Positions 1 through 64,000 of a stretch of DNA of 64,000 nt are shown piece by piece. This stretch comes from Bacillota bacterium (GTDB lineage Bacteria > Bacillota_I > Bacilli_A > RF39 > UBA660), in NCBI GenBank assembly GCA_015059495.1, contig SVAI01000001.1:799811-863810 (forward strand). Reading direction: 5' to 3'. A program made the position numbers and the translations under genes. Each line of letters starts with the position of its first letter. Position 1 is the first letter of the stretch. The notes below the pieces were generated by a model that did no database searches, was not told where the DNA came from, and was given only the letters and a program-made list of their open reading frames with translations.

Positions 1-127
1 ATGATCTAACATAAAATATTAAAAGAGTAATTAATATCATCCATACTACTAATATAATAAGAGATCTAAGCCTATTATCTGATGGTTCACTAATACCTAA
101 AAATTTATTTCTTATTTTTTCTTTCAT
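1..127 (-). CDS. Membrane protein, N-terminal part only (cut by window edge)
   Basis: A reading frame starts at 127 on the minus strand, 7 bases after the fmt stop codon, behind a GTAGGG ribosome site, and runs off the window. The 42 visible residues begin with a basic stretch (MKEKIRNKF) and then enter a hydrophobic segment (LIILVVWMILITLLIFYV), so this is the start of a membrane-anchored or membrane protein. It is probably co-transcribed with fmt. The family cannot be named from this fragment. Confidence 0.6.
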   Translation of the reverse strand, partial: MKEKIRNKFLGISEPSDNRLRSLIILVVWMILITLLIFYVRS

Positions 128-134
128 AATAACC

Positions 135-1064
135 CTACTTTATTTCATAATCTTTAAATACTTCAATATTAACTCCATTTAAGAAATCTTGTATTCTCAT
201 AATTTTTTTACCAGATGGTTTAATTTCATCAATATAATAGATTCCATTAGAACATCCAATACCTAATTGTTTCTTGTTAATAACATTAATTTTATTAACA
301 TTACTTTCACCTATTTCATAGTGTCCTTTAACTATTTTATATTCAACATCATTAATAATTGTATTAGCAAGAGGTACTGAATATAAACCTCTAACTAATC
401 TATCTACTTCTTCAACAGTTTTATTAAAATCTATATGTTCATCTTCTCTTTTAATAACCCAAGCAAAAGTAACTTCACTTTCATCTTGTTTAATTCTATC
501 ATTTGTTCCATCAACTATTGAAGGTAATACTTCTTTTAATAAATTAGCTCCCTCAACACTTAATATATTAACTAAATCATCATATGTATCAGTATCTTTT
601 ATATCATAATTAAATAACTTAATAATATCACCATTATCCATCTTTTCATCCATATACATAATAGTAACACCAGTACTCTTATAACCATCTATAATTGCAT
701 GATTAAGTGGAGCACCACCTCTAAGTTTAGGTAATGCAGATGCATGAACATTAACACAACCTAATCTTGGAGCATCAAGTAATACTTTAGGTATTATTTG
801 ACCATATGCACATGTAATAATAATATCTGGATTAATATCTAATATTCTTTGATAATCCTCTCTTATCTTATATGGTTGAAATACTTCGATATTATTATTC
901 ATTGCTAATTCTTTAATTGGTGAATAAACTATTTCCTTTTTTCTTCCTACCATCTTGTCTGGTTGACTAACAACAAGTTTAACGTCTGTAGTTTTAATTA
1001 ACATATCTAAAACTGGAACAGCAAACTCTGGAGTCCCCATAAATACTACTTTCAAGTCTTTCAT
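135..1064 (-). CDS. fmt: Methionyl-tRNA formyltransferase
   Basis: The enzyme transfers a formyl group from 10-formyl-tetrahydrofolate to Met-tRNAi for translation initiation in the cytoplasm. The 309-residue protein has the usual length. The N-terminal formyltransferase domain shows FMGTPEFAVPVL at the start and the catalytic segment NVHASALPKLRGGAP, with Asn105, His107 and Asp143 where the family has its catalytic triad. The C-terminal RNA-binding domain follows residue 205. The frame stays open upstream to 1133, but ATG 1064 is preferred: it follows an AAGGGTGATTTT ribosome site and matches the family's start. The gene follows its own extended -10 promoter and is followed closely by the unfinished membrane protein. 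Confidence 0.96.
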   Translation of the reverse strand: MKDLKVVFMGTPEFAVPVLDMLIKTTDVKLVVSQPDKMVGRKKEIVYSPIKELAMNNNIEVFQPYKIREDYQRILDINPDIIITCAYGQIIPKVLLDAPRLGCVNVHASALPKLRGGAPLNHAIIDGYKSTGVTIMYMDEKMDNGDIIKLFNYDIKDTDTYDDLVNILSVEGANLLKEVLPSIVDGTNDRIKQDESEVTFAWVIKREDEHIDFNKTVEEVDRLVRGLYSVPLANTIINDVEYKIVKGHYEIGESNVNKINVINKKQLGIGCSNGIYYIDEIKPSGKKIMRIQDFLNGVNIEVFKDYEIK

Positions 1065-1086
1065 CAAAATCACCCTTACTTTTAAT

Positions 1087-1095
1087 ATTATACCA
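1087..1095 (-). promoter_or_regulatory. Extended -10 promoter of fmt
   Basis: On the minus strand the sequence reads TGGTATAAT about 25 bases upstream of the fmt start. This is an extended -10 element (TGn before TATAAT). The same TGGTATAAT string stands in front of other genes here, near 2420, 15040 and 62385. Confidence 0.6.
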
Positions 1096-1141
1096 TGTAT
1101 TATTAAATAAAAAAAGTTACTAAATACAAGCAAATAACAAA

Positions 1142-1170
1142 AAATAATTGAATATTTAACTCAATTATTT
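1142..1170 (-). terminator. Stem-loop terminator after the 158-residue gene
   Basis: A 10-base perfect stem (AAATAATTGA with TCAATTATTT) encloses a 9-base loop and overlaps the stop codon of the gene at 1165. On the minus strand it ends in a T-rich stretch. Confidence 0.55.
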
Positions 1171-1641
1171 AATATTTCTATTACTAGAATTTCTTATTTC
1201 AAATAAATCTACATAATCTTTCATTTGAACTTGTACTACATCAATTGGTTTTAAAGAATGATAACACCTATATTGATAATTCAATGGGTCTTTTATCATA
1301 TCATCATTTTTTTCAAATACATATAAATATCCAATTGCATCCATATCAATATCTCTGTTATTTAATACTGCATATGGAAAGTCTATAGTTCTATTATAAG
1401 TTTCAAACCAAGAATCTTCTCCAAATTCTTCTTTATAAATAAATCCTCTTTTTAATGCATAAGGAACACATTTATAAAACACTGGATACATAAATACAGC
1501 ACAATCTACATTATCTTGATTACCACCACTATCTCTAGATTGTTGTGGTTCTAATTCACTCATTAACACTGGACTACCATGAAATAAATACTTTGGATTA
1601 TCTGGATTATTATCTAAGTATTTTTGAATATTATTATTCAT
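1165..1641 (-). CDS. Hypothetical protein, possibly ADP-ribosyltransferase-like fold
   Basis: A 158-residue soluble protein with no signal peptide or membrane segment. It opens with KYLFHGSPVLMSELEPQQS near residue 18, then a conserved-looking AVFMYPVFYKCVPYALKRG block near residue 48. A histidine at the end of a first strand in a Y-x-FHGS context, followed by an aromatic/alanine-rich helix, resembles the opening of ADP-ribosyltransferase-fold proteins. I cannot place the remaining catalytic residues, so the fold is a suggestion only. It has its own promoter (TATAAT about 25 bases upstream) and terminator, and sits between fmt and a kinase-like gene. Function unknown. Confidence 0.7.
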   Translation of the reverse strand: MNNNIQKYLDNNPDNPKYLFHGSPVLMSELEPQQSRDSGGNQDNVDCAVFMYPVFYKCVPYALKRGFIYKEEFGEDSWFETYNRTIDFPYAVLNNRDIDMDAIGYLYVFEKNDDMIKDPLNYQYRCYHSLKPIDVVQVQMKDYVDLFEIRNSSNRNIK

Positions 1642-1686
1642 TTATATCACATCCTATATTTATTATAACATAGATTAATTAATAAT

Positions 1687-1714
1687 AAAAAAACTCACAT
1701 TATTTTGTGAGTTT
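1687..1714 (-). terminator. Stem-loop terminator after the kinase-like gene
   Basis: A 9-base perfect stem (AAACTCACA with TGTGAGTTT) has a 6-base loop. On the minus strand it is followed by a run of seven T, a standard intrinsic terminator 11 bases past the stop at 1725. Confidence 0.8.
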
Positions 1715-1724
1715 ATTAACATTA

Positions 1725-2393
1725 TTATGGTACTCTTTTCTTAACTACATTACTAATTAATTCATCTATAGTATCAGTATTTAATTTATCACTTATATCT
1801 CCTTCGATATCTTTAATACTATATCTATCAAAGTATTCATCTAATACATTATAATCATAATTAAAATACTTACAATACTTTATACCATGTTTTTTAATAT
1901 ATTCTTCACCCCATAGGGTTGTTAAATATCCCATTAATAAAGATGTATTTTCTCTTCTAACATAATCTTCACTATTATGTATTCTATACATATCTGGATC
2001 TATAATAACTAATGAATCATTACCTACAATAACATTATTATAGTTTTCATCATCTATTAATATCTTACGTTTATTTAATTCATTTAATAATGATTTTAAT
2101 TGATATAAATTTTGATATGTATATTCTATTGGCATATCAATCATTAAATTATTATTAGATTCAACATAATCATAAGAATAACCCATTACTTTATCATCTA
2201 TATGATATAAATCTCTTAATTTAATGAAGTTAGGATGATTAATATCTTTTAATGATTCAAAGACTTCTTTTTTAATTCTATCATAAGAATCATCCATATA
2301 TTCTTTATATGATAAATTACCATCTTTATAAACTTGTGCATTATTACCACAACCAATAAGATTAGATCTTATTACATTATCTAATTGTATCAT
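1725..2393 (-). CDS. Protein-kinase-like (PKL) fold protein
   Basis: A 222-residue cytoplasmic protein. Residues 13-23 (IGCGNNAQVYK) resemble a nucleotide-binding glycine loop. Residues 112-121 (LIDDENYNNV) resemble a catalytic loop with Asp and Asn, and IIDPD at 130-134 sits where kinases have the metal-binding DFG motif. The pattern is that of small bacterial kinase-like proteins such as aminoglycoside/choline kinase or Rio-type relatives. The canonical HRD motif is not visible, so activity and substrate are unknown. It has its own extended -10 promoter and a strong terminator, so it is a single-gene unit between priA and the 158-residue gene. Confidence 0.7.
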   Translation of the reverse strand: MIQLDNVIRSNLIGCGNNAQVYKDGNLSYKEYMDDSYDRIKKEVFESLKDINHPNFIKLRDLYHIDDKVMGYSYDYVESNNNLMIDMPIEYTYQNLYQLKSLLNELNKRKILIDDENYNNVIVGNDSLVIIDPDMYRIHNSEDYVRRENTSLLMGYLTTLWGEEYIKKHGIKYCKYFNYDYNVLDEYFDRYSIKDIEGDISDKLNTDTIDELISNVVKKRVP

Positions 2394-2419
2394 AATACCA
2401 AACCCCTTACATACTTATA

Positions 2420-2428
2420 ATTATACCA
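2420..2428 (-). promoter_or_regulatory. Extended -10 promoter of the kinase-like gene
   Basis: The minus strand reads TGGTATAAT about 28 bases upstream of the start at 2393. It lies close behind the end of priA (2443), which implies independent transcription of the kinase-like gene. Confidence 0.5.
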
Positions 2429-2442
2429 TAAAATGGGCAAAA

Positions 2443-4620
2443 TTACAACCTTGAGGGGTTAAAGTCACACACAAAGTCCACCGAATTATTATTAGCATAC
2501 ATCTCATCTAACTTCTTTAATACATTAAGTAAATAACCATCATATCTAAATTTTATTAATATATGATAATTAAAAGTATTATTAATTTTTAATATAGATG
2601 CAGGTGTTGGATTATAAATAATAGTATTTTTATCTAACATCTTCTTTAAATAATTATAACAATTAGTAGATTCTTTAAAGGCACTATCTAAACTTCTAGA
2701 AGTAATCTTAATATCCACTAAATAATAATATGGAGGATATTTTAATTTCTTTCTAATATCCATTTCATAATTATAAAACATTTCATAATTATATTCTTTA
2801 ACACACTTTAAATAATAATTATCAATATTATATGATTGAATAATTACTTCACCAGGTATTTTATCTCTTCCTGCTCTACCTGCTACTTGATATAAAAGAT
2901 CAAAGGTTCTTTCACCAGCTCTAAAATCAGGTAAGTTAAGTGATGAATCAGCAGATATTACTCCAACTAAAGTAACTAATGGAAAATCAAGTCCCTTACT
3001 AATCATTTGAGTACCTACTAATATATCTGCTTCATGATTTTTAAACTTATTTATTATTTCTTCATGAGCATTCTTAGTAGTTGTAGTATCAACATCCATT
3101 CTTATTACCCTAGCATCAAAATTATCATTAATATACTTTTCTAACTTTTCAGTACCTAATCCTAAATATGATAACGCATCTTCCTTACACTCAGGACATA
3201 CCCTATCTAAAAACTTAGTATAACCACAATAATGACATCTTAAAGTTTTATTAGTCTTATGATAAGTTAAAGTAATATCACAATTAGGACATTTATAAGT
3301 ATAACCACAACTCTTACAAGTTATATTAGTAGAATAACCTCTTCTATTTAAAAGTAATATAACTTGTTCCTTTTTTTCTAATCTATCTCTTATCTTATCT
3401 TCTAATTCCCTAGATAAAATCATATGATTACTTTTCATTTCTTGAACCATATCTACAATATTTATTTTAGGTAATATTTGATTATTAACCCTATTTGGCA
3501 TAGATATAAGTTCATACGTATCACTTTTAGCTCTAACAAATGATTCAAGTGTTGGTGTTGCACTACCCAAAACTAATGGACATTTGTTATAAGCACATCT
3601 AAACTTAGCCATATCAACAGCACTATATCTAGGTGTAGATTCTTGATGATAACTTTCTGATTGTTCTTCATCAATAATAACTATACCTAAATTATTAACA
3701 GGTGCAAATATAGCACTTCTAGTACCTAATACTATTTTAGCTTCACCTTTAATAACCTTTTGATATTCATCATACTTTTCACCATTAGATAATCTACTAT
3801 GAAATATTGCAACATTATCACCATATCTTTCATAGAATCTATTAATCATCTGAGTTGTTAATGATATTTCAGGAACCAACATAATAGCACTATTATCTAA
3901 ATCTAATACTTTATCTATTAAATTCATATATACTTCAGTTTTACCTGAACCTGTAATACCATGTATTAAATAAGTTTTATTATCATTTAAATTAACTTTA
4001 TTAACTGCATTAACTTGATCTTCATTTAATTTAATATTACTTTTCTTCTTTTTATCATCTGAATTAATACGATATTTTTTAACTTTAACTTCTTTAACTA
4101 ATTCTAATTCTAATAACTTTTTAACAGCACTAACACTTAATTCTTTTTTTAATATATCATTATCTTTTAATCTTAATAATATATCATTTTGTACTTTACT
4201 CTTCTTATTATTTAATATATATTCATCAATAATATTTATATCTTTATTTAATGATATAAAAGTATCAAACTTTTCATAATTACTAGTTTGATTCTTAACC
4301 TTTAAAGATGTTGGTAACATAGTTTGATATGCTTTAATTTTAGTACATAAAGTTTTATTAGATAAATACTTACCTAATGATAATAATTCTTTATTTAAAC
4401 TAAATTCTTCCATTACTATTTCTTTAATAGGTTTTAATTCATATTCACCATCATAACTATCAAGTAATTTAACTATTATTCCATTGATTAACTTATTAGC
4501 AAAATTAACTTTAACTCTTTGACCTACTTTAACTTTTGTCTGTAAATCACTTGGTACAATATATGTAAATTCTTTATCAACAGCTTTATTAGTATATTCT
4601 ACTAAAACATTTGCATACAT
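2443..4620 (-). CDS. priA: Primosomal replication restart helicase PriA
   Basis: PriA is a superfamily 2 DNA helicase that recognises stalled forks and reloads the replicative helicase. The 725-residue length is normal. Order: N-terminal fork-binding domain (1-105), winged helix (110-190), helicase core with Walker A GITGSGKT at 221-228, motif II read as DEEQ at 317-320, and SATPT at 353-357. Eight zinc-binding cysteines stand at 435, 438, 444, 447, 462, 465, 475 and 478, inserted in the second helicase lobe as in PriA. Motif II is usually DEEH; the Gln here is unusual. The gene is divergent from the thioredoxin-like gene at 4725. Confidence 0.96.
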   Translation of the reverse strand: MYANVLVEYTNKAVDKEFTYIVPSDLQTKVKVGQRVKVNFANKLINGIIVKLLDSYDGEYELKPIKEIVMEEFSLNKELLSLGKYLSNKTLCTKIKAYQTMLPTSLKVKNQTSNYEKFDTFISLNKDINIIDEYILNNKKSKVQNDILLRLKDNDILKKELSVSAVKKLLELELVKEVKVKKYRINSDDKKKKSNIKLNEDQVNAVNKVNLNDNKTYLIHGITGSGKTEVYMNLIDKVLDLDNSAIMLVPEISLTTQMINRFYERYGDNVAIFHSRLSNGEKYDEYQKVIKGEAKIVLGTRSAIFAPVNNLGIVIIDEEQSESYHQESTPRYSAVDMAKFRCAYNKCPLVLGSATPTLESFVRAKSDTYELISMPNRVNNQILPKINIVDMVQEMKSNHMILSRELEDKIRDRLEKKEQVILLLNRRGYSTNITCKSCGYTYKCPNCDITLTYHKTNKTLRCHYCGYTKFLDRVCPECKEDALSYLGLGTEKLEKYINDNFDARVIRMDVDTTTTKNAHEEIINKFKNHEADILVGTQMISKGLDFPLVTLVGVISADSSLNLPDFRAGERTFDLLYQVAGRAGRDKIPGEVIIQSYNIDNYYLKCVKEYNYEMFYNYEMDIRKKLKYPPYYYLVDIKITSRSLDSAFKESTNCYNYLKKMLDKNTIIYNPTPASILKINNTFNYHILIKFRYDGYLLNVLKKLDEMYANNNSVDFVCDFNPSRL

Positions 4621-4724
4621 AAGTTATCAACTCCTTAGAATTTATTTTATCACTTTAAATAAATTAAATAAAATATAATTTATCTTTTATTATATTTATG
4701 ATAAGATATTAATGGTGATTAAAA

Positions 4725-5162
4725 ATGAAAAAGAACATAATAATTTTATCTATTGGAGCAGCATTTATTGCTCTTGGAGTACTATTCTTTGTACTAGCTA
4801 ATACTAATAAATATCCAAATATTACTACATTAGATATTAATGGATTAAGAGAAAAGATTAATAATAAAGATTCATTTATAATGGTTATAACTCAAGATAG
4901 TTGTACACATTGTCATGCATACCTACCTGTATTAAATAAAGTAGCAGGACAATACAATATAGATGTATATAATATATCTCAAACAGGTTTATCTACAGAT
5001 GATAGTGCTTATTTAAAAAGTATAGCTAATATATCAGGTACACCTACTACTGTATTTATTGAAGATGGTGAAGAAAAATCTACACTAAATAGATTAGTTG
5101 GTAATGTAGCAGAATATAAACTAATAGATAAATTAAAAGGTATGGGATACATCAATGAATAA
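4725..5162 (+). CDS. Membrane-anchored thioredoxin-fold protein
   Basis: A 145-residue protein with one N-terminal membrane segment (about 5-25) and an extracytoplasmic thioredoxin-like domain. The redox motif is CTHC (Cys60, Cys63), followed by the cis-proline segment SGTPTTVFI. Such proteins exchange or reduce disulfides outside the membrane; the partner is unknown. It is the first gene of a three-gene plus-strand operon, and its stop overlaps the start of the CPBP gene. A GGTGATT ribosome site precedes the ATG. Thiol-peroxidase or disulfide-reductase roles are both possible. Confidence 0.85.
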   Translation: MKKNIIILSIGAAFIALGVLFFVLANTNKYPNITTLDINGLREKINNKDSFIMVITQDSCTHCHAYLPVLNKVAGQYNIDVYNISQTGLSTDDSAYLKSIANISGTPTTVFIEDGEEKSTLNRLVGNVAEYKLIDKLKGMGYINE

Positions 5163-5835
5163 CATAATAAATAAATCTCTAGAATTTTTAAAATCATTTA
5201 TAGGATTATTTATATACTTTGCAGTTAATATATTATTTGCATTAATATTAAGAAATACAAAAGATACAAATCTTTACTATATTACATTAATAGCATCAGA
5301 GATAATCCTATTATTAGTATTAATAATTGTATATAGAAAAAGATTAAAAAAAGATTTTATAGACTTTGATAATAATTATAAAAAATACTTATCATATGGT
5401 ATTAAAGTATGGTTAATTGGATTATTAATAATGGCTATATCTAATAATATTATATATAGATTTATGGATACAGCATATAATCAACAAGTTAATGAATTAG
5501 TAATATCTAATTTACCACTATACTCTATTATAGCAATAGTTATGTGTGGACCATTTATTGAAGAAATGGTATTTAGATTAAGTTTCCATGAACATATTAA
5601 AAATAAACATGTATTTTTAATTATTACATCTCTAATATTTGCAGGTATACATGTATTGAATGGTATTACTTCACCATTAGAATTATTATATTTTATACCA
5701 TATGGTTCACTTGCTTTAGCATTTGGTATTATTTTATATAAAACTAATAATATATTTACAACTGTTATATTACATACATTTCATAATTCAATGGCAATAT
5801 TCATGCTTGCATTAGCTGCTATATTAGGAGTATAG
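5155..5835 (+). CDS. CPBP family intramembrane glutamic endopeptidase
   Basis: A 226-residue multi-spanning membrane protein with about six to eight hydrophobic helices. The CPBP (Abi/CAAX) motifs are clear: EEMVFR at 136-141 (EExxxR), a second motif around FAGIHVLNG near 161-169, and a final helix with HTFHNSMAI. These place the glutamates and histidines of the intramembrane metal-independent protease site. Substrates of this family vary (prenylated proteins, bacteriocin peptides, signalling factors). It overlaps the preceding thioredoxin-like gene by 8 bases and lies 2 bases before the phosphoesterase gene. Confidence 0.88.
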   Translation: MNNIINKSLEFLKSFIGLFIYFAVNILFALILRNTKDTNLYYITLIASEIILLLVLIIVYRKRLKKDFIDFDNNYKKYLSYGIKVWLIGLLIMAISNNIIYRFMDTAYNQQVNELVISNLPLYSIIAIVMCGPFIEEMVFRLSFHEHIKNKHVFLIITSLIFAGIHVLNGITSPLELLYFIPYGSLALAFGIILYKTNNIFTTVILHTFHNSMAIFMLALAAILGV

Positions 5836-5837
5836 AT

Positions 5838-6680
5838 ATGGAAAAAGAAAAAGAAAAAAAGAAGGAAAAAAGTAAAATGAAAATTATTATTATTGTTATA
5901 TTATTATTAATAGCAATAACTTTTGTATATATGAGATTTATTGCTACATCAGGATTTATTATAAAAGAATTTAATGTAACATCAGAAAAATTACCTAAAG
6001 GTTTTAATGGTGTTAAAGTAATACACTTATCTGATATTCACTATGCATCTGTTGGTGAAGCTAAATTAAATAAAGCAGTTGAAGAAGTAAATACTATGAA
6101 ACCAGATATTATTGTATTTACTGGGGACTTATATGATGAATTTTCTAATCTAACTGAAGATATGGAAAATAAAATAATTAATGCTTTATCTAAACTTAAT
6201 GCTCCACTTGGTAAATATGCAGTATCAGGAAATCATGATTATAAATATGATAGATTTACTGATATTATTACTAAGAGTGGATTTACATATTTAGAAAATG
6301 AAACAAAATTAATATATTATAATGATGAAACACCTATTGAAATAATTGGTTATCCAGATGAAAGAGAAGCTAATCCAAATTATGATATAGAACTAAGTGA
6401 TTATTTTAAAATAGCACTTATTCATGAAGGAGATTCATGGGAACATATTAAAGATAAAGGTATAGATTTATCACTAGCAGGACATTCACATGGTGGACAA
6501 GTAAGATTACCATTTATTGGATGTTTAATTAAAGTTGATGGTGGTAAAAAATACTGTGAAGAACATTACACAAATAATAATTCAGAACTATATGTTAACT
6601 TTGGTTTAGGTGAAACTGAATTTAAATTAAGATCATTTAATAAACCATCAATTAATATGTATAGATTATATACAAAATAA
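5838..6680 (+). CDS. Membrane-anchored metallophosphoesterase (YkuE-like)
   Basis: A 280-residue protein with a very lysine/glutamate-rich start, one membrane helix (about 15-35) and an extracytoplasmic calcineurin-like phosphoesterase domain. Metal-binding motifs appear in order: HLSDIHYA (Asp66, His68), FTGDLYDE, VSGNHDYK, LIHEGD and LAGHSHGGQ. Relatives such as YkuE are binuclear metal phosphodiesterases at the cell envelope. The substrate is not evident. The start follows a GGAG ribosome site 7 bases upstream. It is the last gene of the plus-strand operon, ended by the shared terminator at 6680-6708. Confidence 0.88.
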   Translation: MEKEKEKKKEKSKMKIIIIVILLLIAITFVYMRFIATSGFIIKEFNVTSEKLPKGFNGVKVIHLSDIHYASVGEAKLNKAVEEVNTMKPDIIVFTGDLYDEFSNLTEDMENKIINALSKLNAPLGKYAVSGNHDYKYDRFTDIITKSGFTYLENETKLIYYNDETPIEIIGYPDEREANPNYDIELSDYFKIALIHEGDSWEHIKDKGIDLSLAGHSHGGQVRLPFIGCLIKVDGGKKYCEEHYTNNNSELYVNFGLGETEFKLRSFNKPSINMYRLYTK

Positions 6681-6708
6681 AAAGACGAATATTTATTATT
6701 CGTCTTTT
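6680..6708. terminator. Bidirectional terminator between convergent operons
   Basis: A 12-base perfect stem (AAAAGACGAATA with TATTCGTCTTTT) and a 5-base loop sit between the plus-strand phosphoesterase operon and the minus-strand pilin/TadZ operon. The A and T runs at both ends let it work in both directions. The TadZ-like stop codon lies inside it. Confidence 0.85.
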
Positions 6709-7748
6709 ACTATTCCAAACCATTTAACAGTTTTCTTTTCTAATCCTTCAGGAATTAGTTTATCAAATCCCATTTTATATAGGAATGTTTTAATATCTTT
6801 ATTATCTTCTTGTTTATCATCTAAATAAGGTAAATTAGCAAATGTTTTACAACGTGATTCATATTCAAATTCCTCAACATCTTTATCATTTAATAAACTC
6901 TTATTTAATACTACTTGATAAGATTTCATTTTCTCTAATACTAATCTATCAGTTCTAATCATCTTATTTAATTTTATAGTAGTTGGTTCTACAAGATGAA
7001 TAACTTCTTTAATAGTAGATATTTTAGGAGAATCATTAATATCTACTAAAATAACTTCATAATCACTATTAGGATTCTTAGTAATTGTTTCAAGTTCAGC
7101 AGTAGTAACACTTCTAAGATCACTATCATTAAAGTACATAAAATCCTTTTTATCTACTTCAATAGCTAATACTCTATAATTACCTTCTAAAGCTTTTTTC
7201 ATCATGTATGTTAATGTTGTAGCACCTGCTCCATCAGATAAATTCTTAACAGCAATTACTCTAGTTCCCATAAACATTTTATTAACTGATTCATTAATAA
7301 AATTAGAATTAATTTGTCCTGGATCTAAAGATATATTAGCTTGTGTATCTGCTTTAGCACCAGATGCACCTAAAATATGATATTGTGCTACATCTTTATA
7401 TGTATTTGGATTATTAATTAAATAAGCAACTGCATCTATATTTCTAGTAAAGTTATAAATACCCATAGATATTAACTCTGAAATATATGATGGTGAATTA
7501 ACAATTTGACTATCATCTAATAAAAGAATTACTTTAGACATATCAAGTCCAAAAGATAACTTTTGAATAGTAGCAATATTTTGATAATCTTTAATTGCAG
7601 TAATATCTAGTATCATCTTATTAAAGAAGAAATTTTGAAAATTACTTACAATATCTTCAACATCAAATTCACCTTCTACATTCTTAATAATATCTATTCT
7701 TAAATTAGATAACATTTGGCTATATTTATTAGCAACTATAACATTCAT
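6696..7748 (-). CDS. TadZ/CpaE-like pilus localisation protein (atypical ATPase)
   Basis: A 350-residue soluble protein. The N-terminal part (1-130) looks like an atypical receiver domain, and the rest resembles a ParA/MinD-type domain with VIAVKNLSDGAGATTLTYMM where a Walker A loop belongs and VILVDINDS where a switch motif belongs. This is the architecture of TadZ/CpaE proteins, which place Tad pilus machinery in the cell. The P-loop reads DGAGATTL, so the catalytic lysines are absent and hydrolysis is doubtful. It ends an operon of four pilin-like genes, starting 11 bases after the last of them behind a strong GGAGG site. The rest of a Tad system (secretion ATPase, TadB/C, prepilin peptidase) is not in this window. 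Confidence 0.72.
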   Translation of the reverse strand: MNVIVANKYSQMLSNLRIDIIKNVEGEFDVEDIVSNFQNFFFNKMILDITAIKDYQNIATIQKLSFGLDMSKVILLLDDSQIVNSPSYISELISMGIYNFTRNIDAVAYLINNPNTYKDVAQYHILGASGAKADTQANISLDPGQINSNFINESVNKMFMGTRVIAVKNLSDGAGATTLTYMMKKALEGNYRVLAIEVDKKDFMYFNDSDLRSVTTAELETITKNPNSDYEVILVDINDSPKISTIKEVIHLVEPTTIKLNKMIRTDRLVLEKMKSYQVVLNKSLLNDKDVEEFEYESRCKTFANLPYLDDKQEDNKDIKTFLYKMGFDKLIPEGLEKKTVKWFGIVKDE

Positions 7749-7759
7749 AATCTAACCTC

Positions 7760-8269
7760 CTAATCATGATTCCATCTATTTAATTCTGCTTGATCAAATG
7801 TCGCATCAATTTCTGATGATTGACCATCTACATCAAATGTATATATATCCCCTAGAACTGGTATATCAAATCTAAAGAATAAAGATACTCTATAATATGC
7901 TCTTGTATTAAAATAAGCATGATAATTAGAATATTTTGTAAAACAATAGTAATAATTCTTACCTGGTATTGCCTTTTCAGCACTATTAGATGCAGCTTCT
8001 GGAGATAAATCAAATACTCCATATGTAATTGCATCATTAACTCCTTTACATTTACCCATTGTTCTATATCCACTTGATAATAAATAATTATTAACTAACC
8101 TAATACCATTATCAGTAAATCCTTGACTTTTTTCTACTATACTAATAACTTCATTTTTAATTCTAAAAGATTTAGAATAATTAATTGTTAAAGCTATATA
8201 AGCAGCAAATATTAAGGTAAAAATAATAACAAGTTGAAATACCCAGGTAGCACCTATAGTTTGTCTCAT
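7760..8269 (-). CDS. Pilin-like protein with short leader (TadE/F-like minor pilin)
   Basis: A 169-residue protein starting MRQTIG followed at once by a hydrophobic helix (ATWVFQLVIIFTLIFAAYIAL) and an extracytoplasmic domain of about 135 residues. It contains two cysteines (in GKCKG and YYCF) that match the spacing of the paralog at 8280 and could form a disulfide. The leader is only six residues and ends in Gly, a form shared with the three upstream products. It is probably a minor pilin or pilus-associated pseudopilin. It is fourth of five genes in the operon. Confidence 0.68.
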   Translation of the reverse strand: MRQTIGATWVFQLVIIFTLIFAAYIALTINYSKSFRIKNEVISIVEKSQGFTDNGIRLVNNYLLSSGYRTMGKCKGVNDAITYGVFDLSPEAASNSAEKAIPGKNYYYCFTKYSNYHAYFNTRAYYRVSLFFRFDIPVLGDIYTFDVDGQSSEIDATFDQAELNRWNHD

Positions 8270-8279
8270 ATTTTACCTC

Positions 8280-8747
8280 CTACATTGATACAGGGTAAAA
8301 CAACTTCTTAGTTGAACCCTTTAGACCGAAAGTAAATAGATTTCTAACTACAGGTAAATCAACTGAAAAGAAGACTCTTACTTGATAATAAGCAGCTTTA
8401 GGGAACTGTTCTTTTGTATATTCAGTTTCAGCAGCATATTCTGTAGTCATCTCAGTAATACAGAATAATCCTCTTCCACCTTCAGTTCCTCTACCTTTAA
8501 TACTGTACGCTGTCTCAGACGAAGCACAGTTGCCAGTAGTTCTATATCCAACCCTCGTCATGTACTCTTGAATTTGCTCTAAAGCATCTTCATTAATACC
8601 ATTATTCTTTTGAATAATATTAATAATTTCATTTTTAACCTTATATGATTTATTCATATTTATAGAAAGACACATATAACCAGTGAACAATACAATAAAT
8701 ACGATTACAATCATTGTTAACCAATATGAACCTATCGCATCCTTCAT
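8280..8747 (-). CDS. Pilin-like protein with short leader, paralog of the 7760 gene
   Basis: A 155-residue protein starting MKDAIG, then one hydrophobic helix (YWLTMIVIVFIVLFTGYMCL). Its K/R-x-KNE-I-I-x-I segment after the helix and the G-Y-R-T-x-G-x-C motif near residue 74 are also present in the neighbouring 169-residue protein, so the two are paralogs. A second cysteine lies in GLFCIT. It is likely a minor pilin. By eye this stretch uses more G and C in third positions than the flanking genes. Ten bases separate its stop from the next start. Confidence 0.68.
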   Translation of the reverse strand: MKDAIGSYWLTMIVIVFIVLFTGYMCLSINMNKSYKVKNEIINIIQKNNGINEDALEQIQEYMTRVGYRTTGNCASSETAYSIKGRGTEGGRGLFCITEMTTEYAAETEYTKEQFPKAAYYQVRVFFSVDLPVVRNLFTFGLKGSTKKLFYPVSM

Positions 8748-8753
8748 CGATTA

Positions 8754-9005
8754 TCATCCTTTCCAAGGACAGTAAACTTCCACGTCAGAATCTTTAATCT
8801 TACATTTAACTAATTCTTGCATTTCAGGGCAAGAATTTTCCCCTTCTCTACATGGATTTTCACAGACTGCCCTGCTACAATTACTATTAGCCTTAAAATT
8901 ATCATCCAAACTAGGCCAAATAGCAAAATAGAAAAAAGCCACAAGGATGGCAATAGCTATAACAGCAATTAGTGTTAAATTTAACTCTCCTGTGGTTTCT
9001 TTCAT
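8754..9005 (-). CDS. Small cysteine-rich Flp-like pilin
   Basis: An 83-residue protein with leader MKETTG, a hydrophobic helix (LTLIAVIAIAILVAFFYFAI) and a short outer tail with six cysteines in 43 residues. Size and layout (short leader, one long helix, small tail) match Flp-type major pilins, but the tail is cysteine-rich and probably disulfide-locked. The leader ELN after Gly is nearly identical to that of the next gene upstream, so both are probably cleaved by the same peptidase. The start has a GAGGTAATAAT ribosome site. Confidence 0.7.
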   Translation of the reverse strand: MKETTGELNLTLIAVIAIAILVAFFYFAIWPSLDDNFKANSNCSRAVCENPCREGENSCPEMQELVKCKIKDSDVEVYCPWKG

Positions 9006-9025
9006 ATTATTACCTCACTTACTTA

Positions 9026-9283
9026 CTAAACTCTTCCGCTTTCGTTTCTTGAGTTATCACATGTAATAGTTTGTTCTGAAACAGTTCCGTCATCTTCATA
9101 ATAATGACAAGTTTTAGTTCCGTCTTCATTATCAGTACATTGAATTGCTGAAGAGCAATGTGTTTGTGCTAATAAGTTAGACTTAATACTTGGCCAGATA
9201 ATTGCGTAGAAGAATGCTCCTACTGCAGCAATTGCAACTACAGTTACAACTGTCATATTTAATTCTCCTGTTGCCTCTTTCAT
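9026..9283 (-). CDS. Small Flp-like pilin, first gene of the pilin operon
   Basis: An 85-residue protein with leader MKEATG, a helix (NMTVVTVVAIAAVGAFFYAII) and a 45-residue tail with four cysteines. The first 30 residues closely match the 83-residue neighbour, while the tails differ, as expected for duplicated pilins that have diversified. It has a strong GAGGAG ribosome site and a near-consensus promoter, so it is likely the most strongly made subunit. Homology to known pilins is inferred from layout only. Confidence 0.7.
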   Translation of the reverse strand: MKEATGELNMTVVTVVAIAAVGAFFYAIIWPSIKSNLLAQTHCSSAIQCTDNEDGTKTCHYYEDDGTVSEQTITCDNSRNESGRV

Positions 9284-9316
9284 ATATATAATTCTCCTCT
9301 CTCTATTATCAAAATA

Positions 9317-9345
9317 ATTATAACGTGTTTTACATTAAATTTCAA
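9317..9345 (-). promoter_or_regulatory. Promoter of the pilin operon
   Basis: On the minus strand TTGAAA (9340-9345) and TATAAT (9317-9322) are separated by exactly 17 bases, about 34 bases upstream of the first pilin start. This is a strong sigma-A-type promoter. Confidence 0.8.
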
Positions 9346-9380
9346 TACATTTGTAAAAAGTTGACACATAATGACAAACA

Positions 9381-9403
9381 AAAAATAACACATTGTGTTA
9401 TTT
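9381..9403 (-). terminator. Terminator of the polysaccharide operon
   Basis: An 8-base stem (AAATAACA with TGTTATTT) and a run of T on the minus strand follow the GtrA-like gene and overlap its stop codon. It separates the glycan locus from the pilin operon promoter. Confidence 0.7.
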
Positions 9404-9802
9404 CTTAAATACTATTAATTTTGAAAATACATAATTAGATACAATTACTATAACTTCAGATAATAATTTAATTATCTTATGATTAAATAATAATACTGTT
9501 ACTCCAATATACATTACTAACATATCTAATAATAAAGTAATTATTCTAAGTCCAAAGAACTTAGGTAATTCCTTTAAAGTACTATTCTTAGATTCAAATA
9601 CAAATATCTTATTAGTAAAGAATGCAAATAATACCGATATAATCCATGCTGTTATATTAGCTATTTGTAACTCTATTCCATTACTTGGATCAAGTAATGT
9701 GTTAGTTAATACAAAATAAGTAGTTAAACTAACTAAAGTAGTTAATACACCAAATATTAAATACATTATTATTTCTTTATATTTTTTAAATAAATTTATC
9801 AT
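9398..9802 (-). CDS. GtrA-like membrane protein
   Basis: A 134-residue protein with four predicted membrane helices and the GtrA pattern: an N-terminal YLIFGVLTTLVSLTTYFVL helix and a closing VSNYVFSKLIVFKK. GtrA proteins are thought to help move or present polyprenyl-linked sugars for surface glycan decoration. It is the last gene of the polysaccharide operon and lies 7 bases from the preceding glycosyltransferase. Confidence 0.88.
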   Translation of the reverse strand: MINLFKKYKEIIMYLIFGVLTTLVSLTTYFVLTNTLLDPSNGIELQIANITAWIISVLFAFFTNKIFVFESKNSTLKELPKFFGLRIITLLLDMLVMYIGVTVLLFNHKIIKLLSEVIVIVSNYVFSKLIVFKK

Positions 9803-9809
9803 GTATTAC

Positions 9810-10550
9810 CTACTTTCTAAGTGTTTGAAATAATACCTTAAATGTTCTAATAATATTAACTAAATAAGGAAACTTAATCTTATTATTTTTTAGAGCTCTA
9901 ATAGATTCATCAAAACTCTTTTTATATCCTTTAAGACCATTAGTACTAACACCATTAGCTCTCATATATACTAATTCCGTATTAATATAATTTAACTTAA
10001 CACCATTTTTTAGTATTCTAACCATAAAATCATAATCAGCAGCAATCTTATAAGTTATATCAAAATATCCATATCTTTCATATACTTCTCTTTTTAAATA
10101 TAATGTTGGATGAGGAGGATACCATCCTAATTTATAATTACCTTTCTTAGAAACTAATCTTCTAACTATTTTACTCATAGTTTCATAATCTTTAATAAAT
10201 AAATTAGAGAATATACCATCATAATCTTTAATATTATCAACAACTAATTTAAAAGTATTTTCATTAGCTAAGATATCATCACTATTTAATATTCCTATAA
10301 TATCACCCGTAGTATTTTTAATACCTATATTCATAGCATCATAAATACCTTTATCTTTACCAATGATTAGTTTTAATTTACCTTTAAACTTCTTTTCATA
10401 TTTTTTAATTATATCTATAGTACCATCAGTACTTCCACCATCTTTAATAACATATTCATAGTTAGTATAATTTTGATTTAATACTGATTTTAAAGTATCT
10501 TCAATAGTAGCTTTACTATTAAAACAAATTGTTACTAAACTTATTTTCAT
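9810..10550 (-). CDS. Family 2 glycosyltransferase
   Basis: A 246-residue GT-A fold enzyme. The N-terminus shows SLVTICFNSKATIEDTLKSVL, then DGGSTDGT and LNSDD (the DxD-type nucleotide-sugar/metal site near residue 91). The later PPHPTLYLKREVYERYG segment is typical of colanic-acid or O-antigen type GT2 enzymes. It probably adds one sugar to the lipid-linked repeat unit at the inner face of the membrane. Its start overlaps the stop of the preceding GT4 gene by one base, so the two are translationally coupled. The sugar specificity cannot be read. Confidence 0.9.
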   Translation of the reverse strand: MKISLVTICFNSKATIEDTLKSVLNQNYTNYEYVIKDGGSTDGTIDIIKKYEKKFKGKLKLIIGKDKGIYDAMNIGIKNTTGDIIGILNSDDILANENTFKLVVDNIKDYDGIFSNLFIKDYETMSKIVRRLVSKKGNYKLGWYPPHPTLYLKREVYERYGYFDITYKIAADYDFMVRILKNGVKLNYINTELVYMRANGVSTNGLKGYKKSFDESIRALKNNKIKFPYLVNIIRTFKVLFQTLRK

Positions 10551-11671
10551 TACTTCTCACCAACTTCATAAAATAAATCTAAATATTGTCGAGAAACATT
10601 TTCTACATCAAAGTCATCAAAATGATATTTTACTCTCTTCATCTCTTGAACTTTTTTAATTTTACTTACCCAATCTTTTGGACTTAATGGATCATTTACA
10701 TAAACACATTTACCCTTAGTTACTTCCTTTAACGATGTACATTTAGTTGTAACTACTTTAGCTCCTAAATACATTGCTTCAACTGGAGGCATTCCAAATC
10801 CTTCAAATAATGATGGAAATAAGAAACAATTACTATTAACTATTAAAGAATTTCTTTCATCATCATCAACAAACGAAGTAATAACTATATTATCTTCTAA
10901 ATGATATTCTTTAATTATATTAAGTAAATTTTCTTTATTAGGACCACCTACACCAGATATAACTAATTTATTAGGTATATCTTTAATATTATGTTCTTTA
11001 ATATATTTAATTGTTTCAATTAATGATATTAAATTCTTATGTTTATGCATTGAACAAACAGTATAATAATATTTATTCTTAACTAAATTATATTTAGATT
11101 TAATCTCTTTAAAATCTTTAATAGCATTATTATCAACAACAATAGGATTATAAATATAAACAATATTATTTTTATGTTTAAAAGTTGCTTCTATATCATT
11201 TTTAGTATATCTAGTAATAGTAACTACTCGATCACTATTTTTTAACACTTTTTTCCACGCCATATTAAACCAAATATTTTCCAACTTAGAAAAGTATTCA
11301 GGATAATGATGTGCTTGAATATCATGAATAGTTGTAACACATTTTATATCCTTTGATTTATAAATAGGCATTTCATATACTGGAAAGAAACAAAATTTAA
11401 TATTATTATTTTTTAATACTTTATATTGTTTTAAATTTTGCCATATTAAATGTCCTTTAACATCATTAGCATTTGTATCACAAAGAACATATTCTACTCT
11501 TTTATCCACAACTTTAGATTTAATATATTCTTCATTATCTTTTGCTAGGAATAGAATATATTTATTTTTATCTTTATGATCCAAAAAACCATTGATTAAA
11601 CTTAAAGCATATATCTCTACTCCACCAGACTTTTTTGGTTTTAACCAAGTTAAATCTATTCCTATTCTCAT
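10550..11671 (-). CDS. Family 4 glycosyltransferase
   Basis: A 373-residue GT-B fold enzyme with the N-terminal acceptor lobe (GGVEIYALSLI near residue 16) and the C-terminal donor lobe with the signature LFPSLFEGFGMPPVEAMYLG (EX7E motif) near residue 288. It is probably a mannosyl- or rhamnosyl-type transferase in surface polysaccharide assembly. It sits between the flippase gene and the GT2 gene in the same operon with 3-base and overlapping junctions. Confidence 0.92.
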   Translation of the reverse strand: MRIGIDLTWLKPKKSGGVEIYALSLINGFLDHKDKNKYILFLAKDNEEYIKSKVVDKRVEYVLCDTNANDVKGHLIWQNLKQYKVLKNNNIKFCFFPVYEMPIYKSKDIKCVTTIHDIQAHHYPEYFSKLENIWFNMAWKKVLKNSDRVVTITRYTKNDIEATFKHKNNIVYIYNPIVVDNNAIKDFKEIKSKYNLVKNKYYYTVCSMHKHKNLISLIETIKYIKEHNIKDIPNKLVISGVGGPNKENLLNIIKEYHLEDNIVITSFVDDDERNSLIVNSNCFLFPSLFEGFGMPPVEAMYLGAKVVTTKCTSLKEVTKGKCVYVNDPLSPKDWVSKIKKVQEMKRVKYHFDDFDVENVSRQYLDLFYEVGEK

Positions 11672-11674
11672 GTC

Positions 11675-12883
11675 TTATTCACCTTCAACTTTTTTAATAA
11701 TATACTTATATGACATATAAAACATCATACATAAAATAAACATTACAACACTATAACATATAGATGCACCCATTATCTTATAATTACTAATTAATACAAT
11801 AGATAATCCTAAAGTCAATATAGAACAAATAATATATATAACCATTTGTATTGTGTTTTTACCTAACATTGTTAATAATACACTAAAGATACTAACAATT
11901 GCATAGAATATTGAACCAATAATAATTATTAATAACATTAACTTATAATCAGATAAATTTAATCCATAAATAATATTAAGAACAGGTATACCTATAAAGA
12001 AACATACTACTTCTGCTAATAAACCAATACCTATAACACTTAATAATATTTTTCTTGCTAATGATTTAAAAGATTTATAATCTTTTTTATCTTTAAATTG
12101 ACTAAATCTAAGCATAAATGGATTTAATATATATTGGCAGCACAAACTTAAAACAGTAGCAGGCATTAAAATAATACCAAATATGTTTTGAATTTCAGCA
12201 CTATCATAAAAATCTAAAGTATACTTAGTAGCATTAGCTAAATAAAGATTCAAAAATGAAAACACAAATATAGGAAAAGCTAATTTATAAATTAATTTTA
12301 AATTCTCCTTCTTAAATGAATTAGTAATATATTTTTTAGCATTTCTAATATCATAAAATATTAATCCTAATAAATTAACAATTACTAATACTAAACAAGA
12401 TATTCTTACATCTTTAAACATTAAATCAAATATTAAAAATAACAATATTCCAATAATACCTTTAAAGAATAAGGATCTACCAGATTTATATAATTCATCT
12501 TTAGCCTGTAATATTCCATAAAATACATCAGCATATGCCTCAAGCATTCTATATAATCCTATAAGAATTATTATTGTAAACTTATAACTATCGTACCTAA
12601 ATAGTATACATAGAGCAATCGTAACAAGCATCATTGCAACACAATTTATTTCCCTACTTCTTATATATTCTTTATTTGATATATCACTTCTAGATATTTG
12701 AAAAGTTCTTGTATAAAATAAACCAATATAAAACAATAAACCAATTAAAGAAAAGGAAAAAGTAAATACACCAGCATCTGCTCCACCATTTATTCTATTA
12801 ATTATAATAAGAAAAAAAAGTGAATTAAAAGAATTGATACTTAATCCTAAAAAATTCCATATAAAATTTTTTCTATCATTCAT
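11675..12883 (-). CDS. Polysaccharide flippase (Wzx/MVF-like)
   Basis: A 402-residue integral membrane protein with about 12 hydrophobic helices, a basic N-terminus (MNDRKNFIWNFLGL) and the alternating helix pattern of the oligosaccharidyl-lipid flippase family. It should move lipid-linked repeat units across the membrane. The same operon also encodes an ABC exporter (20533-22045), so two translocation routes are present. The ribosome site AGGTGAAG precedes ATG 12883. No Wzy polymerase is recognised next to it. Confidence 0.85.
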   Translation of the reverse strand: MNDRKNFIWNFLGLSINSFNSLFFLIIINRINGGADAGVFTFSFSLIGLLFYIGLFYTRTFQISRSDISNKEYIRSREINCVAMMLVTIALCILFRYDSYKFTIIILIGLYRMLEAYADVFYGILQAKDELYKSGRSLFFKGIIGILLFLIFDLMFKDVRISCLVLVIVNLLGLIFYDIRNAKKYITNSFKKENLKLIYKLAFPIFVFSFLNLYLANATKYTLDFYDSAEIQNIFGIILMPATVLSLCCQYILNPFMLRFSQFKDKKDYKSFKSLARKILLSVIGIGLLAEVVCFFIGIPVLNIIYGLNLSDYKLMLLIIIIGSIFYAIVSIFSVLLTMLGKNTIQMVIYIICSILTLGLSIVLISNYKIMGASICYSVVMFILCMMFYMSYKYIIKKVEGE

Positions 12884-12898
12884 TTTACTTCACCTATT

Positions 12899-13951
12899 CT
12901 ATTTACATTTTTTTATAGCTTCAATAGTGTAATATCCATTCTTAACTTTATTAGAAATAACACTTACATTTTTAAGCATTTTATTATAATCCCTCTTAGT
13001 AATTTTTTTCATCACTTCAGGTAAATTATTTAAATTATCAATAACAATACCTACATTATTTTTCTTAACAAATTTTGATATAGCAGCTTCTTTACTAACA
13101 ATTACTGGAATACCACAAGATAAATATAAAGATAATTTATGAGGATTATTATAGTATTCATATTTGCCAAAATCACCATCTAATTTATCTATACTATTAC
13201 CATCCCAAACTAAACCAAATCCAAAGTTAATATGAGAATTTAATTCACTAGGTGGAAAAGCACCATTGTAAGTAACATTTTTATAATCTCCCTTTTCAAA
13301 TCCAACACCAAATAATTCTAATTTATATTCTTTTTGATTAATGGCACACAAATCATATACATAAGCAGATTTTTCACGAGATAAATTACCTGCTAACGAA
13401 ACACTCTTATATTTACCACTATCTATAGAATTATCAGTATCAGTCAAATAATCAAATACACCAAGTTCAATAATCTTAGCTTTATTAACTTTATTATTAA
13501 CTAATAATTTTTTCATTTCATTATTATGACAAATAACATAATCAAAATTATTTAAATATTTATATTCCTTTATATACTTCTTATAATATAATCTTCCAAA
13601 AAATGATTGACTTCTTAAAGAATTTAAATCATGAATCAAAACAATAGTTTTTAAGTTTTTATTTTTTTTATACTTTAAAATAGTTTTAGAAAACTTATAA
13701 GAAAAACTATCCCAAGGATATTGAAATAGTAATGTAGATTTATCTTCTACTTCATCTAAAATTGATACTAATTGTTTATAAGTAACACCAATATTTTTAT
13801 ATAGCTCTTTATATGAATTAGCTTTAGGGATATTAATGAATTTAACACTAAATTCTTCTTTAACTAAAATATCATTTATATCTTTTCTTGCTTTAGATGT
13901 AGCATCAAAAGTTTCTTGAAACTTAACATCTATAATATATTTATTTTTCAT
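12899..13951 (-). CDS. Glycosyltransferase, Gtf3/galactofuranosyltransferase-like
   Basis: A 350-residue soluble enzyme. The N-terminal half (IDVKFQETFDATSKARKDI, then LLFQYPWDS, then LIHDLNSLR) and the C-terminal half (VSLAGNLSREKSA, YNPHKLSLYLSCGIPVIVS) match the layout of Gtf3-type glucosyltransferases and WbbI-like galactofuranosyltransferases. It probably transfers a hexose to the growing glycan. Its start overlaps the stop of the DUF2304 gene by 11 bases, so they are coupled. Confidence 0.8.
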   Translation of the reverse strand: MKNKYIIDVKFQETFDATSKARKDINDILVKEEFSVKFINIPKANSYKELYKNIGVTYKQLVSILDEVEDKSTLLFQYPWDSFSYKFSKTILKYKKNKNLKTIVLIHDLNSLRSQSFFGRLYYKKYIKEYKYLNNFDYVICHNNEMKKLLVNNKVNKAKIIELGVFDYLTDTDNSIDSGKYKSVSLAGNLSREKSAYVYDLCAINQKEYKLELFGVGFEKGDYKNVTYNGAFPPSELNSHINFGFGLVWDGNSIDKLDGDFGKYEYYNNPHKLSLYLSCGIPVIVSKEAAISKFVKKNNVGIVIDNLNNLPEVMKKITKRDYNKMLKNVSVISNKVKNGYYTIEAIKKCK

Positions 13952-14285
13952 CGTCTTTTTCCTTCTTTAGCATTGATATTTCTTGAATTAAAGATGTAAT
14001 TTTTTTACTTTGTTCAGACACTACCTTAGTTAACATTTGAGTAATAATTATTAAGAAAGTAATAAATATACCTATAACTAAGTTTGATGAAACTTGAAAG
14101 CCCACAAAACTAGTTATCATACTAATAAATGTAGGAAACAAAGAAACAACAACTAATACAATTGATGATAAAAACCACCATAAAGAATATCTAATTGGAA
14201 TTTCATTTTTCTTTACCATAGTTGTTGTAGATATTAACATTAATAAACCAACAATAAATAAAGCAATTCTTAAAGTTATAGACAT
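13941..14285 (-). CDS. DUF2304 membrane protein
   Basis: A 114-residue protein with three membrane helices and a charged coiled-coil tail (SLIQEISMLKKEKDDEK). The pattern KKNEIPIRYSLWWFLSSIVLVVVSLFP is typical of DUF2304, which commonly follows a dolichyl-phosphate-mannose-synthase-like GT2 gene, as here. It probably helps the neighbouring GT2 enzyme act at the membrane. Its start touches the GT2 stop (14285) and its end overlaps the next gene. Confidence 0.87.
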   Translation of the reverse strand: MSITLRIALFIVGLLMLISTTTMVKKNEIPIRYSLWWFLSSIVLVVVSLFPTFISMITSFVGFQVSSNLVIGIFITFLIIITQMLTKVVSEQSKKITSLIQEISMLKKEKDDEK

Positions 14286-15004
14286 TATTTCACTCTCCTT
14301 AATAATAATATAGATAACATAACATTAATCATATAATAAGCACTCTTCCAAGATGATATAGAAGAAACTCCCTCTTCTCTTTTTTTCATCTTAACAGGAA
14401 CTTCTCTTACAGTATATTTCTTTAATAAAACATTAACGGTAGATATAGGTTCAGGATATTCAACTGGATAATCACTAGCAAATATCTTAATTATTTTTTT
14501 ATTAATTGCTCTAAATCCAGAAGTAGTATCATATATTTTTTTACCTGTCTTTAAATCAATTAATCTAGATATCATATTAATTCCAATTCTTCTCATTTTA
14601 GAAGACTTAAAATCGCTAAAATCCTTTTGAATAAATCTAGATCCAATAACCATATCAGCTTTAGATTCAATTATAGGTTTAATAATAGTTTGAATATAAT
14701 TAACATCATGTTGACCATCACCATCAAATTGAACAGCAATATCATAGTTATTTTTTAAAGCATACTTATAACCGGTTTGAACAGCTCCACCTATTCCAAG
14801 ATTTTGTATTAATCTAATGTGTGGAATATTATTTTCTTTTAATACTTTTTCAGTATTATCTTTAGATCCATCATTAATAACAATAACATTATATTTAGTT
14901 TTATTTTTATTATTGTATTCAATAATTTCGTTATATGTTTTTAAGATACTTTTTTCTTCATTATAAGCAGGTATAATAATAAGTATTTTTTCTTTCTTTT
15001 GCAT
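14285..15004 (-). CDS. Polyprenyl-phosphate glycosyltransferase (DPM1-like GT2)
   Basis: A 239-residue enzyme of the dolichol-phosphate mannosyltransferase type. It shows ILIIIPAYNEEKSI at the start, VINDGSKDNT, then QFDGDGQHD (DxD) and GSRF. It is expected to load a sugar onto polyprenyl phosphate, giving the donor for later extracytoplasmic transfer; the 598-residue membrane protein and GtrA product are possible partners. The frame is open to 15028, but ATG 15004 follows AAGGAGGGTGG and fits the family start. A TGGTATAAT promoter lies about 40 bases upstream, so this gene can start its own transcript. Confidence 0.92.
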   Translation of the reverse strand: MQKKEKILIIIPAYNEEKSILKTYNEIIEYNNKNKTKYNVIVINDGSKDNTEKVLKENNIPHIRLIQNLGIGGAVQTGYKYALKNNYDIAVQFDGDGQHDVNYIQTIIKPIIESKADMVIGSRFIQKDFSDFKSSKMRRIGINMISRLIDLKTGKKIYDTTSGFRAINKKIIKIFASDYPVEYPEPISTVNVLLKKYTVREVPVKMKKREEGVSSISSWKSAYYMINVMLSILLLRRVK

Positions 15005-15056
15005 TACTCCACCCTCCTTAAAATACAACTATATTATACCATAATAAACTTAAATA

Positions 15057-15080
15057 AAAAAAGACTTTTAAGTCTTTTAA
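15057..15080 (-). terminator. Terminator after the 598-residue membrane gene
   Basis: A stem formed by AAAAGACTT and AAGTCTTTT with a short loop overlaps the stop codon at 15077. On the minus strand it ends in a T run, and a TGGTATAAT promoter follows about 15 bases on. This splits the glycan locus into at least two transcripts. Confidence 0.7.
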
Positions 15081-16873
15081 TTATTTCTAACAAAAAATAT
15101 AAAATTATTATCTTCATATAACGTATTAAATTTTTTATTAATTTCTTTTTTCATTTCATCGTTAGAATTTAATAATATGTACTTATATTTTTCATCGTCC
15201 TTTATTTTTTCAAAAGGAACGTTTTCTTCATAAAAATCACCCAAAGTAGAATAATTATATGTCGCACTAATGTCATAAAGTGAGTAAAACCATAATTTTT
15301 GTAGCAATCCACTATAGAATATAATATTTCCAGATTTAACTTCATCTCCAAACATGTCATCTATCTTATCAAGCGATTCTAATTGAGATTTTGTGAAAAC
15401 AGGTTCTCTATTATCAATAATAATACCATTATAATAATAAACGTATTCAATAGAATTTATAGAAGATACAGGATTTAATAAAAATTCCTTTTTACTTATT
15501 CTATCCTCTATATTAAATAATTGAGCAGATAGCAAAATTGCTAAATAAATAACAAATATAATAAATATTAAATTGTTCTTTTTATTTAGCTCAATACCTA
15601 TCGTCATAAATACAATCATAGATAATAAGAAATATAATTTATAATAATAGTAAGTTGCAGCATCTCCAAATAGTATCCAAAAGAATACACCTAACATAAA
15701 TAAGATTATAAATGGATACGTACAATGAACGACATTTATTTTCTTATCTTTTGCCGAATTAATAATTGAATATATAACAAAAGGAATGAAAATTATAAAA
15801 TCTCCAATTAAATTTCTGTATATATATCCATCAATTAAGAATGGACTTAAACCACCTGATGAATTTGGTAAAAATCTTGGATAAATAAAATAAATTGCAA
15901 TTCCTATAATAAAAGGAATAATCAAAGTATATAACACCATAAATGCAAATTCTTTAAAAGTATTCTTTTTAAAAATCCATCTAAGTAGAAGATATAAACC
16001 TTCAGCGCCAAATATTATAGGAACAAATAAATAGTAAAAACTAAAAACACTAAAATTTAATAATGCTAGTAATATATAATAAATTAACTTACTAGAACGA
16101 TCATTTTTAAAATAATCCATAAACAAAACTATTATAGTGTTAATAAGCAATATACTTAACCCTAAATAATGAAAACCAAATATCAAATTATTTAAAGGAT
16201 AACCTAAAATATAAACAAGAGATAATATACCAGACAATACTCTTATATACCACTTACTTTTATCCTTAACTATCGAAAAATATAACATTAAACAACTAAG
16301 TATTAAAACACCAACTTCAAATACTACAAATAGATTAAGATGATCAATAACATTTTTACTACCAAAGAATTCAAACACAGTTCCAGCACTAACATATGCT
16401 GAGAATAAATCAAAACTGTTTGAAGAATAAAATAAATGTTCATCCATATCCATTCCTAGTGTTGGTTTTTCAAAAAATCTTTCAGCCCAAGAAAAGTGAA
16501 CACTAGGATCAGTGGTTTCAAAATAAAAATTATTATTTTTAAAACGCCAATTTGAAATTAGTAAAACACTAACAACTAGTAATATAGAAATAATAACATC
16601 CGTAACTTTTATATAATACTGTTGAATTTCTCTTTTTCTATATATCATAAAGGAAAAACTACCAATTAATAAAACATTAATTATTAATCTTACCCATTCA
16701 AATGCTACAATGTTAAACAATGATAGTAAAAAGACAACAAATGAATTATAACAAAAGAAAAATACAATTGATAATAAAATCCACTTTAATAAATTGCTTT
16801 TTTTGTCATTTCTCTTAATCAGTAAAAAAGAGATAATTAACAAAATGCATGAAACAAAAAATACAATATTCAT
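15077..16873 (-). CDS. Large membrane protein, GT-C-type glycosyltransferase candidate
   Basis: A 598-residue protein with about 12 membrane helices and a 110-residue outer C-terminal domain. After the first helices there is an acidic loop, TTDPSVHFSWAERFFEKPT, and a second loop with MDMDEHLFYSS. Acidic residues in the first outer loop are what GT-C enzymes use for catalysis with polyprenyl-phosphate sugars. It could equally be a Wzy-like polymerase, a role otherwise unfilled here. It is translated 16 bases after the two-domain glycosyltransferase gene. Confidence 0.7.
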   Translation of the reverse strand: MNIVFFVSCILLIISFLLIKRNDKKSNLLKWILLSIVFFFCYNSFVVFLLSLFNIVAFEWVRLIINVLLIGSFSFMIYRKREIQQYYIKVTDVIISILLVVSVLLISNWRFKNNNFYFETTDPSVHFSWAERFFEKPTLGMDMDEHLFYSSNSFDLFSAYVSAGTVFEFFGSKNVIDHLNLFVVFEVGVLILSCLMLYFSIVKDKSKWYIRVLSGILSLVYILGYPLNNLIFGFHYLGLSILLINTIIVLFMDYFKNDRSSKLIYYILLALLNFSVFSFYYLFVPIIFGAEGLYLLLRWIFKKNTFKEFAFMVLYTLIIPFIIGIAIYFIYPRFLPNSSGGLSPFLIDGYIYRNLIGDFIIFIPFVIYSIINSAKDKKINVVHCTYPFIILFMLGVFFWILFGDAATYYYYKLYFLLSMIVFMTIGIELNKKNNLIFIIFVIYLAILLSAQLFNIEDRISKKEFLLNPVSSINSIEYVYYYNGIIIDNREPVFTKSQLESLDKIDDMFGDEVKSGNIIFYSGLLQKLWFYSLYDISATYNYSTLGDFYEENVPFEKIKDDEKYKYILLNSNDEMKKEINKKFNTLYEDNNFIFFVRNN

Positions 16874-16889
16874 AAATCACTACCCCTTC

Positions 16890-18599
16890 TTAATAATTAC
16901 TTAAAAATATATCAGCAAAAGAAACTTCAATCTTAACATCTTTATATTTATCAATCATATAACCCAAATAGCTATCAATAAATTCTTGTCTTTCTTTTGA
17001 AAGAGTTGAATTTAAAGGAACTCTATATAAAGAAGTAGTATCTTTTACATAGTTAAAATTATATTTTAATGAGAATCTAATCCATAAATCCCAATCTTCC
17101 AAAGCATCCATTTTTTCATCAAATCCACCACATGTTTCAAAAACTTCCTTCTTAAACATTACAGTTTGAATTGGAAATAAATTACTCTTATATAACTTTA
17201 ATCTAGTAAACAATCCACTATGAACAATTGATACATTATGAATAGAATACTTATATGGTGTTTTGCTTAAAACATTAATTTTAGTCTCAAAAGCTGTATC
17301 ATAAACAATATCATAATCATTTTTAGTAGCTTCAGTAACTAACACTTCAATATGATTTGGATAGAATAAATCATCATCATCCAAGAAATTAAAATACTCT
17401 CCACTTGCCATCTTCATAGCAATATTTCCAGCTTTACTTCTACCAACATGATTATTAGTTGCTTTATATTTTATATCTAAATCACTAAATTCTTTTTTAA
17501 TCATACTTTCAGAGACATTTTTACCATCTTCTACAATAACAACTTCAAAGTTTTTATAAGTTTGATTTCTCAAAGATACAAGAGTTTCCCTCAATACATT
17601 CGGTCTTCCACAGGTTCTAACAATAATACTAACCTTAGTATTTTCATTTACTTTACCTTCTTTTACTTCTTTAAAAGGATTTATTTTAATAGCTTCATAG
17701 TCTAATAAATTAATAAATTGAGGTTTAAATGAATTATGAGATCTATGAGTATGTTTATATATTCTGGCACCAATATACTTAAAAATCATTTTATAAAATG
17801 CTCTTCTAATCGACTTAGAAACTATAATATATTGATCATTATCATATACACTTGATGCTTTATTCTTAACAATTGCACCGCTTACCAAATACAAACCTTT
17901 TAAAGCATTTTTTAAAGAACCGAACTTGCATCTTAAATACAGATTATTGATGTAACCATAAATAAACGCATTTAGTTTAAATTCTCCAGCTTCTGAATAA
18001 GAATAATGTTTAATGCCTACATCATATAAATACTTAATTCTATATCCTCTTTGTCTTGCTCTCCAACTAATTTCTACATCCTCACAATACATAAATAAGT
18101 TATTGTCAAAACCACCAATTTTTTCAAATACTTTTCTTTTAAAGACAACACAAGCACCACTAGCCCATGACACCTCACCACTATAAGGATCATAATACTT
18201 TGGATGTTCATATGGTTCTTGTCTTAATTCAAAAATACTAAAATCTTTCTTTGATTCGTTAATTTTTCTTTCTAATTCTTTAAAAGTATCAACTTTAATT
18301 TCAGTATCTGTATTTAAAATGAAAACATATTCGCTATTACCAGCAGAAACTGCCTTGTTATTTCCATATCCAAATCCTTTATTATTTTTACCTTGTATTA
18401 TTTTAAAATTAGCAAATTTGTCTCCATATTTTTCTTTTAACTCATATAAATAGTTAACAGTATCGTCAGTCGACTTATTATCATAATAATATAGGGAAAT
18501 ATTTTCTTTTAAATCATAATTAGATTTTAAAATACTATCCAGATTTCCTTTAAGCCATTTCTTTGAATTATAAGTAACAAAAACTACGTCAAATTTCAT
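16890..18599 (-). CDS. Two-domain glycosyltransferase (tandem GT2)
   Basis: A 569-residue protein with two GT-A domains. The first (1-275) has FDVVFVTYNSKKW, LNTDTEIK and the rhamnosyltransferase-like segment CEDVEISWRARQRGY. The second (about 295-569) has VSIIVRTCGRP, EDGKN and FLDDDDLFYPNH. Fused GT2 pairs often add two sugars in turn or alternate during polymerisation. It is in the centre of the polysaccharide operon, with 17-base gaps on both sides. Confidence 0.88.
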   Translation of the reverse strand: MKFDVVFVTYNSKKWLKGNLDSILKSNYDLKENISLYYYDNKSTDDTVNYLYELKEKYGDKFANFKIIQGKNNKGFGYGNNKAVSAGNSEYVFILNTDTEIKVDTFKELERKINESKKDFSIFELRQEPYEHPKYYDPYSGEVSWASGACVVFKRKVFEKIGGFDNNLFMYCEDVEISWRARQRGYRIKYLYDVGIKHYSYSEAGEFKLNAFIYGYINNLYLRCKFGSLKNALKGLYLVSGAIVKNKASSVYDNDQYIIVSKSIRRAFYKMIFKYIGARIYKHTHRSHNSFKPQFINLLDYEAIKINPFKEVKEGKVNENTKVSIIVRTCGRPNVLRETLVSLRNQTYKNFEVVIVEDGKNVSESMIKKEFSDLDIKYKATNNHVGRSKAGNIAMKMASGEYFNFLDDDDLFYPNHIEVLVTEATKNDYDIVYDTAFETKINVLSKTPYKYSIHNVSIVHSGLFTRLKLYKSNLFPIQTVMFKKEVFETCGGFDEKMDALEDWDLWIRFSLKYNFNYVKDTTSLYRVPLNSTLSKERQEFIDSYLGYMIDKYKDVKIEVSFADIFLSNY

Positions 18600-18616
18600 T
18601 TTAATTCACTCTCTCT

Positions 18617-19450
18617 TTATTTTAATTTTCCTTGGATTCCCTTTTTATAATCATTATACCCTTTATACATATATCTTAATTTTTTGAATTTATTTTTTTC
18701 AAACATAAATACCCTTTTAGCTTGACCCTTTTGTACACCAATTAGCCAATCAGTATACTCAGGAAACATATCATGATACATATCTCTAACATATAGATTA
18801 TTTCTTACCATATAATACCTTCTAGTTGCATTATGATTAGAACATCTATAGTCTTTGCCTAAGAATTTATGAATACTATAATTACCTAGGTTATGTTTCA
18901 TAATAACATTATTTAATCTTAAAACTTTATAACCATGCTTATGTAAATTTAAACAATATTCTAAATCAACAGCATCAATAAATAACCAATCTTTAAATCC
19001 ACCAATTTCTTGATAAGCATTCAAATAAATAATATTACCTGAAGTCATAATTTCTATAATATCTGTATATTCATCTTCAGGTAATTTATCACCACTATCA
19101 ATATCTTGATATGGAGAAACTAAACCAATTTTCTTTAATTTAGTTTTGCCAATAAATGACTTCATATCTTTAATATTTTTTTTAGTTATTTTACTATCTT
19201 GATCTAAAGTTAAAAGGTATTTAAACTTATCTTTAATAGCTCTTTTAGCACCAACATTTAAAGCATGAGCTATACCCATATTTTTATTTAATTTTACATA
19301 TTCAATTTTATCTGTACTATTTAATCTTTTAATATTATCATCGCTATTATCAACAACATATAATTTGTCTACTTCATCAACATAAGTATTAATAAATTTA
19401 ATATTATCAACACTAGGATTATATAATACAACTACTCCCGCTAATTTCAT
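18617..19450 (-). CDS. Rhamnosyltransferase-like family 2 glycosyltransferase
   Basis: A 277-residue GT2 enzyme of the RfbF/RfbN type: AGVVVLYNPSVDNI at the start, VVDNSDDN, MGIAHALNVGAK, then LTLDQDSKIT (DxD site near residue 105) and FIDAVDLEYCLNLHKHGY. The family usually transfers rhamnose. Its start overlaps the stop of the acyltransferase gene (19447) by 4 bases. Confidence 0.88.
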   Translation of the reverse strand: MKLAGVVVLYNPSVDNIKFINTYVDEVDKLYVVDNSDDNIKRLNSTDKIEYVKLNKNMGIAHALNVGAKRAIKDKFKYLLTLDQDSKITKKNIKDMKSFIGKTKLKKIGLVSPYQDIDSGDKLPEDEYTDIIEIMTSGNIIYLNAYQEIGGFKDWLFIDAVDLEYCLNLHKHGYKVLRLNNVIMKHNLGNYSIHKFLGKDYRCSNHNATRRYYMVRNNLYVRDMYHDMFPEYTDWLIGVQKGQAKRVFMFEKNKFKKLRYMYKGYNDYKKGIQGKLK

Positions 19451-20529
19451 GAAACTTTCTTCTTTCTAATAATATTTTCAGTCAAGTAATAAGAAATTAC
19501 TCCATATACTACAGATAAAATAATAGATAAAATAACAAAAACTGCAAAACTTATATTTGGATAAGTATAATACATTAATAATTGCTGTACGGCAAAACCA
19601 CCAATATAAATATGATATGAATATGGGTTAATCCTAATTGGACATTTAATACATCCAACAACAATAGTTAAATAAGGCAATACTAAATACATCAAATAAT
19701 GATTTTTTGAAATAATTGCTCCACAAACAACCAACGCTAACAGTGCAAAAACTATATATTTATTAACCTTTATTTTATCCTTATTTATATTAATAAAAAT
19801 ACCAGCACAGAAAAAGAATAAAAGTTTAATAAACATCTTAAATTCAACAAATAAACTAAAATTAGGATTCCAAGCAGCAATCTTTTCATATGCTCCATTA
19901 AGAATAGTAGTTTCACCTAATAAAGCAACTATGAATAATAAAACCATAAATATATTAAACTTATTAATTTTCTTATTCTTTTTATCATTTAATAAATATC
20001 TATTAATTGGAATAGCAAATAAATAAGTATAAATAGTATGTTTGATTGTCCATAATGAACCACTTATCGCACTTTTATATGGTAGATTTTCAAACACTGA
20101 ATAAATAGCATAACTATTATTTTGAAAGAATAATAAATTACTTGTAATATAATTCATATAATATTCACTATGAACTATAAAACAAAATTTATCAATATCT
20201 GAGACAATTGGTGCAATCAAAAGTGAAAAAACAAGTAAGAAAAAAATTAATGGAGGGTAAATTTTTTTGATTCTTTTTTTAAGATACTCACCAATATTTT
20301 TACTCTTTTTCAAACTATCAATGATAAAAAATCCAGAAATTGTGAAGAACATAGCAACAATTACTCCACCTAGATTAACTTTTAAAAAACGCGTAAAGAC
20401 ATCTGAAAATCTATTATCACCATAAAAGATAGGATATGTATGATAATAAATAATTAAAATAGATAACATTATTTCTAAAATAGTAAAGAAATTTTTCTTA
20501 CTATCATAAATATCTTTTATGGTTTTCAT
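19447..20529 (-). CDS. Acyltransferase 3 family membrane protein (OafA-like)
   Basis: A 360-residue protein with about 10 membrane helices. It shows the acyltransferase-3 layout: an early YYHTYPIFYGDN histidine motif in helix 1 (near residue 29), AMFFTISGFFIIDSLKKS, and a basic RIKKIYPPLIFFLL segment. These enzymes O-acetylate surface sugars. It lies between the ABC permease gene and the rhamnosyltransferase gene, so it probably decorates the exported glycan. The ribosome site GAGGAGG precedes ATG 20529. Confidence 0.88.
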   Translation of the reverse strand: MKTIKDIYDSKKNFFTILEIMLSILIIYYHTYPIFYGDNRFSDVFTRFLKVNLGGVIVAMFFTISGFFIIDSLKKSKNIGEYLKKRIKKIYPPLIFFLLVFSLLIAPIVSDIDKFCFIVHSEYYMNYITSNLLFFQNNSYAIYSVFENLPYKSAISGSLWTIKHTIYTYLFAIPINRYLLNDKKNKKINKFNIFMVLLFIVALLGETTILNGAYEKIAAWNPNFSLFVEFKMFIKLLFFFCAGIFININKDKIKVNKYIVFALLALVVCGAIISKNHYLMYLVLPYLTIVVGCIKCPIRINPYSYHIYIGGFAVQQLLMYYTYPNISFAVFVILSIILSVVYGVISYYLTENIIRKKKVS

Positions 20530-20532
20530 AAC

Positions 20533-21309
20533 CTAAACCTCCTCAGCAAATCTCTTTTCAAATTTATTAAATACTCCATAACAAATTACTAATACAACAG
20601 CACATATACCTAGTATTATAACCAGATTATTAATTTGTGGTATTTGATGAACGTAGAATATATCTCTATAAGCATTAATAAAGTGAGCCATAGGATTAAG
20701 TTTAAATATCCAAGCTAACCATGATCCATTAAACATATCTACACTATATAAAATTGGTGTAGCATAGAAGAATATATTAAGCAAGAATACAACCATATAT
20801 TCAACATCTTTAACATATACATTAAAAGCACTTAATAAGAATACTATAGCTAATGTAAATACATATTGGCATAAAGCAATTAATGGTAAAAACACCAAAT
20901 GCCAAGACAAACCTACACCACCTAATAATACAAATATCAATATAATAATACATGATATTAAAAAATTAACTAAACCAGATGTAACAATTGATATTGGTAA
21001 TATTTCTCTTGGAAAATATACTTTCTTAATTAAATTAGCATTATTAGTAATACTAGTAGTACCATTAGATAAACTATAAGTAAACCAAGTCCATGGAATA
21101 ATACCACATATTAAAAATATTAAATAATTAGGTGTTTGCACTCTCATAATATATGGAAATACAATCGCATAAACTAATACTTGTAATAAAGGATTAATAA
21201 ATGACCAAAGTACTCCTAAAAAAGATGCTTTATATTTACCTCTAATATCTTTTTTAATATTAGTTTTTAATAGTTCTCTATATTTATATATTTCCTTGAA
21301 TTCATTCAT
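20533..21309 (-). CDS. Polysaccharide ABC exporter permease (Wzm/TagG-like)
   Basis: A 258-residue ABC-2 permease with six membrane helices. The opening ELLKTNIKKDIRGKYKASFLGVLWSFINPLLQ is characteristic of Wzm, TagG and RfbD exporters of O-antigen or teichoic acid. It forms the channel with the ATPase encoded just upstream. ATG 21309 is chosen over a GTG 9 bases earlier because it lies 10 bases from AAGGAG; the gene then starts 1 base after the ATPase stop. Confidence 0.92.
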   Translation of the reverse strand: MNEFKEIYKYRELLKTNIKKDIRGKYKASFLGVLWSFINPLLQVLVYAIVFPYIMRVQTPNYLIFLICGIIPWTWFTYSLSNGTTSITNNANLIKKVYFPREILPISIVTSGLVNFLISCIIILIFVLLGGVGLSWHLVFLPLIALCQYVFTLAIVFLLSAFNVYVKDVEYMVVFLLNIFFYATPILYSVDMFNGSWLAWIFKLNPMAHFINAYRDIFYVHQIPQINNLVIILGICAVVLVICYGVFNKFEKRFAEEV

Positions 21310-21310
21310 C

Positions 21311-22045
21311 TTAAGCACACTCCTTCAAGTAATCATCTATTACATTAGAGCAATTTCCATCTTCTCTAACTTCACCATTTGATATCCAAATAGCTCTCTT
21401 ACATAGTTTTTTAATAGGCTCTAAACTATGAGAAACGATTACAATTGTCATATCAGATTTTGCTAGTTCTTCTAACTTAGCAAAACACTTATCTTGGAAA
21501 TGTTGATCTCCTACTGCTAAGATTTCATCGATTAATAATATTTCAGCATCAACGTTAATAGCAACACTAAATGCTAAACGCATATACATACCTGATGAAT
21601 AAGTTCTAATAGGACTATCAATAAATTCTCCTAATTCACTAAATTCAATAATATCATTTAATCTTTTATCTATTTCTTCTTTAGTTAAGCCAAATATTGC
21701 AGCATTAAAATAAATATTTTCTCTACCAGTAAAATCTGGATGGAATCCTGCACCTAACTCAAGTAATGAAGTTAACTTACCATTAGTTTTAACACTACCT
21801 TTATTAGGATAAATAATCTTAGTCATTAACTTTAATAATGTTGATTTACCAGAACCATTAACACCAATTAACGCTACTGTTTCACCTTTTTTAATTTCAA
21901 CATTAATATTTTTTAAAACAGTTCTAACTTCTGGTTTAGACTTCCATCCTCTAACTAATCTTTCTTTCATTGTATTTGCTTTATCACTATACAATTTAAA
22001 AGTCTTAGTCATGTTACTTACTTTTATTGCATAATCATCTTTCAT
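21311..22045 (-). CDS. Polysaccharide ABC exporter ATPase (Wzt/TagH-like)
   Basis: A 244-residue ABC ATPase of the polysaccharide-export type: Walker A GVNGSGKSTLLK, the TSLLELGAGFHPDFTGRENI segment diagnostic of Wzt/TagH proteins, signature YSSGMYMRLAFS and Walker B ILLIDEILAVGD. There is no C-terminal carbohydrate-binding domain, so it is the short form. ATG 22045 is preferred, with GGTGAT in front, over upstream GTG codons. It is the first gene of the polysaccharide locus, behind a TATAAT box and an inverted repeat shared with the divergent metal exporter. Confidence 0.93.
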   Translation of the reverse strand: MKDDYAIKVSNMTKTFKLYSDKANTMKERLVRGWKSKPEVRTVLKNINVEIKKGETVALIGVNGSGKSTLLKLMTKIIYPNKGSVKTNGKLTSLLELGAGFHPDFTGRENIYFNAAIFGLTKEEIDKRLNDIIEFSELGEFIDSPIRTYSSGMYMRLAFSVAINVDAEILLIDEILAVGDQHFQDKCFAKLEELAKSDMTIVIVSHSLEPIKKLCKRAIWISNGEVREDGNCSNVIDDYLKECA

Positions 22046-22090
22046 GTTTATCACCACTCATTATGAATATTATATCAAATATAACTACAC

Positions 22091-22122
22091 AATACTATAA
22101 AAATGATTGATTTTATAGTATT
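22091..22122. promoter_or_regulatory. Perfect 12-base inverted repeat between divergent promoters
   Basis: AATACTATAAAA (22091-22102) and its exact reverse complement (22111-22122) flank an 8-base spacer. It lies between the glycan operon start (22045) and the metal exporter start (22196), upstream of a TATAAT box on each side. It could be an operator or an RNA hairpin; no regulator gene is adjacent. Confidence 0.5.
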
Positions 22123-22195
22123 TATCTTATATAATATCTAACATTATTTATAGAAAATTATGATATAATATATATTAATTAAAGGAGTTGAACTT

Positions 22196-23026
22196 ATGAT
22201 ATTAGATATCTTAACGGATGCAATACTAGATACATTAAAACTATTACCTTTTTTATTCATTGCATTCTTAATTATTGAATTAGTAGAACACAAATTAAAA
22301 AACAAAGAAATATTAAAAAAAGCTGGTAAGTTTGGACCAGTTGTAGGTTCTATTCTAGGTGGTGTTCCACAATGTGGATTTGCATCCCTTGCATCTAACC
22401 TATACGTAACAAGAATTATTTCACTTGGTACATTAATATCAATATACCTAGCTACAAGTGATGAAATGTTACCAATAATGATAAGTGAACAAGTTGAATT
22501 CTCATTTATCTTAAAAATAGTATTATTTAAAGTTTTAGTTGGTATGTTATTTGGTATATTAATAGATTTAATATACAGAAAAACAAATCATGAATCATTT
22601 GATTTGTGTGAAAAAGATCATTGTCATTGTCATGATAAAAAACATTCACTATTACTATCAAGTTTAAAACACACTTTAAACATTGCTCTATTTGTTGTTA
22701 TTATCAATATTGTACTAAATGCAGTATTTGAATTAGGATTAGAAGAATTACTAAGTAAAATATTATTGCAAGGTTCTATCTTTGGGCCATTTATTTCATC
22801 ACTAATTGGACTTATTCCAAACTGTGGTGCATCAGTAATAATTACTGAATTATATTTAAATAATGCTTTATCACTAGGTTCATTACTAGCAGGTCTATTA
22901 ACTAACTCAGGTATAGCATTAGTAATATTATTTAAATCTAATAAAAATTTAAAAGAAAACTTAACTATTCTTGGATTAGTATATTTAATCGGTTCAATTA
23001 TTGGATTAATAGTTAATTTATTCTAA
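22196..23026 (+). CDS. Putative heavy-metal/arsenic permease (10-TM, ArsP_2-like)
   Basis: A 276-residue membrane protein with two related halves. Each half carries a glycine/proline/cysteine motif: GGVPQCGFASLASNLYVTR near 57-75 and GLIPNCGASVIITELYLNN in the second half. A central soluble loop is rich in Cys and His (CEKDHCHCHDKKH), a likely metal-binding patch. This matches the putative 10-TM metal exporter family. The metal is unknown. It has an AAAGGAG ribosome site and an extended -10 promoter (TGATATAAT) about 40 bases upstream, and ends at a bidirectional terminator. Confidence 0.82.
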   Translation: MILDILTDAILDTLKLLPFLFIAFLIIELVEHKLKNKEILKKAGKFGPVVGSILGGVPQCGFASLASNLYVTRIISLGTLISIYLATSDEMLPIMISEQVEFSFILKIVLFKVLVGMLFGILIDLIYRKTNHESFDLCEKDHCHCHDKKHSLLLSSLKHTLNIALFVVIINIVLNAVFELGLEELLSKILLQGSIFGPFISSLIGLIPNCGASVIITELYLNNALSLGSLLAGLLTNSGIALVILFKSNKNLKENLTILGLVYLIGSIIGLIVNLF

Positions 23027-23030
23027 TTTA

Positions 23031-23057
23031 AAAAGATAAGCATAAAGCTTATCTTTT
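23031..23057. terminator. Bidirectional terminator
   Basis: An 11-base perfect stem (AAAAGATAAGC with GCTTATCTTTT) and a 5-base loop lie between the convergent metal exporter and the 155-residue gene, with A and T runs on either side. Confidence 0.85.
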
Positions 23058-23516
23058 TTTATTTCCTAATAATTCTTCTTGATTTGTATCACCAATTAAA
23101 TTATAAAACTGTAAAAGTAATTCTTGATGTTCTGTACCTAAATATTTTTGTAATTTAACAACTACACTAATATTAAAAACTATTTTATTATAAGTATCAA
23201 TAAAATCATCAGTAAACTCACTTAAAAAATTTTTATCAGCTTCAACAATAACTTTATGCTTCATTCTTTCAGAAACATCTGATAATTTTAATCCAGCTTT
23301 TTCTTGATGTTCTTTTAGATCATCCATATAAAATAATCTAATACCTTCAAGTGTATTCATTCTATATTTATGATAATAATATGATTCATGATGTTTTATT
23401 AATCCTTGACCTGTTCTATATATTAAAGCATTATCTTCTCTTAATACATATAATAAAGCCATTAAACATTTCTTTTGTTTTAGCATTTTACTTTTTAAAA
23501 ATATTTTTTCAAACAT
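23049..23516 (-). CDS. Hypothetical protein, possible haem/DUF-type helical protein
   Basis: A 155-residue, mostly helical soluble protein with no recognised motif. It contains a His/Tyr-rich stretch (KHHESYYYHKYRMNT) near residue 55 and a long charged helix region afterwards. ATG 23516 is chosen because AAAGGTGAAAATT directly precedes it; the longer frame to 23555 has no good ribosome site. It is a single gene between two terminators. Function unknown. Confidence 0.7.
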   Translation of the reverse strand: MFEKIFLKSKMLKQKKCLMALLYVLREDNALIYRTGQGLIKHHESYYYHKYRMNTLEGIRLFYMDDLKEHQEKAGLKLSDVSERMKHKVIVEADKNFLSEFTDDFIDTYNKIVFNISVVVKLQKYLGTEHQELLLQFYNLIGDTNQEELLGNKKR

Positions 23517-23588
23517 AATTTTCACCTTTAATATTGTATATAAATAATATATCACATATTTTTATACTTTAATATTTAATTAATAAAA

Positions 23589-23626
23589 AAGAAGATTATA
23601 AATCTTTAAATAAATCTTCTAAATCT
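23589..23626 (-). terminator. Possible weak terminator after the Ig-like membrane protein gene
   Basis: AGAAGAT and ATCTTCT can pair around a long loop, with a T run on the minus strand, and overlap the 3' end of the gene at 23596. The stem is short, so this is tentative. Confidence 0.35.
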
Positions 23627-24939
23627 TCCTTTTTATTCTTCTTCTTTTTATTCTCTTTTATATCTTCTTCTACTTCTTTAATTAGTTCTTCTTTTACTTC
23701 ATCTTTATTATTACTTTTTTTATTCTTTTTACTTTTACTTCTAGATAAAGAAATTATAATGATAATACATAAGAAGATAACTCCTAAAGAACCACATAAC
23801 ATATATAAGTATAATTCATTATCTTTATTTAATGTATTAAATAATTCTTCATTAAATATTTGATATGTATTATTCTTTTCATCATACATATAAATATTTT
23901 CAACATTAGTAGATAAATCTCTAGCATATATTAAATAATAATTATTTATATCTTTATATTTATAAGCAACTACTTCATTACCATTAATATTAATACTAGT
24001 CTTTTCAAATCCTTTAATATTAATTTCTTTATCTTGTGGATATAAAACTACATTAACACCACTTAGATTAACAAATTTATAATAATTATTATCTTTAACT
24101 TCATAAAAGTAATTATTACCTTGATTATCTCTAACAGCTATTAAAACTATATTCAAGAATTCATTTTTAAATGCAGGTACTTCTTGTCCATTAACAGTTA
24201 TCTTTTCTTCAACATAACCTTCAGGTATTTCAACATACTTACTATTCTTAACAACAGTTAATCCATCTTTAATTGTTACAGGATTGTTATCAACAACATT
24301 AACTATAACATTATATGTTCTAGTAGCACCATTTTCAGCAGTAACAACTACTTCAAATTTATTAGCACCTTCAATTACTTCTTTATCTCCTAAGCCTTCA
24401 ACACTAGCATAATTATCTTGTTTAGTACCAGTTAATTTAACACTGTTAACTTCACTTGCAACATTAACACTATATTCTAATACTTCACTATCAAATGCAG
24501 GAGTTAATTCATAACCTTCAACACCTAAAGCTTTTAAAGCATTATTAGTACTAGCCTTTCTTGGTTCAACAACACTAACTCTTTGTGTTCCACTGACATT
24601 AACATTAGAACCATCTGCACTTGTTACATCACCAGATAAAACAAAAGCAATTGTTCCTAAAGAACTAGCTTTACAAGTCGTAGAAAAACTCTTTGTAGCA
24701 TTATTACCATTACTAGTAGCATCAGCCCATGCCTGAGTACATCCATAAGTATTACCGGAAGATGTTATCTTAACATTCCAAGCAGCTGTATTTTTAACAG
24801 TAACAGTCGCAGTAACACTTTTGCCATTTTCAACAGTTCTAGATGAAACTGTTAAACTAGCACTTGGTGCAGCTTTAACACTAACTGTTAATAACACAAA
24901 ACTTATTAACCCAAATAATATATAATTTATTCTTTTCAT
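23596..24939 (-). CDS. Membrane-anchored Ig-like/cadherin-like beta-sandwich protein
   Basis: A 447-residue surface protein. It has a signal peptide (1-23), a first beta-sandwich (about 25-130; SLTVSSRTVENGKSVTATVTVK, with two cysteines in TYGCT and TTCKA), and a cadherin-like beta-sandwich (about 133-217; opening NALKALGVEGYELTPAFDSEVLEYSVNV in two steps). A further beta-rich region to about 370, a membrane helix (near 378-400) and a Lys/Glu-rich cytoplasmic tail follow. The first domain resembles cohesin-type folds in its start and in the AAWNVKI motif. It starts 10 bases after the dockerin-bearing hydrolase, so the two are co-transcribed and may interact. The cohesin assignment is inference. 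Confidence 0.75.
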   Translation of the reverse strand: MKRINYILFGLISFVLLTVSVKAAPSASLTVSSRTVENGKSVTATVTVKNTAAWNVKITSSGNTYGCTQAWADATSNGNNATKSFSTTCKASSLGTIAFVLSGDVTSADGSNVNVSGTQRVSVVEPRKASTNNALKALGVEGYELTPAFDSEVLEYSVNVASEVNSVKLTGTKQDNYASVEGLGDKEVIEGANKFEVVVTAENGATRTYNVIVNVVDNNPVTIKDGLTVVKNSKYVEIPEGYVEEKITVNGQEVPAFKNEFLNIVLIAVRDNQGNNYFYEVKDNNYYKFVNLSGVNVVLYPQDKEINIKGFEKTSININGNEVVAYKYKDINNYYLIYARDLSTNVENIYMYDEKNNTYQIFNEELFNTLNKDNELYLYMLCGSLGVIFLCIIIIISLSRSKSKKNKKSNNKDEVKEELIKEVEEDIKENKKKKNKKEDLEDLFKDL

Positions 24940-24949
24940 AAATACCTTC

Positions 24950-26701
24950 CTATCCTTGACTTATATTAGTAGTACCAAGTAAGAATTGTCTAATTTTTAA
25001 TAGATTAGCACTATTAATATTATCATTACCTGTTACTTTAGCAGCTTCTAAATAAGCACTACCCAATTTATTAGTACCTAATAAATGTTGTCTTAATTTT
25101 AATAAGTCTGCACTATTAATTTGACCATCACCAGATAAATCACCATATATTACAACAGTAAATGTTGTACCATCTTTATATTTAATAGTAGAACCAGTAC
25201 CAATAACACCAGTTGTACTATAAGTTAAATTAGTATCTTTACTTTGAATACTTGAAGCAGTAGTTCCAAGTGCTATACCACTAACATAACTACCGTTAAC
25301 TTTAGCACCAATGTTTTTAACATCACCTACAGGTTCTGGAGCTGGAGTTGGTGTTGGAGTTGGTTCAACTGGATTACTACTAGGAGTATATGTTGCACAT
25401 TGAGTACATAGACCACCACTAGCCCATACAAGACCTGCTCTTAAAGGATTAGATGCAGAAGAATATGCACCAATATTATAATAATTAAATAATCCTTCAT
25501 ACTCTACACCATCATAAGTAAACTTATTACCACTTGTATTAGATGAATTAATTTCTTGTACTGATAATGATGCTAGATAAACTGGATTAACATTAGCAGT
25601 TTTACCAGCTTCTTGATAAATAGATACAAACGATTGATTATCTATTGCATCAAATTCTGCAATCGCAGCATTTCTACTTAATACACTTTTTACTATTTTA
25701 TCTTCTACTTGAATATATGATAAATTTTCAAACATAAATACAAAAGTTTCATTTAACCAATTTCTTGGATCCATATAATATTTAACTGCACCAAGATTTG
25801 GATAATACCAATTCTTTTCATTTGTTGGTACAGGTTTACCATTAGCATCTAATTCAGTTAACTTAGTATTAGTAGAATTAATAGCACCAGTTAATCTAAA
25901 ATTAGTAGCTGCAGTAGTAAAATCTAAATTAGTTTTCATTGCAGTAAATGACCAATTTGGATGTTCATCATGTAATGCTCTTAAATAAGGTTTATATGAA
26001 TCTGGAAAATCTACTAACTTCTTTTCAAATTCAGCATCTTTAACAGTATCTATTCTATCTAAATTAGCATCAGTTGTACCAGTTGCAGGATTATAATTAG
26101 TTTCTCCCATATTTTCAAATACAGGTATAGAAAAATTAAATGGTAAATCCATAGCATTATTTTTATAATAAGCTAAAAATGAAGTATAAGCCTCACTCTT
26201 AGGTGCAGATATATTAGCTTGATATAAATGTGTATAAACAGCATAACTACCACTAGGATTAACATTATACTTCTTTAAATAAGATGTATATTGTCCTTTA
26301 GATATATATCCCTTAGCAATATACATAGCTCCACCTACTATTGCTTTCTTAGGAGTATTCCATGGTCTTAAATATTGATCAGATAAATCTGCTGTATAGA
26401 ATTCTGAACAAAAATATCCTTCTTGACCATCATACTTTATTTTAACCCAACCTGCTGTACAATCATTATTATCTTTATCATATATTTTAGTATCATCTAA
26501 AACATCAATAATATCACCACTATTTAAAGTATCTAATCTAGTTGAATTCTTAGTAGTTGGTTTATCTCTTAAAGCAACTGCATTACCAGTTACTTTAGCT
26601 TTAAAACTTTTAGCACTAGAAAAAGGCATTCTAATAAAGAATGTAGATATCAAAGTTAATATAACAAAAGAAATATTTAAAGACTTCTTAACATACTTCA
26701 T
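24950..26701 (-). CDS. Secreted beta-N-acetylglucosaminidase with SH3 and dockerin domains
   Basis: A 583-residue secreted protein. Order: signal peptide (1-30), bacterial SH3 domain (about 33-105, VTGNAVALRDKPTTKNSTRLD), a spacer, a glucosaminidase-type domain (about 230-425, LRALHDEHPNWSFTAMKTNL and SLSVQEINSSN), a Pro/Thr linker (VEPTPTPTPAPEP), a small domain, and a type I dockerin at 521-583. The dockerin has two Ca-binding repeats (DLSGDGQINSADLLKLRQ and TGNDNINSANLLKIRQ). It should cleave peptidoglycan glycan strands. The dockerin implies attachment to a cohesin-like partner, possibly the next gene. Confidence 0.85.
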   Translation of the reverse strand: MKYVKKSLNISFVILTLISTFFIRMPFSSAKSFKAKVTGNAVALRDKPTTKNSTRLDTLNSGDIIDVLDDTKIYDKDNNDCTAGWVKIKYDGQEGYFCSEFYTADLSDQYLRPWNTPKKAIVGGAMYIAKGYISKGQYTSYLKKYNVNPSGSYAVYTHLYQANISAPKSEAYTSFLAYYKNNAMDLPFNFSIPVFENMGETNYNPATGTTDANLDRIDTVKDAEFEKKLVDFPDSYKPYLRALHDEHPNWSFTAMKTNLDFTTAATNFRLTGAINSTNTKLTELDANGKPVPTNEKNWYYPNLGAVKYYMDPRNWLNETFVFMFENLSYIQVEDKIVKSVLSRNAAIAEFDAIDNQSFVSIYQEAGKTANVNPVYLASLSVQEINSSNTSGNKFTYDGVEYEGLFNYYNIGAYSSASNPLRAGLVWASGGLCTQCATYTPSSNPVEPTPTPTPAPEPVGDVKNIGAKVNGSYVSGIALGTTASSIQSKDTNLTYSTTGVIGTGSTIKYKDGTTFTVVIYGDLSGDGQINSADLLKLRQHLLGTNKLGSAYLEAAKVTGNDNINSANLLKIRQFLLGTTNISQG

Positions 26702-26740
26702 TTAAAATACCCTCCATTGTCCTTAAATTATAACATATTA

Positions 26741-26756
26741 TTTTACTCTAGTAAAA
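26741..26756. promoter_or_regulatory. Palindrome upstream of the wall-hydrolase operon
   Basis: TTTTACTCTAGTAAAA is a 16-base palindrome with a 7-base arm on each side. It overlaps the -35 region of a promoter whose TATAAT box is about 10 bases away on the minus strand. It could be an operator; the protein that binds it is unknown. Confidence 0.35.
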
Positions 26757-26782
26757 CAATCTTAACTTTTAAGTGTAAAGAA

Positions 26783-26806
26783 AAAACATAGGAATTCCTA
26801 TGTTTT
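26783..26806 (-). terminator. Terminator of the MarR-ABC exporter operon
   Basis: A 24-base perfect palindrome (arm AAAACATAGGAA) overlaps the ABC gene stop codon and runs into a T-rich stretch on the minus strand. Confidence 0.75.
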
Positions 26807-28916
26807 ATTTAGTAAATTGAGAGTTATATAAATCAGCATAAAAACCATTTTGTTTTAATAGATTTCTATGTGTACCTTGTTCAATAATATTACCATCTTT
26901 CATAACTAATATTAAATCAGCATTTTTAATTGTTGATAATCTATGAGCTATGATAAATGATGTTCTACCATCCATTAATCTATCCATAGCTTTTTGAACT
27001 AATTCTTCAGTTCTAGTATCTACATTAGATGTAGCTTCATCTAAGATTAAGAATGGAGCACTTTCAATCATACCTCTAGCAATAGTTAAAAGTTGTTTTT
27101 GACCAGATGATACACTATCATTTTCATCTATCATTGAATCATATGTATTAGGTAAAGTTTTAATATAATGTGTTAAACCAACAACATCACAAACTTTTCT
27201 AACTTCTGCATCACTAACATTTTCTCTATTGTATTTGATATTATCTTTTATAGTTCCATTAAATAACCATGTATCTTGAAGTACCATAGTAAATAGATCA
27301 TGAATATTATCTCTAGATAAATCTTTAATAGATACACCATCGATTTTAATATCACCACTATTGATGTCATAGAACTTCATTAAAAGATTAACCATAGTTG
27401 TTTTACCAGCACCAGTTGGACCAACGATTGCTACCTTTTGTCCAGCTCTTACCTTAGCAGTAAAGTCTTTAATAATAGTTTTATCTTCATCATATCCAAA
27501 CTTAACATGATCAAATTCAATATTACCTTTAACTTTTGTTTTATCTAACTTAGTTTTAACATTTTCTTTTTTCATTTCTTCTTCATCCATAAATTCAAAT
27601 ACACGCTCTGAAGCTGCAGCAGTAGATTGAAGAGAAATAAATGCTTGAGCCATTTGATTTAATGGATTAGTAAATAATCTAACGTAAGTCATGAAAGCAA
27701 CAATAACACCAAATGTAATAACGTTATTATGTGTTAATAACGCACCAACAATACATACAGCGACATAACCAAAGTTACCAATAAACATCATTGTTGAAGG
27801 CATTAAACCAGCTAAGAATTGACTCTTTCTATTAGCATCATATACTTTTTTATTTAAGTCATCAAACTTTATGTCACTATCTTTTTTACCATTATATGCT
27901 TTAACAACTAATAAACCAGAATAAACTTCTTCAATATGCGAATTTAATTTACCTAATTCTTTTTGTCTAGCTTTGAAATACTTTTGAGATCTAGATAATA
28001 TGAATCCCATAAATACAAATCCAATTAAACTTGAAAGAATAGCAGTTAAAGCCATAATCCAGTTTGTATAAAACATCATTATAATAGTACCAACAAATAA
28101 TGTAATACTACTTACTAATACTGTTAATGATTGATTCATACTTTGAGCAATAGTATCAACATCATTAGTAACTCTAGATAAAGTATCACCTACTTGATTC
28201 TTATCAAAGAATTTTAATGGTAATTTATTTATCTTTTTAGATATATTATCTCTTAATTTAAATGCAAACTTATTAGATACAATTGCCATTATATAAGATT
28301 GTAATAATGATAATACAGCACTTAATAAATATAAACAAATTAAGAATATAACTATCTTTATAATCTTATCCATATTCATAGATGGTTTAATAACATCTCG
28401 AATACTTTCAGGTAATTCTTCTATTTTAGAATATAATTCCTTAACATCACTATTAGCATCTACACTAGATAATACACTTAAGTATTTTATTTGATCACTT
28501 GTTGTAATATCAACATTATCTATATTAAACGTAGGAAGTACATATACTAATATATTTTCAGGTAATGTTAATAATGCTTCACTATTAGTTGAAATAGTAC
28601 TCATGAATAATTGTTTATCACTATCATTTAAATCAGAAGTCATTATCTTATTAACATCTAAATTGTTTAAATTATTTTGAATATTATTTGTAATAGTTTC
28701 AATATTATCTTTTTTAACAACTAATCCATAAGATATTTCATCAGTTAATTCTGATAATCTATTAGGAGATATAATTGCTAATATTGAAGAAGAAGCTGCT
28801 ACTAATAAAGCAAAATAAATCGCTACTCTAAAACTTTTTAATTCACTAAATAATCTCTTTAGTGCACCAAAGAAGTCTTTAGATTGTTCATTTACTCTTT
28901 GAGGTCCTCTATTCAT
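26805..28916 (-). CDS. ABC exporter half, with competent ATP site
   Basis: A 703-residue fused membrane/ATPase exporter subunit. Six helices with an unusually long outer insert of about 130 residues after helix 1 (about 55-185), then the ATPase with Walker A GPTGAGKTTM, signature VSSGQKQ, Walker B FLILDEATSNVD and H-loop AHR. The full set of residues marks the catalytic partner of a heterodimer. Its start overlaps the stop of the partner gene by 8 bases. With MarR upstream, it is likely a drug or peptide exporter induced by its substrate. Confidence 0.92.
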   Translation of the reverse strand: MNRGPQRVNEQSKDFFGALKRLFSELKSFRVAIYFALLVAASSSILAIISPNRLSELTDEISYGLVVKKDNIETITNNIQNNLNNLDVNKIMTSDLNDSDKQLFMSTISTNSEALLTLPENILVYVLPTFNIDNVDITTSDQIKYLSVLSSVDANSDVKELYSKIEELPESIRDVIKPSMNMDKIIKIVIFLICLYLLSAVLSLLQSYIMAIVSNKFAFKLRDNISKKINKLPLKFFDKNQVGDTLSRVTNDVDTIAQSMNQSLTVLVSSITLFVGTIIMMFYTNWIMALTAILSSLIGFVFMGFILSRSQKYFKARQKELGKLNSHIEEVYSGLLVVKAYNGKKDSDIKFDDLNKKVYDANRKSQFLAGLMPSTMMFIGNFGYVAVCIVGALLTHNNVITFGVIVAFMTYVRLFTNPLNQMAQAFISLQSTAAASERVFEFMDEEEMKKENVKTKLDKTKVKGNIEFDHVKFGYDEDKTIIKDFTAKVRAGQKVAIVGPTGAGKTTMVNLLMKFYDINSGDIKIDGVSIKDLSRDNIHDLFTMVLQDTWLFNGTIKDNIKYNRENVSDAEVRKVCDVVGLTHYIKTLPNTYDSMIDENDSVSSGQKQLLTIARGMIESAPFLILDEATSNVDTRTEELVQKAMDRLMDGRTSFIIAHRLSTIKNADLILVMKDGNIIEQGTHRNLLKQNGFYADLYNSQFTK

Positions 28917-30669
28917 TTTCTAACTCCTCCTTTGATAATTGTGAAGTTGCAATTTGTTTATAAACTTTACAACTCTTTAATAATTCTTTATGTGTACCCA
29001 TACCTACACATTTACCATTATCTAATACTACTATCTTATCAGCATTTAAAATAGTACCAATTCTTTGAGCAACAATTAATACAGTAGCATCTTTAGTATA
29101 TTTCTTTAATGTTTTTCTTAAAGTAGAATCAGTTTTATAATCTAATGCACTAAATGAATCATCAAATATATATATTTCTGGTTTTCTAGCAACTGCTCTA
29201 GCAATAGATAATCTTTGCTTTTGTCCACCAGATATATTTGTTCCACCTTGTGCGATATGAGCATCAACTGTGTTTTCTAACTTTTTAACAAATGATGAAG
29301 CTTGAGCAACATCTAATGCTTCCATCATTAATTCATCACTAACTTCTCTCTTACCATTTCTACCATATTTAATATTAGATTTAACACTACCATTAAACAT
29401 AACTGGTTTTTGAGAAACATATCCAATAATATTATGTAAGTCCTCTTGTTTAAAATCTTTAACATTAACACCATCAACTAATACTTCACCACTTGTAGCT
29501 TCATAAAATCTAGGTACTAAGTTAATTAATGTTGACTTACCACTACCTGTTGAACCAATAAACGCAACTGTTTCGCCTTTATTAACTTTTAAGTTAATAT
29601 TTTCTATTAAATTTTCATCTGCATCACTATATTTAAATGATACATTCTTAAATTCAACAGTACCTACTTCTTTTTTCTTTATAGGTTTTACTGGATCTTT
29701 AATTGATATATCAGTATCTAATACTTCATTAATACGACTAGCACTTACTTGTGCTCTTGGTAGTATCATAAATATAATAGCTAACATTAAAAATGACATA
29801 ATAACTTGAAGTGCATATGAAGAGAATACTATCATATCACCAAATATAGTTATTTTATCTACAAGCATTGCACCATCAATTAATTGTGCACCTACAAAGT
29901 AAATTGATAATGCAAGTAAATACATTACTAAATACATTACAGGTTGCATTAAAGCAAATGCTTTTTGATTAAACATAGTATTATTAGTTAAATCACTATT
30001 AGCTTTATCAAATTTCTTTTCTTGATATTTAGTAGCATTAAATGCTCTAATAACACGAATACCAGTTAACCCTTCTCTAGTTATTAAATTTAACTTATCA
30101 GTTAACTTTTGAACTATTTTAAATCTAGGAACAACTACAATCATTAATGTAATAACTACAGATAGTAATATTACAACAGCTAATGCAGTTAATGCAGACC
30201 ATTGCCAACTCTTATTTAATATCTTAGTAACAGCCCATACAGCAGTAACTGGTGATTTAATTAATAATTGTAATCCCATAGCAATAAACATTTGAATTTG
30301 AGTTATATCATTAGTAGTTCTAGTAATTAAACTACTTGTAGAAAATTTTTTAACTTCATCGATTGCTAAATCTTCAACCTTATTAAATAATTTTTTTCTA
30401 ACATTATATGAAAATGATGCAGCAGCATTAGAAATTAAATAACCTGTAGCAATTGCAGATACTAAACTTCCAAACGCACAAGCTAACATATAAAAACCAT
30501 TTAATAATATATCAGACATCTCAGCATTTTCAGTTTGTACTAACTTAGTAATTTCAGACATATAATCAGGCATTTTTAAATCTAAATATACTTGAAATAC
30601 TATTAAAGCAAAACTAATTAAAATAAATATAATATCTTTTAATTTTAAATTCTTAAATAACTTAATCAT
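28909..30669 (-). CDS. ABC exporter half, with degenerate ATP site
   Basis: A 586-residue membrane/ATPase fusion with six helices. Walker A GSTGSGKSTL and signature NISGGQKQRLS are normal, but Walker B reads IFDDSFSALD (Asp for the catalytic Glu) and the H-loop reads VAQRIG (Gln for His). These substitutions are the known mark of the degenerate half of heterodimeric exporters such as BmrCD. It pairs with the 703-residue product. It overlaps the MarR gene by 8 bases, so the three genes are one transcript. Confidence 0.93.
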   Translation of the reverse strand: MIKLFKNLKLKDIIFILISFALIVFQVYLDLKMPDYMSEITKLVQTENAEMSDILLNGFYMLACAFGSLVSAIATGYLISNAAASFSYNVRKKLFNKVEDLAIDEVKKFSTSSLITRTTNDITQIQMFIAMGLQLLIKSPVTAVWAVTKILNKSWQWSALTALAVVILLSVVITLMIVVVPRFKIVQKLTDKLNLITREGLTGIRVIRAFNATKYQEKKFDKANSDLTNNTMFNQKAFALMQPVMYLVMYLLALSIYFVGAQLIDGAMLVDKITIFGDMIVFSSYALQVIMSFLMLAIIFMILPRAQVSASRINEVLDTDISIKDPVKPIKKKEVGTVEFKNVSFKYSDADENLIENINLKVNKGETVAFIGSTGSGKSTLINLVPRFYEATSGEVLVDGVNVKDFKQEDLHNIIGYVSQKPVMFNGSVKSNIKYGRNGKREVSDELMMEALDVAQASSFVKKLENTVDAHIAQGGTNISGGQKQRLSIARAVARKPEIYIFDDSFSALDYKTDSTLRKTLKKYTKDATVLIVAQRIGTILNADKIVVLDNGKCVGMGTHKELLKSCKVYKQIATSQLSKEELENE

Positions 30670-31105
30670 TATTATCTTCCTTTCTAATATTATCTTTCAT
30701 TAAATCTAATACTTCATAAAATGTATTTAACTTATCATTATCTATATTATTAATAATAGTTTTATTTATACTAATAATATTATCTTCAACATGTTTAATA
30801 GATTCTATAGTATCATTACTTAACTTAATAATATTTTTTCTAGCATCACTTTTAGATACTTCCCTAATAATTACATCTTTTTTCTCTAGTGTATCAAGTA
30901 AACTTGATACTGAAGATTTACTACATTTTAAGAACTTCTCAATATCTCTTTGACTAATCTCTTTATCTTGATTTTCGCCAATAAAACAAACTACTTGTGC
31001 CTGAGTCATATTATCAACACATACCTTAGTTCCTTCAAAGAAATCTACCTTTCTTTTTAAGATATCTCCAAACTCTTTTAACTCATTTATTACGACTTTA
31101 TCCAT
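30662..31105 (-). CDS. MarR family transcriptional regulator
   Basis: A 147-residue winged-helix regulator. The DNA-binding part is NKEISQRDIEKFLKCSKSSVSSLLDTLEKKD-like around residues 45-80 (read in two segments), followed by the wing with SDARKN and a dimerisation helix. It should repress its own operon until a ligand binds. A perfect inverted repeat over its transcription start supports this. It is the first gene of the MarR-ABC-ABC operon. Confidence 0.9.
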   Translation of the reverse strand: MDKVVINELKEFGDILKRKVDFFEGTKVCVDNMTQAQVVCFIGENQDKEISQRDIEKFLKCSKSSVSSLLDTLEKKDVIIREVSKSDARKNIIKLSNDTIESIKHVEDNIISINKTIINNIDNDKLNTFYEVLDLMKDNIRKEDNND

Positions 31106-31114
31106 ATAATCACC

Positions 31115-31140
31115 TAATTAGTTCGAAACCGAACTAATTA
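31115..31140 (-). promoter_or_regulatory. Operator of the MarR-ABC operon
   Basis: TAATTAGTTCG and CGAACTAATTA form an 11-base perfect inverted repeat with a 4-base spacer. It lies directly downstream of the -10 box, over the expected transcription start, so binding would block transcription. It is the obvious MarR autoregulatory site. Confidence 0.8.
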
Positions 31141-31168
31141 ATTATAACATATATTTTATCTTTGTCAA
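31141..31168 (-). promoter_or_regulatory. Promoter of the MarR-ABC operon
   Basis: On the minus strand TTGACA (31163-31168) and TATAAT (31141-31146) are separated by 16 bases. Both hexamers are perfect consensus. Confidence 0.8.
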
Positions 31169-31170
31169 AT

Positions 31171-31195
31171 AAAAAAAAGATAGTCTAAACTATCT
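31171..31195 (-). terminator. Terminator after the 141-residue membrane-anchored gene
   Basis: AGATAGT and ACTATCT form a 7-base stem with a CTAA loop, ending in a run of T on the minus strand. Confidence 0.7.
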
Positions 31196-31619
31196 AATTA
31201 TTAAATCCACATTCTAGTGTAACATTAACTTCATAATCTCCTCTTTCATAAGGATCTTTAGGTTTAACATTAACCTTAGTTTTATTTTTATCACAACTTT
31301 CTTTAGTATTAATATTAACTAATTTTTCAGCTAGTTTTTTAGCTTTACTATTAATATTTTCTAAAGTATTTAAATCAACATCAATACCTCTTTCACTATA
31401 AACAGCTAAAGCATCTTTTCCTCTAGAATTAACAATTAAATCATAATATTGATCTTCATAAAATATCTTAGCTAATTCTTTCATAGTTTCATTATAATTA
31501 TTTAATGTATTCTTAGTTTTATTCTTATTAGTTAAAAATATACCTAATACTACTAATATAATAACTATTAAAACTATTAATGATATAACTAACTTTTTAT
31601 TTTTTAAATCTAGTTTCAT
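31194..31619 (-). CDS. Membrane-anchored hypothetical protein
   Basis: A 141-residue protein with a lysine-rich start, one membrane helix (about 10-30, LVISLIVLIVIILVVLGIFL) and an outer domain with two cysteines (SCDKNK and LECGF), probably a disulfide. No family recognised. ATG 31619 is preferred over the frame's earlier ATG, because AAGGTTGTG is placed before it. It is an independent unit between topA and the MarR operon, with its own TATAAT box and terminator. Confidence 0.75.
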   Translation of the reverse strand: MKLDLKNKKLVISLIVLIVIILVVLGIFLTNKNKTKNTLNNYNETMKELAKIFYEDQYYDLIVNSRGKDALAVYSERGIDVDLNTLENINSKAKKLAEKLVNINTKESCDKNKTKVNVKPKDPYERGDYEVNVTLECGFNN

Positions 31620-31652
31620 ATGATCACAACCTTGCATTAATTATAACATAAA

Positions 31653-31678
31653 AAAAATAGATTTGATAATCTATTTTT
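31653..31678 (-). terminator. Terminator of the rbgA-rnhB-LTA synthase-topA operon
   Basis: AAAAATAGATT and AATCTATTTTT form an 11-base perfect stem with a TGAT loop. It overlaps the topA stop and ends in T on the minus strand. Confidence 0.8.
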
Positions 31679-33683
31679 CATAATCACATGAAGAACATTT
31701 AATTCCTTCTTTTTTAACAACAAGTAGTTCACCACACTTAGGACAAACTTCACCATTAGGTAAATCCCATGTAGCAACCTTACACTTAGGATAATTACTA
31801 CATCCAAAGAATACTTTTCCTTTTCTTGTTGTTTTTTCTATAATCTTACCACCACATTTAGGGCAATCACATATTTCTTTTACTTCTTTTTCTTCTTTTT
31901 TTATATATTTACAAGAAGGATAATTAGAACATGCAACGAATTCTCCATATCTACCATTACGTTTAACTAATGGACTACCACACTCAGGACAAACTTCACC
32001 AGTTTCCTCAGCTTTCTTCTTTTCCATGTTAGAGAATGCATCTTCTACTTCATCTTCAAATATATTCCAGAAATCTCTTAATACTTTAATATTATCTTTT
32101 TTATCTTCTGCAATATCATCTAAATCTTTTTCCATGTTTGCAGTATATTCAACATTAATAATATTAGAGAAGAATTCTTGTAACTTATCAGTAGTTTCAA
32201 AACCTATCGCAGTAGGTACAAATTTCTTATCTTCTAATACAACATAATCTCTACTCTTTAAAGTATCAATAATTGTAGCATAAGTAGATGGTCTACCAAT
32301 ACCTAAAGATTCTAATTCTTTAATTAATGATGATTCACTATATCTAGCAGGTGCTTTAGTGAAATGTTGATCACTTAATATTTCATTAGATGTTATTACA
32401 TCTACACCCTTTAGATTAGGTAATTTATTATCATCTTCTTCATTATCTTGATATGTTTTTAAGAAACCATCAAATAATATTACAGATCCACTAGATTTAA
32501 ACTTATAATCATTATTATCTAAAATAATAGTTGTTTGTAAATATTTACTATCAGCCATTAGTGAAGATAATGCTCTATCATAAATTAACTTATATACTTT
32601 GAATTCTTCATTAGTTAAATATTGTTTAACTGACTCTGGTGTTCTATTAATAGATGTTGGTCTAATACCTTCATGGGCATCTTGAACATTTTCGTTTCGC
32701 TTACTCTTCTTAACATATCCAACATATTCTTTTCCATAATTCTTTTCAATGAACTTAAATGTTTCATCAATAAATAATGGAGATAATCTTGTTGAATCTG
32801 TTCTCATGTATGTAATTAAACCGACAGTTTCACTACCTAAATCTACACCTTCATATAACTTTTGAGCTATACGCATAGTTTTAGAGGCACTATAGTTAAG
32901 TTTATTAACTGCAGCTTGTTGTAAAGTTGAAGTAATGAATACTGGTCTAGAAGTTCTCTTCTTTTCCTTTTCTTCAATAGATTCAACTTTAAACTTATCA
33001 CTTAGCTTATTTAATATTTCATTAGCTTCTGCTTCATTATTAATCTTTAATTCATCATCTTTATATTTAAATAATGTTGAATCAAATTCATCAAACTTAG
33101 CAGTAATAGTCCAGTATTCTTCTGGAATAAAAGCTTCAATTTCTCTTTCTCTATCAACAATTAATTTTAATGCAACACTTTGAACACGACCAGCACTCTT
33201 ACCACTAGTCTTACTTTGCATTAATTTTGATAGTCTAAATCCTATCATTCTATCTAACATTCTTCTAGTTTCTTGTGATTTAACCAAATTATCATCAATT
33301 AATCTTGGATGTTTAAAAGCTTCTTCAACAGCAGGCTTTGTAATTTCATTAAACACAACTCTAGAATAATTATTCTTTAACTTTAATACATCAAGTAAAT
33401 GCCAAGATATAGCTTCCCCTTCACGGTCTGGGTCGCTTGCTAGATAAACCATATCACTTTCCTTAGCTAATTTCTTTAGCTCAGTAATTGTTTTAGATTT
33501 ACCCTTAATAGCAATATAATTTGGTTTAAAATCATTATCTAAATCAATACCTAAACCAAACTTACCAGAAGTAGCTAAATCTCTAATATGACCTTTAGAT
33601 GACACTACTTTAAAATCTCCACCTAAATATTTTTCAATAGTTTTACTTTTAGATGGTGATTCTACTATTACTAAATTTTTCAA
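31671..33683 (-). CDS. topA: DNA topoisomerase I
   Basis: A type IA topoisomerase that relaxes negative supercoils. The 670-residue protein has the Toprim domain (1-115: LVIVESPSKSKTIEKYLG and ASDPDREGEA), the catalytic tyrosine Tyr292 in ITYMRTDSTRLS, and three C-terminal zinc ribbons (CPEC..., CPKC..., CPKC...) from about residue 575. The last ribbon is shortened and ends in CSSCDYEK. It is the last gene of the operon, 14 bases after the LTA-synthase-like gene. Confidence 0.97.
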   Translation of the reverse strand: MKNLVIVESPSKSKTIEKYLGGDFKVVSSKGHIRDLATSGKFGLGIDLDNDFKPNYIAIKGKSKTITELKKLAKESDMVYLASDPDREGEAISWHLLDVLKLKNNYSRVVFNEITKPAVEEAFKHPRLIDDNLVKSQETRRMLDRMIGFRLSKLMQSKTSGKSAGRVQSVALKLIVDREREIEAFIPEEYWTITAKFDEFDSTLFKYKDDELKINNEAEANEILNKLSDKFKVESIEEKEKKRTSRPVFITSTLQQAAVNKLNYSASKTMRIAQKLYEGVDLGSETVGLITYMRTDSTRLSPLFIDETFKFIEKNYGKEYVGYVKKSKRNENVQDAHEGIRPTSINRTPESVKQYLTNEEFKVYKLIYDRALSSLMADSKYLQTTIILDNNDYKFKSSGSVILFDGFLKTYQDNEEDDNKLPNLKGVDVITSNEILSDQHFTKAPARYSESSLIKELESLGIGRPSTYATIIDTLKSRDYVVLEDKKFVPTAIGFETTDKLQEFFSNIINVEYTANMEKDLDDIAEDKKDNIKVLRDFWNIFEDEVEDAFSNMEKKKAEETGEVCPECGSPLVKRNGRYGEFVACSNYPSCKYIKKEEKEVKEICDCPKCGGKIIEKTTRKGKVFFGCSNYPKCKVATWDLPNGEVCPKCGELLVVKKEGIKCSSCDYEK

Positions 33684-33697
33684 TAATTTTCACCTCA

Positions 33698-35806
33698 CTA
33701 TTTTGAGTCTTTACTAATTTCCTTTATTGTTGGAACAAATCCTTTATTTAATTTCTCATTTAAATAACTAAAATAATCTCTTTTTATAGCAAGATTATCC
33801 ATATCCATTTCTGTTTTAATCTTGTTATTTATTTTCTTAATTTCATCACTACTATAAGTTTTATCACCTAAGTAAGTAATATTTGATGTAGTAGCATCAA
33901 AATATGCTATATCACTTCTCCATGATCCATCAGCAAATGCAACAACATTTGTATATGTATCACTAAGTAAGTCTTCTCCACCATATAATCTTGGATCATA
34001 ATCCAAATCAAATAAATTAGCAAGTGTTGGTAATATATTAATAAATGATGTATATTCATCATGCTTTGTTGGAGTTAATTCAGGATTATAAATGATAAAT
34101 GGAGTTCTGTCAACATCACCAGTAGATGTTAAAACATCATACTTAGTAATTTGATTAAATACTTCATCACTAATACCATAAGGTTCATGATCAGCATATA
34201 ACATAATTACAGTATCATTTAATTTACCATTTTCTTCTAATAACTCTATTAATTTACCAAGCGCATCATCTACTACTTTTAATTTAGACATATATCTCTT
34301 ATTTTCTAAATCCCATGTTTCATTTTCAAATAAATCTAAATTCATATCACCAGTAACAGATGAATAATAATACTTCATATGAGATGATACAGTAGTTAAC
34401 CATACCATAAAATTATCTTCATTAATATATTTAGGTAGTGATTTTTCAATAAACTCTACATCACTAGGCCATGGTTGATTACTATTATTATCCCATAATC
34501 TCTTAACACCTAAATCATCTACATTATAAAAATAATGTGATCCCATATTAGGATGATATGTTTTTCTATAATAGAAATGATCATCATAATCATGATATGA
34601 AGTTACATCATATCCTTTATTATTAAATAAATTAAATATTGCTTCATAATATGTATTATCTTTATAAACATTAGCAGTACAATTTCTATTAATAGTATAT
34701 AAAGATGTAATACCACTCATTTCATTATTACCAGTTGAACAAGCATTTCTAGGAGAGAATGCATTATCCCATGCCCAACCTTCATTATATAATTTATTAA
34801 TATTTGGGAAGTATTCTGGATAATTTGTTAATACATTACTACCAGATTCTATCATAATAACTATTAAGTTCTTACCTTCAAACATTCCGGTATATTCATT
34901 TTTAGGCGTAATAGTCTTAGACATAAAATAATTATTTAATGTTTTATAATCACTAACTTTTTCATTATTATTTAATTCAATCCAAGCACTATCATCAAAT
35001 ACTCTTTTATAATCTTCTTCTACATCAATTTGTTCTTGATTTTGATATGATACTTCATTATTATTATCAGGCATAATTAAAGTAGATACATCAAGTAATG
35101 CAAATGTTTCAACGCCAAATTGACTAATAGCAATATTAGGCATAGTTGGATTTTTAAATAGTGAAACATTATCAATCATTTGTAAATCATTTTGCATAAA
35201 ATCTAATGTTAATGAAAAATAATAACCTACCATAGATAATAATGCTACAACACTAAATACTATTCTATTAATTAATAATTTTTTCTTTTTCTTTTTATTT
35301 AATTCTTCAATAAATAATTGTTTTTTCTTTTTACCTCTAATCTTATCTATAAAACTAACTTCTAAATTAGATTCATAAATATTAATCTTTTTATTTAATA
35401 ATATAAATAATATTACAAAAACAATTAAAGGTACTAACATTAAATAATAATACCATTTAATACTACCTATAAAATCTATAACAAAATCTCCTACTGCTCC
35501 TGCTTGAGTAGCAACAGCAATAGACATATATGTACCAAAATAATTATTAAATGCTGCTTGTGCTATAGCATAAACACTTGCAATAACAATTAAAAGTATA
35601 GTACATACATTTCTAACTTTTTTATTAGTAAATGATAATATTACAGATAATATACTTGATAAAATAGTAATTCCTAAAGCAATTCTAATAACACTATAAT
35701 CTATTAATGGAAACTTAGATACTGCTCTAAATATCATTTCTATTAAAAATAATGTTGAAAAAAATGCTAAGAAATTTCTTAGGGTTTTATTTAAGAATAT
35801 TTTCAT
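33698..35806 (-). CDS. LTA synthase family sulfatase-type membrane enzyme
   Basis: A 702-residue protein with about five or six N-terminal membrane helices (to about 205) and an outer alkaline-phosphatase/sulfatase domain. The metal site shows MIESGSN (Glu320) and the nucleophile segment NACSTGNNEMSG (Thr358), then YADHEPYG near the end. This is the LtaS family, which moves glycerol-phosphate or phosphoethanolamine from lipid to a surface acceptor. The basic KKKKQ loops around 155-175 are cytoplasmic. It lies between rnhB (4-base gap) and topA. Confidence 0.9.
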   Translation of the reverse strand: MKIFLNKTLRNFLAFFSTLFLIEMIFRAVSKFPLIDYSVIRIALGITILSSILSVILSFTNKKVRNVCTILLIVIASVYAIAQAAFNNYFGTYMSIAVATQAGAVGDFVIDFIGSIKWYYYLMLVPLIVFVILFILLNKKINIYESNLEVSFIDKIRGKKKKQLFIEELNKKKKKKLLINRIVFSVVALLSMVGYYFSLTLDFMQNDLQMIDNVSLFKNPTMPNIAISQFGVETFALLDVSTLIMPDNNNEVSYQNQEQIDVEEDYKRVFDDSAWIELNNNEKVSDYKTLNNYFMSKTITPKNEYTGMFEGKNLIVIMIESGSNVLTNYPEYFPNINKLYNEGWAWDNAFSPRNACSTGNNEMSGITSLYTINRNCTANVYKDNTYYEAIFNLFNNKGYDVTSYHDYDDHFYYRKTYHPNMGSHYFYNVDDLGVKRLWDNNSNQPWPSDVEFIEKSLPKYINEDNFMVWLTTVSSHMKYYYSSVTGDMNLDLFENETWDLENKRYMSKLKVVDDALGKLIELLEENGKLNDTVIMLYADHEPYGISDEVFNQITKYDVLTSTGDVDRTPFIIYNPELTPTKHDEYTSFINILPTLANLFDLDYDPRLYGGEDLLSDTYTNVVAFADGSWRSDIAYFDATTSNITYLGDKTYSSDEIKKINNKIKTEMDMDNLAIKRDYFSYLNEKLNKGFVPTIKEISKDSK

Positions 35807-35810
35807 TGTA

Positions 35811-36680
35811 TTACTCCTTTTCCTTTAATATTAAATCACAAACTGGACGATATGTAAAACGATAATTTTCAAGTACTCCATACTTCTCAATTAATTCTAC
35901 ATGTCTTTTTGTAGGATATCCTTTATGTTTAGCAAATTCATATTCAGGATATTTTTTATCTAATTCTACCATCATTCTATCTCTAGTTACTTTAGCAATA
36001 ACAGATGCTGCAGCTATACTTTGAGATAAGAAATCTCCTTTAATAATAGATGTTTGTTTGATATCTATATCTAACTTCATAGCATCTATTAATAAATAAT
36101 CAGGTTTTACCTTTAATGATTTAATAGCCTCTAACATGGCAAGTTTAGATGCTTCATATATATTTACTTCATCTATTACTTTAGCAGATATTTCACCGAC
36201 ACCAACTGCTATGGCATCCCTCATGATAATATCATAAAATTCTTCTCTTTTTTTCTCACTTAACTTTTTAGAATCAGTTAAACCTTCTAACTTATAACCA
36301 ACAGGAAGTATAACACAAGCAGCAACAACTGGACCAACAAGTGGACCTCTACCTACTTCATCTACACCACCAATTAACTTATAACCTTCACTATTTAATT
36401 TTCTTTCATATCTATAATTATCATTACTACCAAGTAATAAATCTAATTTAGTAATCATTTTCTTTTCTTTACTACTATTTAATGATTTCTTATATTCTAA
36501 TATATCTTCTAAAGACATTACTTTATATCCATCAATTATTTTTACTTCACCAGAAAAAGACTTAGGATCAATCGATTCTACGTCTTTACATTCTTCTATT
36601 ATTCCATGCATAACAAGTGCACTATCATTAATAATAATATTATCTTTATTTACATTGTTAATAATGTCTTTTTTATTCAC
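35811..36680 (-). CDS. rnhB: Ribonuclease HII with an unusual N-terminal extension
   Basis: RNase HII cuts RNA within RNA-DNA hybrids and removes misincorporated ribonucleotides. Catalytic residues are visible: GGVDEVGRGPLVGP (Asp107, Glu108), LLIDAMKLD, and the later SVIAKVTRD. The domain fills about 88-289. The first about 85 residues are not part of the RNase HII fold; they contain NDSALVMHGIIEEC and VMSLEDILEYKKSLN, which look like pieces of a nucleotidyltransferase fold. The start is GTG 36680, 2 bases after the rbgA stop. A later start would remove the extra part; the weak ribosome site leaves this open. Confidence 0.9.
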   Translation of the reverse strand: MNKKDIINNVNKDNIIINDSALVMHGIIEECKDVESIDPKSFSGEVKIIDGYKVMSLEDILEYKKSLNSSKEKKMITKLDLLLGSNDNYRYERKLNSEGYKLIGGVDEVGRGPLVGPVVAACVILPVGYKLEGLTDSKKLSEKKREEFYDIIMRDAIAVGVGEISAKVIDEVNIYEASKLAMLEAIKSLKVKPDYLLIDAMKLDIDIKQTSIIKGDFLSQSIAAASVIAKVTRDRMMVELDKKYPEYEFAKHKGYPTKRHVELIEKYGVLENYRFTYRPVCDLILKEKE

Positions 36681-36682
36681 AA

Positions 36683-37546
36683 CTAATCATCTTTTCTATC
36701 AAAAGTAATATTTTTAATCTTTTCACTTTTTATATCATTTAATATAAATTGAGATACTCTTCTAAAATCAGCTTCACCATTTTTATAAGCACCGATCTTC
36801 TTACCTATTATATTATATGATTCAACGATATCTTCATCTAGTTCATCCATATTATAAAAACTACTTAATATATTTTTATAATAATTATTATACTTATTTA
36901 ATATATGAACTGCAACCTTATCTATAGGAAGTATTTCTTCTTTAATAGCACTCATCGCAGATAAATTTAAAGCTACTTCTTCACTTTCTATCTTAGGCCA
37001 TAAAATACCAGGACTATCTAATAATAATATATTAGATTTAGTTTTAAGCCATACTAAGTTAGTTGTAACACCTGGTCTATTACCAGTTTGAGCAACGTTT
37101 TTACCAACGAACCTGTTAATAAAAGTTGACTTTCCAACATTAGGTATACCTAAAACTAATACTCTGATTTCTTTATCTTTAAGTCCTTTAAGATTTCTCT
37201 TTTCTTGTACACTCTTCATAATATCATTAGTAACATTAATTAACTTACTAAAATCAATATTATTAGTAGATAAATCTAAAGTAACTACTTTATGTCCTAA
37301 GCCTTCATAATATTTAATCCATTTATTAGTTTCATCTTTATCACATAAATCATACTTAGTAAAAATAATAACTCTAGGTTTATTTAAAAGTATATTATCC
37401 TTATCTTGCATTTTAGATGAGAATGGTATTCTTGCATCAACTAATTCATATACTACATCAATTAACTTTTCTTGTTCATTAATTAATCTCTTAGTCTTAG
37501 CCATATGACCAGGATACCAGTTTATATTAGTTTTATTTTCATTCAT
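36683..37546 (-). CDS. rbgA: Ribosome biogenesis GTPase RbgA (YlqF)
   Basis: A circularly permuted GTPase needed for late assembly of the 50S subunit. The 287-residue protein has G motifs in permuted order: G4 FTKYD near 70, G1 GIPNVGKST, G3 DSPG, then a C-terminal RNA-binding helical domain. NINWYPGHMAKT is the usual family start. ATG 37546 is chosen because AAAGGAG sits 9 bases upstream; an in-frame ATG at 37555 lies too near it. Its first ten codons are the repeat unit found three more times upstream (37777-38668). A private TATAAT (37576-37581, extended -10) and a terminator isolate it from that region. It heads the rbgA-rnhB-LTA synthase-topA operon. Confidence 0.96.
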   Translation of the reverse strand: MNENKTNINWYPGHMAKTKRLINEQEKLIDVVYELVDARIPFSSKMQDKDNILLNKPRVIIFTKYDLCDKDETNKWIKYYEGLGHKVVTLDLSTNNIDFSKLINVTNDIMKSVQEKRNLKGLKDKEIRVLVLGIPNVGKSTFINRFVGKNVAQTGNRPGVTTNLVWLKTKSNILLLDSPGILWPKIESEEVALNLSAMSAIKEEILPIDKVAVHILNKYNNYYKNILSSFYNMDELDEDIVESYNIIGKKIGAYKNGEADFRRVSQFILNDIKSEKIKNITFDRKDD

Positions 37547-37548
37547 GA
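37516..37548 (-). repeat. Boundary repeat copy 1 (5' end of rbgA)
   Basis: The reference copy, covering the first ten rbgA codons. Its 31 bases at 37516-37546 are identical to copy 3, and 24 of them (37516-37539) to copy 2. Copy 4 matches 27 of 33 positions. The three others share a TTGG or TTGA continuation where rbgA instead continues with TATCC, so this copy is the junction with the host gene. Confidence 0.85.
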
Positions 37549-37575
37549 GAGTCATCTCCTTTAAATCTATAATTA

Positions 37576-37581
37576 ATTATA
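37576..37581 (-). promoter_or_regulatory. -10 box of the rbgA operon
   Basis: TATAAT with a TG extension on the minus strand, about 30 bases before the rbgA ATG. A similar box (38696-38701) stands in front of the outer repeat copy 3, with related sequence between box and start. Confidence 0.6.
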
Positions 37582-37585
37582 ACAT

Positions 37586-37608
37586 AAAAAGTAGGATTTC
37601 TCCTACTT
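37586..37608 (-). terminator. Terminator upstream of rbgA
   Basis: AAGTAGGA and TCCTACTT form an 8-base stem with a TTTC loop; on the minus strand it ends in T. It stops transcripts from the cassette region before the rbgA promoter. Confidence 0.7.
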
Positions 37609-37776
37609 CTTTGCCATAAAAATTATATAATATTTCTTATGATTGAATCTTATGGTTTCTCTTTCATCTATTTTTATATTTTTTAGTAATTATTTATTAA
37701 AATATGTAATTACTAAATATTCATTTTACCTTTATTTTATAGGAGTTTCACGAGTAGCTAGACTAAATAAACACCA
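37609..37776. other. Gene-free stretch, possible decayed third cassette
   Basis: No real gene fits here. In minus-strand order it starts after repeat copy 2 with about 45 bases, then AAAGGT and a stub ATG-AAT-ATT-TAG, which mimics the repeat-leader-start layout of the two intact cassettes. It also holds an 11-base perfect inverted repeat, TTTAGTAATTA (37682-37692) with TAATTACTAAA (37707-37717). Confidence 0.4.
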
Positions 37777-37800
37777 ACCAGTTTATATTAGTTTTATTTT
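37777..37800 (-). repeat. Boundary repeat copy 2
   Basis: Twenty-four bases identical to the rbgA 5' end. It follows the 81-residue gene, whose TAA stop lies in it. On the minus strand it continues GGTTGGTGTTTATTTAGTC, and copy 3 shares GGTTG and ATTTAGTC at the same spacing. Confidence 0.85.
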
Positions 37801-38039
37801 TGTTTACTTGGATTGCCTCCTTTATCCTTACCCCAATCTTCGTAAGGATCACTACCGTGTTCTAATTCCCATTTTATATGGTTATCTCTAGCATTTTTTA
37901 CAGCTTCACACCCATTATTACTTATTGCACTTGCACCCTCTGTAACAATGAAGAAAGATAAACCATATTCATTTGCAAGTTCTTTAACTTTTTGACAGAA
38001 TTCTCTTGCTTTAACTATTTTATCTTTCTCATTTTTCAT
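37794..38039 (-). CDS. Small hypothetical protein, cassette gene
   Basis: An 81-residue soluble protein with no recognised domain. It reads as a helix with KAREFCQKVKELANEYGLS, then FFIVTEGASAISNNGCEAVKNARDNH, then WELEHGSDPYEDWGKD. Similar small proteins are, from memory, seen in Clostridia and their phages, but I do not name a family. ATG 38039 is chosen behind AGAGGTG. It starts about 43 bases after repeat copy 4, and its stop codon is inside copy 2. Function unknown. Confidence 0.75.
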   Translation of the reverse strand: MKNEKDKIVKAREFCQKVKELANEYGLSFFIVTEGASAISNNGCEAVKNARDNHIKWELEHGSDPYEDWGKDKGGNPSKQK

Positions 38040-38076
38040 TACTATCACCTCTTTATAAAAAGTTTAACCGTCAATA

Positions 38077-38110
38077 CCAACTAGATAATATTCGTTTTGT
38101 TTTTATTCAT
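38077..38110 (-). repeat. Boundary repeat copy 4 (diverged)
   Basis: Compared with the rbgA 5' end it matches 27 of 33 aligned positions including the CATGAG end. It shares a CCAAC flank with copies 2 and 3. The NADAR stop codon lies in it. Divergence suggests it is the oldest junction or came from another lineage. Confidence 0.6.
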
Positions 38111-38594
38111 GAGTATTACATCCTTTTATATCCTCACGGATTTTCATCCAAATTTTACCTAAATTATTATTTCCTTGATTATTATTATCTATTCCCCAGT
38201 CAGTATCTTCATCAATACAATTTTCAGCAATTATATAATCTTTTGTATTTAGAAGTACATCTTTTACAATAGGATTCTGTTCTACTTTTAATCTTAAAAC
38301 TTTTTCCATATTTTGATACTTAACATCTGACCAATTAGATAATCTATATTCTTTATTTTCATGTGCAATATTTCTTGCATCATTTGGTGAAAAAGATTCT
38401 TTTATTTTATTAGCTATCTCATTATTGGTATCAACAAACTTTAAATATTGAAATGCATGTTCACTTGTTTGAAAATATTCACCATTCATTTCAAAACCAA
38501 ATGCCGAAAAATTATCTAGTGGAAAAATATCCCATTGATACATTTCTCTTTTTATTTTAATTTCATTCATATTACTATCAAATAATTTAATCAT
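38103..38594 (-). CDS. NADAR domain protein (YbiA/RibX-like), cassette gene
   Basis: A 163-residue protein of the NADAR family. It shows FPLDNFSAFGFEMNGEYFQTSEHAFQYLKF, which I split as NFSAFGF and YFQTSEHAFQYLKF, then SFSPNDARNIAHEN, MEKVLRLKVEQNP and IAENCIDEDTDWGI, all family hallmarks. Family members cleave N-glycosidic bonds, in riboflavin-intermediate disposal or in reversal of guanosine ADP-ribosylation linked to DarT systems. It starts about 44 bases after repeat copy 3 with a TGAGGTGATGTT ribosome site and ends inside copy 4. Its exact substrate cannot be told. Confidence 0.88.
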   Translation of the reverse strand: MIKLFDSNMNEIKIKREMYQWDIFPLDNFSAFGFEMNGEYFQTSEHAFQYLKFVDTNNEIANKIKESFSPNDARNIAHENKEYRLSNWSDVKYQNMEKVLRLKVEQNPIVKDVLLNTKDYIIAENCIDEDTDWGIDNNNQGNNNLGKIWMKIREDIKGCNTHE

Positions 38595-38623
38595 AACATC
38601 ACCTCATTTTTTCTTGGTCTTGA

Positions 38624-38668
38624 CTAAATTGCTATCAACCAGTTTATATTAGTTTTATTTTCATTCAT
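38624..38668 (-). pseudogene. Stub of the rbgA reading frame (14 codons)
   Basis: On the minus strand the rbgA start codon and its next nine codons are copied exactly, then diverge to LIAI and a stop. It has an rbgA-like upstream region: TATAAT at 38696-38701 and TTTAAAGACGATG where rbgA has TTTAAAGGAGATG. It may be the old rbgA start or a leader peptide for cassette transcripts. Confidence 0.6.
38638..38668 (-). repeat. Boundary repeat copy 3 (outer copy)
   Basis: Thirty-one bases identical to the rbgA 5' end, starting with the ATG. Upstream similarity to the rbgA promoter and ribosome site continues at lower identity for about 35 bases. Downstream it continues TTGATAGCAATTTAGTC, related to copy 2. 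Confidence 0.85.
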
Positions 38669-38695
38669 AAAAGATCATCGTCTTTAAATTTATAA

Positions 38696-38701
38696 ATTAT
38701 A
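38696..38701 (-). promoter_or_regulatory. -10 box of the cassette region
   Basis: TATAAT on the minus strand, 28 bases before the outer rbgA stub. It could drive both cassette genes in series, like the common promoter of an integron. Confidence 0.45.
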
Positions 38702-38714
38702 CAAATACTTTTTC

Positions 38715-38731
38715 TATGATTAATAATCATA
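38715..38731 (-). terminator. Weak stem-loop after the M3 peptidase gene
   Basis: TATGATTA and TAATCATA form a nearly loopless palindrome 10 bases past the stop, without a long T run. Possibly a weak terminator. Confidence 0.3.
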
Positions 38732-38740
38732 AATCTTCAT

Positions 38741-40432
38741 TTAATCATATATTTTCTTACTTTCTAATTCTTCCTTTAATTTATTAGCTATCTCTTTAAC
38801 GGTATTACTATCAAATGGATTAGGCATATTATATTTATTAATTAAATCTTTAAATGAATAATATGAAGCAACTCCACCTACTTCTTTAAATACATCTAAA
38901 TTATTATCTGATGCATTCCAAATAGAGAAAGCACCAAAATTAGACAAAGCATAATCAATGTAATAAAATGGATCTAAATAAATATGAGATTGTCTATAAA
39001 AATAACCACCTTCATCTAAATTAATATGTCCACTATTACCTCTTTCTAAATGATATTTACTAACTAATTCTAACCATGTTTTTCTTATATCTTCTACTTT
39101 TAAATCTTCTTTAGAGTATATAGTTTCTTGAAATTCATCTACTAAACAAATATAAGGAATATTACCTAATAAATTATATATTTTCATAAAACAATATTTT
39201 TTATAATCTTTATCATTAAATAAATTTTTAACATGTCCCATCATAATTAATTCCATACTATAAGAAAACATTTCAGCAACTTCCATAGTAGGATATTTTA
39301 ATAATGGAGAAACAATATAATTTTTATCTTTAATAGAAGCACAATACTTTTGAAATGAATGACCCATTTCATGAGTAGTAGTTTGTACATCTAAATAATT
39401 ATTCTTATAATTACCTGTAATAACAGGATAACAACTTTCAGTTAAATAATTTGTAATAGAAAAATTAACTTTATTATCTCTTTGAACTAAATCAATATAA
39501 TCATTATCTACCATATTATTAAATAACATTGATAAATCACTATCTACTTCTTTAAATGAATTCTTTAATTCATTTAATAAATCTAATCCACTATAATTTA
39601 CTTGAGGCATTTCACTAAAGAAAATAGTATCATAATATTTTAAATCATCTAAACCTAATTCTTCTTTTTGCCACTTACCCATTTCTTTACATATAGGAAC
39701 TATATAGTCTATTATATTATCTCTAAACTTGTGAATATCTTCATAGTTATAACCAAATCTTTTTAATTTATATAAACTATATTCTACATAACTATTAAAA
39801 CCTAATTTATTAGCTATTTGTTTTCTTACTGATATTAATTTATATAATATTTCATCATATTCACTTTGTTTACTATAATAAAAATCATTAATAGCATCAT
39901 GTGCTTTTTTTCTTATATCTCTATCTTTATTTGAAAATAAACCACTAATAGCACCAATAGTTTTCTCTTCACCATCATATTCTATTTTAGTTTTATTTAA
40001 ATTACGATATTGCATTTTAAGTTCATTTTCTTCACTAACTAAAGATGCTATTTCTTTAGATGTAACTCTTTTTTGATAATCTATTATATTAAAGAAATTA
40101 TCTGGCATAATTTTCTTTAAAGATTCCATAAATTTAGAGTTATTTATCTCATCATAAAACGGTAAAAATAAAGCATCAAATTTAGTCTTATTATTATTCC
40201 AATACTCTATTTCATTTTTATAATATTCATCTTCAGAATCTCTCATATTTCTAATATCAGCATAATCATACATTTCTTCTATATGATTTTGTATATCATT
40301 AATATTCTTTACTAATTCTATATATCTATCTTTATCAGTACAATTACTTAATTCATCTATTAATTTAGTAATTTCTATACTAATCTTATCAAAATCTATT
40401 CTTTCATATTTAATATCATTAAAATTATTCAT
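38741..40432 (-). CDS. M3 family oligoendopeptidase (PepF-like)
   Basis: A 563-residue zinc peptidase of the M3 family. The zinc motif is TTHEMGHSFQKY (HExxH) and the downstream helix MEVAEMFSYSMEL supplies the third ligand. A long helical N-terminal part (1-200) precedes it. It degrades cytoplasmic oligopeptides. The frame opens at 40447, but ATG 40432 is preferred because GAGGAAG lies 6 bases before it. It follows the VanX-like gene with 14 bases between stop and start. Confidence 0.92.
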   Translation of the reverse strand: MNNFNDIKYERIDFDKISIEITKLIDELSNCTDKDRYIELVKNINDIQNHIEEMYDYADIRNMRDSEDEYYKNEIEYWNNNKTKFDALFLPFYDEINNSKFMESLKKIMPDNFFNIIDYQKRVTSKEIASLVSEENELKMQYRNLNKTKIEYDGEEKTIGAISGLFSNKDRDIRKKAHDAINDFYYSKQSEYDEILYKLISVRKQIANKLGFNSYVEYSLYKLKRFGYNYEDIHKFRDNIIDYIVPICKEMGKWQKEELGLDDLKYYDTIFFSEMPQVNYSGLDLLNELKNSFKEVDSDLSMLFNNMVDNDYIDLVQRDNKVNFSITNYLTESCYPVITGNYKNNYLDVQTTTHEMGHSFQKYCASIKDKNYIVSPLLKYPTMEVAEMFSYSMELIMMGHVKNLFNDKDYKKYCFMKIYNLLGNIPYICLVDEFQETIYSKEDLKVEDIRKTWLELVSKYHLERGNSGHINLDEGGYFYRQSHIYLDPFYYIDYALSNFGAFSIWNASDNNLDVFKEVGGVASYYSFKDLINKYNMPNPFDSNTVKEIANKLKEELESKKIYD

Positions 40433-40446
40433 AATTAACTTCCTCA

Positions 40447-41010
40447 TTATAATTCAAAATTATATATTGGTGCTTCTTTACTACCAAGTATTAATTTATT
40501 TTTATTTTCATCATATATATCTTGATAGTGCCACCATTCACTTTTTAATTTACCAAATCCAACTTCATTCATTATTTTCTTTAATAATAAAGAATTATCA
40601 TTTTCTTCATAATTATCAACAGCACCAAAATCTTGAACTTTAGATGGCATTAATAATTCTTCTCCATTTTCATCTACTAACGTAACATCAAGAGCCAATC
40701 CAGCATTATGCCATGATCCACTTTCAGGAGCAAGCAATCCTTTTAATACCAAATCAGGTCTCATAATAGCATGTTTTTTAGTAATACCATATGGTCTATA
40801 AGCATCACATACTTTTATTCTTAAATTATATGTTTTAGCTATATCATTAGCTTTTTTTAGCTTTAAAGCAATATGCTTTTTAACATAAGCACAATTAGTA
40901 TTATATTCCTTATTAAATATAGTACTACCATTATAAAGACATAAATCAACAATTAAACTATCATCAATATCTAAAACATTCACTAAATCATTATTATCTT
41001 TTGTTACCAT
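40447..41010 (-). CDS. D-alanyl-D-alanine dipeptidase (VanX/DdpX-like)
   Basis: A 187-residue M15D zinc dipeptidase. Motifs: VCDAYRPYG (substrate arginine), SWHNAGLALDV (SxHxxGxAxD with zinc His and Asp), and SEWWHYQ (catalytic Glu and third ligand). It hydrolyses D-Ala-D-Ala, either to recycle wall precursors or to reduce the glycopeptide target. No VanA-type ligase or VanS/R pair is near, so recycling is more likely. It is followed at once by the M3 peptidase, a fitting pair for peptide turnover. Confidence 0.92.
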   Translation of the reverse strand: MVTKDNNDLVNVLDIDDSLIVDLCLYNGSTIFNKEYNTNCAYVKKHIALKLKKANDIAKTYNLRIKVCDAYRPYGITKKHAIMRPDLVLKGLLAPESGSWHNAGLALDVTLVDENGEELLMPSKVQDFGAVDNYEENDNSLLLKKIMNEVGFGKLKSEWWHYQDIYDENKNKLILGSKEAPIYNFEL

Positions 41011-41070
41011 ATTTCATCCTCTTTTCAAAACTGTACTTCCATAATCAATCATCAGTAATAACATTTCATA

Positions 41071-41616
41071 CTAGTTTAAACTTTGAATAATATCTTCAAA
41101 AACTTTATTCCTATTTTCAAATGTATCATAATACTTGATATTATTCTCTAAACAAAACTCATAATTTAATTTATCATTTTCTTTAGTATCACGAAAATGT
41201 AGTTTTAATTGTTCATAAGACCAATCACTCGTATAATCCTTTTCACTATCATGTTCTTTTATACCTTCAACTACTTCTTCAATACTTCTGCATCCTAATC
41301 CTAAACAAATAATTAAATCATCTTCACTAACTAACTTTAATAGTTCCTCTATAGAGCAAAAACTACCTTCAACTAAACTTGGAGCTCCAAGTATTTTATT
41401 ATTCCAATATGCAAAAGTAGTAATATGCTTAGGAAGTATATTTTTTCTTGCTTCACTATTTCTATTACCCATATCTAACTCTTCTTGAGATTCCATAAAT
41501 CCGTTTCTAACAGCCTCAAAAGATATCTGATTATATATAGGATATCTTTCTTTAATCATTCTAGATAAAGTACTTTTTCCAGCTCTTGGTACACCAACAA
41601 TATATATATTTTTCAC
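41071..41616 (-). CDS. P-loop nucleotide kinase-like protein
   Basis: A 181-residue protein with a Walker A loop right at the start (IVGVPRAGKSTLSRMI), as in small nucleotide or metabolite kinases of the AAA-17/adenylate-kinase-like type. A probable Walker B is DDLIICLGLG. The substrate is unknown. GTG 41616 is preferred as the start because GAGGTG lies 6 bases upstream; the frame continues to 41637 with only TTG. It follows the serine-hydrolase gene by 27 bases. Confidence 0.75.
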   Translation of the reverse strand: MKNIYIVGVPRAGKSTLSRMIKERYPIYNQISFEAVRNGFMESQEELDMGNRNSEARKNILPKHITTFAYWNNKILGAPSLVEGSFCSIEELLKLVSEDDLIICLGLGCRSIEEVVEGIKEHDSEKDYTSDWSYEQLKLHFRDTKENDKLNYEFCLENNIKYYDTFENRNKVFEDIIQSLN

Positions 41617-41643
41617 TATTAACACCTCATAAAACAATAGATA

Positions 41644-42309
41644 CTATAAAGAATGTAATTTATGATCAACTTTTTCAGTTTCTTGTTTAATTATATCTAT
41701 ACAACTAGTATCTTCAAGCAAAGGATTATGATTATTAGTATCTATTTCATATGTTTTAACATTATCATATACACTCATCATATTAATAACTTCTCTAGAT
41801 ACATATTTATCTCCCTTAGAATATAAAATAGTAGTAGGATTAATCTTATTAGAGTTTAAATAATTAGCTAATGCTTTATCTACCCATTTACTACTTTGAA
41901 TAAATGCATATATATTCATTAACTTATTAACACCAAATTTCATTTGTGATGGTTCTTTAGTTATAGCATTAGAAGATTCAACTATTTGATCTCTTTCTTC
42001 TTTAGTTATTTTCTTAAACTCCGGCGATATAAACACTGTATTTGAAATTTGTAATGAAGGATCTAATAATAATAATCCATAATTACATCCCATAGAATGA
42101 CATACTAAAGTAACTGGATCTGATAACCATGTTAAATTAAAAATTCTTTGTTCTATTATTTTACATATTTCTTCTTTTGATTTACCAAAAAATTCACTAT
42201 AATCTTCTACTAAATTAGTAAAATAAATTCCTTCACTTTCAAAATTCTTTTTTATAAAATCTATTTCTTCCTCATTGGTTGATAAACCCTTTAAATATAC
42301 TACTCTCAT
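41644..42309 (-). CDS. Alpha/beta hydrolase-like serine hydrolase
   Basis: A 221-residue cytoplasmic protein. VTLVCHSMGCNYGLLLL is a nucleophile elbow (GHSMG-type with Cys-His-Ser-Met-Gly), with Ser72 as the likely nucleophile. TTILYSKGDKYVS holds a late Asp, and NNHNPLLED a His near the end, completing a possible triad. The ligand is unknown. The ribosome site TGAGGTAGAGT precedes ATG 42309. It appears co-transcribed with the P-loop kinase gene (7-base junction with the longer frame). Confidence 0.78.
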   Translation of the reverse strand: MRVVYLKGLSTNEEEIDFIKKNFESEGIYFTNLVEDYSEFFGKSKEEICKIIEQRIFNLTWLSDPVTLVCHSMGCNYGLLLLDPSLQISNTVFISPEFKKITKEERDQIVESSNAITKEPSQMKFGVNKLMNIYAFIQSSKWVDKALANYLNSNKINPTTILYSKGDKYVSREVINMMSVYDNVKTYEIDTNNHNPLLEDTSCIDIIKQETEKVDHKLHSL

Positions 42310-42402
42310 ACTCTACCTCATTTCACCTATAGATAGCTAATACAACCACCTAAATCAATTTTATTATAGCATAACAAATAAACTTTCCTTCAATTTTATA
42401 CT

Positions 42403-43812
42403 CTAATTACCAAAATTAACATAACAATTATTACCATCTTTAATAATATATCCCTCATCTGGATATTCACTACTAAATTCAGGCTTATCAACAGTATTAC
42501 TACCTAATACATAATTCATATTATGTATATTCATAAAATTCTTAACTCTATAATCAGATAAATTAATACCATCTATACTCCATTCATAAAAAGAATACCC
42601 TAATACTTCCCCTTTAAATACTTTAGTATTTTCTTCAGTCTTTTCTATACCAAATAAATATATAGTGGTATCCTCACTAGCTTCACAATCTCTATATATT
42701 TTTTCACTAATATATACATCATTTTTATATCTGTTATAATCCCCAATCATTAATAAATAACAATGAACTACTTGAGATATTATTAATAAAATAAATAATA
42801 CTTTAATACATTTATTAAGATTATAAAACTCAAAGAATATAAAACTAATCATAAAAGGAATAGTAAATAAACTTCTATAAACTAATATTGATCCAGTAAC
42901 AAAATTTAATAATAATGGAGATAATATTATTAATAATAAAATTACTAAATTAATATTACCTTTTCTATTTTTAATAAAACATAATACTAAAACAATTAAA
43001 CATAATAAATAACCTAAATTAAGTATATTTCCATAACCTATTATTACTTTAATATAATCTTTAATTAAAACTATAAAAGTAGATAATATACCATTACTCC
43101 ATCCTATTTGATTAGTTAAATAAGAGCTATTTTCTATATTAAATATATTTATAACCAGATGTCCTATACCATAATATAAAATAGTGCTTATTAAAAATAT
43201 AATAAATGTTTTAATAATATTCTTTTTATAATTATTACCTAATTTATATATACTTATTAAAGCTCCTAAAACATATAAATTTAAAAAAGCTTGATATATT
43301 CCAAAACATAATACCAATAAAGGAATAATTATTAATAAATATATCTTCTTATTATCTTTTAAATAATAATAAGTAAATATAAAGGATATCATCATTAATA
43401 TAAAACCAAATGATACTTCAACTGATTGTAATGTAAAACCATATTGTTCAAGTAATATTGGTGATGTAGTCAAAAGAACAATTGGTAATACATTTTTTAA
43501 TGTATTACTTTTTCTATCAATATTTAAAAAATATAAAAATAATATACTATATATAAATACATTAATAGTTGTAAGAATATTAAACATTCTGATATCTACA
43601 TTACTATATAAATGAAATATATACTTTAAAAATACTAATCCATATCTAGATAATGATAACCAACTATCCATAATATTCTTAGGATTTAATATTAATAAAT
43701 CAGTATCATAACCAATACTAACATTAATAATTCTATATAAACTAAATAATAAAACTAATACTCCTATTATTAATATATCTTTAACTATTTTCTTATCAAA
43801 TACTTTATTCAT
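42403..43812 (-). CDS. GtrII-like membrane glucosyltransferase
   Basis: A 469-residue protein with about 10-11 membrane helices and a 100-residue outer C-terminal domain. NPKNIMDSWLSLSRYGLVFLK near residue 42 is a pattern seen in the GtrII-type glucosyltransferase domain family, whose members attach glucose to surface glycans using lipid-linked donors. ATG 43812 is used, since GGAGATTAT precedes it. It follows the acyltransferase gene at 43840 in the same transcript, suggesting joint modification of a surface polymer. Confidence 0.75.
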   Translation of the reverse strand: MNKVFDKKIVKDILIIGVLVLLFSLYRIINVSIGYDTDLLILNPKNIMDSWLSLSRYGLVFLKYIFHLYSNVDIRMFNILTTINVFIYSILFLYFLNIDRKSNTLKNVLPIVLLTTSPILLEQYGFTLQSVEVSFGFILMMISFIFTYYYLKDNKKIYLLIIIPLLVLCFGIYQAFLNLYVLGALISIYKLGNNYKKNIIKTFIIFLISTILYYGIGHLVINIFNIENSSYLTNQIGWSNGILSTFIVLIKDYIKVIIGYGNILNLGYLLCLIVLVLCFIKNRKGNINLVILLLIILSPLLLNFVTGSILVYRSLFTIPFMISFIFFEFYNLNKCIKVLFILLIISQVVHCYLLMIGDYNRYKNDVYISEKIYRDCEASEDTTIYLFGIEKTEENTKVFKGEVLGYSFYEWSIDGINLSDYRVKNFMNIHNMNYVLGSNTVDKPEFSSEYPDEGYIIKDGNNCYVNFGN

Positions 43813-43839
43813 ATAATCTCCATATTTCATTCTTTAATT

Positions 43840-44964
43840 CTACTTAACAAATACTTTTTTAAATAATTTTTCAATACCATTCCAAAAATAATCTAAAAGC
43901 ACTGCAGATACATAAGTCATAATAATTAACACTAATAAGCAAGAAATACCCCACTTAAAGTATGTAGTAATTTTAGCAAATAATGCAAAATAGTAACAAT
44001 AAAATGAATGTATTAAATACATATTAGTACTCCTATTACCAAACTCAGCAAAAATATTTCTTACTATTTTTAATCTATTTAATAAATCCATAAATAAAAC
44101 AACTAATACAGGAGTATATAAAATATCTAATTCAGCCCCTATTACTTTTTGTCTAAGAAAAATAATTGATAATATGGCAAGTACATCTACAAATAAGTTA
44201 AGATGTATAGCATTTTTTATTTTATTATAAAAGCCTATAATCAAATTATCCTTAGCAAAAACAGCACCAAGCCAGAAACAAGCCATCCAAGGGAAAGATT
44301 TACATAAGAAATTATAATAAATAAAACTAGTATTCAAATTACCTAAAGTACTAATATTACCTAATGCAGGAAAAATATAAGTACCAAATAATAATACAAA
44401 TATTACTATTAATATATTACTCTTATAATTGAATTTATCAATAATCATTTTAATGATTGGAAAACTTATTATAGCAACTAAATAACTACTTAAAAACCAC
44501 CATTCACCATTTAACGAATAAGATATAGTGAAAAAATTTTGAAGTACTTCAGTCCAGGTAAAAACATTATATCTAGCATATGAATAATCACTTACTGTAT
44601 AAGGAACTTGATTAGAAAAAAATATAAAAGCAATTGGTATAAATATTAAAAATACCTTCCAATACGAAATAAATAATTTCTTTATATTTTTAATCAAATT
44701 AAAATCTTTTTTAGTAGATTGAACATAGATTCCATATCCCCCTAAAAAGAAGAATAACGAAACACATATATTACCAAACCAACCAAAGAAAGATAAAGAA
44801 CTTTCACCAAATACTGATAACAAATAATTTAATTCACCACCAGCTATTCGATCCGGAATAATCCATAAATGATGCATTAACATTAATACTATGGCTACAC
44901 CCTTTATAACTTTAGTATCTTCTTTAGAAAACACAATATTATTACTAATTTCTTTACTTTTCAT
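43840..44964 (-). CDS. Acyltransferase 3 family membrane protein
   Basis: A 374-residue protein with about 10 helices. It shows KGVAIVLMLMHHLWIIPDR (catalytic-type histidines in helix 1), NICVSLFFFLGGYGIYV and NGEWWFLSSYLV. These fit acyltransferase 3, which O-acylates surface glycans or lipids. ATG 44964 behind TGAGGTATATA is preferred. It precedes the GtrII-like gene and is the second enzyme of this type in the window; the other is at 19447. Confidence 0.88.
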   Translation of the reverse strand: MKSKEISNNIVFSKEDTKVIKGVAIVLMLMHHLWIIPDRIAGGELNYLLSVFGESSLSFFGWFGNICVSLFFFLGGYGIYVQSTKKDFNLIKNIKKLFISYWKVFLIFIPIAFIFFSNQVPYTVSDYSYARYNVFTWTEVLQNFFTISYSLNGEWWFLSSYLVAIISFPIIKMIIDKFNYKSNILIVIFVLLFGTYIFPALGNISTLGNLNTSFIYYNFLCKSFPWMACFWLGAVFAKDNLIIGFYNKIKNAIHLNLFVDVLAILSIIFLRQKVIGAELDILYTPVLVVLFMDLLNRLKIVRNIFAEFGNRSTNMYLIHSFYCYYFALFAKITTYFKWGISCLLVLIIMTYVSAVLLDYFWNGIEKLFKKVFVK

Positions 44965-45064
44965 TATATACCTCACTATTTTGTCATTTCCAAACTCTTA
45001 AAATAAATACAATTTAATTCATCATCAAACTTTATTTTATTACATTATTAGATTCCATATAATT

Positions 45065-45838
45065 CTATTTTATAATATTGGCTAATACTATGTAATGATC
45101 GGAAAAATTATCTATTTTTTCTATATTATTATACTTTAAATTCTTATTAATTAAAATATAATCCATTTGAACTTCCCCTCTACCTTCATAATAATCTTTA
45201 GTAGTACTCATATTAACAACATCAATTACTTTATCTTTAATCAAAGGTATTAATTCAAATATCTTTTCAGAATTAAAATCTCCTAATACTATTAAATTAC
45301 TATCCATATTATTATTAATTAAATCTTCTAATGGTTTATAACTCTCTGGATAATCAAATTCACTCTTATTAAAAGGAGCAAATGCAATAGCATGTCCAGT
45401 TATAATAGTATATTTATTATTATCATAACTAATATTAGTTTTAATTATTGGCTTATCAAATGAATGATATACTTCACCACTAGAACTAACCTTTTCCATA
45501 TTAGGATTATTAAATAATGTTTTATAAACATTATTTAATTCATACTTAGAAAATATAGCTACACCAACTCTACCACCATTAAATAAAAATGATTTACAAG
45601 TATCATAAGTTTCATAATACTTTAATTTAGTATTATTAATAATCTCTTTAGTTAATGAAATATTATCATTTATATATACAGGATATTCTTGAAAACAAAT
45701 AATATCAAAATCATATTCATTAATTTTATCAATTATTTCTTTTATGTTATCTTCATTAATTTCTTTAACTGTCTTTTGATTATTTAAATCAGTAGTAATC
45801 CCTACACATTCATTAACATTCCATGTTGCTACTTTCAT
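45065..45838 (-). CDS. Endonuclease/exonuclease/phosphatase family protein
   Basis: A 257-residue EEP-fold protein: VATWNVNECVG at the start (metal Asn), ICFQEYPVY (metal Glu), LIVLGDFNSEK (Asp/Asn), and FSDHYIVLANI (SDH catalytic His) at the end. The fold serves DNA repair nucleases, sphingomyelinases and phosphatases; no signal peptide is present, so the target is cytoplasmic. It starts 4 bases after the YgjV-like gene with a GAGGTGAG site. Confidence 0.85.
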   Translation of the reverse strand: MKVATWNVNECVGITTDLNNQKTVKEINEDNIKEIIDKINEYDFDIICFQEYPVYINDNISLTKEIINNTKLKYYETYDTCKSFLFNGGRVGVAIFSKYELNNVYKTLFNNPNMEKVSSSGEVYHSFDKPIIKTNISYDNNKYTIITGHAIAFAPFNKSEFDYPESYKPLEDLINNNMDSNLIVLGDFNSEKIFELIPLIKDKVIDVVNMSTTKDYYEGRGEVQMDYILINKNLKYNNIEKIDNFSDHYIVLANIIK

Positions 45839-45842
45839 ATCC

Positions 45843-46343
45843 TCACCTCTTATAATTTATTATAGCAATAAATGTAGATATTATTGAAACTACATTAGAT
45901 ATAATACCAGGAATAGATAGAACACATATATTATATATTAACCATAAAAAATAAGTTCCAAATGCTACTTTTTTAATAGTTAATTCTTTTCCATTCCATA
46001 TAAATATAATGTATATTAATGCTGCCATTAATGGAAGTAACGATAACACACCATTATATGTAAATATACCTGCAATAATGTAAATTAATATAAATAATAT
46101 TAAATATATATTACTAGATAACTTCTTATTCTTATCTTTAAGTATTATAAAATTATCTCTTATTATTGCTAATACTTTAGTAATACACCCACTATAAGCA
46201 CCTAATAATAAATAATGAATAAGATTTAATACATTAGATATTATCATATTACCTAATATCTTATTTTTATTTTTCTTATGATATGCAATTAAAGAAAAGA
46301 TAAATGCTATAAAACCAATTATTTGTGCAACTACATATGTCAT
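45843..46343 (-). CDS. YgjV family inner-membrane protein
   Basis: A 166-residue protein with about six membrane helices. VVAQIIGFIAFIFSLIAYHKK, ISNVLNLIHYLLLGAYSGC and LAIIRDNFIILKDKNKK fit the YgjV family, whose function is unknown. It has a GGTGATTAG ribosome site and shares a transcript with the EEP gene. It is separated from the GntR/ABC operon by the terminator at 46379-46402. Confidence 0.85.
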   Translation of the reverse strand: MTYVVAQIIGFIAFIFSLIAYHKKNKNKILGNMIISNVLNLIHYLLLGAYSGCITKVLAIIRDNFIILKDKNKKLSSNIYLILFILIYIIAGIFTYNGVLSLLPLMAALIYIIFIWNGKELTIKKVAFGTYFLWLIYNICVLSIPGIISNVVSIISTFIAIINYKR

Positions 46344-46378
46344 CTAATCACCTTATATAAACAAATTATAACATAAAA

Positions 46379-46402
46379 AAAACAGATATTTAAATCTGTT
46401 TT
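46379..46402 (-). terminator. Terminator of the GntR/ABC operon
   Basis: AAAACAGAT and ATCTGTTTT form a 9-base stem with a 6-base loop, and a run of T follows on the minus strand. It overlaps the ABC permease stop. Confidence 0.8.
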
Positions 46403-47195
46403 ATTCTACATTAACACCCTTATTAAGTGATTTCTTACATAATATACTCATTATAAATATTATAGCTATATATAATAAAGATGATATAACAAGTAATAAC
46501 TTGAATGCATTAGCATCAACACTTACAGTAGAACTCTTAAATAATTCCATTATTGATGAATCAAATAAACCATATATAAACATAAGAAGCAATACTAATG
46601 CTTGAGATAATATATAAAATATAAATCCAAATAATACAGAGAATGCTGCTCTACCATTATTCTTTTTATATCCTAGTATTATTCCATAAAAACCACATTG
46701 TATAGCATTAAATATTTCTAAGAAAACAACAAGTAAAAACATAGTAACAAAGAATATAGTACTCATATTTAATCCAATAGTAATATTCTTAATATAATTA
46801 GTTAATAATGACCAATTATCTTTAGAATAAAATGCTATAAATAAACTAAATAATATAACAATAAAACCTACTATATAAAATAATAATGTTAATAAGAATT
46901 TAGAATTATATAAATCATTTTTACTAACTGGTAATGTATGTGTTAAATAAGATTCATCTTTATATAAAGAATCTCTAAATCTTATCCAACTTCTCATCAT
47001 AGTATTAATAACTATATTAGCAATCATAGCTATCATACATCCAAAACTAATCCTACTAAGTATATTAACCATAATAGATTGATCTATATTATTTAATATT
47101 CTAGTAGTAATAGAAAAGAATATAGCTAATAAATAAAATACAATCATATTTCTAGTCATATATTTTAAATCATATTTTAATAACTTAACTAACAT
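46401..47195 (-). CDS. ABC transporter permease (YtrC/D-like)
   Basis: A 264-residue ABC-2 type membrane protein with six helices. The segment RFRDSLYKDESYLTHTLPVSKNDLYNSKF contains the coupling-type loop YLTHTLPVSK commonly found in such permeases. It forms an exporter with the ATPase whose stop it overlaps. The GntR gene first in the operon makes this the YtrA-type layout, which reacts to cell-wall antibiotic stress in Bacillus. The substrate is unknown. Confidence 0.85.
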   Translation of the reverse strand: MLVKLLKYDLKYMTRNMIVFYLLAIFFSITTRILNNIDQSIMVNILSRISFGCMIAMIANIVINTMMRSWIRFRDSLYKDESYLTHTLPVSKNDLYNSKFLLTLLFYIVGFIVILFSLFIAFYSKDNWSLLTNYIKNITIGLNMSTIFFVTMFLLVVFLEIFNAIQCGFYGIILGYKKNNGRAAFSVLFGFIFYILSQALVLLLMFIYGLFDSSIMELFKSSTVSVDANAFKLLLVISSLLYIAIIFIMSILCKKSLNKGVNVE

Positions 47196-47881
47196 TTAAA
47201 CATCCTCCTAAAGATTTCATCTATTGATGATTTTTCTTTATTTCTAAGTTTATCTGCATCACTTTGTAGTATTACTTTACCCTTATCTATAAATATAACC
47301 TCATCTAATATTCTTTCAATATCAGATATTAAATGAGTAGAAATAATAACACTAGCATTTTCATTAAAATTAGATAATATTGTATCTAAAATATAATCTC
47401 TAGTAGCAGGATCAACTCCCCCTAGAGGTTCATCTAAAATATAAAGGTCAGCATTTCTAGACATAACAAGTACTAATTGTACTTTTTCTTGCATACCCTT
47501 ACTCATTTTAGATAAATGTTCATTAATATCTAAATCTAAATCTTTTAATAATTTCTTAGCTTTATCAATATCAAAATCTTCATAAAAATCTTTAAAATAT
47601 TCTAATACTTCATAAACTCTCATTTGTTTATTTAAGTATGTTCTTTCAGGTAAATAAGATATTACCTTTTTAGATTCAATACCAACACTCTTACCATTAA
47701 CTAATATCTCACCACTAGTAGGTGTTAATAAATCATTAATAAGTTTAATTAAAGTTGTTTTACCAGCACCATTCTTACCAAGTAAACCAACTATCTTACC
47801 ACCATCAATTTTAATATTAACATCTTTTAATATTTCTTTATTATTAAAAGACTTATTAACATGTTTTACTTCTAATAGCAT
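47189..47881 (-). CDS. ABC transporter ATPase (YtrB-like)
   Basis: A 230-residue ATPase: Walker A GLLGKNGAGKTTLIK, signature LSKMSKGMQEKVQL, Walker B LYILDEPLGGVDP and H-loop STHLISD. It is the YtrB/EcsA-like type that works with the six-helix permease downstream. An in-frame ATG at 47890 overlaps the GntR stop; 47881 gives the common family start (MLLEVKHV). The exact start is uncertain. Confidence 0.92.
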   Translation of the reverse strand: MLLEVKHVNKSFNNKEILKDVNIKIDGGKIVGLLGKNGAGKTTLIKLINDLLTPTSGEILVNGKSVGIESKKVISYLPERTYLNKQMRVYEVLEYFKDFYEDFDIDKAKKLLKDLDLDINEHLSKMSKGMQEKVQLVLVMSRNADLYILDEPLGGVDPATRDYILDTILSNFNENASVIISTHLISDIERILDEVIFIDKGKVILQSDADKLRNKEKSSIDEIFRRMFKC

Positions 47882-47882
47882 C

Positions 47883-48242
47883 TTAATCATCTACCCTTTC
47901 TAAATACTTAATTGAATCAGCTTTAGATAAACCAATTCTTTTCATTCCTTGAAAATAACTCTTAGCAAGTGTCATTGCATATTCATCTTTTAATTTTTCA
48001 ATTAACTTCTTATCTTTAGTAACATACTTACCATTAGTTCTTTCAGTATAAATTAACTTCATACTTTCTAACTCCGCTAAAGCTTTTTGCATAGTGTTTG
48101 GATTAACTTTAAAAGTTGTTGCAAAATCTCTAACAGATGGTAACTTATCCCCAGACTTAAATACACCAGATATTAAATATATTTTCATATACTCTAACAA
48201 CTGAATATATATAGGAATATTATTATCAAATGTTAATTCCAT
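47883..48242 (-). CDS. GntR family regulator (YtrA subfamily)
   Basis: A 119-residue protein of the short YtrA type: a winged helix (about 8-75: PIYIQLLEYMKIYLISG, GDKLPSVRDFATTFKVNPNTMQKALAELE) and a short helical tail for dimerisation. It probably represses its own operon with the ABC genes. A GTATTA-N6-TAATAC palindrome just downstream of the promoter fits as its operator. It has a strong GAGGAGG ribosome site. Confidence 0.92.
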   Translation of the reverse strand: MELTFDNNIPIYIQLLEYMKIYLISGVFKSGDKLPSVRDFATTFKVNPNTMQKALAELESMKLIYTERTNGKYVTKDKKLIEKLKDEYAMTLAKSYFQGMKRIGLSKADSIKYLERVDD

Positions 48243-48256
48243 ATTCTTCCTCCTCT

Positions 48257-48274
48257 GTATTACTTGCTTAATAC
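48257..48274 (-). promoter_or_regulatory. Probable GntR operator
   Basis: GTATTA and TAATAC flank a 6-base spacer, directly downstream of the -10 box at the expected transcription start. It is well placed to block transcription. Confidence 0.6.
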
Positions 48275-48280
48275 AATGAT

Positions 48281-48309
48281 ATTGTAAAATATAAAATTAT
48301 TTTTGTCAA
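48281..48309 (-). promoter_or_regulatory. Promoter of the GntR/ABC operon
   Basis: On the minus strand TTGACA (48304-48309) and TACAAT (48281-48286) are 17 bases apart, a near-perfect sigma-A promoter. Confidence 0.8.
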
Positions 48310-48336
48310 TATAAAAAATCGATTATTAAATTCTAA

Positions 48337-48365
48337 TTGACAGTATATATCATTTAAAATATAAT
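48337..48365 (+). promoter_or_regulatory. Consensus promoter of the 145-residue gene
   Basis: TTGACA (48337-48342), 17 bases, TATAAT (48360-48365): full consensus. It lies 26 bases before the start codon and implies strong expression. Confidence 0.85.
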
Positions 48366-48390
48366 AATTAACACAAAAAGGAGCAATATT

Positions 48391-48828
48391 ATGGAATTAT
48401 ATAAAATAGAACCTGAAGAATTATTAGCAGAACAAGATAATAATCTTAAAGTAAGATGGGTATTTAATAATAAAATGATATATCGTGCAAAGGTAATTGC
48501 TAACACAAATAGACCAGAAAGAACACACGGATGGTCAAATTCGGCTGGTGACTTTTATGAATGTATATATAATATATCTGGTTTAATTATTTCCCTACAT
48601 CAAGAACGAATTAGATATGGATATTATTCATATTCATGTGATGGAGAGCCACCAGTTTTAATTACAATTAAAAGCGAAGATAATCAAGAAAAATATTTAT
48701 ACCAAACAGGTGATGATTACAAAGAAGAAGAATGGTTAGATACATTCAATCAAATATATCAAGAATCACTAATAAAGCAACAAGAAAACATTCAAAAAAG
48801 AACTCTTACAAATAAACAAACATCATAA
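48391..48828 (+). CDS. Hypothetical soluble protein
   Basis: A 145-residue acidic soluble protein, no family recognised. It is beta-rich in the middle (KVRWVFNNKMIYRAKVIANTN is read in halves) with a hydrophilic coiled end. It has a GGAG ribosome site, an exact consensus promoter and its own terminator, so it is probably well expressed. It is divergent from the GntR operon and precedes the CapA gene on the same strand. Confidence 0.75.
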   Translation: MELYKIEPEELLAEQDNNLKVRWVFNNKMIYRAKVIANTNRPERTHGWSNSAGDFYECIYNISGLIISLHQERIRYGYYSYSCDGEPPVLITIKSEDNQEKYLYQTGDDYKEEEWLDTFNQIYQESLIKQQENIQKRTLTNKQTS

Positions 48829-48846
48829 TAGTTTGTTTATTTTTAT
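48810..48846 (+). terminator. Terminator of the 145-residue gene
   Basis: AAATAAACAAAC and GTTTGTTTATTT form a 12-base perfect stem with a 9-base loop, ending in T on the plus strand. It spans the stop codon. Confidence 0.8.
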
Positions 48847-48858
48847 TTGCAATATTAA

Positions 48859-48887
48859 TTGACAAACAATTAACTCTACTCTATAAT
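48859..48887 (+). promoter_or_regulatory. Consensus promoter of the CapA-like gene
   Basis: TTGACA (48859-48864), 17 bases, TATAAT (48882-48887): full consensus, 29 bases before the start codon, with AAGGGG as ribosome site. Confidence 0.85.
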
Positions 48888-48915
48888 AAATACCAGTTTT
48901 TAAGGGGAAATTTAA

Positions 48916-50184
48916 ATGAAAAAGGACAAATTATTTTACATGTTATTAAGTGCTTTATTATTAACAAGTTGTTCAAATGATTATTCATATAAAGAACAAA
49001 TAGCAATAGAAAATAATAACCACGAAAATAATAAAAAAGAAAATACAACTCAAATAGAAATAAATAACGAAGAAGTAACTCAAATAGAAGAAAATGATTA
49101 TATCTATGTTGAAAAAGTTGAAGAGCTTGAAGAAAATGAACATATTGACCTTTTAGCGATTGGAGACGTATTAGTTCATGAACCAGTATATAAATCTGGT
49201 ATTCAAAGTGATGAAACACTAAACTACGATCATTTCTTTTATAACATTCAAGAAGATTTAGATGAAGCAGAAATAAAAATTGTAAACCAAGAAAATGTAC
49301 TTGCAGCCTCACATTATGGTTATAGTAGTTATCCTTGCTTTAACGCACCAGAAGAAGTTGGTGAAGCTGAAGCTAAAGCTGGATTTAATGTAATATTACA
49401 TGCTACAAATCACACAATGGATAAAGGTGAAAAAGCAGTTTACAAAACTATGGAATTTTGGAATAACTATCCTGAAATAGCAGTCCTTGGAATAAATGAA
49501 AAAGAAGAAGATCAAAATAATATTTATATATATAATCAAAATGGATTTAAAGTAGCATTATTAAATTATACATATGGTACTAATGGTATTCCTCTTCCAA
49601 GTGATAAACCATATCTAGTAAACTTAATGGATAAAGAAAGAATAACAAATGATGTAAAACTTGCTAAAGAACAAGCAGACATTGTAGTAGTTTTACCACA
49701 CTGGGGAACAGAATATCAACATACACCAGATAGTTTTCAAAAAGAATATGCTCAATTATTATCTGACTTAGGTGTTGATTTAGTTATTGGAACTCATCCA
49801 CATGTTTTAGAAAACATTGAAGTAATAACTAATGATGAAGGACATCAAATGTTAGTTTATTATTCTCTAGGAAATTATGTATCAGGTCAAACTAAAAAAG
49901 ACAGAGTTGTTGGAGGATTAGCTAAAGTATCAATTGAAAAAGATTATAAAACAAATGAATGTTATATAACTGAATATGAACTAGACCCAATAGTTACACA
50001 ACAAGGTGAATACACTGCATATAAACTAGAGGATTATACAGATGAACTAGCAAGTCAAAATAGAATTAAATATAGAGAAGGATGTTCAAACTTTAGTGTT
50101 GAATACATAAATGATTTATGTAGTGAAATACTTGGTGATGACTTTAGTAAATCAGAACAAAAAGTTAAAGTTAGACTAAGATAA
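48916..50184 (+). CDS. CapA family lipoprotein (poly-gamma-glutamate-type phosphoesterase fold)
   Basis: A 422-residue lipoprotein with lipobox LLTSC (Cys19) and a charged linker rich in Asn/Glu. The metallophosphatase-like CapA domain follows: LLAIGDVLVH, VNQENVLA, ATNHTMDKGEKAVY, VVLPHWGTEYQ, GTHPHVLEN and YSLGNYVSG. In Bacillus CapA takes part in poly-gamma-glutamate export; other members have different envelope roles. No capB/capC genes are adjacent, so the capsule role is not shown here. Confidence 0.9.
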   Translation: MKKDKLFYMLLSALLLTSCSNDYSYKEQIAIENNNHENNKKENTTQIEINNEEVTQIEENDYIYVEKVEELEENEHIDLLAIGDVLVHEPVYKSGIQSDETLNYDHFFYNIQEDLDEAEIKIVNQENVLAASHYGYSSYPCFNAPEEVGEAEAKAGFNVILHATNHTMDKGEKAVYKTMEFWNNYPEIAVLGINEKEEDQNNIYIYNQNGFKVALLNYTYGTNGIPLPSDKPYLVNLMDKERITNDVKLAKEQADIVVVLPHWGTEYQHTPDSFQKEYAQLLSDLGVDLVIGTHPHVLENIEVITNDEGHQMLVYYSLGNYVSGQTKKDRVVGGLAKVSIEKDYKTNECYITEYELDPIVTQQGEYTAYKLEDYTDELASQNRIKYREGCSNFSVEYINDLCSEILGDDFSKSEQKVKVRLR

Positions 50185-50210
50185 AAAGTAGGATATAATC
50201 CTACTTTTTT
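50183..50210. terminator. Bidirectional terminator
   Basis: AAAAAGTAGGAT and ATCCTACTTTTT form a 12-base perfect stem with a 3-base loop between the convergent CapA gene and the 328-residue gene. Confidence 0.85.
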
Positions 50211-51195
50211 ATATTCTAGTATATTTTCTTAAATCATAATTCTTTTGTGATCTAATTCTTGCTTTATCAAATGAATCTTCAATTAATTCTACTGACCTTA
50301 AATAATTATTACTATTAGCATAAGTTTTATCTACCTCTACATAATCAAGTAATTCAGTATCACTTAATATTGAAGCATAAGTTTTAATAAATACCAAATC
50401 AGATAATCTTATTGGTCCCCTTTTCATACTTTTTAAATGTAAACTAGTATACAACTCTCTTTCTAATTTAGTTACCATAACATTATCAAGTTTGCTTAAA
50501 TAATCTCCAAATTTTATTCCAGAATCATAAATATAATGTCTATCTACTAATCTTGGATTATCTGATATATAAAATGCACTTTCTATAGCCCTAGTTTCAA
50601 TATTAGGAGCAACAAATATTAAATTATATTTCATTTTTAATAAATGGAATCTTCCTAAATCAGATATTATATCTGAATTTAATAAATCATTAATTTGTGA
50701 ATAAACTACATTAGTATAATCGCATACCATATAATGATTTACTAATTCTTCATCAGGCACACATAAATCTTCATCCATATCCATCGCTATATCATACGTA
50801 GAACAAACTCTGACTAATTCCCTTTTTAATTTTTCTTTTCTATTTTCAGTATATAATTGTTCTAATTCAGCTCCTAAATCTAAGATCGTTCTTTGAGCAA
50901 TAACAAATTCATCACCTTTTTTACAAATTAAATCTTTCAAAGAAATAGCTTTTAATGTTTCCTTATTTAATCTTCTTAAATGAGAAATTATCATCAACTT
51001 TTCTTTTTCATCCAAATTATCAACTTCTTCCAATAACATAGAAGTTAATTTCTTATAAAAATTAAAATTAGTTGAATATTCTTTACTATCAATTAATCCA
51101 TTATATTCTAACTCTAGCATTTGTTGTAACAAATGCTTTTTACAACTATTAATATTTAAAATTTGAGATTCCTTTTCTAATAAAGTTGCTTCCAT
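50209..51195 (-). CDS. Hypothetical helical protein
   Basis: A 328-residue soluble protein that is almost entirely helical; I recognise no family. The N-terminal third carries leucine-rich helices (LLQQMLELEY, EKEKLMIISHLRRL), the middle has an acidic loop (DMDEDLCVPDEELV), and the end is basic (RSQKNYDLRKYTRI). It stands alone between two terminators with an AAAGAGGTAG ribosome site. Function unknown. Confidence 0.72.
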   Translation of the reverse strand: MEATLLEKESQILNINSCKKHLLQQMLELEYNGLIDSKEYSTNFNFYKKLTSMLLEEVDNLDEKEKLMIISHLRRLNKETLKAISLKDLICKKGDEFVIAQRTILDLGAELEQLYTENRKEKLKRELVRVCSTYDIAMDMDEDLCVPDEELVNHYMVCDYTNVVYSQINDLLNSDIISDLGRFHLLKMKYNLIFVAPNIETRAIESAFYISDNPRLVDRHYIYDSGIKFGDYLSKLDNVMVTKLERELYTSLHLKSMKRGPIRLSDLVFIKTYASILSDTELLDYVEVDKTYANSNNYLRSVELIEDSFDKARIRSQKNYDLRKYTRI

Positions 51196-51248
51196 ACTAC
51201 TACCTCTTTTTACATAATATTATAATTATAATTTAAAATAATACAATA

Positions 51249-51281
51249 AAAAAGATGAATTATAAATTAATTCATCTTTTT
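51249..51281 (-). terminator. Terminator of the GNAT-Nudix gene
   Basis: A 14-base perfect stem (AAAAAGATGAATTA with its complement) and a 5-base loop overlap the stop codon; T run on the minus strand. Confidence 0.8.
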
Positions 51282-52334
51282 ATAATCTAATACTCTTTGT
51301 AATACTTTATAATGTCCTTCGTGCATTAATCCATTATCTAATAATTCTTTTATTTCATTCTCACTCTTATAAGATACGCTCTCTACTTCTTCACTTTGTA
51401 ATACTATGTCATTTAAATCAATATTCTTTTTTAAATAGAAAGTAAATCTAAGTAAGAATCTATCTTCAATAAATCCTAAATCAATAACATTTTCTTTACT
51501 AATATCTATTCCAAGTTCTTCCTTTACTTCTCTAATAATAGTAGTATAAGCATCTTCACCATGATCTATATGACCACCAGTTGAAGAATATTGGCCACCT
51601 TTTTCTTCCGAAGTCTTTTGAATTAAAAACTTATTATCATCATTTTCAATATATATAATAGCCACACCTATATGTTCACCATTACTTAAGATAACACTTT
51701 TATCCCCTCTTTGTATTACCCTTCCAGTAACTTTTCCATTGTTATCATAAACATCTAATAATTCAACATTATGTATATTATCATAATCACTTGCTAATAA
51801 CCCATAATCTAAAAAATCTCTATACTCATTTTCTTGACTCAAGAACGCTTCATCTTTTCTAGTTCCTTCATGTTTAAATTTCAATTTTTCCATTATTCTC
51901 ATAGAGGCAACATTTCCATCAACTATATCACCAAATATTTTTTTTAGTTTTAAAACATTAAAACCTACATCTAATAATTTTCTACATGCCTCAGTAGCAT
52001 AACCCTTATTAGTATAATCTGCATCATATAAATAAGATAATTCAGCAGTATTACTATCTTCTCTAATAGATAAACCAGTAAACCCTATTGGAGTACCATC
52101 TTTCAAACACACAGTTAATTGACTAGCATATCCAGCTTTAAACTTATTTTCTTTTTTTTCTAAAAACTGAATTCTCTCTTCTCTTGTTTTATTTTTAACT
52201 CCACCTAAAAATCTTTGTGTTGATTCTTGTTTATCCATTTTTAACATTAAATCTACATCCATAGTAGAAGTAGGTCTAATAATTAATCTTTCAGTATATA
52301 ATGGCAATAACGATATAAATAATTTGTTCTTCAT
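51267..52334 (-). CDS. GNAT acetyltransferase - Nudix hydrolase fusion
   Basis: A 355-residue two-domain protein. Residues 1-180 are a RimJ/RimL-type N-acetyltransferase (RLIIRPTSTMDVDLML, TNKGYATEACRKLLDVGF, MRIMEKLKFKHEG). After a linker, residues 205-350 are a Nudix hydrolase with a full Nudix box (GHIDHGEDAYTTIIREVKEE then LGID). The GNAT half modifies an amine with acetyl-CoA; the Nudix half hydrolyses a nucleoside-diphosphate-linked substrate. The ribosome site GGGAGGTG precedes ATG 52334. Substrates unknown. Confidence 0.9.
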   Translation of the reverse strand: MKNKLFISLLPLYTERLIIRPTSTMDVDLMLKMDKQESTQRFLGGVKNKTREERIQFLEKKENKFKAGYASQLTVCLKDGTPIGFTGLSIREDSNTAELSYLYDADYTNKGYATEACRKLLDVGFNVLKLKKIFGDIVDGNVASMRIMEKLKFKHEGTRKDEAFLSQENEYRDFLDYGLLASDYDNIHNVELLDVYDNNGKVTGRVIQRGDKSVILSNGEHIGVAIIYIENDDNKFLIQKTSEEKGGQYSSTGGHIDHGEDAYTTIIREVKEELGIDISKENVIDLGFIEDRFLLRFTFYLKKNIDLNDIVLQSEEVESVSYKSENEIKELLDNGLMHEGHYKVLQRVLDYKKMN

Positions 52335-52382
52335 AAAACACCTCCCACATAAAACTAATTATAGTATAAAACAAGCATAATA

Positions 52383-52411
52383 AAAAAAATAGTATAAAAT
52401 ACTATTTTTTT
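52383..52411 (-). terminator. Terminator of the symporter gene
   Basis: AAAAAATAGTAT and ATACTATTTTTT form a stem with a 3-base loop and end in T on the minus strand, overlapping the stop at 52402. Confidence 0.75.
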
Positions 52412-53637
52412 ACTTTCTCTTTTAACCAATTCTTTCCATCAACTATTCTTGCAACTAACATTGATGAAGATGTATCACCTACTACATTAAGCATTGTAGC
52501 ACCTGGATCAATTATTGTAGCAATCATAGTAAGTATTGGTAACGCTTCAACTGGATAACCCATTAAAGTAATAATCATCATTTCTGATATTGTTCCACCG
52601 CCAATAGGTACACCAGTAATAAGTAAATTAGCAAGTAATGCAACTCCTAAAACTTTTAATGTTGATACATCACTACCAAATAAACATACCAAGAACATTA
52701 TCTTAAATACTGAACCAATAATAGATCCATCTTTATGAAATGATGTACCCATAGGTATTGTAGTTTGTGCAACATCATCACTTACACCTATCTTTTTAGA
52801 TGCTTCAACATTAACTGGAATAGATGCAGCAGATGAACATGTAGCTAAACTAGTTACAGTTGGAGCAAGTGCATTCTTCCAAAAAGCTTTTAAGCCTTTT
52901 TTACCACCAGCAAGCATTGCATATAAACTATAAAATATAACAAAGAATAAAATACACACAACATGATAGATAATAAATGTACGCAAGAAACCTACGCCTA
53001 TTTCACCACCAAATGTTCCAATTAAATATGCAAAATAACAACATAATCCAATTGGTGCATAATACATAATTATTTTAATAACATTTTGTATTACTTCATT
53101 TCCTGATTCTAAAAATTCTTTAAACTTATTTCCTTTTTCTTTAGACATGTTAGTAGCAATACCAACCATTATAGAAAATATTAATAAAGCAATAATATTA
53201 TTTCTAGATAATAACTTAGAGAAATCATTAACAGTTAATAAATTAACAGTACTTTCTCCAATATCAACTGATTCTTCTTCTACATCACTAGAAAAGATTT
53301 CTTTGATCTTTTCAGTATCAGATCCTTCAACCAAATTAATTGGTTTGGTTACTAAAAAACCAACTATGCATGCTACCAAAGATGTAACAACAAATACGCC
53401 AACAATAGATGCTAATATCTTTCCAATTCTTTTTGGACTCTTCATCTTGGCAATTGATGAAGTAATTGTAAAAAAGATTAACGGTACAATAGATACCAAA
53501 AGTAAATTCAAAAAGATGTCCCCGAATGGTTTAAGTATTTTAGTATCTTCTTTAAATACTATACCAATAATTGCACCAACAATAATTGATGCTAACAATA
53601 TAAGCGTTCCCTTATAACTTTTCAAGAACTTTTTCAA
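52402..53637 (-). CDS. Dicarboxylate/amino acid:cation symporter (DAACS family)
   Basis: A 411-residue membrane carrier with eight helices and two hairpins. ILLASIIVGAIIGIVF, LLLVSIVPLIFFTITSSIAKM, SSAASIPVNVEASKKIGV and TIPMGTSFHKDGSII are DAACS motifs; the usual TINMDG is SFHKDG here, as in some Firmicute subfamilies. It imports a dicarboxylate or an acidic/neutral amino acid with Na+ or H+. TTG 53637 is preferred: GGAG is 8 bases upstream. The ATG at 53658 lacks a good ribosome site. Confidence 0.9.
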   Translation of the reverse strand: MKKFLKSYKGTLILLASIIVGAIIGIVFKEDTKILKPFGDIFLNLLLVSIVPLIFFTITSSIAKMKSPKRIGKILASIVGVFVVTSLVACIVGFLVTKPINLVEGSDTEKIKEIFSSDVEEESVDIGESTVNLLTVNDFSKLLSRNNIIALLIFSIMVGIATNMSKEKGNKFKEFLESGNEVIQNVIKIIMYYAPIGLCCYFAYLIGTFGGEIGVGFLRTFIIYHVVCILFFVIFYSLYAMLAGGKKGLKAFWKNALAPTVTSLATCSSAASIPVNVEASKKIGVSDDVAQTTIPMGTSFHKDGSIIGSVFKIMFLVCLFGSDVSTLKVLGVALLANLLITGVPIGGGTISEMMIITLMGYPVEALPILTMIATIIDPGATMLNVVGDTSSSMLVARIVDGKNWLKEKVKK

Positions 53638-53684
53638 ACAATCATCTCCTACTTTCATTATATATCTTTAAATTAAAAAAGCAA

Positions 53685-53716
53685 CAAAAAAACAAGTTTA
53701 TTTAAAAACTTGTTTT
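53685..53716 (-). terminator. Terminator of the XRE regulator gene
   Basis: AAAACAAGTTT and AAACTTGTTTT form an 11-base stem with a 6-base loop over the stop codon at 53702; T-rich on the minus strand. Confidence 0.75.
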
Positions 53717-54733
53717 AACACTACCTAGAATATCTCCGATATTATTAGCATTAATTATCTTACCAGTTTTATCTAAAATAATATAACTATATTTATCTTC
53801 ATATCCATCTCTATTAATATAAAAACTACCAATATTCAAATATGAATTAGAATCTTCTCCTTTTAATTCAGAACCATATCCTTTTAAATCATTTGTATAT
53901 ATGTAAGTTGTATCAGCACCAGGTAAGTACATAAGAAAAATATTATACATTCTTAAATCATCTCTTCTAGAAAATATATTTAATTTATCATTTTTATGTT
54001 CATAATAATAATTATATAAATCATAATCACTATAAATATTTTTTCTTACAAATAAATCATGTGTACTATAAGAAGTTAAAAGTTCACCTAAAGTTTCATC
54101 TTCACTGCTAACTTCATCAACATTACCAGCACAAATTCTTATAAATCCATTATTATTTTCTTTATCAACATAATCTAATAAAAATGTACTACATCCTTTA
54201 TCAACTAAATAAAACTTAGTTATATCATTTTCAATTTTATATTCTTCTGGAATATACATAGATATATTACCTACTACTTCAGTATTAGCTTTATCATTTT
54301 TATTTATCTCTTTTTTAACTATATTAACATTACCATCTTTTAAAGCAAAATCATCTGTATATGAATGTAATAAATAAGCTTTATATCCAATAGAAAGACC
54401 AAGCATTATAAATAATATAACAAATAATAATTTAATATTAAATTGTCTTTTAACTTTTTTATTATTATAATCCATAACTTTAATAACATTTTCTTCAAAC
54501 ATAGTTTGATAATTCTCATCTGTTAAATCTTGTCCACTTAATAACTCATTAATAGATACATCTAAAGCTTTACATAATGATAATAAAATAGAATAATCAG
54601 GTAACCCATGTCCATTTTCCCACTTAGATATAGTTCTATTAGATACACCAACTTTATCAGCCAAATCTTCTTGAGTTAAATTAAGTACCTTTCTTCTTTC
54701 TTTAATAAATTTTCCTACTTTTTCTTGATTCAT
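53702..54733 (-). CDS. XRE family regulator with membrane anchor
   Basis: A 343-residue protein. The first 65 residues form an HTH domain (IKERRKVLNLTQEDLADKVG, VSNRTISKWENGHGLPDY). A basic stretch and one membrane helix (about 99-118) follow, then an outer domain of about 220 residues without recognised motif. The layout is that of a membrane-bound one-component sensor that could read an outside signal and bind DNA. Its targets are unknown. The ribosome site GGAGAG precedes ATG 54733. Confidence 0.87.
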   Translation of the reverse strand: MNQEKVGKFIKERRKVLNLTQEDLADKVGVSNRTISKWENGHGLPDYSILLSLCKALDVSINELLSGQDLTDENYQTMFEENVIKVMDYNNKKVKRQFNIKLLFVILFIMLGLSIGYKAYLLHSYTDDFALKDGNVNIVKKEINKNDKANTEVVGNISMYIPEEYKIENDITKFYLVDKGCSTFLLDYVDKENNNGFIRICAGNVDEVSSEDETLGELLTSYSTHDLFVRKNIYSDYDLYNYYYEHKNDKLNIFSRRDDLRMYNIFLMYLPGADTTYIYTNDLKGYGSELKGEDSNSYLNIGSFYINRDGYEDKYSYIILDKTGKIINANNIGDILGSVKTSF

Positions 54734-54794
54734 TTTAATTCTCTCCTTCTATTATGACTTAATAATACAAAATATTTAAAAATATTAACACGAA

Positions 54795-55427
54795 CTAATC
54801 GTGGACTTTTAAAAATTCTTCAACTCTACTCTTAATTCTATCTAATTCTAATCCTGTAGCTTGCAACACATTAATTCCAAATTCTCTAGCCATATTTACA
54901 TTATCTTCTCTATCATCTATAAATAATATATCTTTAGCATCAAACTCAACATTATCTAATACATATTCAAATATATCTCTATTAGGTTTTTTCATACCTA
55001 ATTCAAATGATAAAAACACATAATCATACATAGATAAATTAACTTGTCTATTTAATCTATCTTTATCATATATAAATAAATTAGATAATATACCTATATA
55101 GCATTTATCTTTTAAAGAATGTTCATAATCTACTACATCTTGATAATAATCTATATTATCAAATTCTTCATAATATATTTTTTTAAATTCATCAAAACTA
55201 ACTTTTAAATCAAGATCCTTTTTCATCTCTTCGAATACTATTTTAAATTCTTCTTCATCTTTAATCTTACTTAATTTATACTTACCTAATTGAGTAAACA
55301 TTCTACCTTCAAATACACATCCACATCTTTTAAATAAATTATCAAATGCATCATAACAATTATAACCAGTAGTATGTGCTTCAACAATATTACCCCAATC
55401 AAACAATACTAACTTATTAATTTTCAT
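54795..55427 (-). CDS. HAD superfamily hydrolase
   Basis: A 210-residue HAD-fold protein: LVLFDWGNIVEAH at the start (motif I with Asp nucleophile; the second acid replaced by Gly, as in some HAD members), GILSNLF (motif II), KKPNRDIFEY (motif III) and ILFIDDREDNVNMAREFG (motif IV). It is probably a small-molecule phosphatase. The motif I change resembles haloacid-type or non-phosphatase members and leaves the reaction open. Confidence 0.88.
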   Translation of the reverse strand: MKINKLVLFDWGNIVEAHTTGYNCYDAFDNLFKRCGCVFEGRMFTQLGKYKLSKIKDEEEFKIVFEEMKKDLDLKVSFDEFKKIYYEEFDNIDYYQDVVDYEHSLKDKCYIGILSNLFIYDKDRLNRQVNLSMYDYVFLSFELGMKKPNRDIFEYVLDNVEFDAKDILFIDDREDNVNMAREFGINVLQATGLELDRIKSRVEEFLKVHD

Positions 55428-55462
55428 ATACTCACCATTAAAATTATATCAAAATATAATAA

Positions 55463-55489
55463 AAACAAGTAGTATTAAACTACTTGTTT
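55463..55489 (-). terminator. Terminator of the surface protein gene
   Basis: AAACAAGTAGT and ACTACTTGTTT form an 11-base stem with a 5-base loop 13 bases after the stop at 55502; T run on the minus strand. Confidence 0.8.
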
Positions 55490-55501
55490 ACATTTTTTAT
55501 A

Positions 55502-56896
55502 CTATAATCTAAACAACTTTTTTTTGTTTCTTATGTTAATAACAACTACAGCTAAAATTGTAGCTAAACCAATAACAAATAATGTATTAACAAAGGCACC
55601 TGTTTCAGGATTTTCAATTGGCTCTTTTTTCTCTTCTTTTACTTCAGTTTTATTTTCACTAGAAGTATCATTTGAAGGATTCACAACACTAGAACCATTA
55701 GATTGATTAGATTCATTAGTTACAACTGGATGAGCAGACATAACAAATGCATCTATTCCACCATTGTTACGAATTGTTCCATATTCTTTAGCAATATAAC
55801 CAACAATATATACATTTTTATTTAAAGGATTAATCTTAGAATCTTCAAAAGAAAAATGTGATCTATCTTCAAATTTATATTCATTCTTTTTAACTAAATT
55901 TAAACTTTTATCAAAATACATTAGGTAAGAATGAATTCCATCACCACTATTAGCAGTTACTACAATATAATCATCAACAATATTTGTAACAATCTTAGAA
56001 ACACCAGCAAGTCCTAAATCAGCTGATTTAACAATATTATAAGATGGATCTACTATTGCTAATGCACCAGAAGAATTATGATTATTTCCAAATACATCAA
56101 CACAATTATTATTACATACACCAGTTTCAATGCTTAGTAATAAATTATTATCAAGAACATCTACGTCATCAATTATACTACTCGTATCACTAGAGAACAC
56201 TTTAGTATCTAATAACTCACCAGTATTAGAAATTTTAAATAAAGATGTATTACCAGTAACATTTGATTGACCTACACCAATAATATTATTATTGAATGCA
56301 ACAAATTCAGTAATTTTTCCACCAGAATATTGATTATCACCAATTGTAACATTAGATTCAATCTCACCAGTAGATTTTAATATATAGTATCTAGATAATA
56401 CATTATCATTAGATATTAAGAAATTACCATTATTTAATTTATAAATTGAATATTTATTTGTTGTTGATACATTTCCAATTTTTCTTGTCCAAACCACACT
56501 GCCATCAGTTTTAAATTTAACACAATACCCTTCAAGTGTAGCATCACCACATGCAAGAAATGATTGATCATCAATAACTTTTACTTCATAAAATCTTTCA
56601 CTTTTATTAGTATCTTCAGATACCCAAGTAAATTCTTTTTTTACATTATTATTTTTATCATAAATAACTACAAGTCCATCTTCTTCACCTGAATTTGTAA
56701 TTGTACCAAAAGACGACTTAGTGCTTCCTACAGCAACATAACTACCATCACTAAACCAGTCTAAACTATAGAAACGATCATTATCACTTCCACCATAATT
56801 AGCACCAAAATCACCCACAATATCAACCTTTGCACTAGCACTACTTATACCAATAAATAATGCTAATAAAAGGAATGAATAATAAAACTTTTTCAC
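55502..56896 (-). CDS. Secreted repeat (propeller-like) protein with NPETG wall-sorting signal
   Basis: A 464-residue surface protein with a signal peptide (1-23), then a beta-rich body (25-390) with repeating patterns such as DGSYVAVGSTK, DQSFLACGDATL, NNGNFLISNDN and NNNIIGVGQSN, typical of WD/PQQ-like propeller blades. A Ser/Asn-rich spacer, NPETGAF, one membrane helix and a basic tail (RNKKKLFRL) follow. NPETG resembles a sortase signal of the NPxTG type. No sortase gene lies in the window. The start is GTG 56896 behind AGGTGAG. Confidence 0.82.
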   Translation of the reverse strand: MKKFYYSFLLLALFIGISSASAKVDIVGDFGANYGGSDNDRFYSLDWFSDGSYVAVGSTKSSFGTITNSGEEDGLVVIYDKNNNVKKEFTWVSEDTNKSERFYEVKVIDDQSFLACGDATLEGYCVKFKTDGSVVWTRKIGNVSTTNKYSIYKLNNGNFLISNDNVLSRYYILKSTGEIESNVTIGDNQYSGGKITEFVAFNNNIIGVGQSNVTGNTSLFKISNTGELLDTKVFSSDTSSIIDDVDVLDNNLLLSIETGVCNNNCVDVFGNNHNSSGALAIVDPSYNIVKSADLGLAGVSKIVTNIVDDYIVVTANSGDGIHSYLMYFDKSLNLVKKNEYKFEDRSHFSFEDSKINPLNKNVYIVGYIAKEYGTIRNNGGIDAFVMSAHPVVTNESNQSNGSSVVNPSNDTSSENKTEVKEEKKEPIENPETGAFVNTLFVIGLATILAVVVINIRNKKKLFRL

Positions 56897-56966
56897 TCAA
56901 CTCACCTATCCTAAAATAATAATAACACTTTGGTTTTAAATAAGCAATTAAAAAACAAGTAGCACA

Positions 56967-58928
56967 CTACTTGTTTACAATTAATTTGATAGTATTTGCT
57001 ATATCTTCTACAGACATCTTATCACTATTAAAACATAAATCATAATTACTCATATCATTTAAATCACTATTAGTATAATATTTATAATATTTATTTCTAT
57101 CTTTATTAACTTTTCTAACTGTCTTTAAAGCATCTTTTTTATTTAATCCAAAGTATTTAATAGCTCTAGCTACTTTACCTTCTTCACTATTATAAATAAA
57201 TACCTTTAATACATTCTTATTATCTTTTAAAGTGTAATTAGCACATCTACCAACAATAACACATGATTCTTTAGCTAACTTCTTAACTACTTTTTGTTCA
57301 CTTAAGAAAATTAAATCATTATTATTATCTTGATAATTTAAAGTTTTCTTTTCATCTTGTGATTCAATATATTCTTTAGTTAAACCGCTCTCTTTAGCAG
57401 TCATAGATATTAACTCTTTATCATAAAAATTAATACCTAGGGAATCTGCTAAAAGTTTACCAACAAATCTACCACCAGAACCATATTCTCTTTGTATAGT
57501 AATAACAATATTCTTGTTATTAACTTTTACTTTATTAACAACTTCTTCTTTTTCTTCTACTCTATCTTTACTTAATATCTTATATTCTGATCTAAATACA
57601 AATATAGCTAAAATAAATGTAATAATATCTGCTATTAAACCTGCATATAAAACACCATAAATACCTTGATTAAATACTATAGATAATATTAGTGATATAG
57701 GAATTAATAAAATAATTTGTCTAGTAAATGCAAGCATAGTAGCTTTAAATACTTTACCTAGTGATTGTAATAGTACAGATGTAGTCATCTCTAATGCATT
57801 AAGTCCACATACTAATATAAAACTATGACACATTAATCTTCCAAATTCCATACATAATTCATATGTAACATCACTCTTCTTAACAAATATACCTAATATT
57901 TGTTCTGGGAATAATACAAATAATATGTTAAATATAATACCAACACTAAAGTTAACAATTAATACTTTCTTTAATACTTCTTGTACTCTTAATTTATTGC
58001 CAGCACCGTAATTAAATCCAATAATTGGTTGAGCTCCAATAGATATACCAATAACAGTACTAATATATAAACTATTTACTTTAGATATGATTCCATATAC
58101 AGATAATGGTATATCAGCACCATATATAGATGAAGCACCAAACTTAGTTAATACATTATTCATAAATACAAATAATATTAATACAGTAGCTTGAGTAATA
58201 AATGATGATAAACCTAAAGATAATACTCTAAATATATTCTTATCTAATTTAAAATCACTTCTACTTAATTTAACACTCTTTAATTTAAATAAATATCTAA
58301 TAGCAATACCACAAGATATTATTTGACCAATAATAGTTGCTAAAGCTCCACCTTTAACACCCATATTAAATCCAAAGATAAATATAGGATCTAATATAAT
58401 ATTAATAATAGCACCAATAACTAACATCATCATTGAATACTTTGGAGCACCATCTGCTCTAATAGTATTAGCAAGTGATGAATAAAAAATCATAAATGGT
58501 GCACCCATAACAATTATTCTTCCATAATCTAATGCATAAGAATATACATTATCAGTACAACCAAATAATCTAACTAATACTGGTAAAAATATATAAGCTA
58601 ATAAACTTAAAACAATAGATGCAACTAAAGTTAAAGTAATAACTTGACCAACACTTTTAGCAGCTTCATTCTTTTTACCTTCACCTAACTTTAGTGAAAA
58701 GTTAGCAGCACCACCAGCACCAATTAAACTAGCAACTGCATTTAAAATAATAACAAGCGGAAACAATACATTAGTAGCAGCATTACCTAAAGTACCAACA
58801 CCTTGACCAATAAATATTTGATCAACAATATTATATACCGAGTTAATTAATGAACTAATAACACATGGAAGTGCAAAAGCGAATAATAACTTAGATATAT
58901 TATCTTTTCCTAAATCTAATTTTTTCAT
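56967..58928 (-). CDS. MATE efflux transporter fused to a cytidylate-kinase-like domain
   Basis: A 653-residue protein. Residues 1-455 are a 12-helix MATE exporter (FALPCVISSLINSVYNIVDQ, GAGGAANFSL, GAQPIIGFNYGAGN). After a charged linker, residues 474-653 are a cytoplasmic P-loop domain of the cytidylate-kinase-like family: ITIQREYGSGGRFVGKLLAD, then VIVGRCANYTL. The kinase-like domain may sense or modify a nucleotide linked to export. ATG 58928 is preferred, with GAAGGAGG 8 bases upstream; longer starts have no site. Confidence 0.9.
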   Translation of the reverse strand: MKKLDLGKDNISKLLFAFALPCVISSLINSVYNIVDQIFIGQGVGTLGNAATNVLFPLVIILNAVASLIGAGGAANFSLKLGEGKKNEAAKSVGQVITLTLVASIVLSLLAYIFLPVLVRLFGCTDNVYSYALDYGRIIVMGAPFMIFYSSLANTIRADGAPKYSMMMLVIGAIINIILDPIFIFGFNMGVKGGALATIIGQIISCGIAIRYLFKLKSVKLSRSDFKLDKNIFRVLSLGLSSFITQATVLILFVFMNNVLTKFGASSIYGADIPLSVYGIISKVNSLYISTVIGISIGAQPIIGFNYGAGNKLRVQEVLKKVLIVNFSVGIIFNILFVLFPEQILGIFVKKSDVTYELCMEFGRLMCHSFILVCGLNALEMTTSVLLQSLGKVFKATMLAFTRQIILLIPISLILSIVFNQGIYGVLYAGLIADIITFILAIFVFRSEYKILSKDRVEEKEEVVNKVKVNNKNIVITIQREYGSGGRFVGKLLADSLGINFYDKELISMTAKESGLTKEYIESQDEKKTLNYQDNNNDLIFLSEQKVVKKLAKESCVIVGRCANYTLKDNKNVLKVFIYNSEEGKVARAIKYFGLNKKDALKTVRKVNKDRNKYYKYYTNSDLNDMSNYDLCFNSDKMSVEDIANTIKLIVNK

Positions 58929-58975
58929 ATAATTTTCCTCCTTCATAAAACAACTTTGTAAGTATAACACAAAAT

Positions 58976-59009
58976 AAAAAAATGTGTAAGCATTTTTTAC
59001 ACATTTTTT
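58976..59009 (-). terminator. Terminator of the HD domain gene
   Basis: AAATGTGTAA and TTACACATTT with A/T flanks form a strong stem with a 6-base loop; T run on the minus strand, overlapping the stop at 59008. Confidence 0.8.
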
Positions 59010-59568
59010 AGATACCTCTTTTTAATGTATTATTTAACTTTTCTATATCATCAACTTGATAATGATATTTACTACTTTGAGCTAATACATCAGCTTTCTT
59101 TAATACAAATAAATCTGATATATTATCATACCCAATCTTTTCAACAATATCTAATATTAGACTATCACTCCTAGAAAAATCTACATCATGATAATAAATT
59201 AAATATGATATATCTTTTGCTAATTGATTATTTAAATTATATCTCTTAGCAAAATTCTCAAATATCCTTCTAGATTCTTCCCAATGCTTAGGAAAATGAC
59301 CATTACCTAATTCATCTTCAAAATATGTTATTGGTTTACCAATATCATGAAATAAAGCAGCTAATCTTAACTCTATTTTTTTAGGCACATTATCAACTAC
59401 ATGTAATGTATGTTCATAAACATCATATATATGATATTTACTATTTTGATCAAATCCCTTACAATCATTTAATTCAGGAATCATACTAAAAATCTTATCT
59501 TCATTTTCTTTAATTAGTTCGCTAGGTTTATCACTTAGAAGTATTTCAAATAATTCATCTAATTTCAT
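59008..59568 (-). CDS. HD domain phosphohydrolase-like protein
   Basis: A 186-residue protein with the HD motif: HTLHVVDNVP (His), ALFHDIGKP (HD), then HWEESRRIF and YYHDVDFS (further metal ligands). This arrangement is close to the HD domain of bacterial tRNA nucleotidyltransferases, but the polymerase part is absent. It likely hydrolyses a phosphate ester on a nucleotide or RNA end. The GAGGTG ribosome site precedes ATG 59568. Confidence 0.88.
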   Translation of the reverse strand: MKLDELFEILLSDKPSELIKENEDKIFSMIPELNDCKGFDQNSKYHIYDVYEHTLHVVDNVPKKIELRLAALFHDIGKPITYFEDELGNGHFPKHWEESRRIFENFAKRYNLNNQLAKDISYLIYYHDVDFSRSDSLILDIVEKIGYDNISDLFVLKKADVLAQSSKYHYQVDDIEKLNNTLKRGI

Positions 59569-59599
59569 AATAACACCTCAGTAAATATATTATAAAACA

Positions 59600-59624
59600 A
59601 AAAAGTAGAAATATCTACTTTTCT
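59600..59624 (-). terminator. Terminator of the rhodanese/thioredoxin-like operon
   Basis: AAAAGTAGA and TCTACTTTT form a 9-base stem with a 4-base loop overlapping the stop at 59615. Confidence 0.75.
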
Positions 59625-60070
59625 AGAAATATATACTTTTCTAACCATCCTTTAAATGCATCAACATTTTGATACTTTTCTACATCATTATCATTTTCTG
59701 CATCTAAATAAGCTACTACTTTATTATTAGAAATAATCATAACACTTGGTGCATATTTAACAATTTTATAAAATTGAGTTTCTTTAAATTGTTCATAACT
59801 AATAGATAATATTTCTATATTATAATCACTTGAAAACTTTTGAAAAATCTTGTCACATGGAACCTCAAAACTACAATAATTATTATAGGTATATAATAAA
59901 TACTTTTTATTAGATAATGCATCTATTTGTTCACTATTTATTTCACTAAATGAACTATTATTGTAATACTCATCACTTAAATAAAATCTATCATCTTTAG
60001 TAATAACAACATATACTGTAACAACTACAATAACTATAAATATTATTGCAGTAATAATCTTATTTTTCAT
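59615..60070 (-). CDS. Membrane-anchored thioredoxin-fold protein with CX5C
   Basis: A 151-residue protein with one membrane helix (1-25) and an outer domain with thioredoxin-like order: strand KKYLLYTYNNYC, then FEVPCDKIFQKF, EILSISYEQF and APSVMIISNNKVV (cis-Pro position). The cysteines are spaced C-x5-C instead of C-x2-C. It overlaps the stop of the rhodanese gene by one base, so they are coupled and probably cooperate outside the membrane. Redox activity is uncertain. Confidence 0.72.
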   Translation of the reverse strand: MKNKIITAIIFIVIVVVTVYVVITKDDRFYLSDEYYNNSSFSEINSEQIDALSNKKYLLYTYNNYCSFEVPCDKIFQKFSSDYNIEILSISYEQFKETQFYKIVKYAPSVMIISNNKVVAYLDAENDNDVEKYQNVDAFKGWLEKYIFLEK

Positions 60071-60756
60071 TATTTAACCTTTGTTAAACTATCAAAATCA
60101 ATATTATGATAATTTACTTTCCAAAAATCATATACATCTTTTCCATTAACTGTTCTTTTAACTTCTATTTTGTTATTACCTTCATAATTCCAATATCCAC
60201 CAACATTATATATTTTATCTTTATTCCAACCAAGTGAAACAAGTAGGTTTTTAGTCATGCCAGCATAACCTCCACCACCACACATTAGGAATATATTTTT
60301 ATCTTTAGGAAATATATATTCTAATATTGATAGTGATTCTTCATAATTAGCACTATAAGTTCCATCTTCATTTTGTTTAAATAATGTTTTACCATTGTAT
60401 GCTTTACCAACAGCATCAGGTAAACCCTTAACTTCTGTTAAATATGGGTATGGAATAACCTCAAAACCTTTAACAAAACCACTAAGGTATGAATCTCCAC
60501 CAATTGCTTCATAATTAGCAACGTCTTTTAACATTCTCATATCTCTATATACACTATCTTCTCTTCCTAAATATTGATCAATATTAGATTCATTAATATT
60601 TTTATCAATACCTAACATACCTCTTTCTCCACTAGTTACTTCACTTACTGGTAATTCACATAATTCATCAGTCTTATTTAATAAAGTATATCCAAATAAT
60701 AAACCCATACTTACAAATACTACTGCGATTACAATTGCTAATACTTTTTCTTTCAT
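60070..60756 (-). CDS. Membrane-anchored rhodanese-like protein
   Basis: A 228-residue protein with an N-terminal helix (about 4-25) and an outer rhodanese-like domain. The active-site-like loop is FLMCGGGGYAGMTKNLLVSLGW followed by IYNVGGYWNYEG, which is the usual C-loop, helix, and V-x-G-G-x-x-x-W pattern of rhodaneses. The glycine-rich loop after the Cys is unusual. Rhodaneses carry sulfane sulfur or arsenate chemistry; an outer location is less common. It precedes the thioredoxin-like partner. Confidence 0.82.
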   Translation of the reverse strand: MKEKVLAIVIAVVFVSMGLLFGYTLLNKTDELCELPVSEVTSGERGMLGIDKNINESNIDQYLGREDSVYRDMRMLKDVANYEAIGGDSYLSGFVKGFEVIPYPYLTEVKGLPDAVGKAYNGKTLFKQNEDGTYSANYEESLSILEYIFPKDKNIFLMCGGGGYAGMTKNLLVSLGWNKDKIYNVGGYWNYEGNNKIEVKRTVNGKDVYDFWKVNYHNIDFDSLTKVK

Positions 60757-60799
60757 AAGTATTCCTTCTTTCTTGAAAACTATTATATAACAAAATAAT

Positions 60800-60832
60800 A
60801 AAAAAAGTAACTAAACTTATAGTTTAGTTACC
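60800..60832 (-). terminator. Terminator of the signal peptidase gene
   Basis: AGTAACTAAAC and GTTTAGTTACC with A/T flanks form an 11-base stem with a 5-base loop; it overlaps the stop at 60824. Confidence 0.75.
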
Positions 60833-61306
60833 TAATCTAAAATGATTAAATGGAAATATAATACTATTAGTCTTACCTAATATATTCTCTTTCTTAACAG
60901 GTCCAAATACTCTACTATCTAAAGAATTATTTCTATTATCTCCCATAACAAAATATTCATCTTCACCTAATATATATTCTTTAAAGTCTTCGGTTTTACC
61001 ATTAGCATGAGTATCTTCGTATTCTTCATTATTAACATAAATAATACCACTAACACATTTAACTTTTTCACCAGGTAAAGCAATAACTCTCTTAATTAAT
61101 TTCTCATCCTTTTTCTTAAATACTACAATATCATTTCTTTGATAATTCTTATCAAATAATACTAACATCATAATATCGCCATCATATAAAGTATTATTCA
61201 TAGATGGTCCATCTACTCTAACTGGAGTAACAATAAAACATCTAATTAATATTACTACAGCTATAATTATTATATATGGTATTAATTCTTTAACAAATTT
61301 ATTCAT
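60824..61306 (-). CDS. lepB: Signal peptidase I
   Basis: A 160-residue type I signal peptidase of the short Firmicute form. One N-terminal helix (about 8-26), then GPSMNNTL with the catalytic Ser, LIKRVIALPGEKV with the catalytic Lys, and YFVMGDNRNNSLDSRVFGPV (box D/E). It cleaves secretory signal peptides at the outer membrane face. ATG 61306 is preferred because AGGTGA is 5 bases upstream; an earlier ATG directly abuts it. Confidence 0.95.
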   Translation of the reverse strand: MNKFVKELIPYIIIIAVVILIRCFIVTPVRVDGPSMNNTLYDGDIMMLVLFDKNYQRNDIVVFKKKDEKLIKRVIALPGEKVKCVSGIIYVNNEEYEDTHANGKTEDFKEYILGEDEYFVMGDNRNNSLDSRVFGPVKKENILGKTNSIIFPFNHFRLGN

Positions 61307-61328
61307 ATCATTCACCTATAAAATTATA

Positions 61329-62360
61329 TCACATTTTTATTAATTTTTTTACCTTATTTTCTTTTAAATACTCTCTATAATCATTCAATTCTTCTTCATT
61401 AATTTTTACTATTTCATTATTAACAAAGTAATATCCATCAATAATTTGATTTAATCTATTAAATATTAATATTCTAAGTTTATTATCTAATATTTCAACT
61501 AGTGGTACATGATCATATCTAGCTATTTTACTTCTATGTCTTTCTTCAACACTATCCCAAGACAAAGTTCTCCAATCTAAATCAGGATTATAATTATCTT
61601 CTTCATAATAACAATCTAATCTACCAACATATCTAGCAGATCCACCATCAATATTTAATACGTTATCTTGACTATCATATTTAAATCCTGGTTTATCAAA
61701 ATTAGGAGTATGTCCAACTATAGAAAAATACTTATCATTACCTAATCTTCTAACTACATGTTTAAAATATGGATCATCAACTCTAGCCCATGTATATAAA
61801 AATACTAAATCATCTAAAGAATAAACATAATCATGATAATAACCAACATCATAGTAATATGCTATAGTATCTTTAATCTTTAAATCACAATTATCTTTTA
61901 CTTCTCTAGGACACATAGCATGTGATAAAACTATATTCTTACCATTAATAGTTTCATCAAATTTATGATATACATTTAATGTTGATAAATAATCACATAT
62001 TATCATTTGTTCATCAAAAGTAACCAAATCTTCTAAAGTAACAGACGTAACATTACCACCATAATCTAACCATACATCATCTAAAGAATAAAATGTTTTA
62101 TTGTACTTTAATCGTTTAGATGCATTATACATCATAAATTCATGATTACCCGCTATATACTCTATTTTAAAACCTATATTATTAGTTATTCTCTTATATA
62201 CATCAAGTAACATTTCACCTGATCCAAAACCTCTATCAATTAAATCTCCATTAATATATAAGGTAACATTATCATTATTATCCACATTATTTAAATAGTT
62301 AACTATTGAATAATAAACCTTATCACTACCATGTAAATCGCTTACTATAAACTGTCTCAT
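61329..62360 (-). CDS. PPP-type metallophosphatase
   Basis: A 343-residue cytoplasmic phosphoesterase with motifs FIVSDLHGS, INGDLIDRGFGSG, YIAGNHEFMM, LSHAMC and IVGHTPNFDK. GDLIDRG and GNHE are typical of the PPP Ser/Thr phosphatase group, although bacterial members also act on small molecules such as diadenosine tetraphosphate. A long C-terminal beta part follows residue 260. It has an AAGGAG ribosome site and a TGGTATAAT promoter close to the rplS terminator. Confidence 0.88.
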   Translation of the reverse strand: MRQFIVSDLHGSDKVYYSIVNYLNNVDNNDNVTLYINGDLIDRGFGSGEMLLDVYKRITNNIGFKIEYIAGNHEFMMYNASKRLKYNKTFYSLDDVWLDYGGNVTSVTLEDLVTFDEQMIICDYLSTLNVYHKFDETINGKNIVLSHAMCPREVKDNCDLKIKDTIAYYYDVGYYHDYVYSLDDLVFLYTWARVDDPYFKHVVRRLGNDKYFSIVGHTPNFDKPGFKYDSQDNVLNIDGGSARYVGRLDCYYEEDNYNPDLDWRTLSWDSVEERHRSKIARYDHVPLVEILDNKLRILIFNRLNQIIDGYYFVNNEIVKINEEELNDYREYLKENKVKKLIKM

Positions 62361-62390
62361 ACAATCTCCTTGGGAATAACATTATACCAC

Positions 62391-62418
62391 AAAAAAAATT
62401 AAGGTCAAACCTTAATTT
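62391..62418 (-). terminator. Terminator of rplS
   Basis: AAATTAAGGT and ACCTTAATTT form a 10-base stem with a CAA loop and end in a run of T on the minus strand, overlapping the rplS stop. Confidence 0.8.
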
Positions 62419-62753
62419 CTTTCTTTAATCTTAACGTCTTTTTTCATTCCTCTTACGAAGTGTAATTTAGCACGTCTAACCATACCTTTTTTAACTACTT
62501 CGATTGAATCGATAGTTGGAGCGTTTACAGGGAATACTCTTTCAACACCAATACCATAAGATTTCTTTCTTACAGTAAATGTTTCTGAAACACTTCCACC
62601 CTTTCTTTCAATAACGATACCTTCGAATGCTTGGATTCTTTCTTTTTTACCTTCTTTTACCCAAACATTAACCTTAACAGTATCACCTACACGAAACTCT
62701 GGAATGTCTTTTCTAACTTGTTTAGCGTTAATCTTATCAACTAAATTAGCCAT
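62412..62753 (-). CDS. rplS: 50S ribosomal protein L19
   Basis: The 113-residue protein has the normal length. [24 protein letters not shown] (seen as [11 protein letters not shown] and [16 protein letters not shown]) and [11 protein letters not shown] are L19 hallmarks. It sits at the 30S/50S interface. A strong GGAG site precedes it and a long leader is present. It is monocistronic here, between the PPP phosphatase gene and the small coiled-coil gene. Confidence 0.97.
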
Positions 62754-62862
62754 TTAAAAGATCTCCTTTCTCAATAATATATATCACTTAAAATCATTAC
62801 TAATATGTAAGCGGATTTTCTACAAGAAATAATAATTTCTCGAAGCACTAATATTTTAACAA
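62754..62862 (-). promoter_or_regulatory. rplS promoter and 5' leader
   Basis: On the minus strand an extended -10 (TGTTAAAAT) lies near 62855, leaving a leader of about 90 bases. It has a hairpin with arms GAGAAAT and ATTTCTT. L19 leaders in Firmicutes often carry an autoregulatory RNA; whether this one matches the known motif cannot be decided by eye. Confidence 0.4.
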
Positions 62863-62871
62863 ATATAAAGA

Positions 62872-62897
62872 AAAATAGCAAGTACTTTTGCTATTTT
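62872..62897 (-). terminator. Terminator of the 62891-63733 gene pair
   Basis: AAAATAGCAA and TTGCTATTTT form a 10-base stem with a 6-base loop over the stop codon at 62891. Confidence 0.8.
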
Positions 62898-63139
62898 GTT
62901 CTAACAGTTTCTATATTATTATAAGTATTATGATTTTCACACATAGCTTCTTTAACCATATTATCTAAATTTCTTTGACATCTTGCTATATCTAATTTAA
63001 CTTTAGTAATTTTTAATCTATTTTCTTCACTATCTTCTCTTAACTCTAAATCAGCTTTAGTGTTATTTAGATAATTTAAATGATTAATAACTGCTTGAAT
63101 ATCTTTAAATTTTTTAACTAGCTTTTCTCTTTCTTCCAT
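62891..63139 (-). CDS. Small coiled-coil hypothetical protein
   Basis: An 82-residue hydrophilic, helical protein (EEREKLVKKFKDIQAVINHL and ITKVKLDIARCQRNL) likely to form a coiled coil. No family recognised. It has an AAGGGTGA ribosome site and starts 12 bases after the stop of the 193-residue membrane gene, so the two are co-transcribed. Confidence 0.72.
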   Translation of the reverse strand: MEEREKLVKKFKDIQAVINHLNYLNNTKADLELREDSEENRLKITKVKLDIARCQRNLDNMVKEAMCENHNTYNNIETVRTK

Positions 63140-63151
63140 TTATATTCACCC

Positions 63152-63733
63152 TTAATTTACTAATTGTCTAATACTAGGTTGTTTAACACATAAGAAATTT
63201 TCATTCTCAGCTTCATCTAATATTTCAATAGTATTTTTTAACTTTTGAATTTCCTCACTAGTATAAATAATATCACTATCAATTAAATTTAAACTTTGAT
63301 TGATTAATTCAATTTTATCTTCATTAATTTGATTAATTGTCTCTTTTTCAGCAATTTCTTTACCATACTTTTTTTGTATAACGTAATCGGCAATTTTATG
63401 ACTATAAGCAAGAGGTAAAGTAAAGATTACTGAAAGTGCAACATAAAACCTTGGATCAGAAATTAATGCATTTAGAGTCTCGTTTTTAACATTAAATCTA
63501 TCACATATAAACGCAAGTCCAAAGCAGAATAACACTGAAACAGCTGAAGCACCTTTAACATCTATTTCAGTCATTTTTTTCTTTTCTTCATAAATCTTTA
63601 AATTATAAATATTCTTTAATAATTCATCTTTATATCTTTGATAATCTTCTCTACTCATTACTAAATGTTGCATAGAATCATGATATTTTTTTAGCTTCAC
63701 TTTTATGAGACTTATTTTGTCTTCTTCAGTCAT
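63152..63733 (-). CDS. Hypothetical membrane protein with flanking coiled coils
   Basis: A 193-residue protein. A charged helical N-terminal part (1-55) leads to two membrane helices (about 65-82, VSVLFCFGLAFICDRF, and about 95-112, YVALSVIFTLPLAYS). A charged C-terminal coiled-coil region follows. Both ends should face the cytoplasm. No family recognised. It has a strong GAGGGGG ribosome site and a good promoter, and it leads the pair with the small coiled-coil gene, a possible partner. Confidence 0.75.
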   Translation of the reverse strand: MTEEDKISLIKVKLKKYHDSMQHLVMSREDYQRYKDELLKNIYNLKIYEEKKKMTEIDVKGASAVSVLFCFGLAFICDRFNVKNETLNALISDPRFYVALSVIFTLPLAYSHKIADYVIQKKYGKEIAEKETINQINEDKIELINQSLNLIDSDIIYTSEEIQKLKNTIEILDEAENENFLCVKQPSIRQLVN

Positions 63734-63760
63734 AATAATGCCCCCTCTAAATTGGTTATT

Positions 63761-63789
63761 ATTTTACAAAAATTGATATACAAAGTCAA
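63761..63789 (-). promoter_or_regulatory. Promoter of the 63733 gene pair
   Basis: On the minus strand TTGACT (63784-63789) and TAAAAT (63761-63766) are 17 bases apart, directly after the recA terminator. Confidence 0.65.
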
Positions 63790-63792
63790 GAA

Positions 63793-63817
63793 AAATAAGG
63801 CATACTATGCCTTATTT
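63793..63817 (-). terminator. Terminator of recA
   Basis: AAATAAGGCAT and ATGCCTTATTT form an 11-base stem with an ACT loop over the recA stop codon; T-rich on the minus strand. Confidence 0.8.
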
Positions 63818-64000
63818 AAAATCATAATGATCTCTAACTTTTTTAGTTAATTCATCAAATAAATCTCTGTTTTCTTTAAGGTATTCTTTAACGTTTTCTC
63901 TACCTTGTCCAATCTTCTCTCCATTATATGCATACCATGCACCTGATTTTTCTAAGATATTTAAATCAGTAGCGATATCAATAATTTCTCCTTCTCTAGA
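63812..64000 (-). CDS. recA: Recombinase RecA, C-terminal end only
   Basis: The frame enters from the window edge and reads 62 residues to a TAA stop at 63812. [20 protein letters not shown] and [16 protein letters not shown] are the well-known RecA C-terminal segment (EKSGAWYSYN and GQGRENA in most bacteria). The tail ends VRDHYDFK, without the long acidic tail of many RecA proteins. Catalytic parts are outside the window. Confidence 0.95.

Follow-up and report, generated by a model that had tools for sequence, protein, structure and literature searches.

A split operon for a probable Tad-like pilus with disulfide-bonded subunits in a genome from an order of uncultured gut Bacilli

What do four adjacent genes build whose products open with nearly the same six residues, and are these residues a prepilin leader? 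The genes lie in a window of 64,000 nucleotides, the whole stretch of DNA that was analysed (bases 799811-863810 of a genome of 1.257 Mb in a single contig). An initial annotation had described four products beginning MKEATG, MKETTG, MKDAIG and MRQTIG, in each of which a single hydrophobic helix comes next; two are 83-85 and two 155-169 residues long. All four open reading frames were confirmed on the minus strand, with lengths of 169, 155, 83 and 85 amino acids in the order of their coordinates, and a fifth gene was found next to them.

Five adjacent genes and their products

9317..9345, minus strand: promoter-like site TTGAAA-17-TATAAT upstream of pilin A, 11/12 consensus bases (consensus match only)
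9026..9283, minus strand: pilin A, 85 aa; MKEATGELNMTVVTVVAIAA helix, then a Cys-rich tail (4 Cys); likely major subunit
8754..9005, minus strand: pilin B, 83 aa; paralogue of A; 6 Cys; C-terminal PWKG
8280..8747, minus strand: pilin-like C, 155 aa; homologous to D; minor-pilin-like
7760..8269, minus strand: pilin-like D, 169 aa; N-terminal helix of 46 residues, then a second helix and beta-strands (model, pLDDT 89.8)
6696..7748, minus strand: TadZ/CpaE-like protein, 350 aa; receiver-like domain 1-125, low-confidence linker, ParA-like domain 160-335 (model)
6680..6708, minus strand: hairpin resembling a terminator, with a tail rich in T, at the TadZ stop codon (consensus match only)

The gaps between A and B, B and C, and C and D were 20, 6 and 10 bp, and 11 bp separated D from the TadZ-like gene; the five genes look like a single transcript. 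We consider it probable, from sequence comparison, that the operon of a diverged Tad-like (type IVc) pilus with disulfide-bonded subunits is split in this genome and that the window holds its subunit genes. Elsewhere in the window, positions 24950-26701 encode a surface protein with an SH3-like start and a duplicated C-terminal dockerin-like motif (GDLSGDGQINSADLLKLRQ), and positions 56967-58970 an apparent MATE-type transporter fusion with a C-terminal cytidylate-kinase-like domain.

The start M[KR][DEQ]xxG was searched for in the genome and its relatives, as the initial annotation had proposed. Within about 144 kb of the genome itself, 5 of 140 ORFs carried it, namely pilins A-D and one unrelated short membrane protein, and in relatives 304 of the 305 ORFs with this start (from loci centred on the pilin operon) had a hydrophobic helix directly after it. 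The unrelated protein begins MKEMLGDIL (L010 7844-8065), so the motif by itself is no proof of a prepilin; its conservation at the pilin N-terminus in more than 100 loci shows that it is not due to chance. Pilin B was present in 77 of the 114 non-redundant loci.

C and D were homologous according to hhalign (probability 100, E 2.8e-53). The model of D consists of the single long N-terminal helix followed by an alpha/beta part, and as modelled it has the lollipop architecture described for type IV pilins (PMC10191384). A comparison of this model with the PDB gave no match, a result compatible with a pilin fold, and neither the pilins nor the TadB and TadC candidates described below convincingly matched a Pfam or NCBIfam profile. 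Sequence profiles did not place C and D in TadE/TadF: no convincing Pfam match was obtained, and hhalign to TadE of the same bacterial family gave probabilities of 6-8.

Sequence-family searches with the 350-residue product of the fifth gene returned almost no matches, and its ATP-binding loop (Walker A) was degenerate, reading GAGATT with the usual lysine missing. The model aligned over 257 residues with the solved two-domain structure 3fkq, which we take to be a TadZ (Foldseek E 1.7e-5, Z 11.2, rmsd 14); the rmsd presumably reflects a different placement of the two domains. Many single-domain ParA/MinD structures also matched, with Z up to 13.5. The pairing of a receiver-like with a ParA-like domain that is a feature of TadZ in Tad systems was present in the model of positions 6696-7748.

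Machinery at a separate locus

In relatives the genes belonged to a longer operon with the order DUF5411 protein, CpaB, TadA, TadB, TadC, A, B, C, D, TadZ, followed by one to three small T4SS_pilin-like proteins and often by a large polytopic protein. In 62 of the 70 scorable relative loci, pilin A lay 0-400 bp (median 74) behind TadC and on its strand. No pilus ATPase was found beside the four genes of the window. The machinery of this genome was located at about 72-77 kb in the neighbourhood of ftsZ, about 730 kb from the pilin genes, at a locus (L008) encoding a T4SS_pilin-like protein, a protein of 240 aa, a Cys-rich protein of 1439 aa, DUF5411, two CpaB-like proteins, TadA, TadB and TadC. 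The last three were about 60-79, 53-69 and 52-71% identical to their operon-adjacent homologues, which identifies them as orthologues of the machinery of relatives. TadABC were also absent beside the pilins in the nearby relatives L041-L043, so the split is common to this group.

TadA had the features of a Tad ATPase: it matched T2SSE, its nearest solved structure was CpaF (E 4.2e-17), and it was operon-adjacent in relatives. The CpaB candidate matched TIGR03177 (E 1.2e-7) and PF16976 (E 8.9e-5), both below the curated cut-off. The TadB and TadC candidates were two polytopic proteins at the expected place, with transmembrane segments near both ends. They did not match PF00482; hhalign gave a probability of 48 (E 1.9e-4) against canonical TadB and no match against TadC. 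The divergent Tad-like pilus of the initial annotation thus gained support from the operon of relatives, in which a TadA/CpaF-type ATPase, two platform-like proteins, a CpaB/RcpC-like protein and TadZ stand together with the pilins. The annotation had advised looking for a TadA ATPase, TadB/C and a prepilin peptidase, and had named the lack of an ATPase or peptidase in the genome as ground against such a pilus. Both were present, the counterpart machinery at the distant locus and an A24 peptidase at 602 kb.

In the pilus that we favour, A would serve as the major pilin and B as another small pilin, with C, D and the DUF5411 protein as minor or tip pilins. The pilins would span the membrane with their short charged N-terminus on the cytoplasmic side and their C-terminus, its cysteines all paired, on the outside. 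TadA together with TadB/TadC would extract them into a thin adhesive filament, TadZ would place the machine, and the tip may hold the large Cys-rich surface protein that the machinery locus encodes.

All evidence for the pilus comes from sequence. The T4SS_pilin-like proteins and the polytopic protein of the operon could instead mean a secretion channel. Such a hybrid machine, in which a TadA/VirB11-like ATPase, VirB2-like proteins and the polytopic protein would export proteins and the pilins would form only a short pseudopilus, appears improbable to us. It draws on the T4SS_pilin (PF18895) neighbour at the machinery locus and VirB2-like hits in 73 of the loci scanned, on a polytopic protein of about 730-840 aa adjacent in several relatives (about 8 transmembrane segments in one), on the best NCBIfam score of TadA, which was for VirB11 though below the cut-off, and on the classification of a similar operon as secretion-related (PMC9523054). 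However, the loci read showed no recognisable coupling protein or VirB4-type ATPase, and the polytopic proteins gave no match to the VirB6/TrbL families.

Several proteins near the machinery were also observed. Downstream of ftsZ, L008 1747-2109 and 2237-7275 (about 66-72 kb of the genome) encode the T4SS_pilin (PF18895) protein, the 240-aa protein, which is anchored, and the 1439-aa protein, which has 40 Cys, no predicted transmembrane segment and is a possible pilus tip adhesin. Many copies of the repeat MFxxMSNLTNLDVSxFDTSxVT occur at L008 12794-15067 and L010 12082-19041, in likely surface proteins, one of which directly follows TadC.

Cysteine parity and the six-residue start

Beyond residue 34, every pilin had an even number of cysteines: 106/106 A, 77/77 B, 92/92 C and 111/111 D. 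These 386 of 386 pilins are related by descent and do not represent independent events, and their ectodomain cysteine number, which ranges from 0 to 8, changed many times, never leaving an odd number. Cytosolic TadZ, by comparison, had an even count in 33 of 114 proteins and showed no such bias. The simplest reading, strongly supported by these sequences, is that all ectodomain cysteines are paired outside the membrane; a parity kept throughout 386 natural pilin sequences points strongly to complete disulfide pairing. The disulfide-locked subunits proposed in the initial annotation agree with this pattern, and the cysteines that it had seen in common in the two longer proteins correspond to C74 and C109 in D and C74 and C96 in C. 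A thioredoxin-like CxxC protein was considered as a conserved disulfide partner and rejected, being near the operon in only 4 of 113 loci. Positions 4725-5162 of the window encode a membrane-anchored thioredoxin-like protein with a CTHC motif, about 1.5 kb from the TadZ stop.

The first residues of the pilins were tabulated from the 114 non-redundant loci. In pilin A, K2 was found in 106/106, E3 in 101/106, A4 in 104/106, T5 in 93/106, G6 in 105/106 and E7 in 105/106 proteins. Gly6 was present in 70/77 B, 88/92 C and 102/111 D, which with A amounts to 91-99% per family, its replacements being Ser, Gln, Asn, Glu, Ala, Val or Ile. The amino acids stayed constant where third codon positions varied, which indicates selection on the protein. 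In canonical N-methyl prepilins of the same bacterial family (n = 29), the leaders were mostly 5-8 residues long (mode 6) and variable in sequence, and they always ended in Gly followed by F(T/S)L(I/V)E, although this set was found with a motif demanding Gly or Ala plus Glu and those two columns are partly by construction. The leader of six residues, noted initially as shorter than in usual prepilins, is therefore normal in this lineage, and its shortness was ruled out as a special trait. The MKEATG-type start is unusual in its composition, its conservation and the absence of Glu at +5, rather than in its length. The Flp motif was not found in the pilins, in which Gly6 is followed by ELNMT or G-T-W, with no Glu at +5 and no Tyr at +6; we therefore do not file them as Flp and call only the machine Tad-like.

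Cleavage after Gly6 cannot be assumed, given the missing Glu at +5, the near-invariant putative leader and the occasional Gly6 substitutions. The A24 enzyme, the only one found in this genome, sits with a separate type IV pilus platform, beside PilC at 602 kb, and a PilB-like ATPase lies at 755 kb. With this PilC neighbour and 11 canonical N-methyl prepilin matches in the genome, we infer that A24 has other, canonical substrates. A second ParA-TadA-TadB-TadC set at 451 kb (L009 7695-11438, about 450-453 kb of the genome) had no adjacent pilin genes; in relatives this set is accompanied by Flp and TadE proteins of the ordinary kind, whose starts read GQALTEY or GQALVEF.

A24 was found in 132 of 145 genomes, including 75 of the 79 that were TadZ-positive. 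In the other 13 it was not detected with PF01478, as confirmed with the family's own profile (E up to 10), and several of these keep TadZ. The absence of A24 was dropped as proof of no cleavage, since two such drafts (G018 and G061) retain 8 and 10 N-methyl prepilin matches; G204, a congener of G061, has the enzyme. A24 and PilC lie together, so that one assembly gap removes both and their absence is uninformative. The loci L085, L087 and L088 and the drafts G061, G069 and G128 showed canonical Flp/TadE or N-methyl prepilins and no detectable A24 or PilC; either an assembly gap or a different peptidase may account for this.

Within the Tad-like pilus explanation, we favour cleavage slightly over retention of the leader. 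If A24 cuts after Gly6 in all four pilins, a proposal that we place a little above even, the mature N-termini would be ELN... or GTW.... The frequency of Gly6 and of A24 fits this, as do the leaders of about six residues with terminal Gly in the canonical prepilins of the family. Against it stand the missing Glu at +5 and the near-invariance in A, the position of A24 next to PilC in a genome with canonical substrates, and the start of the DUF5411 partner, mostly M[KR]E[ST][YF]WG (MKESYWG, for example), with aromatic residues ahead of Gly. Type IV prepilin leaders are reported to end in Gly or Ala (PMC10191384), whereas some of the pilins carry Ser, Gln, Asn, Glu, Val or Ile at position 6.

The same substitutions would suit a type IV filament assembled without prepilin-peptidase processing, in which the N-terminal M[KR]E is kept and Glu3 takes the role of Glu5. 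We hold this second possibility only tentatively. It is consistent with the conservation of K2, E3, A4, G6 and E7 in at least 95% of A proteins despite varying third codon positions. Two variants also point this way: at L164 7996-8223, a natural variant of the supposed leader, a pilin A copy has MKFYKINN instead of MKEATG before ELNMTV, and a homologous operon in another Bacilli family encodes a pilin-like protein that starts MGKGVEIFG (L190). Nearly all these genomes have A24, however, and those without it are drafts retaining canonical prepilins (G018, G061), so that its absence there carries no information. If true, leaderless assembly would concern a pilus system that is very common in this order of uncultured gut Bacilli. 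Since the putative leader is conserved in a way that ordinary leaders are not, the system lends itself to a clean test of whether prepilin processing can be dispensed with.

Distribution and comparison with known systems

Of 385 genomes sampled from the order, 317 encoded TadZ, and at least 565 GTDB contig stretches carried it. The system is present in about four of five sampled genomes, and its subunits match no curated family. The named relatives of TadZ came from gut MAGs with the labels Bacilli, Tenericutes or Erysipelotrichaceae, among them Candidatus Caccenecus, Ventrenecus and Coprovivens. The operon of the other Bacilli family (G786, L190) is shortened and encodes DUF5411-like, CpaB, TadA, TadB and TadC proteins, the MGKGVEIFG pilin-like protein of 114 aa and a protein of 1173 aa, these identities being assigned by order and by eye except for DUF5411.

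The system was initially annotated as not well described. This is fair, but a 2022 study predicted, in gut Clostridia, an operon related to secretion that holds CpaF, PilC/GspF and DUF5411 (PMC9523054), and a 2011 study noted Gram-positive tad-like loci in which no protein had an apparent prepilin signal (PMC3244431). The 2022 operon resembles ours in combining a CpaF ATPase, a PilC/GspF-type protein and DUF5411 in a gut-bacterial operon; it belongs to Clostridia genera, and the main text of that report makes no mention of MKExxG pilins, TadZ, cysteine parity or a split operon. The 2011 loci share homologues of tadA, tadC, tadZ and rcpC and the lack of a protein with an apparent prepilin signal, but they are clostridial and include tadV; the likeness is drawn from their published description.

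The canonical Tad systems of the same bacterial family (L085, L087, L088) have the same order ParA/TadZ-TadA-TadB-TadC. They differ in their ordinary Flp and TadE starts (NGQALTEY, RGQALVEF), and their TadA is 24-27% identical to that of the pilin operon. Like Tad/Flp (type IVc) systems in general, the system described here combines a CpaF-type ATPase, two platform-like proteins, a CpaB/RcpC-like protein and a TadZ with receiver-like and ParA-like domains with small single-helix pilins and larger minor-pilin-like proteins. Unlike them, it lacks the Flp motif (Glu+5, Tyr+6) and a recognisable secretin, no TadV was recognised in the operons that were read, and it is set apart by the near-invariant MKEATGELN start, the Cys-rich pilin tails, the T4SS_pilin-like neighbours and the DUF5411 protein. 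Our analysis extends the earlier work by the pilins, TadZ, the parity of the cysteines, the signature at the N-terminus and the split. It identifies likely pilins for an operon type that had been predicted only as secretion-related.
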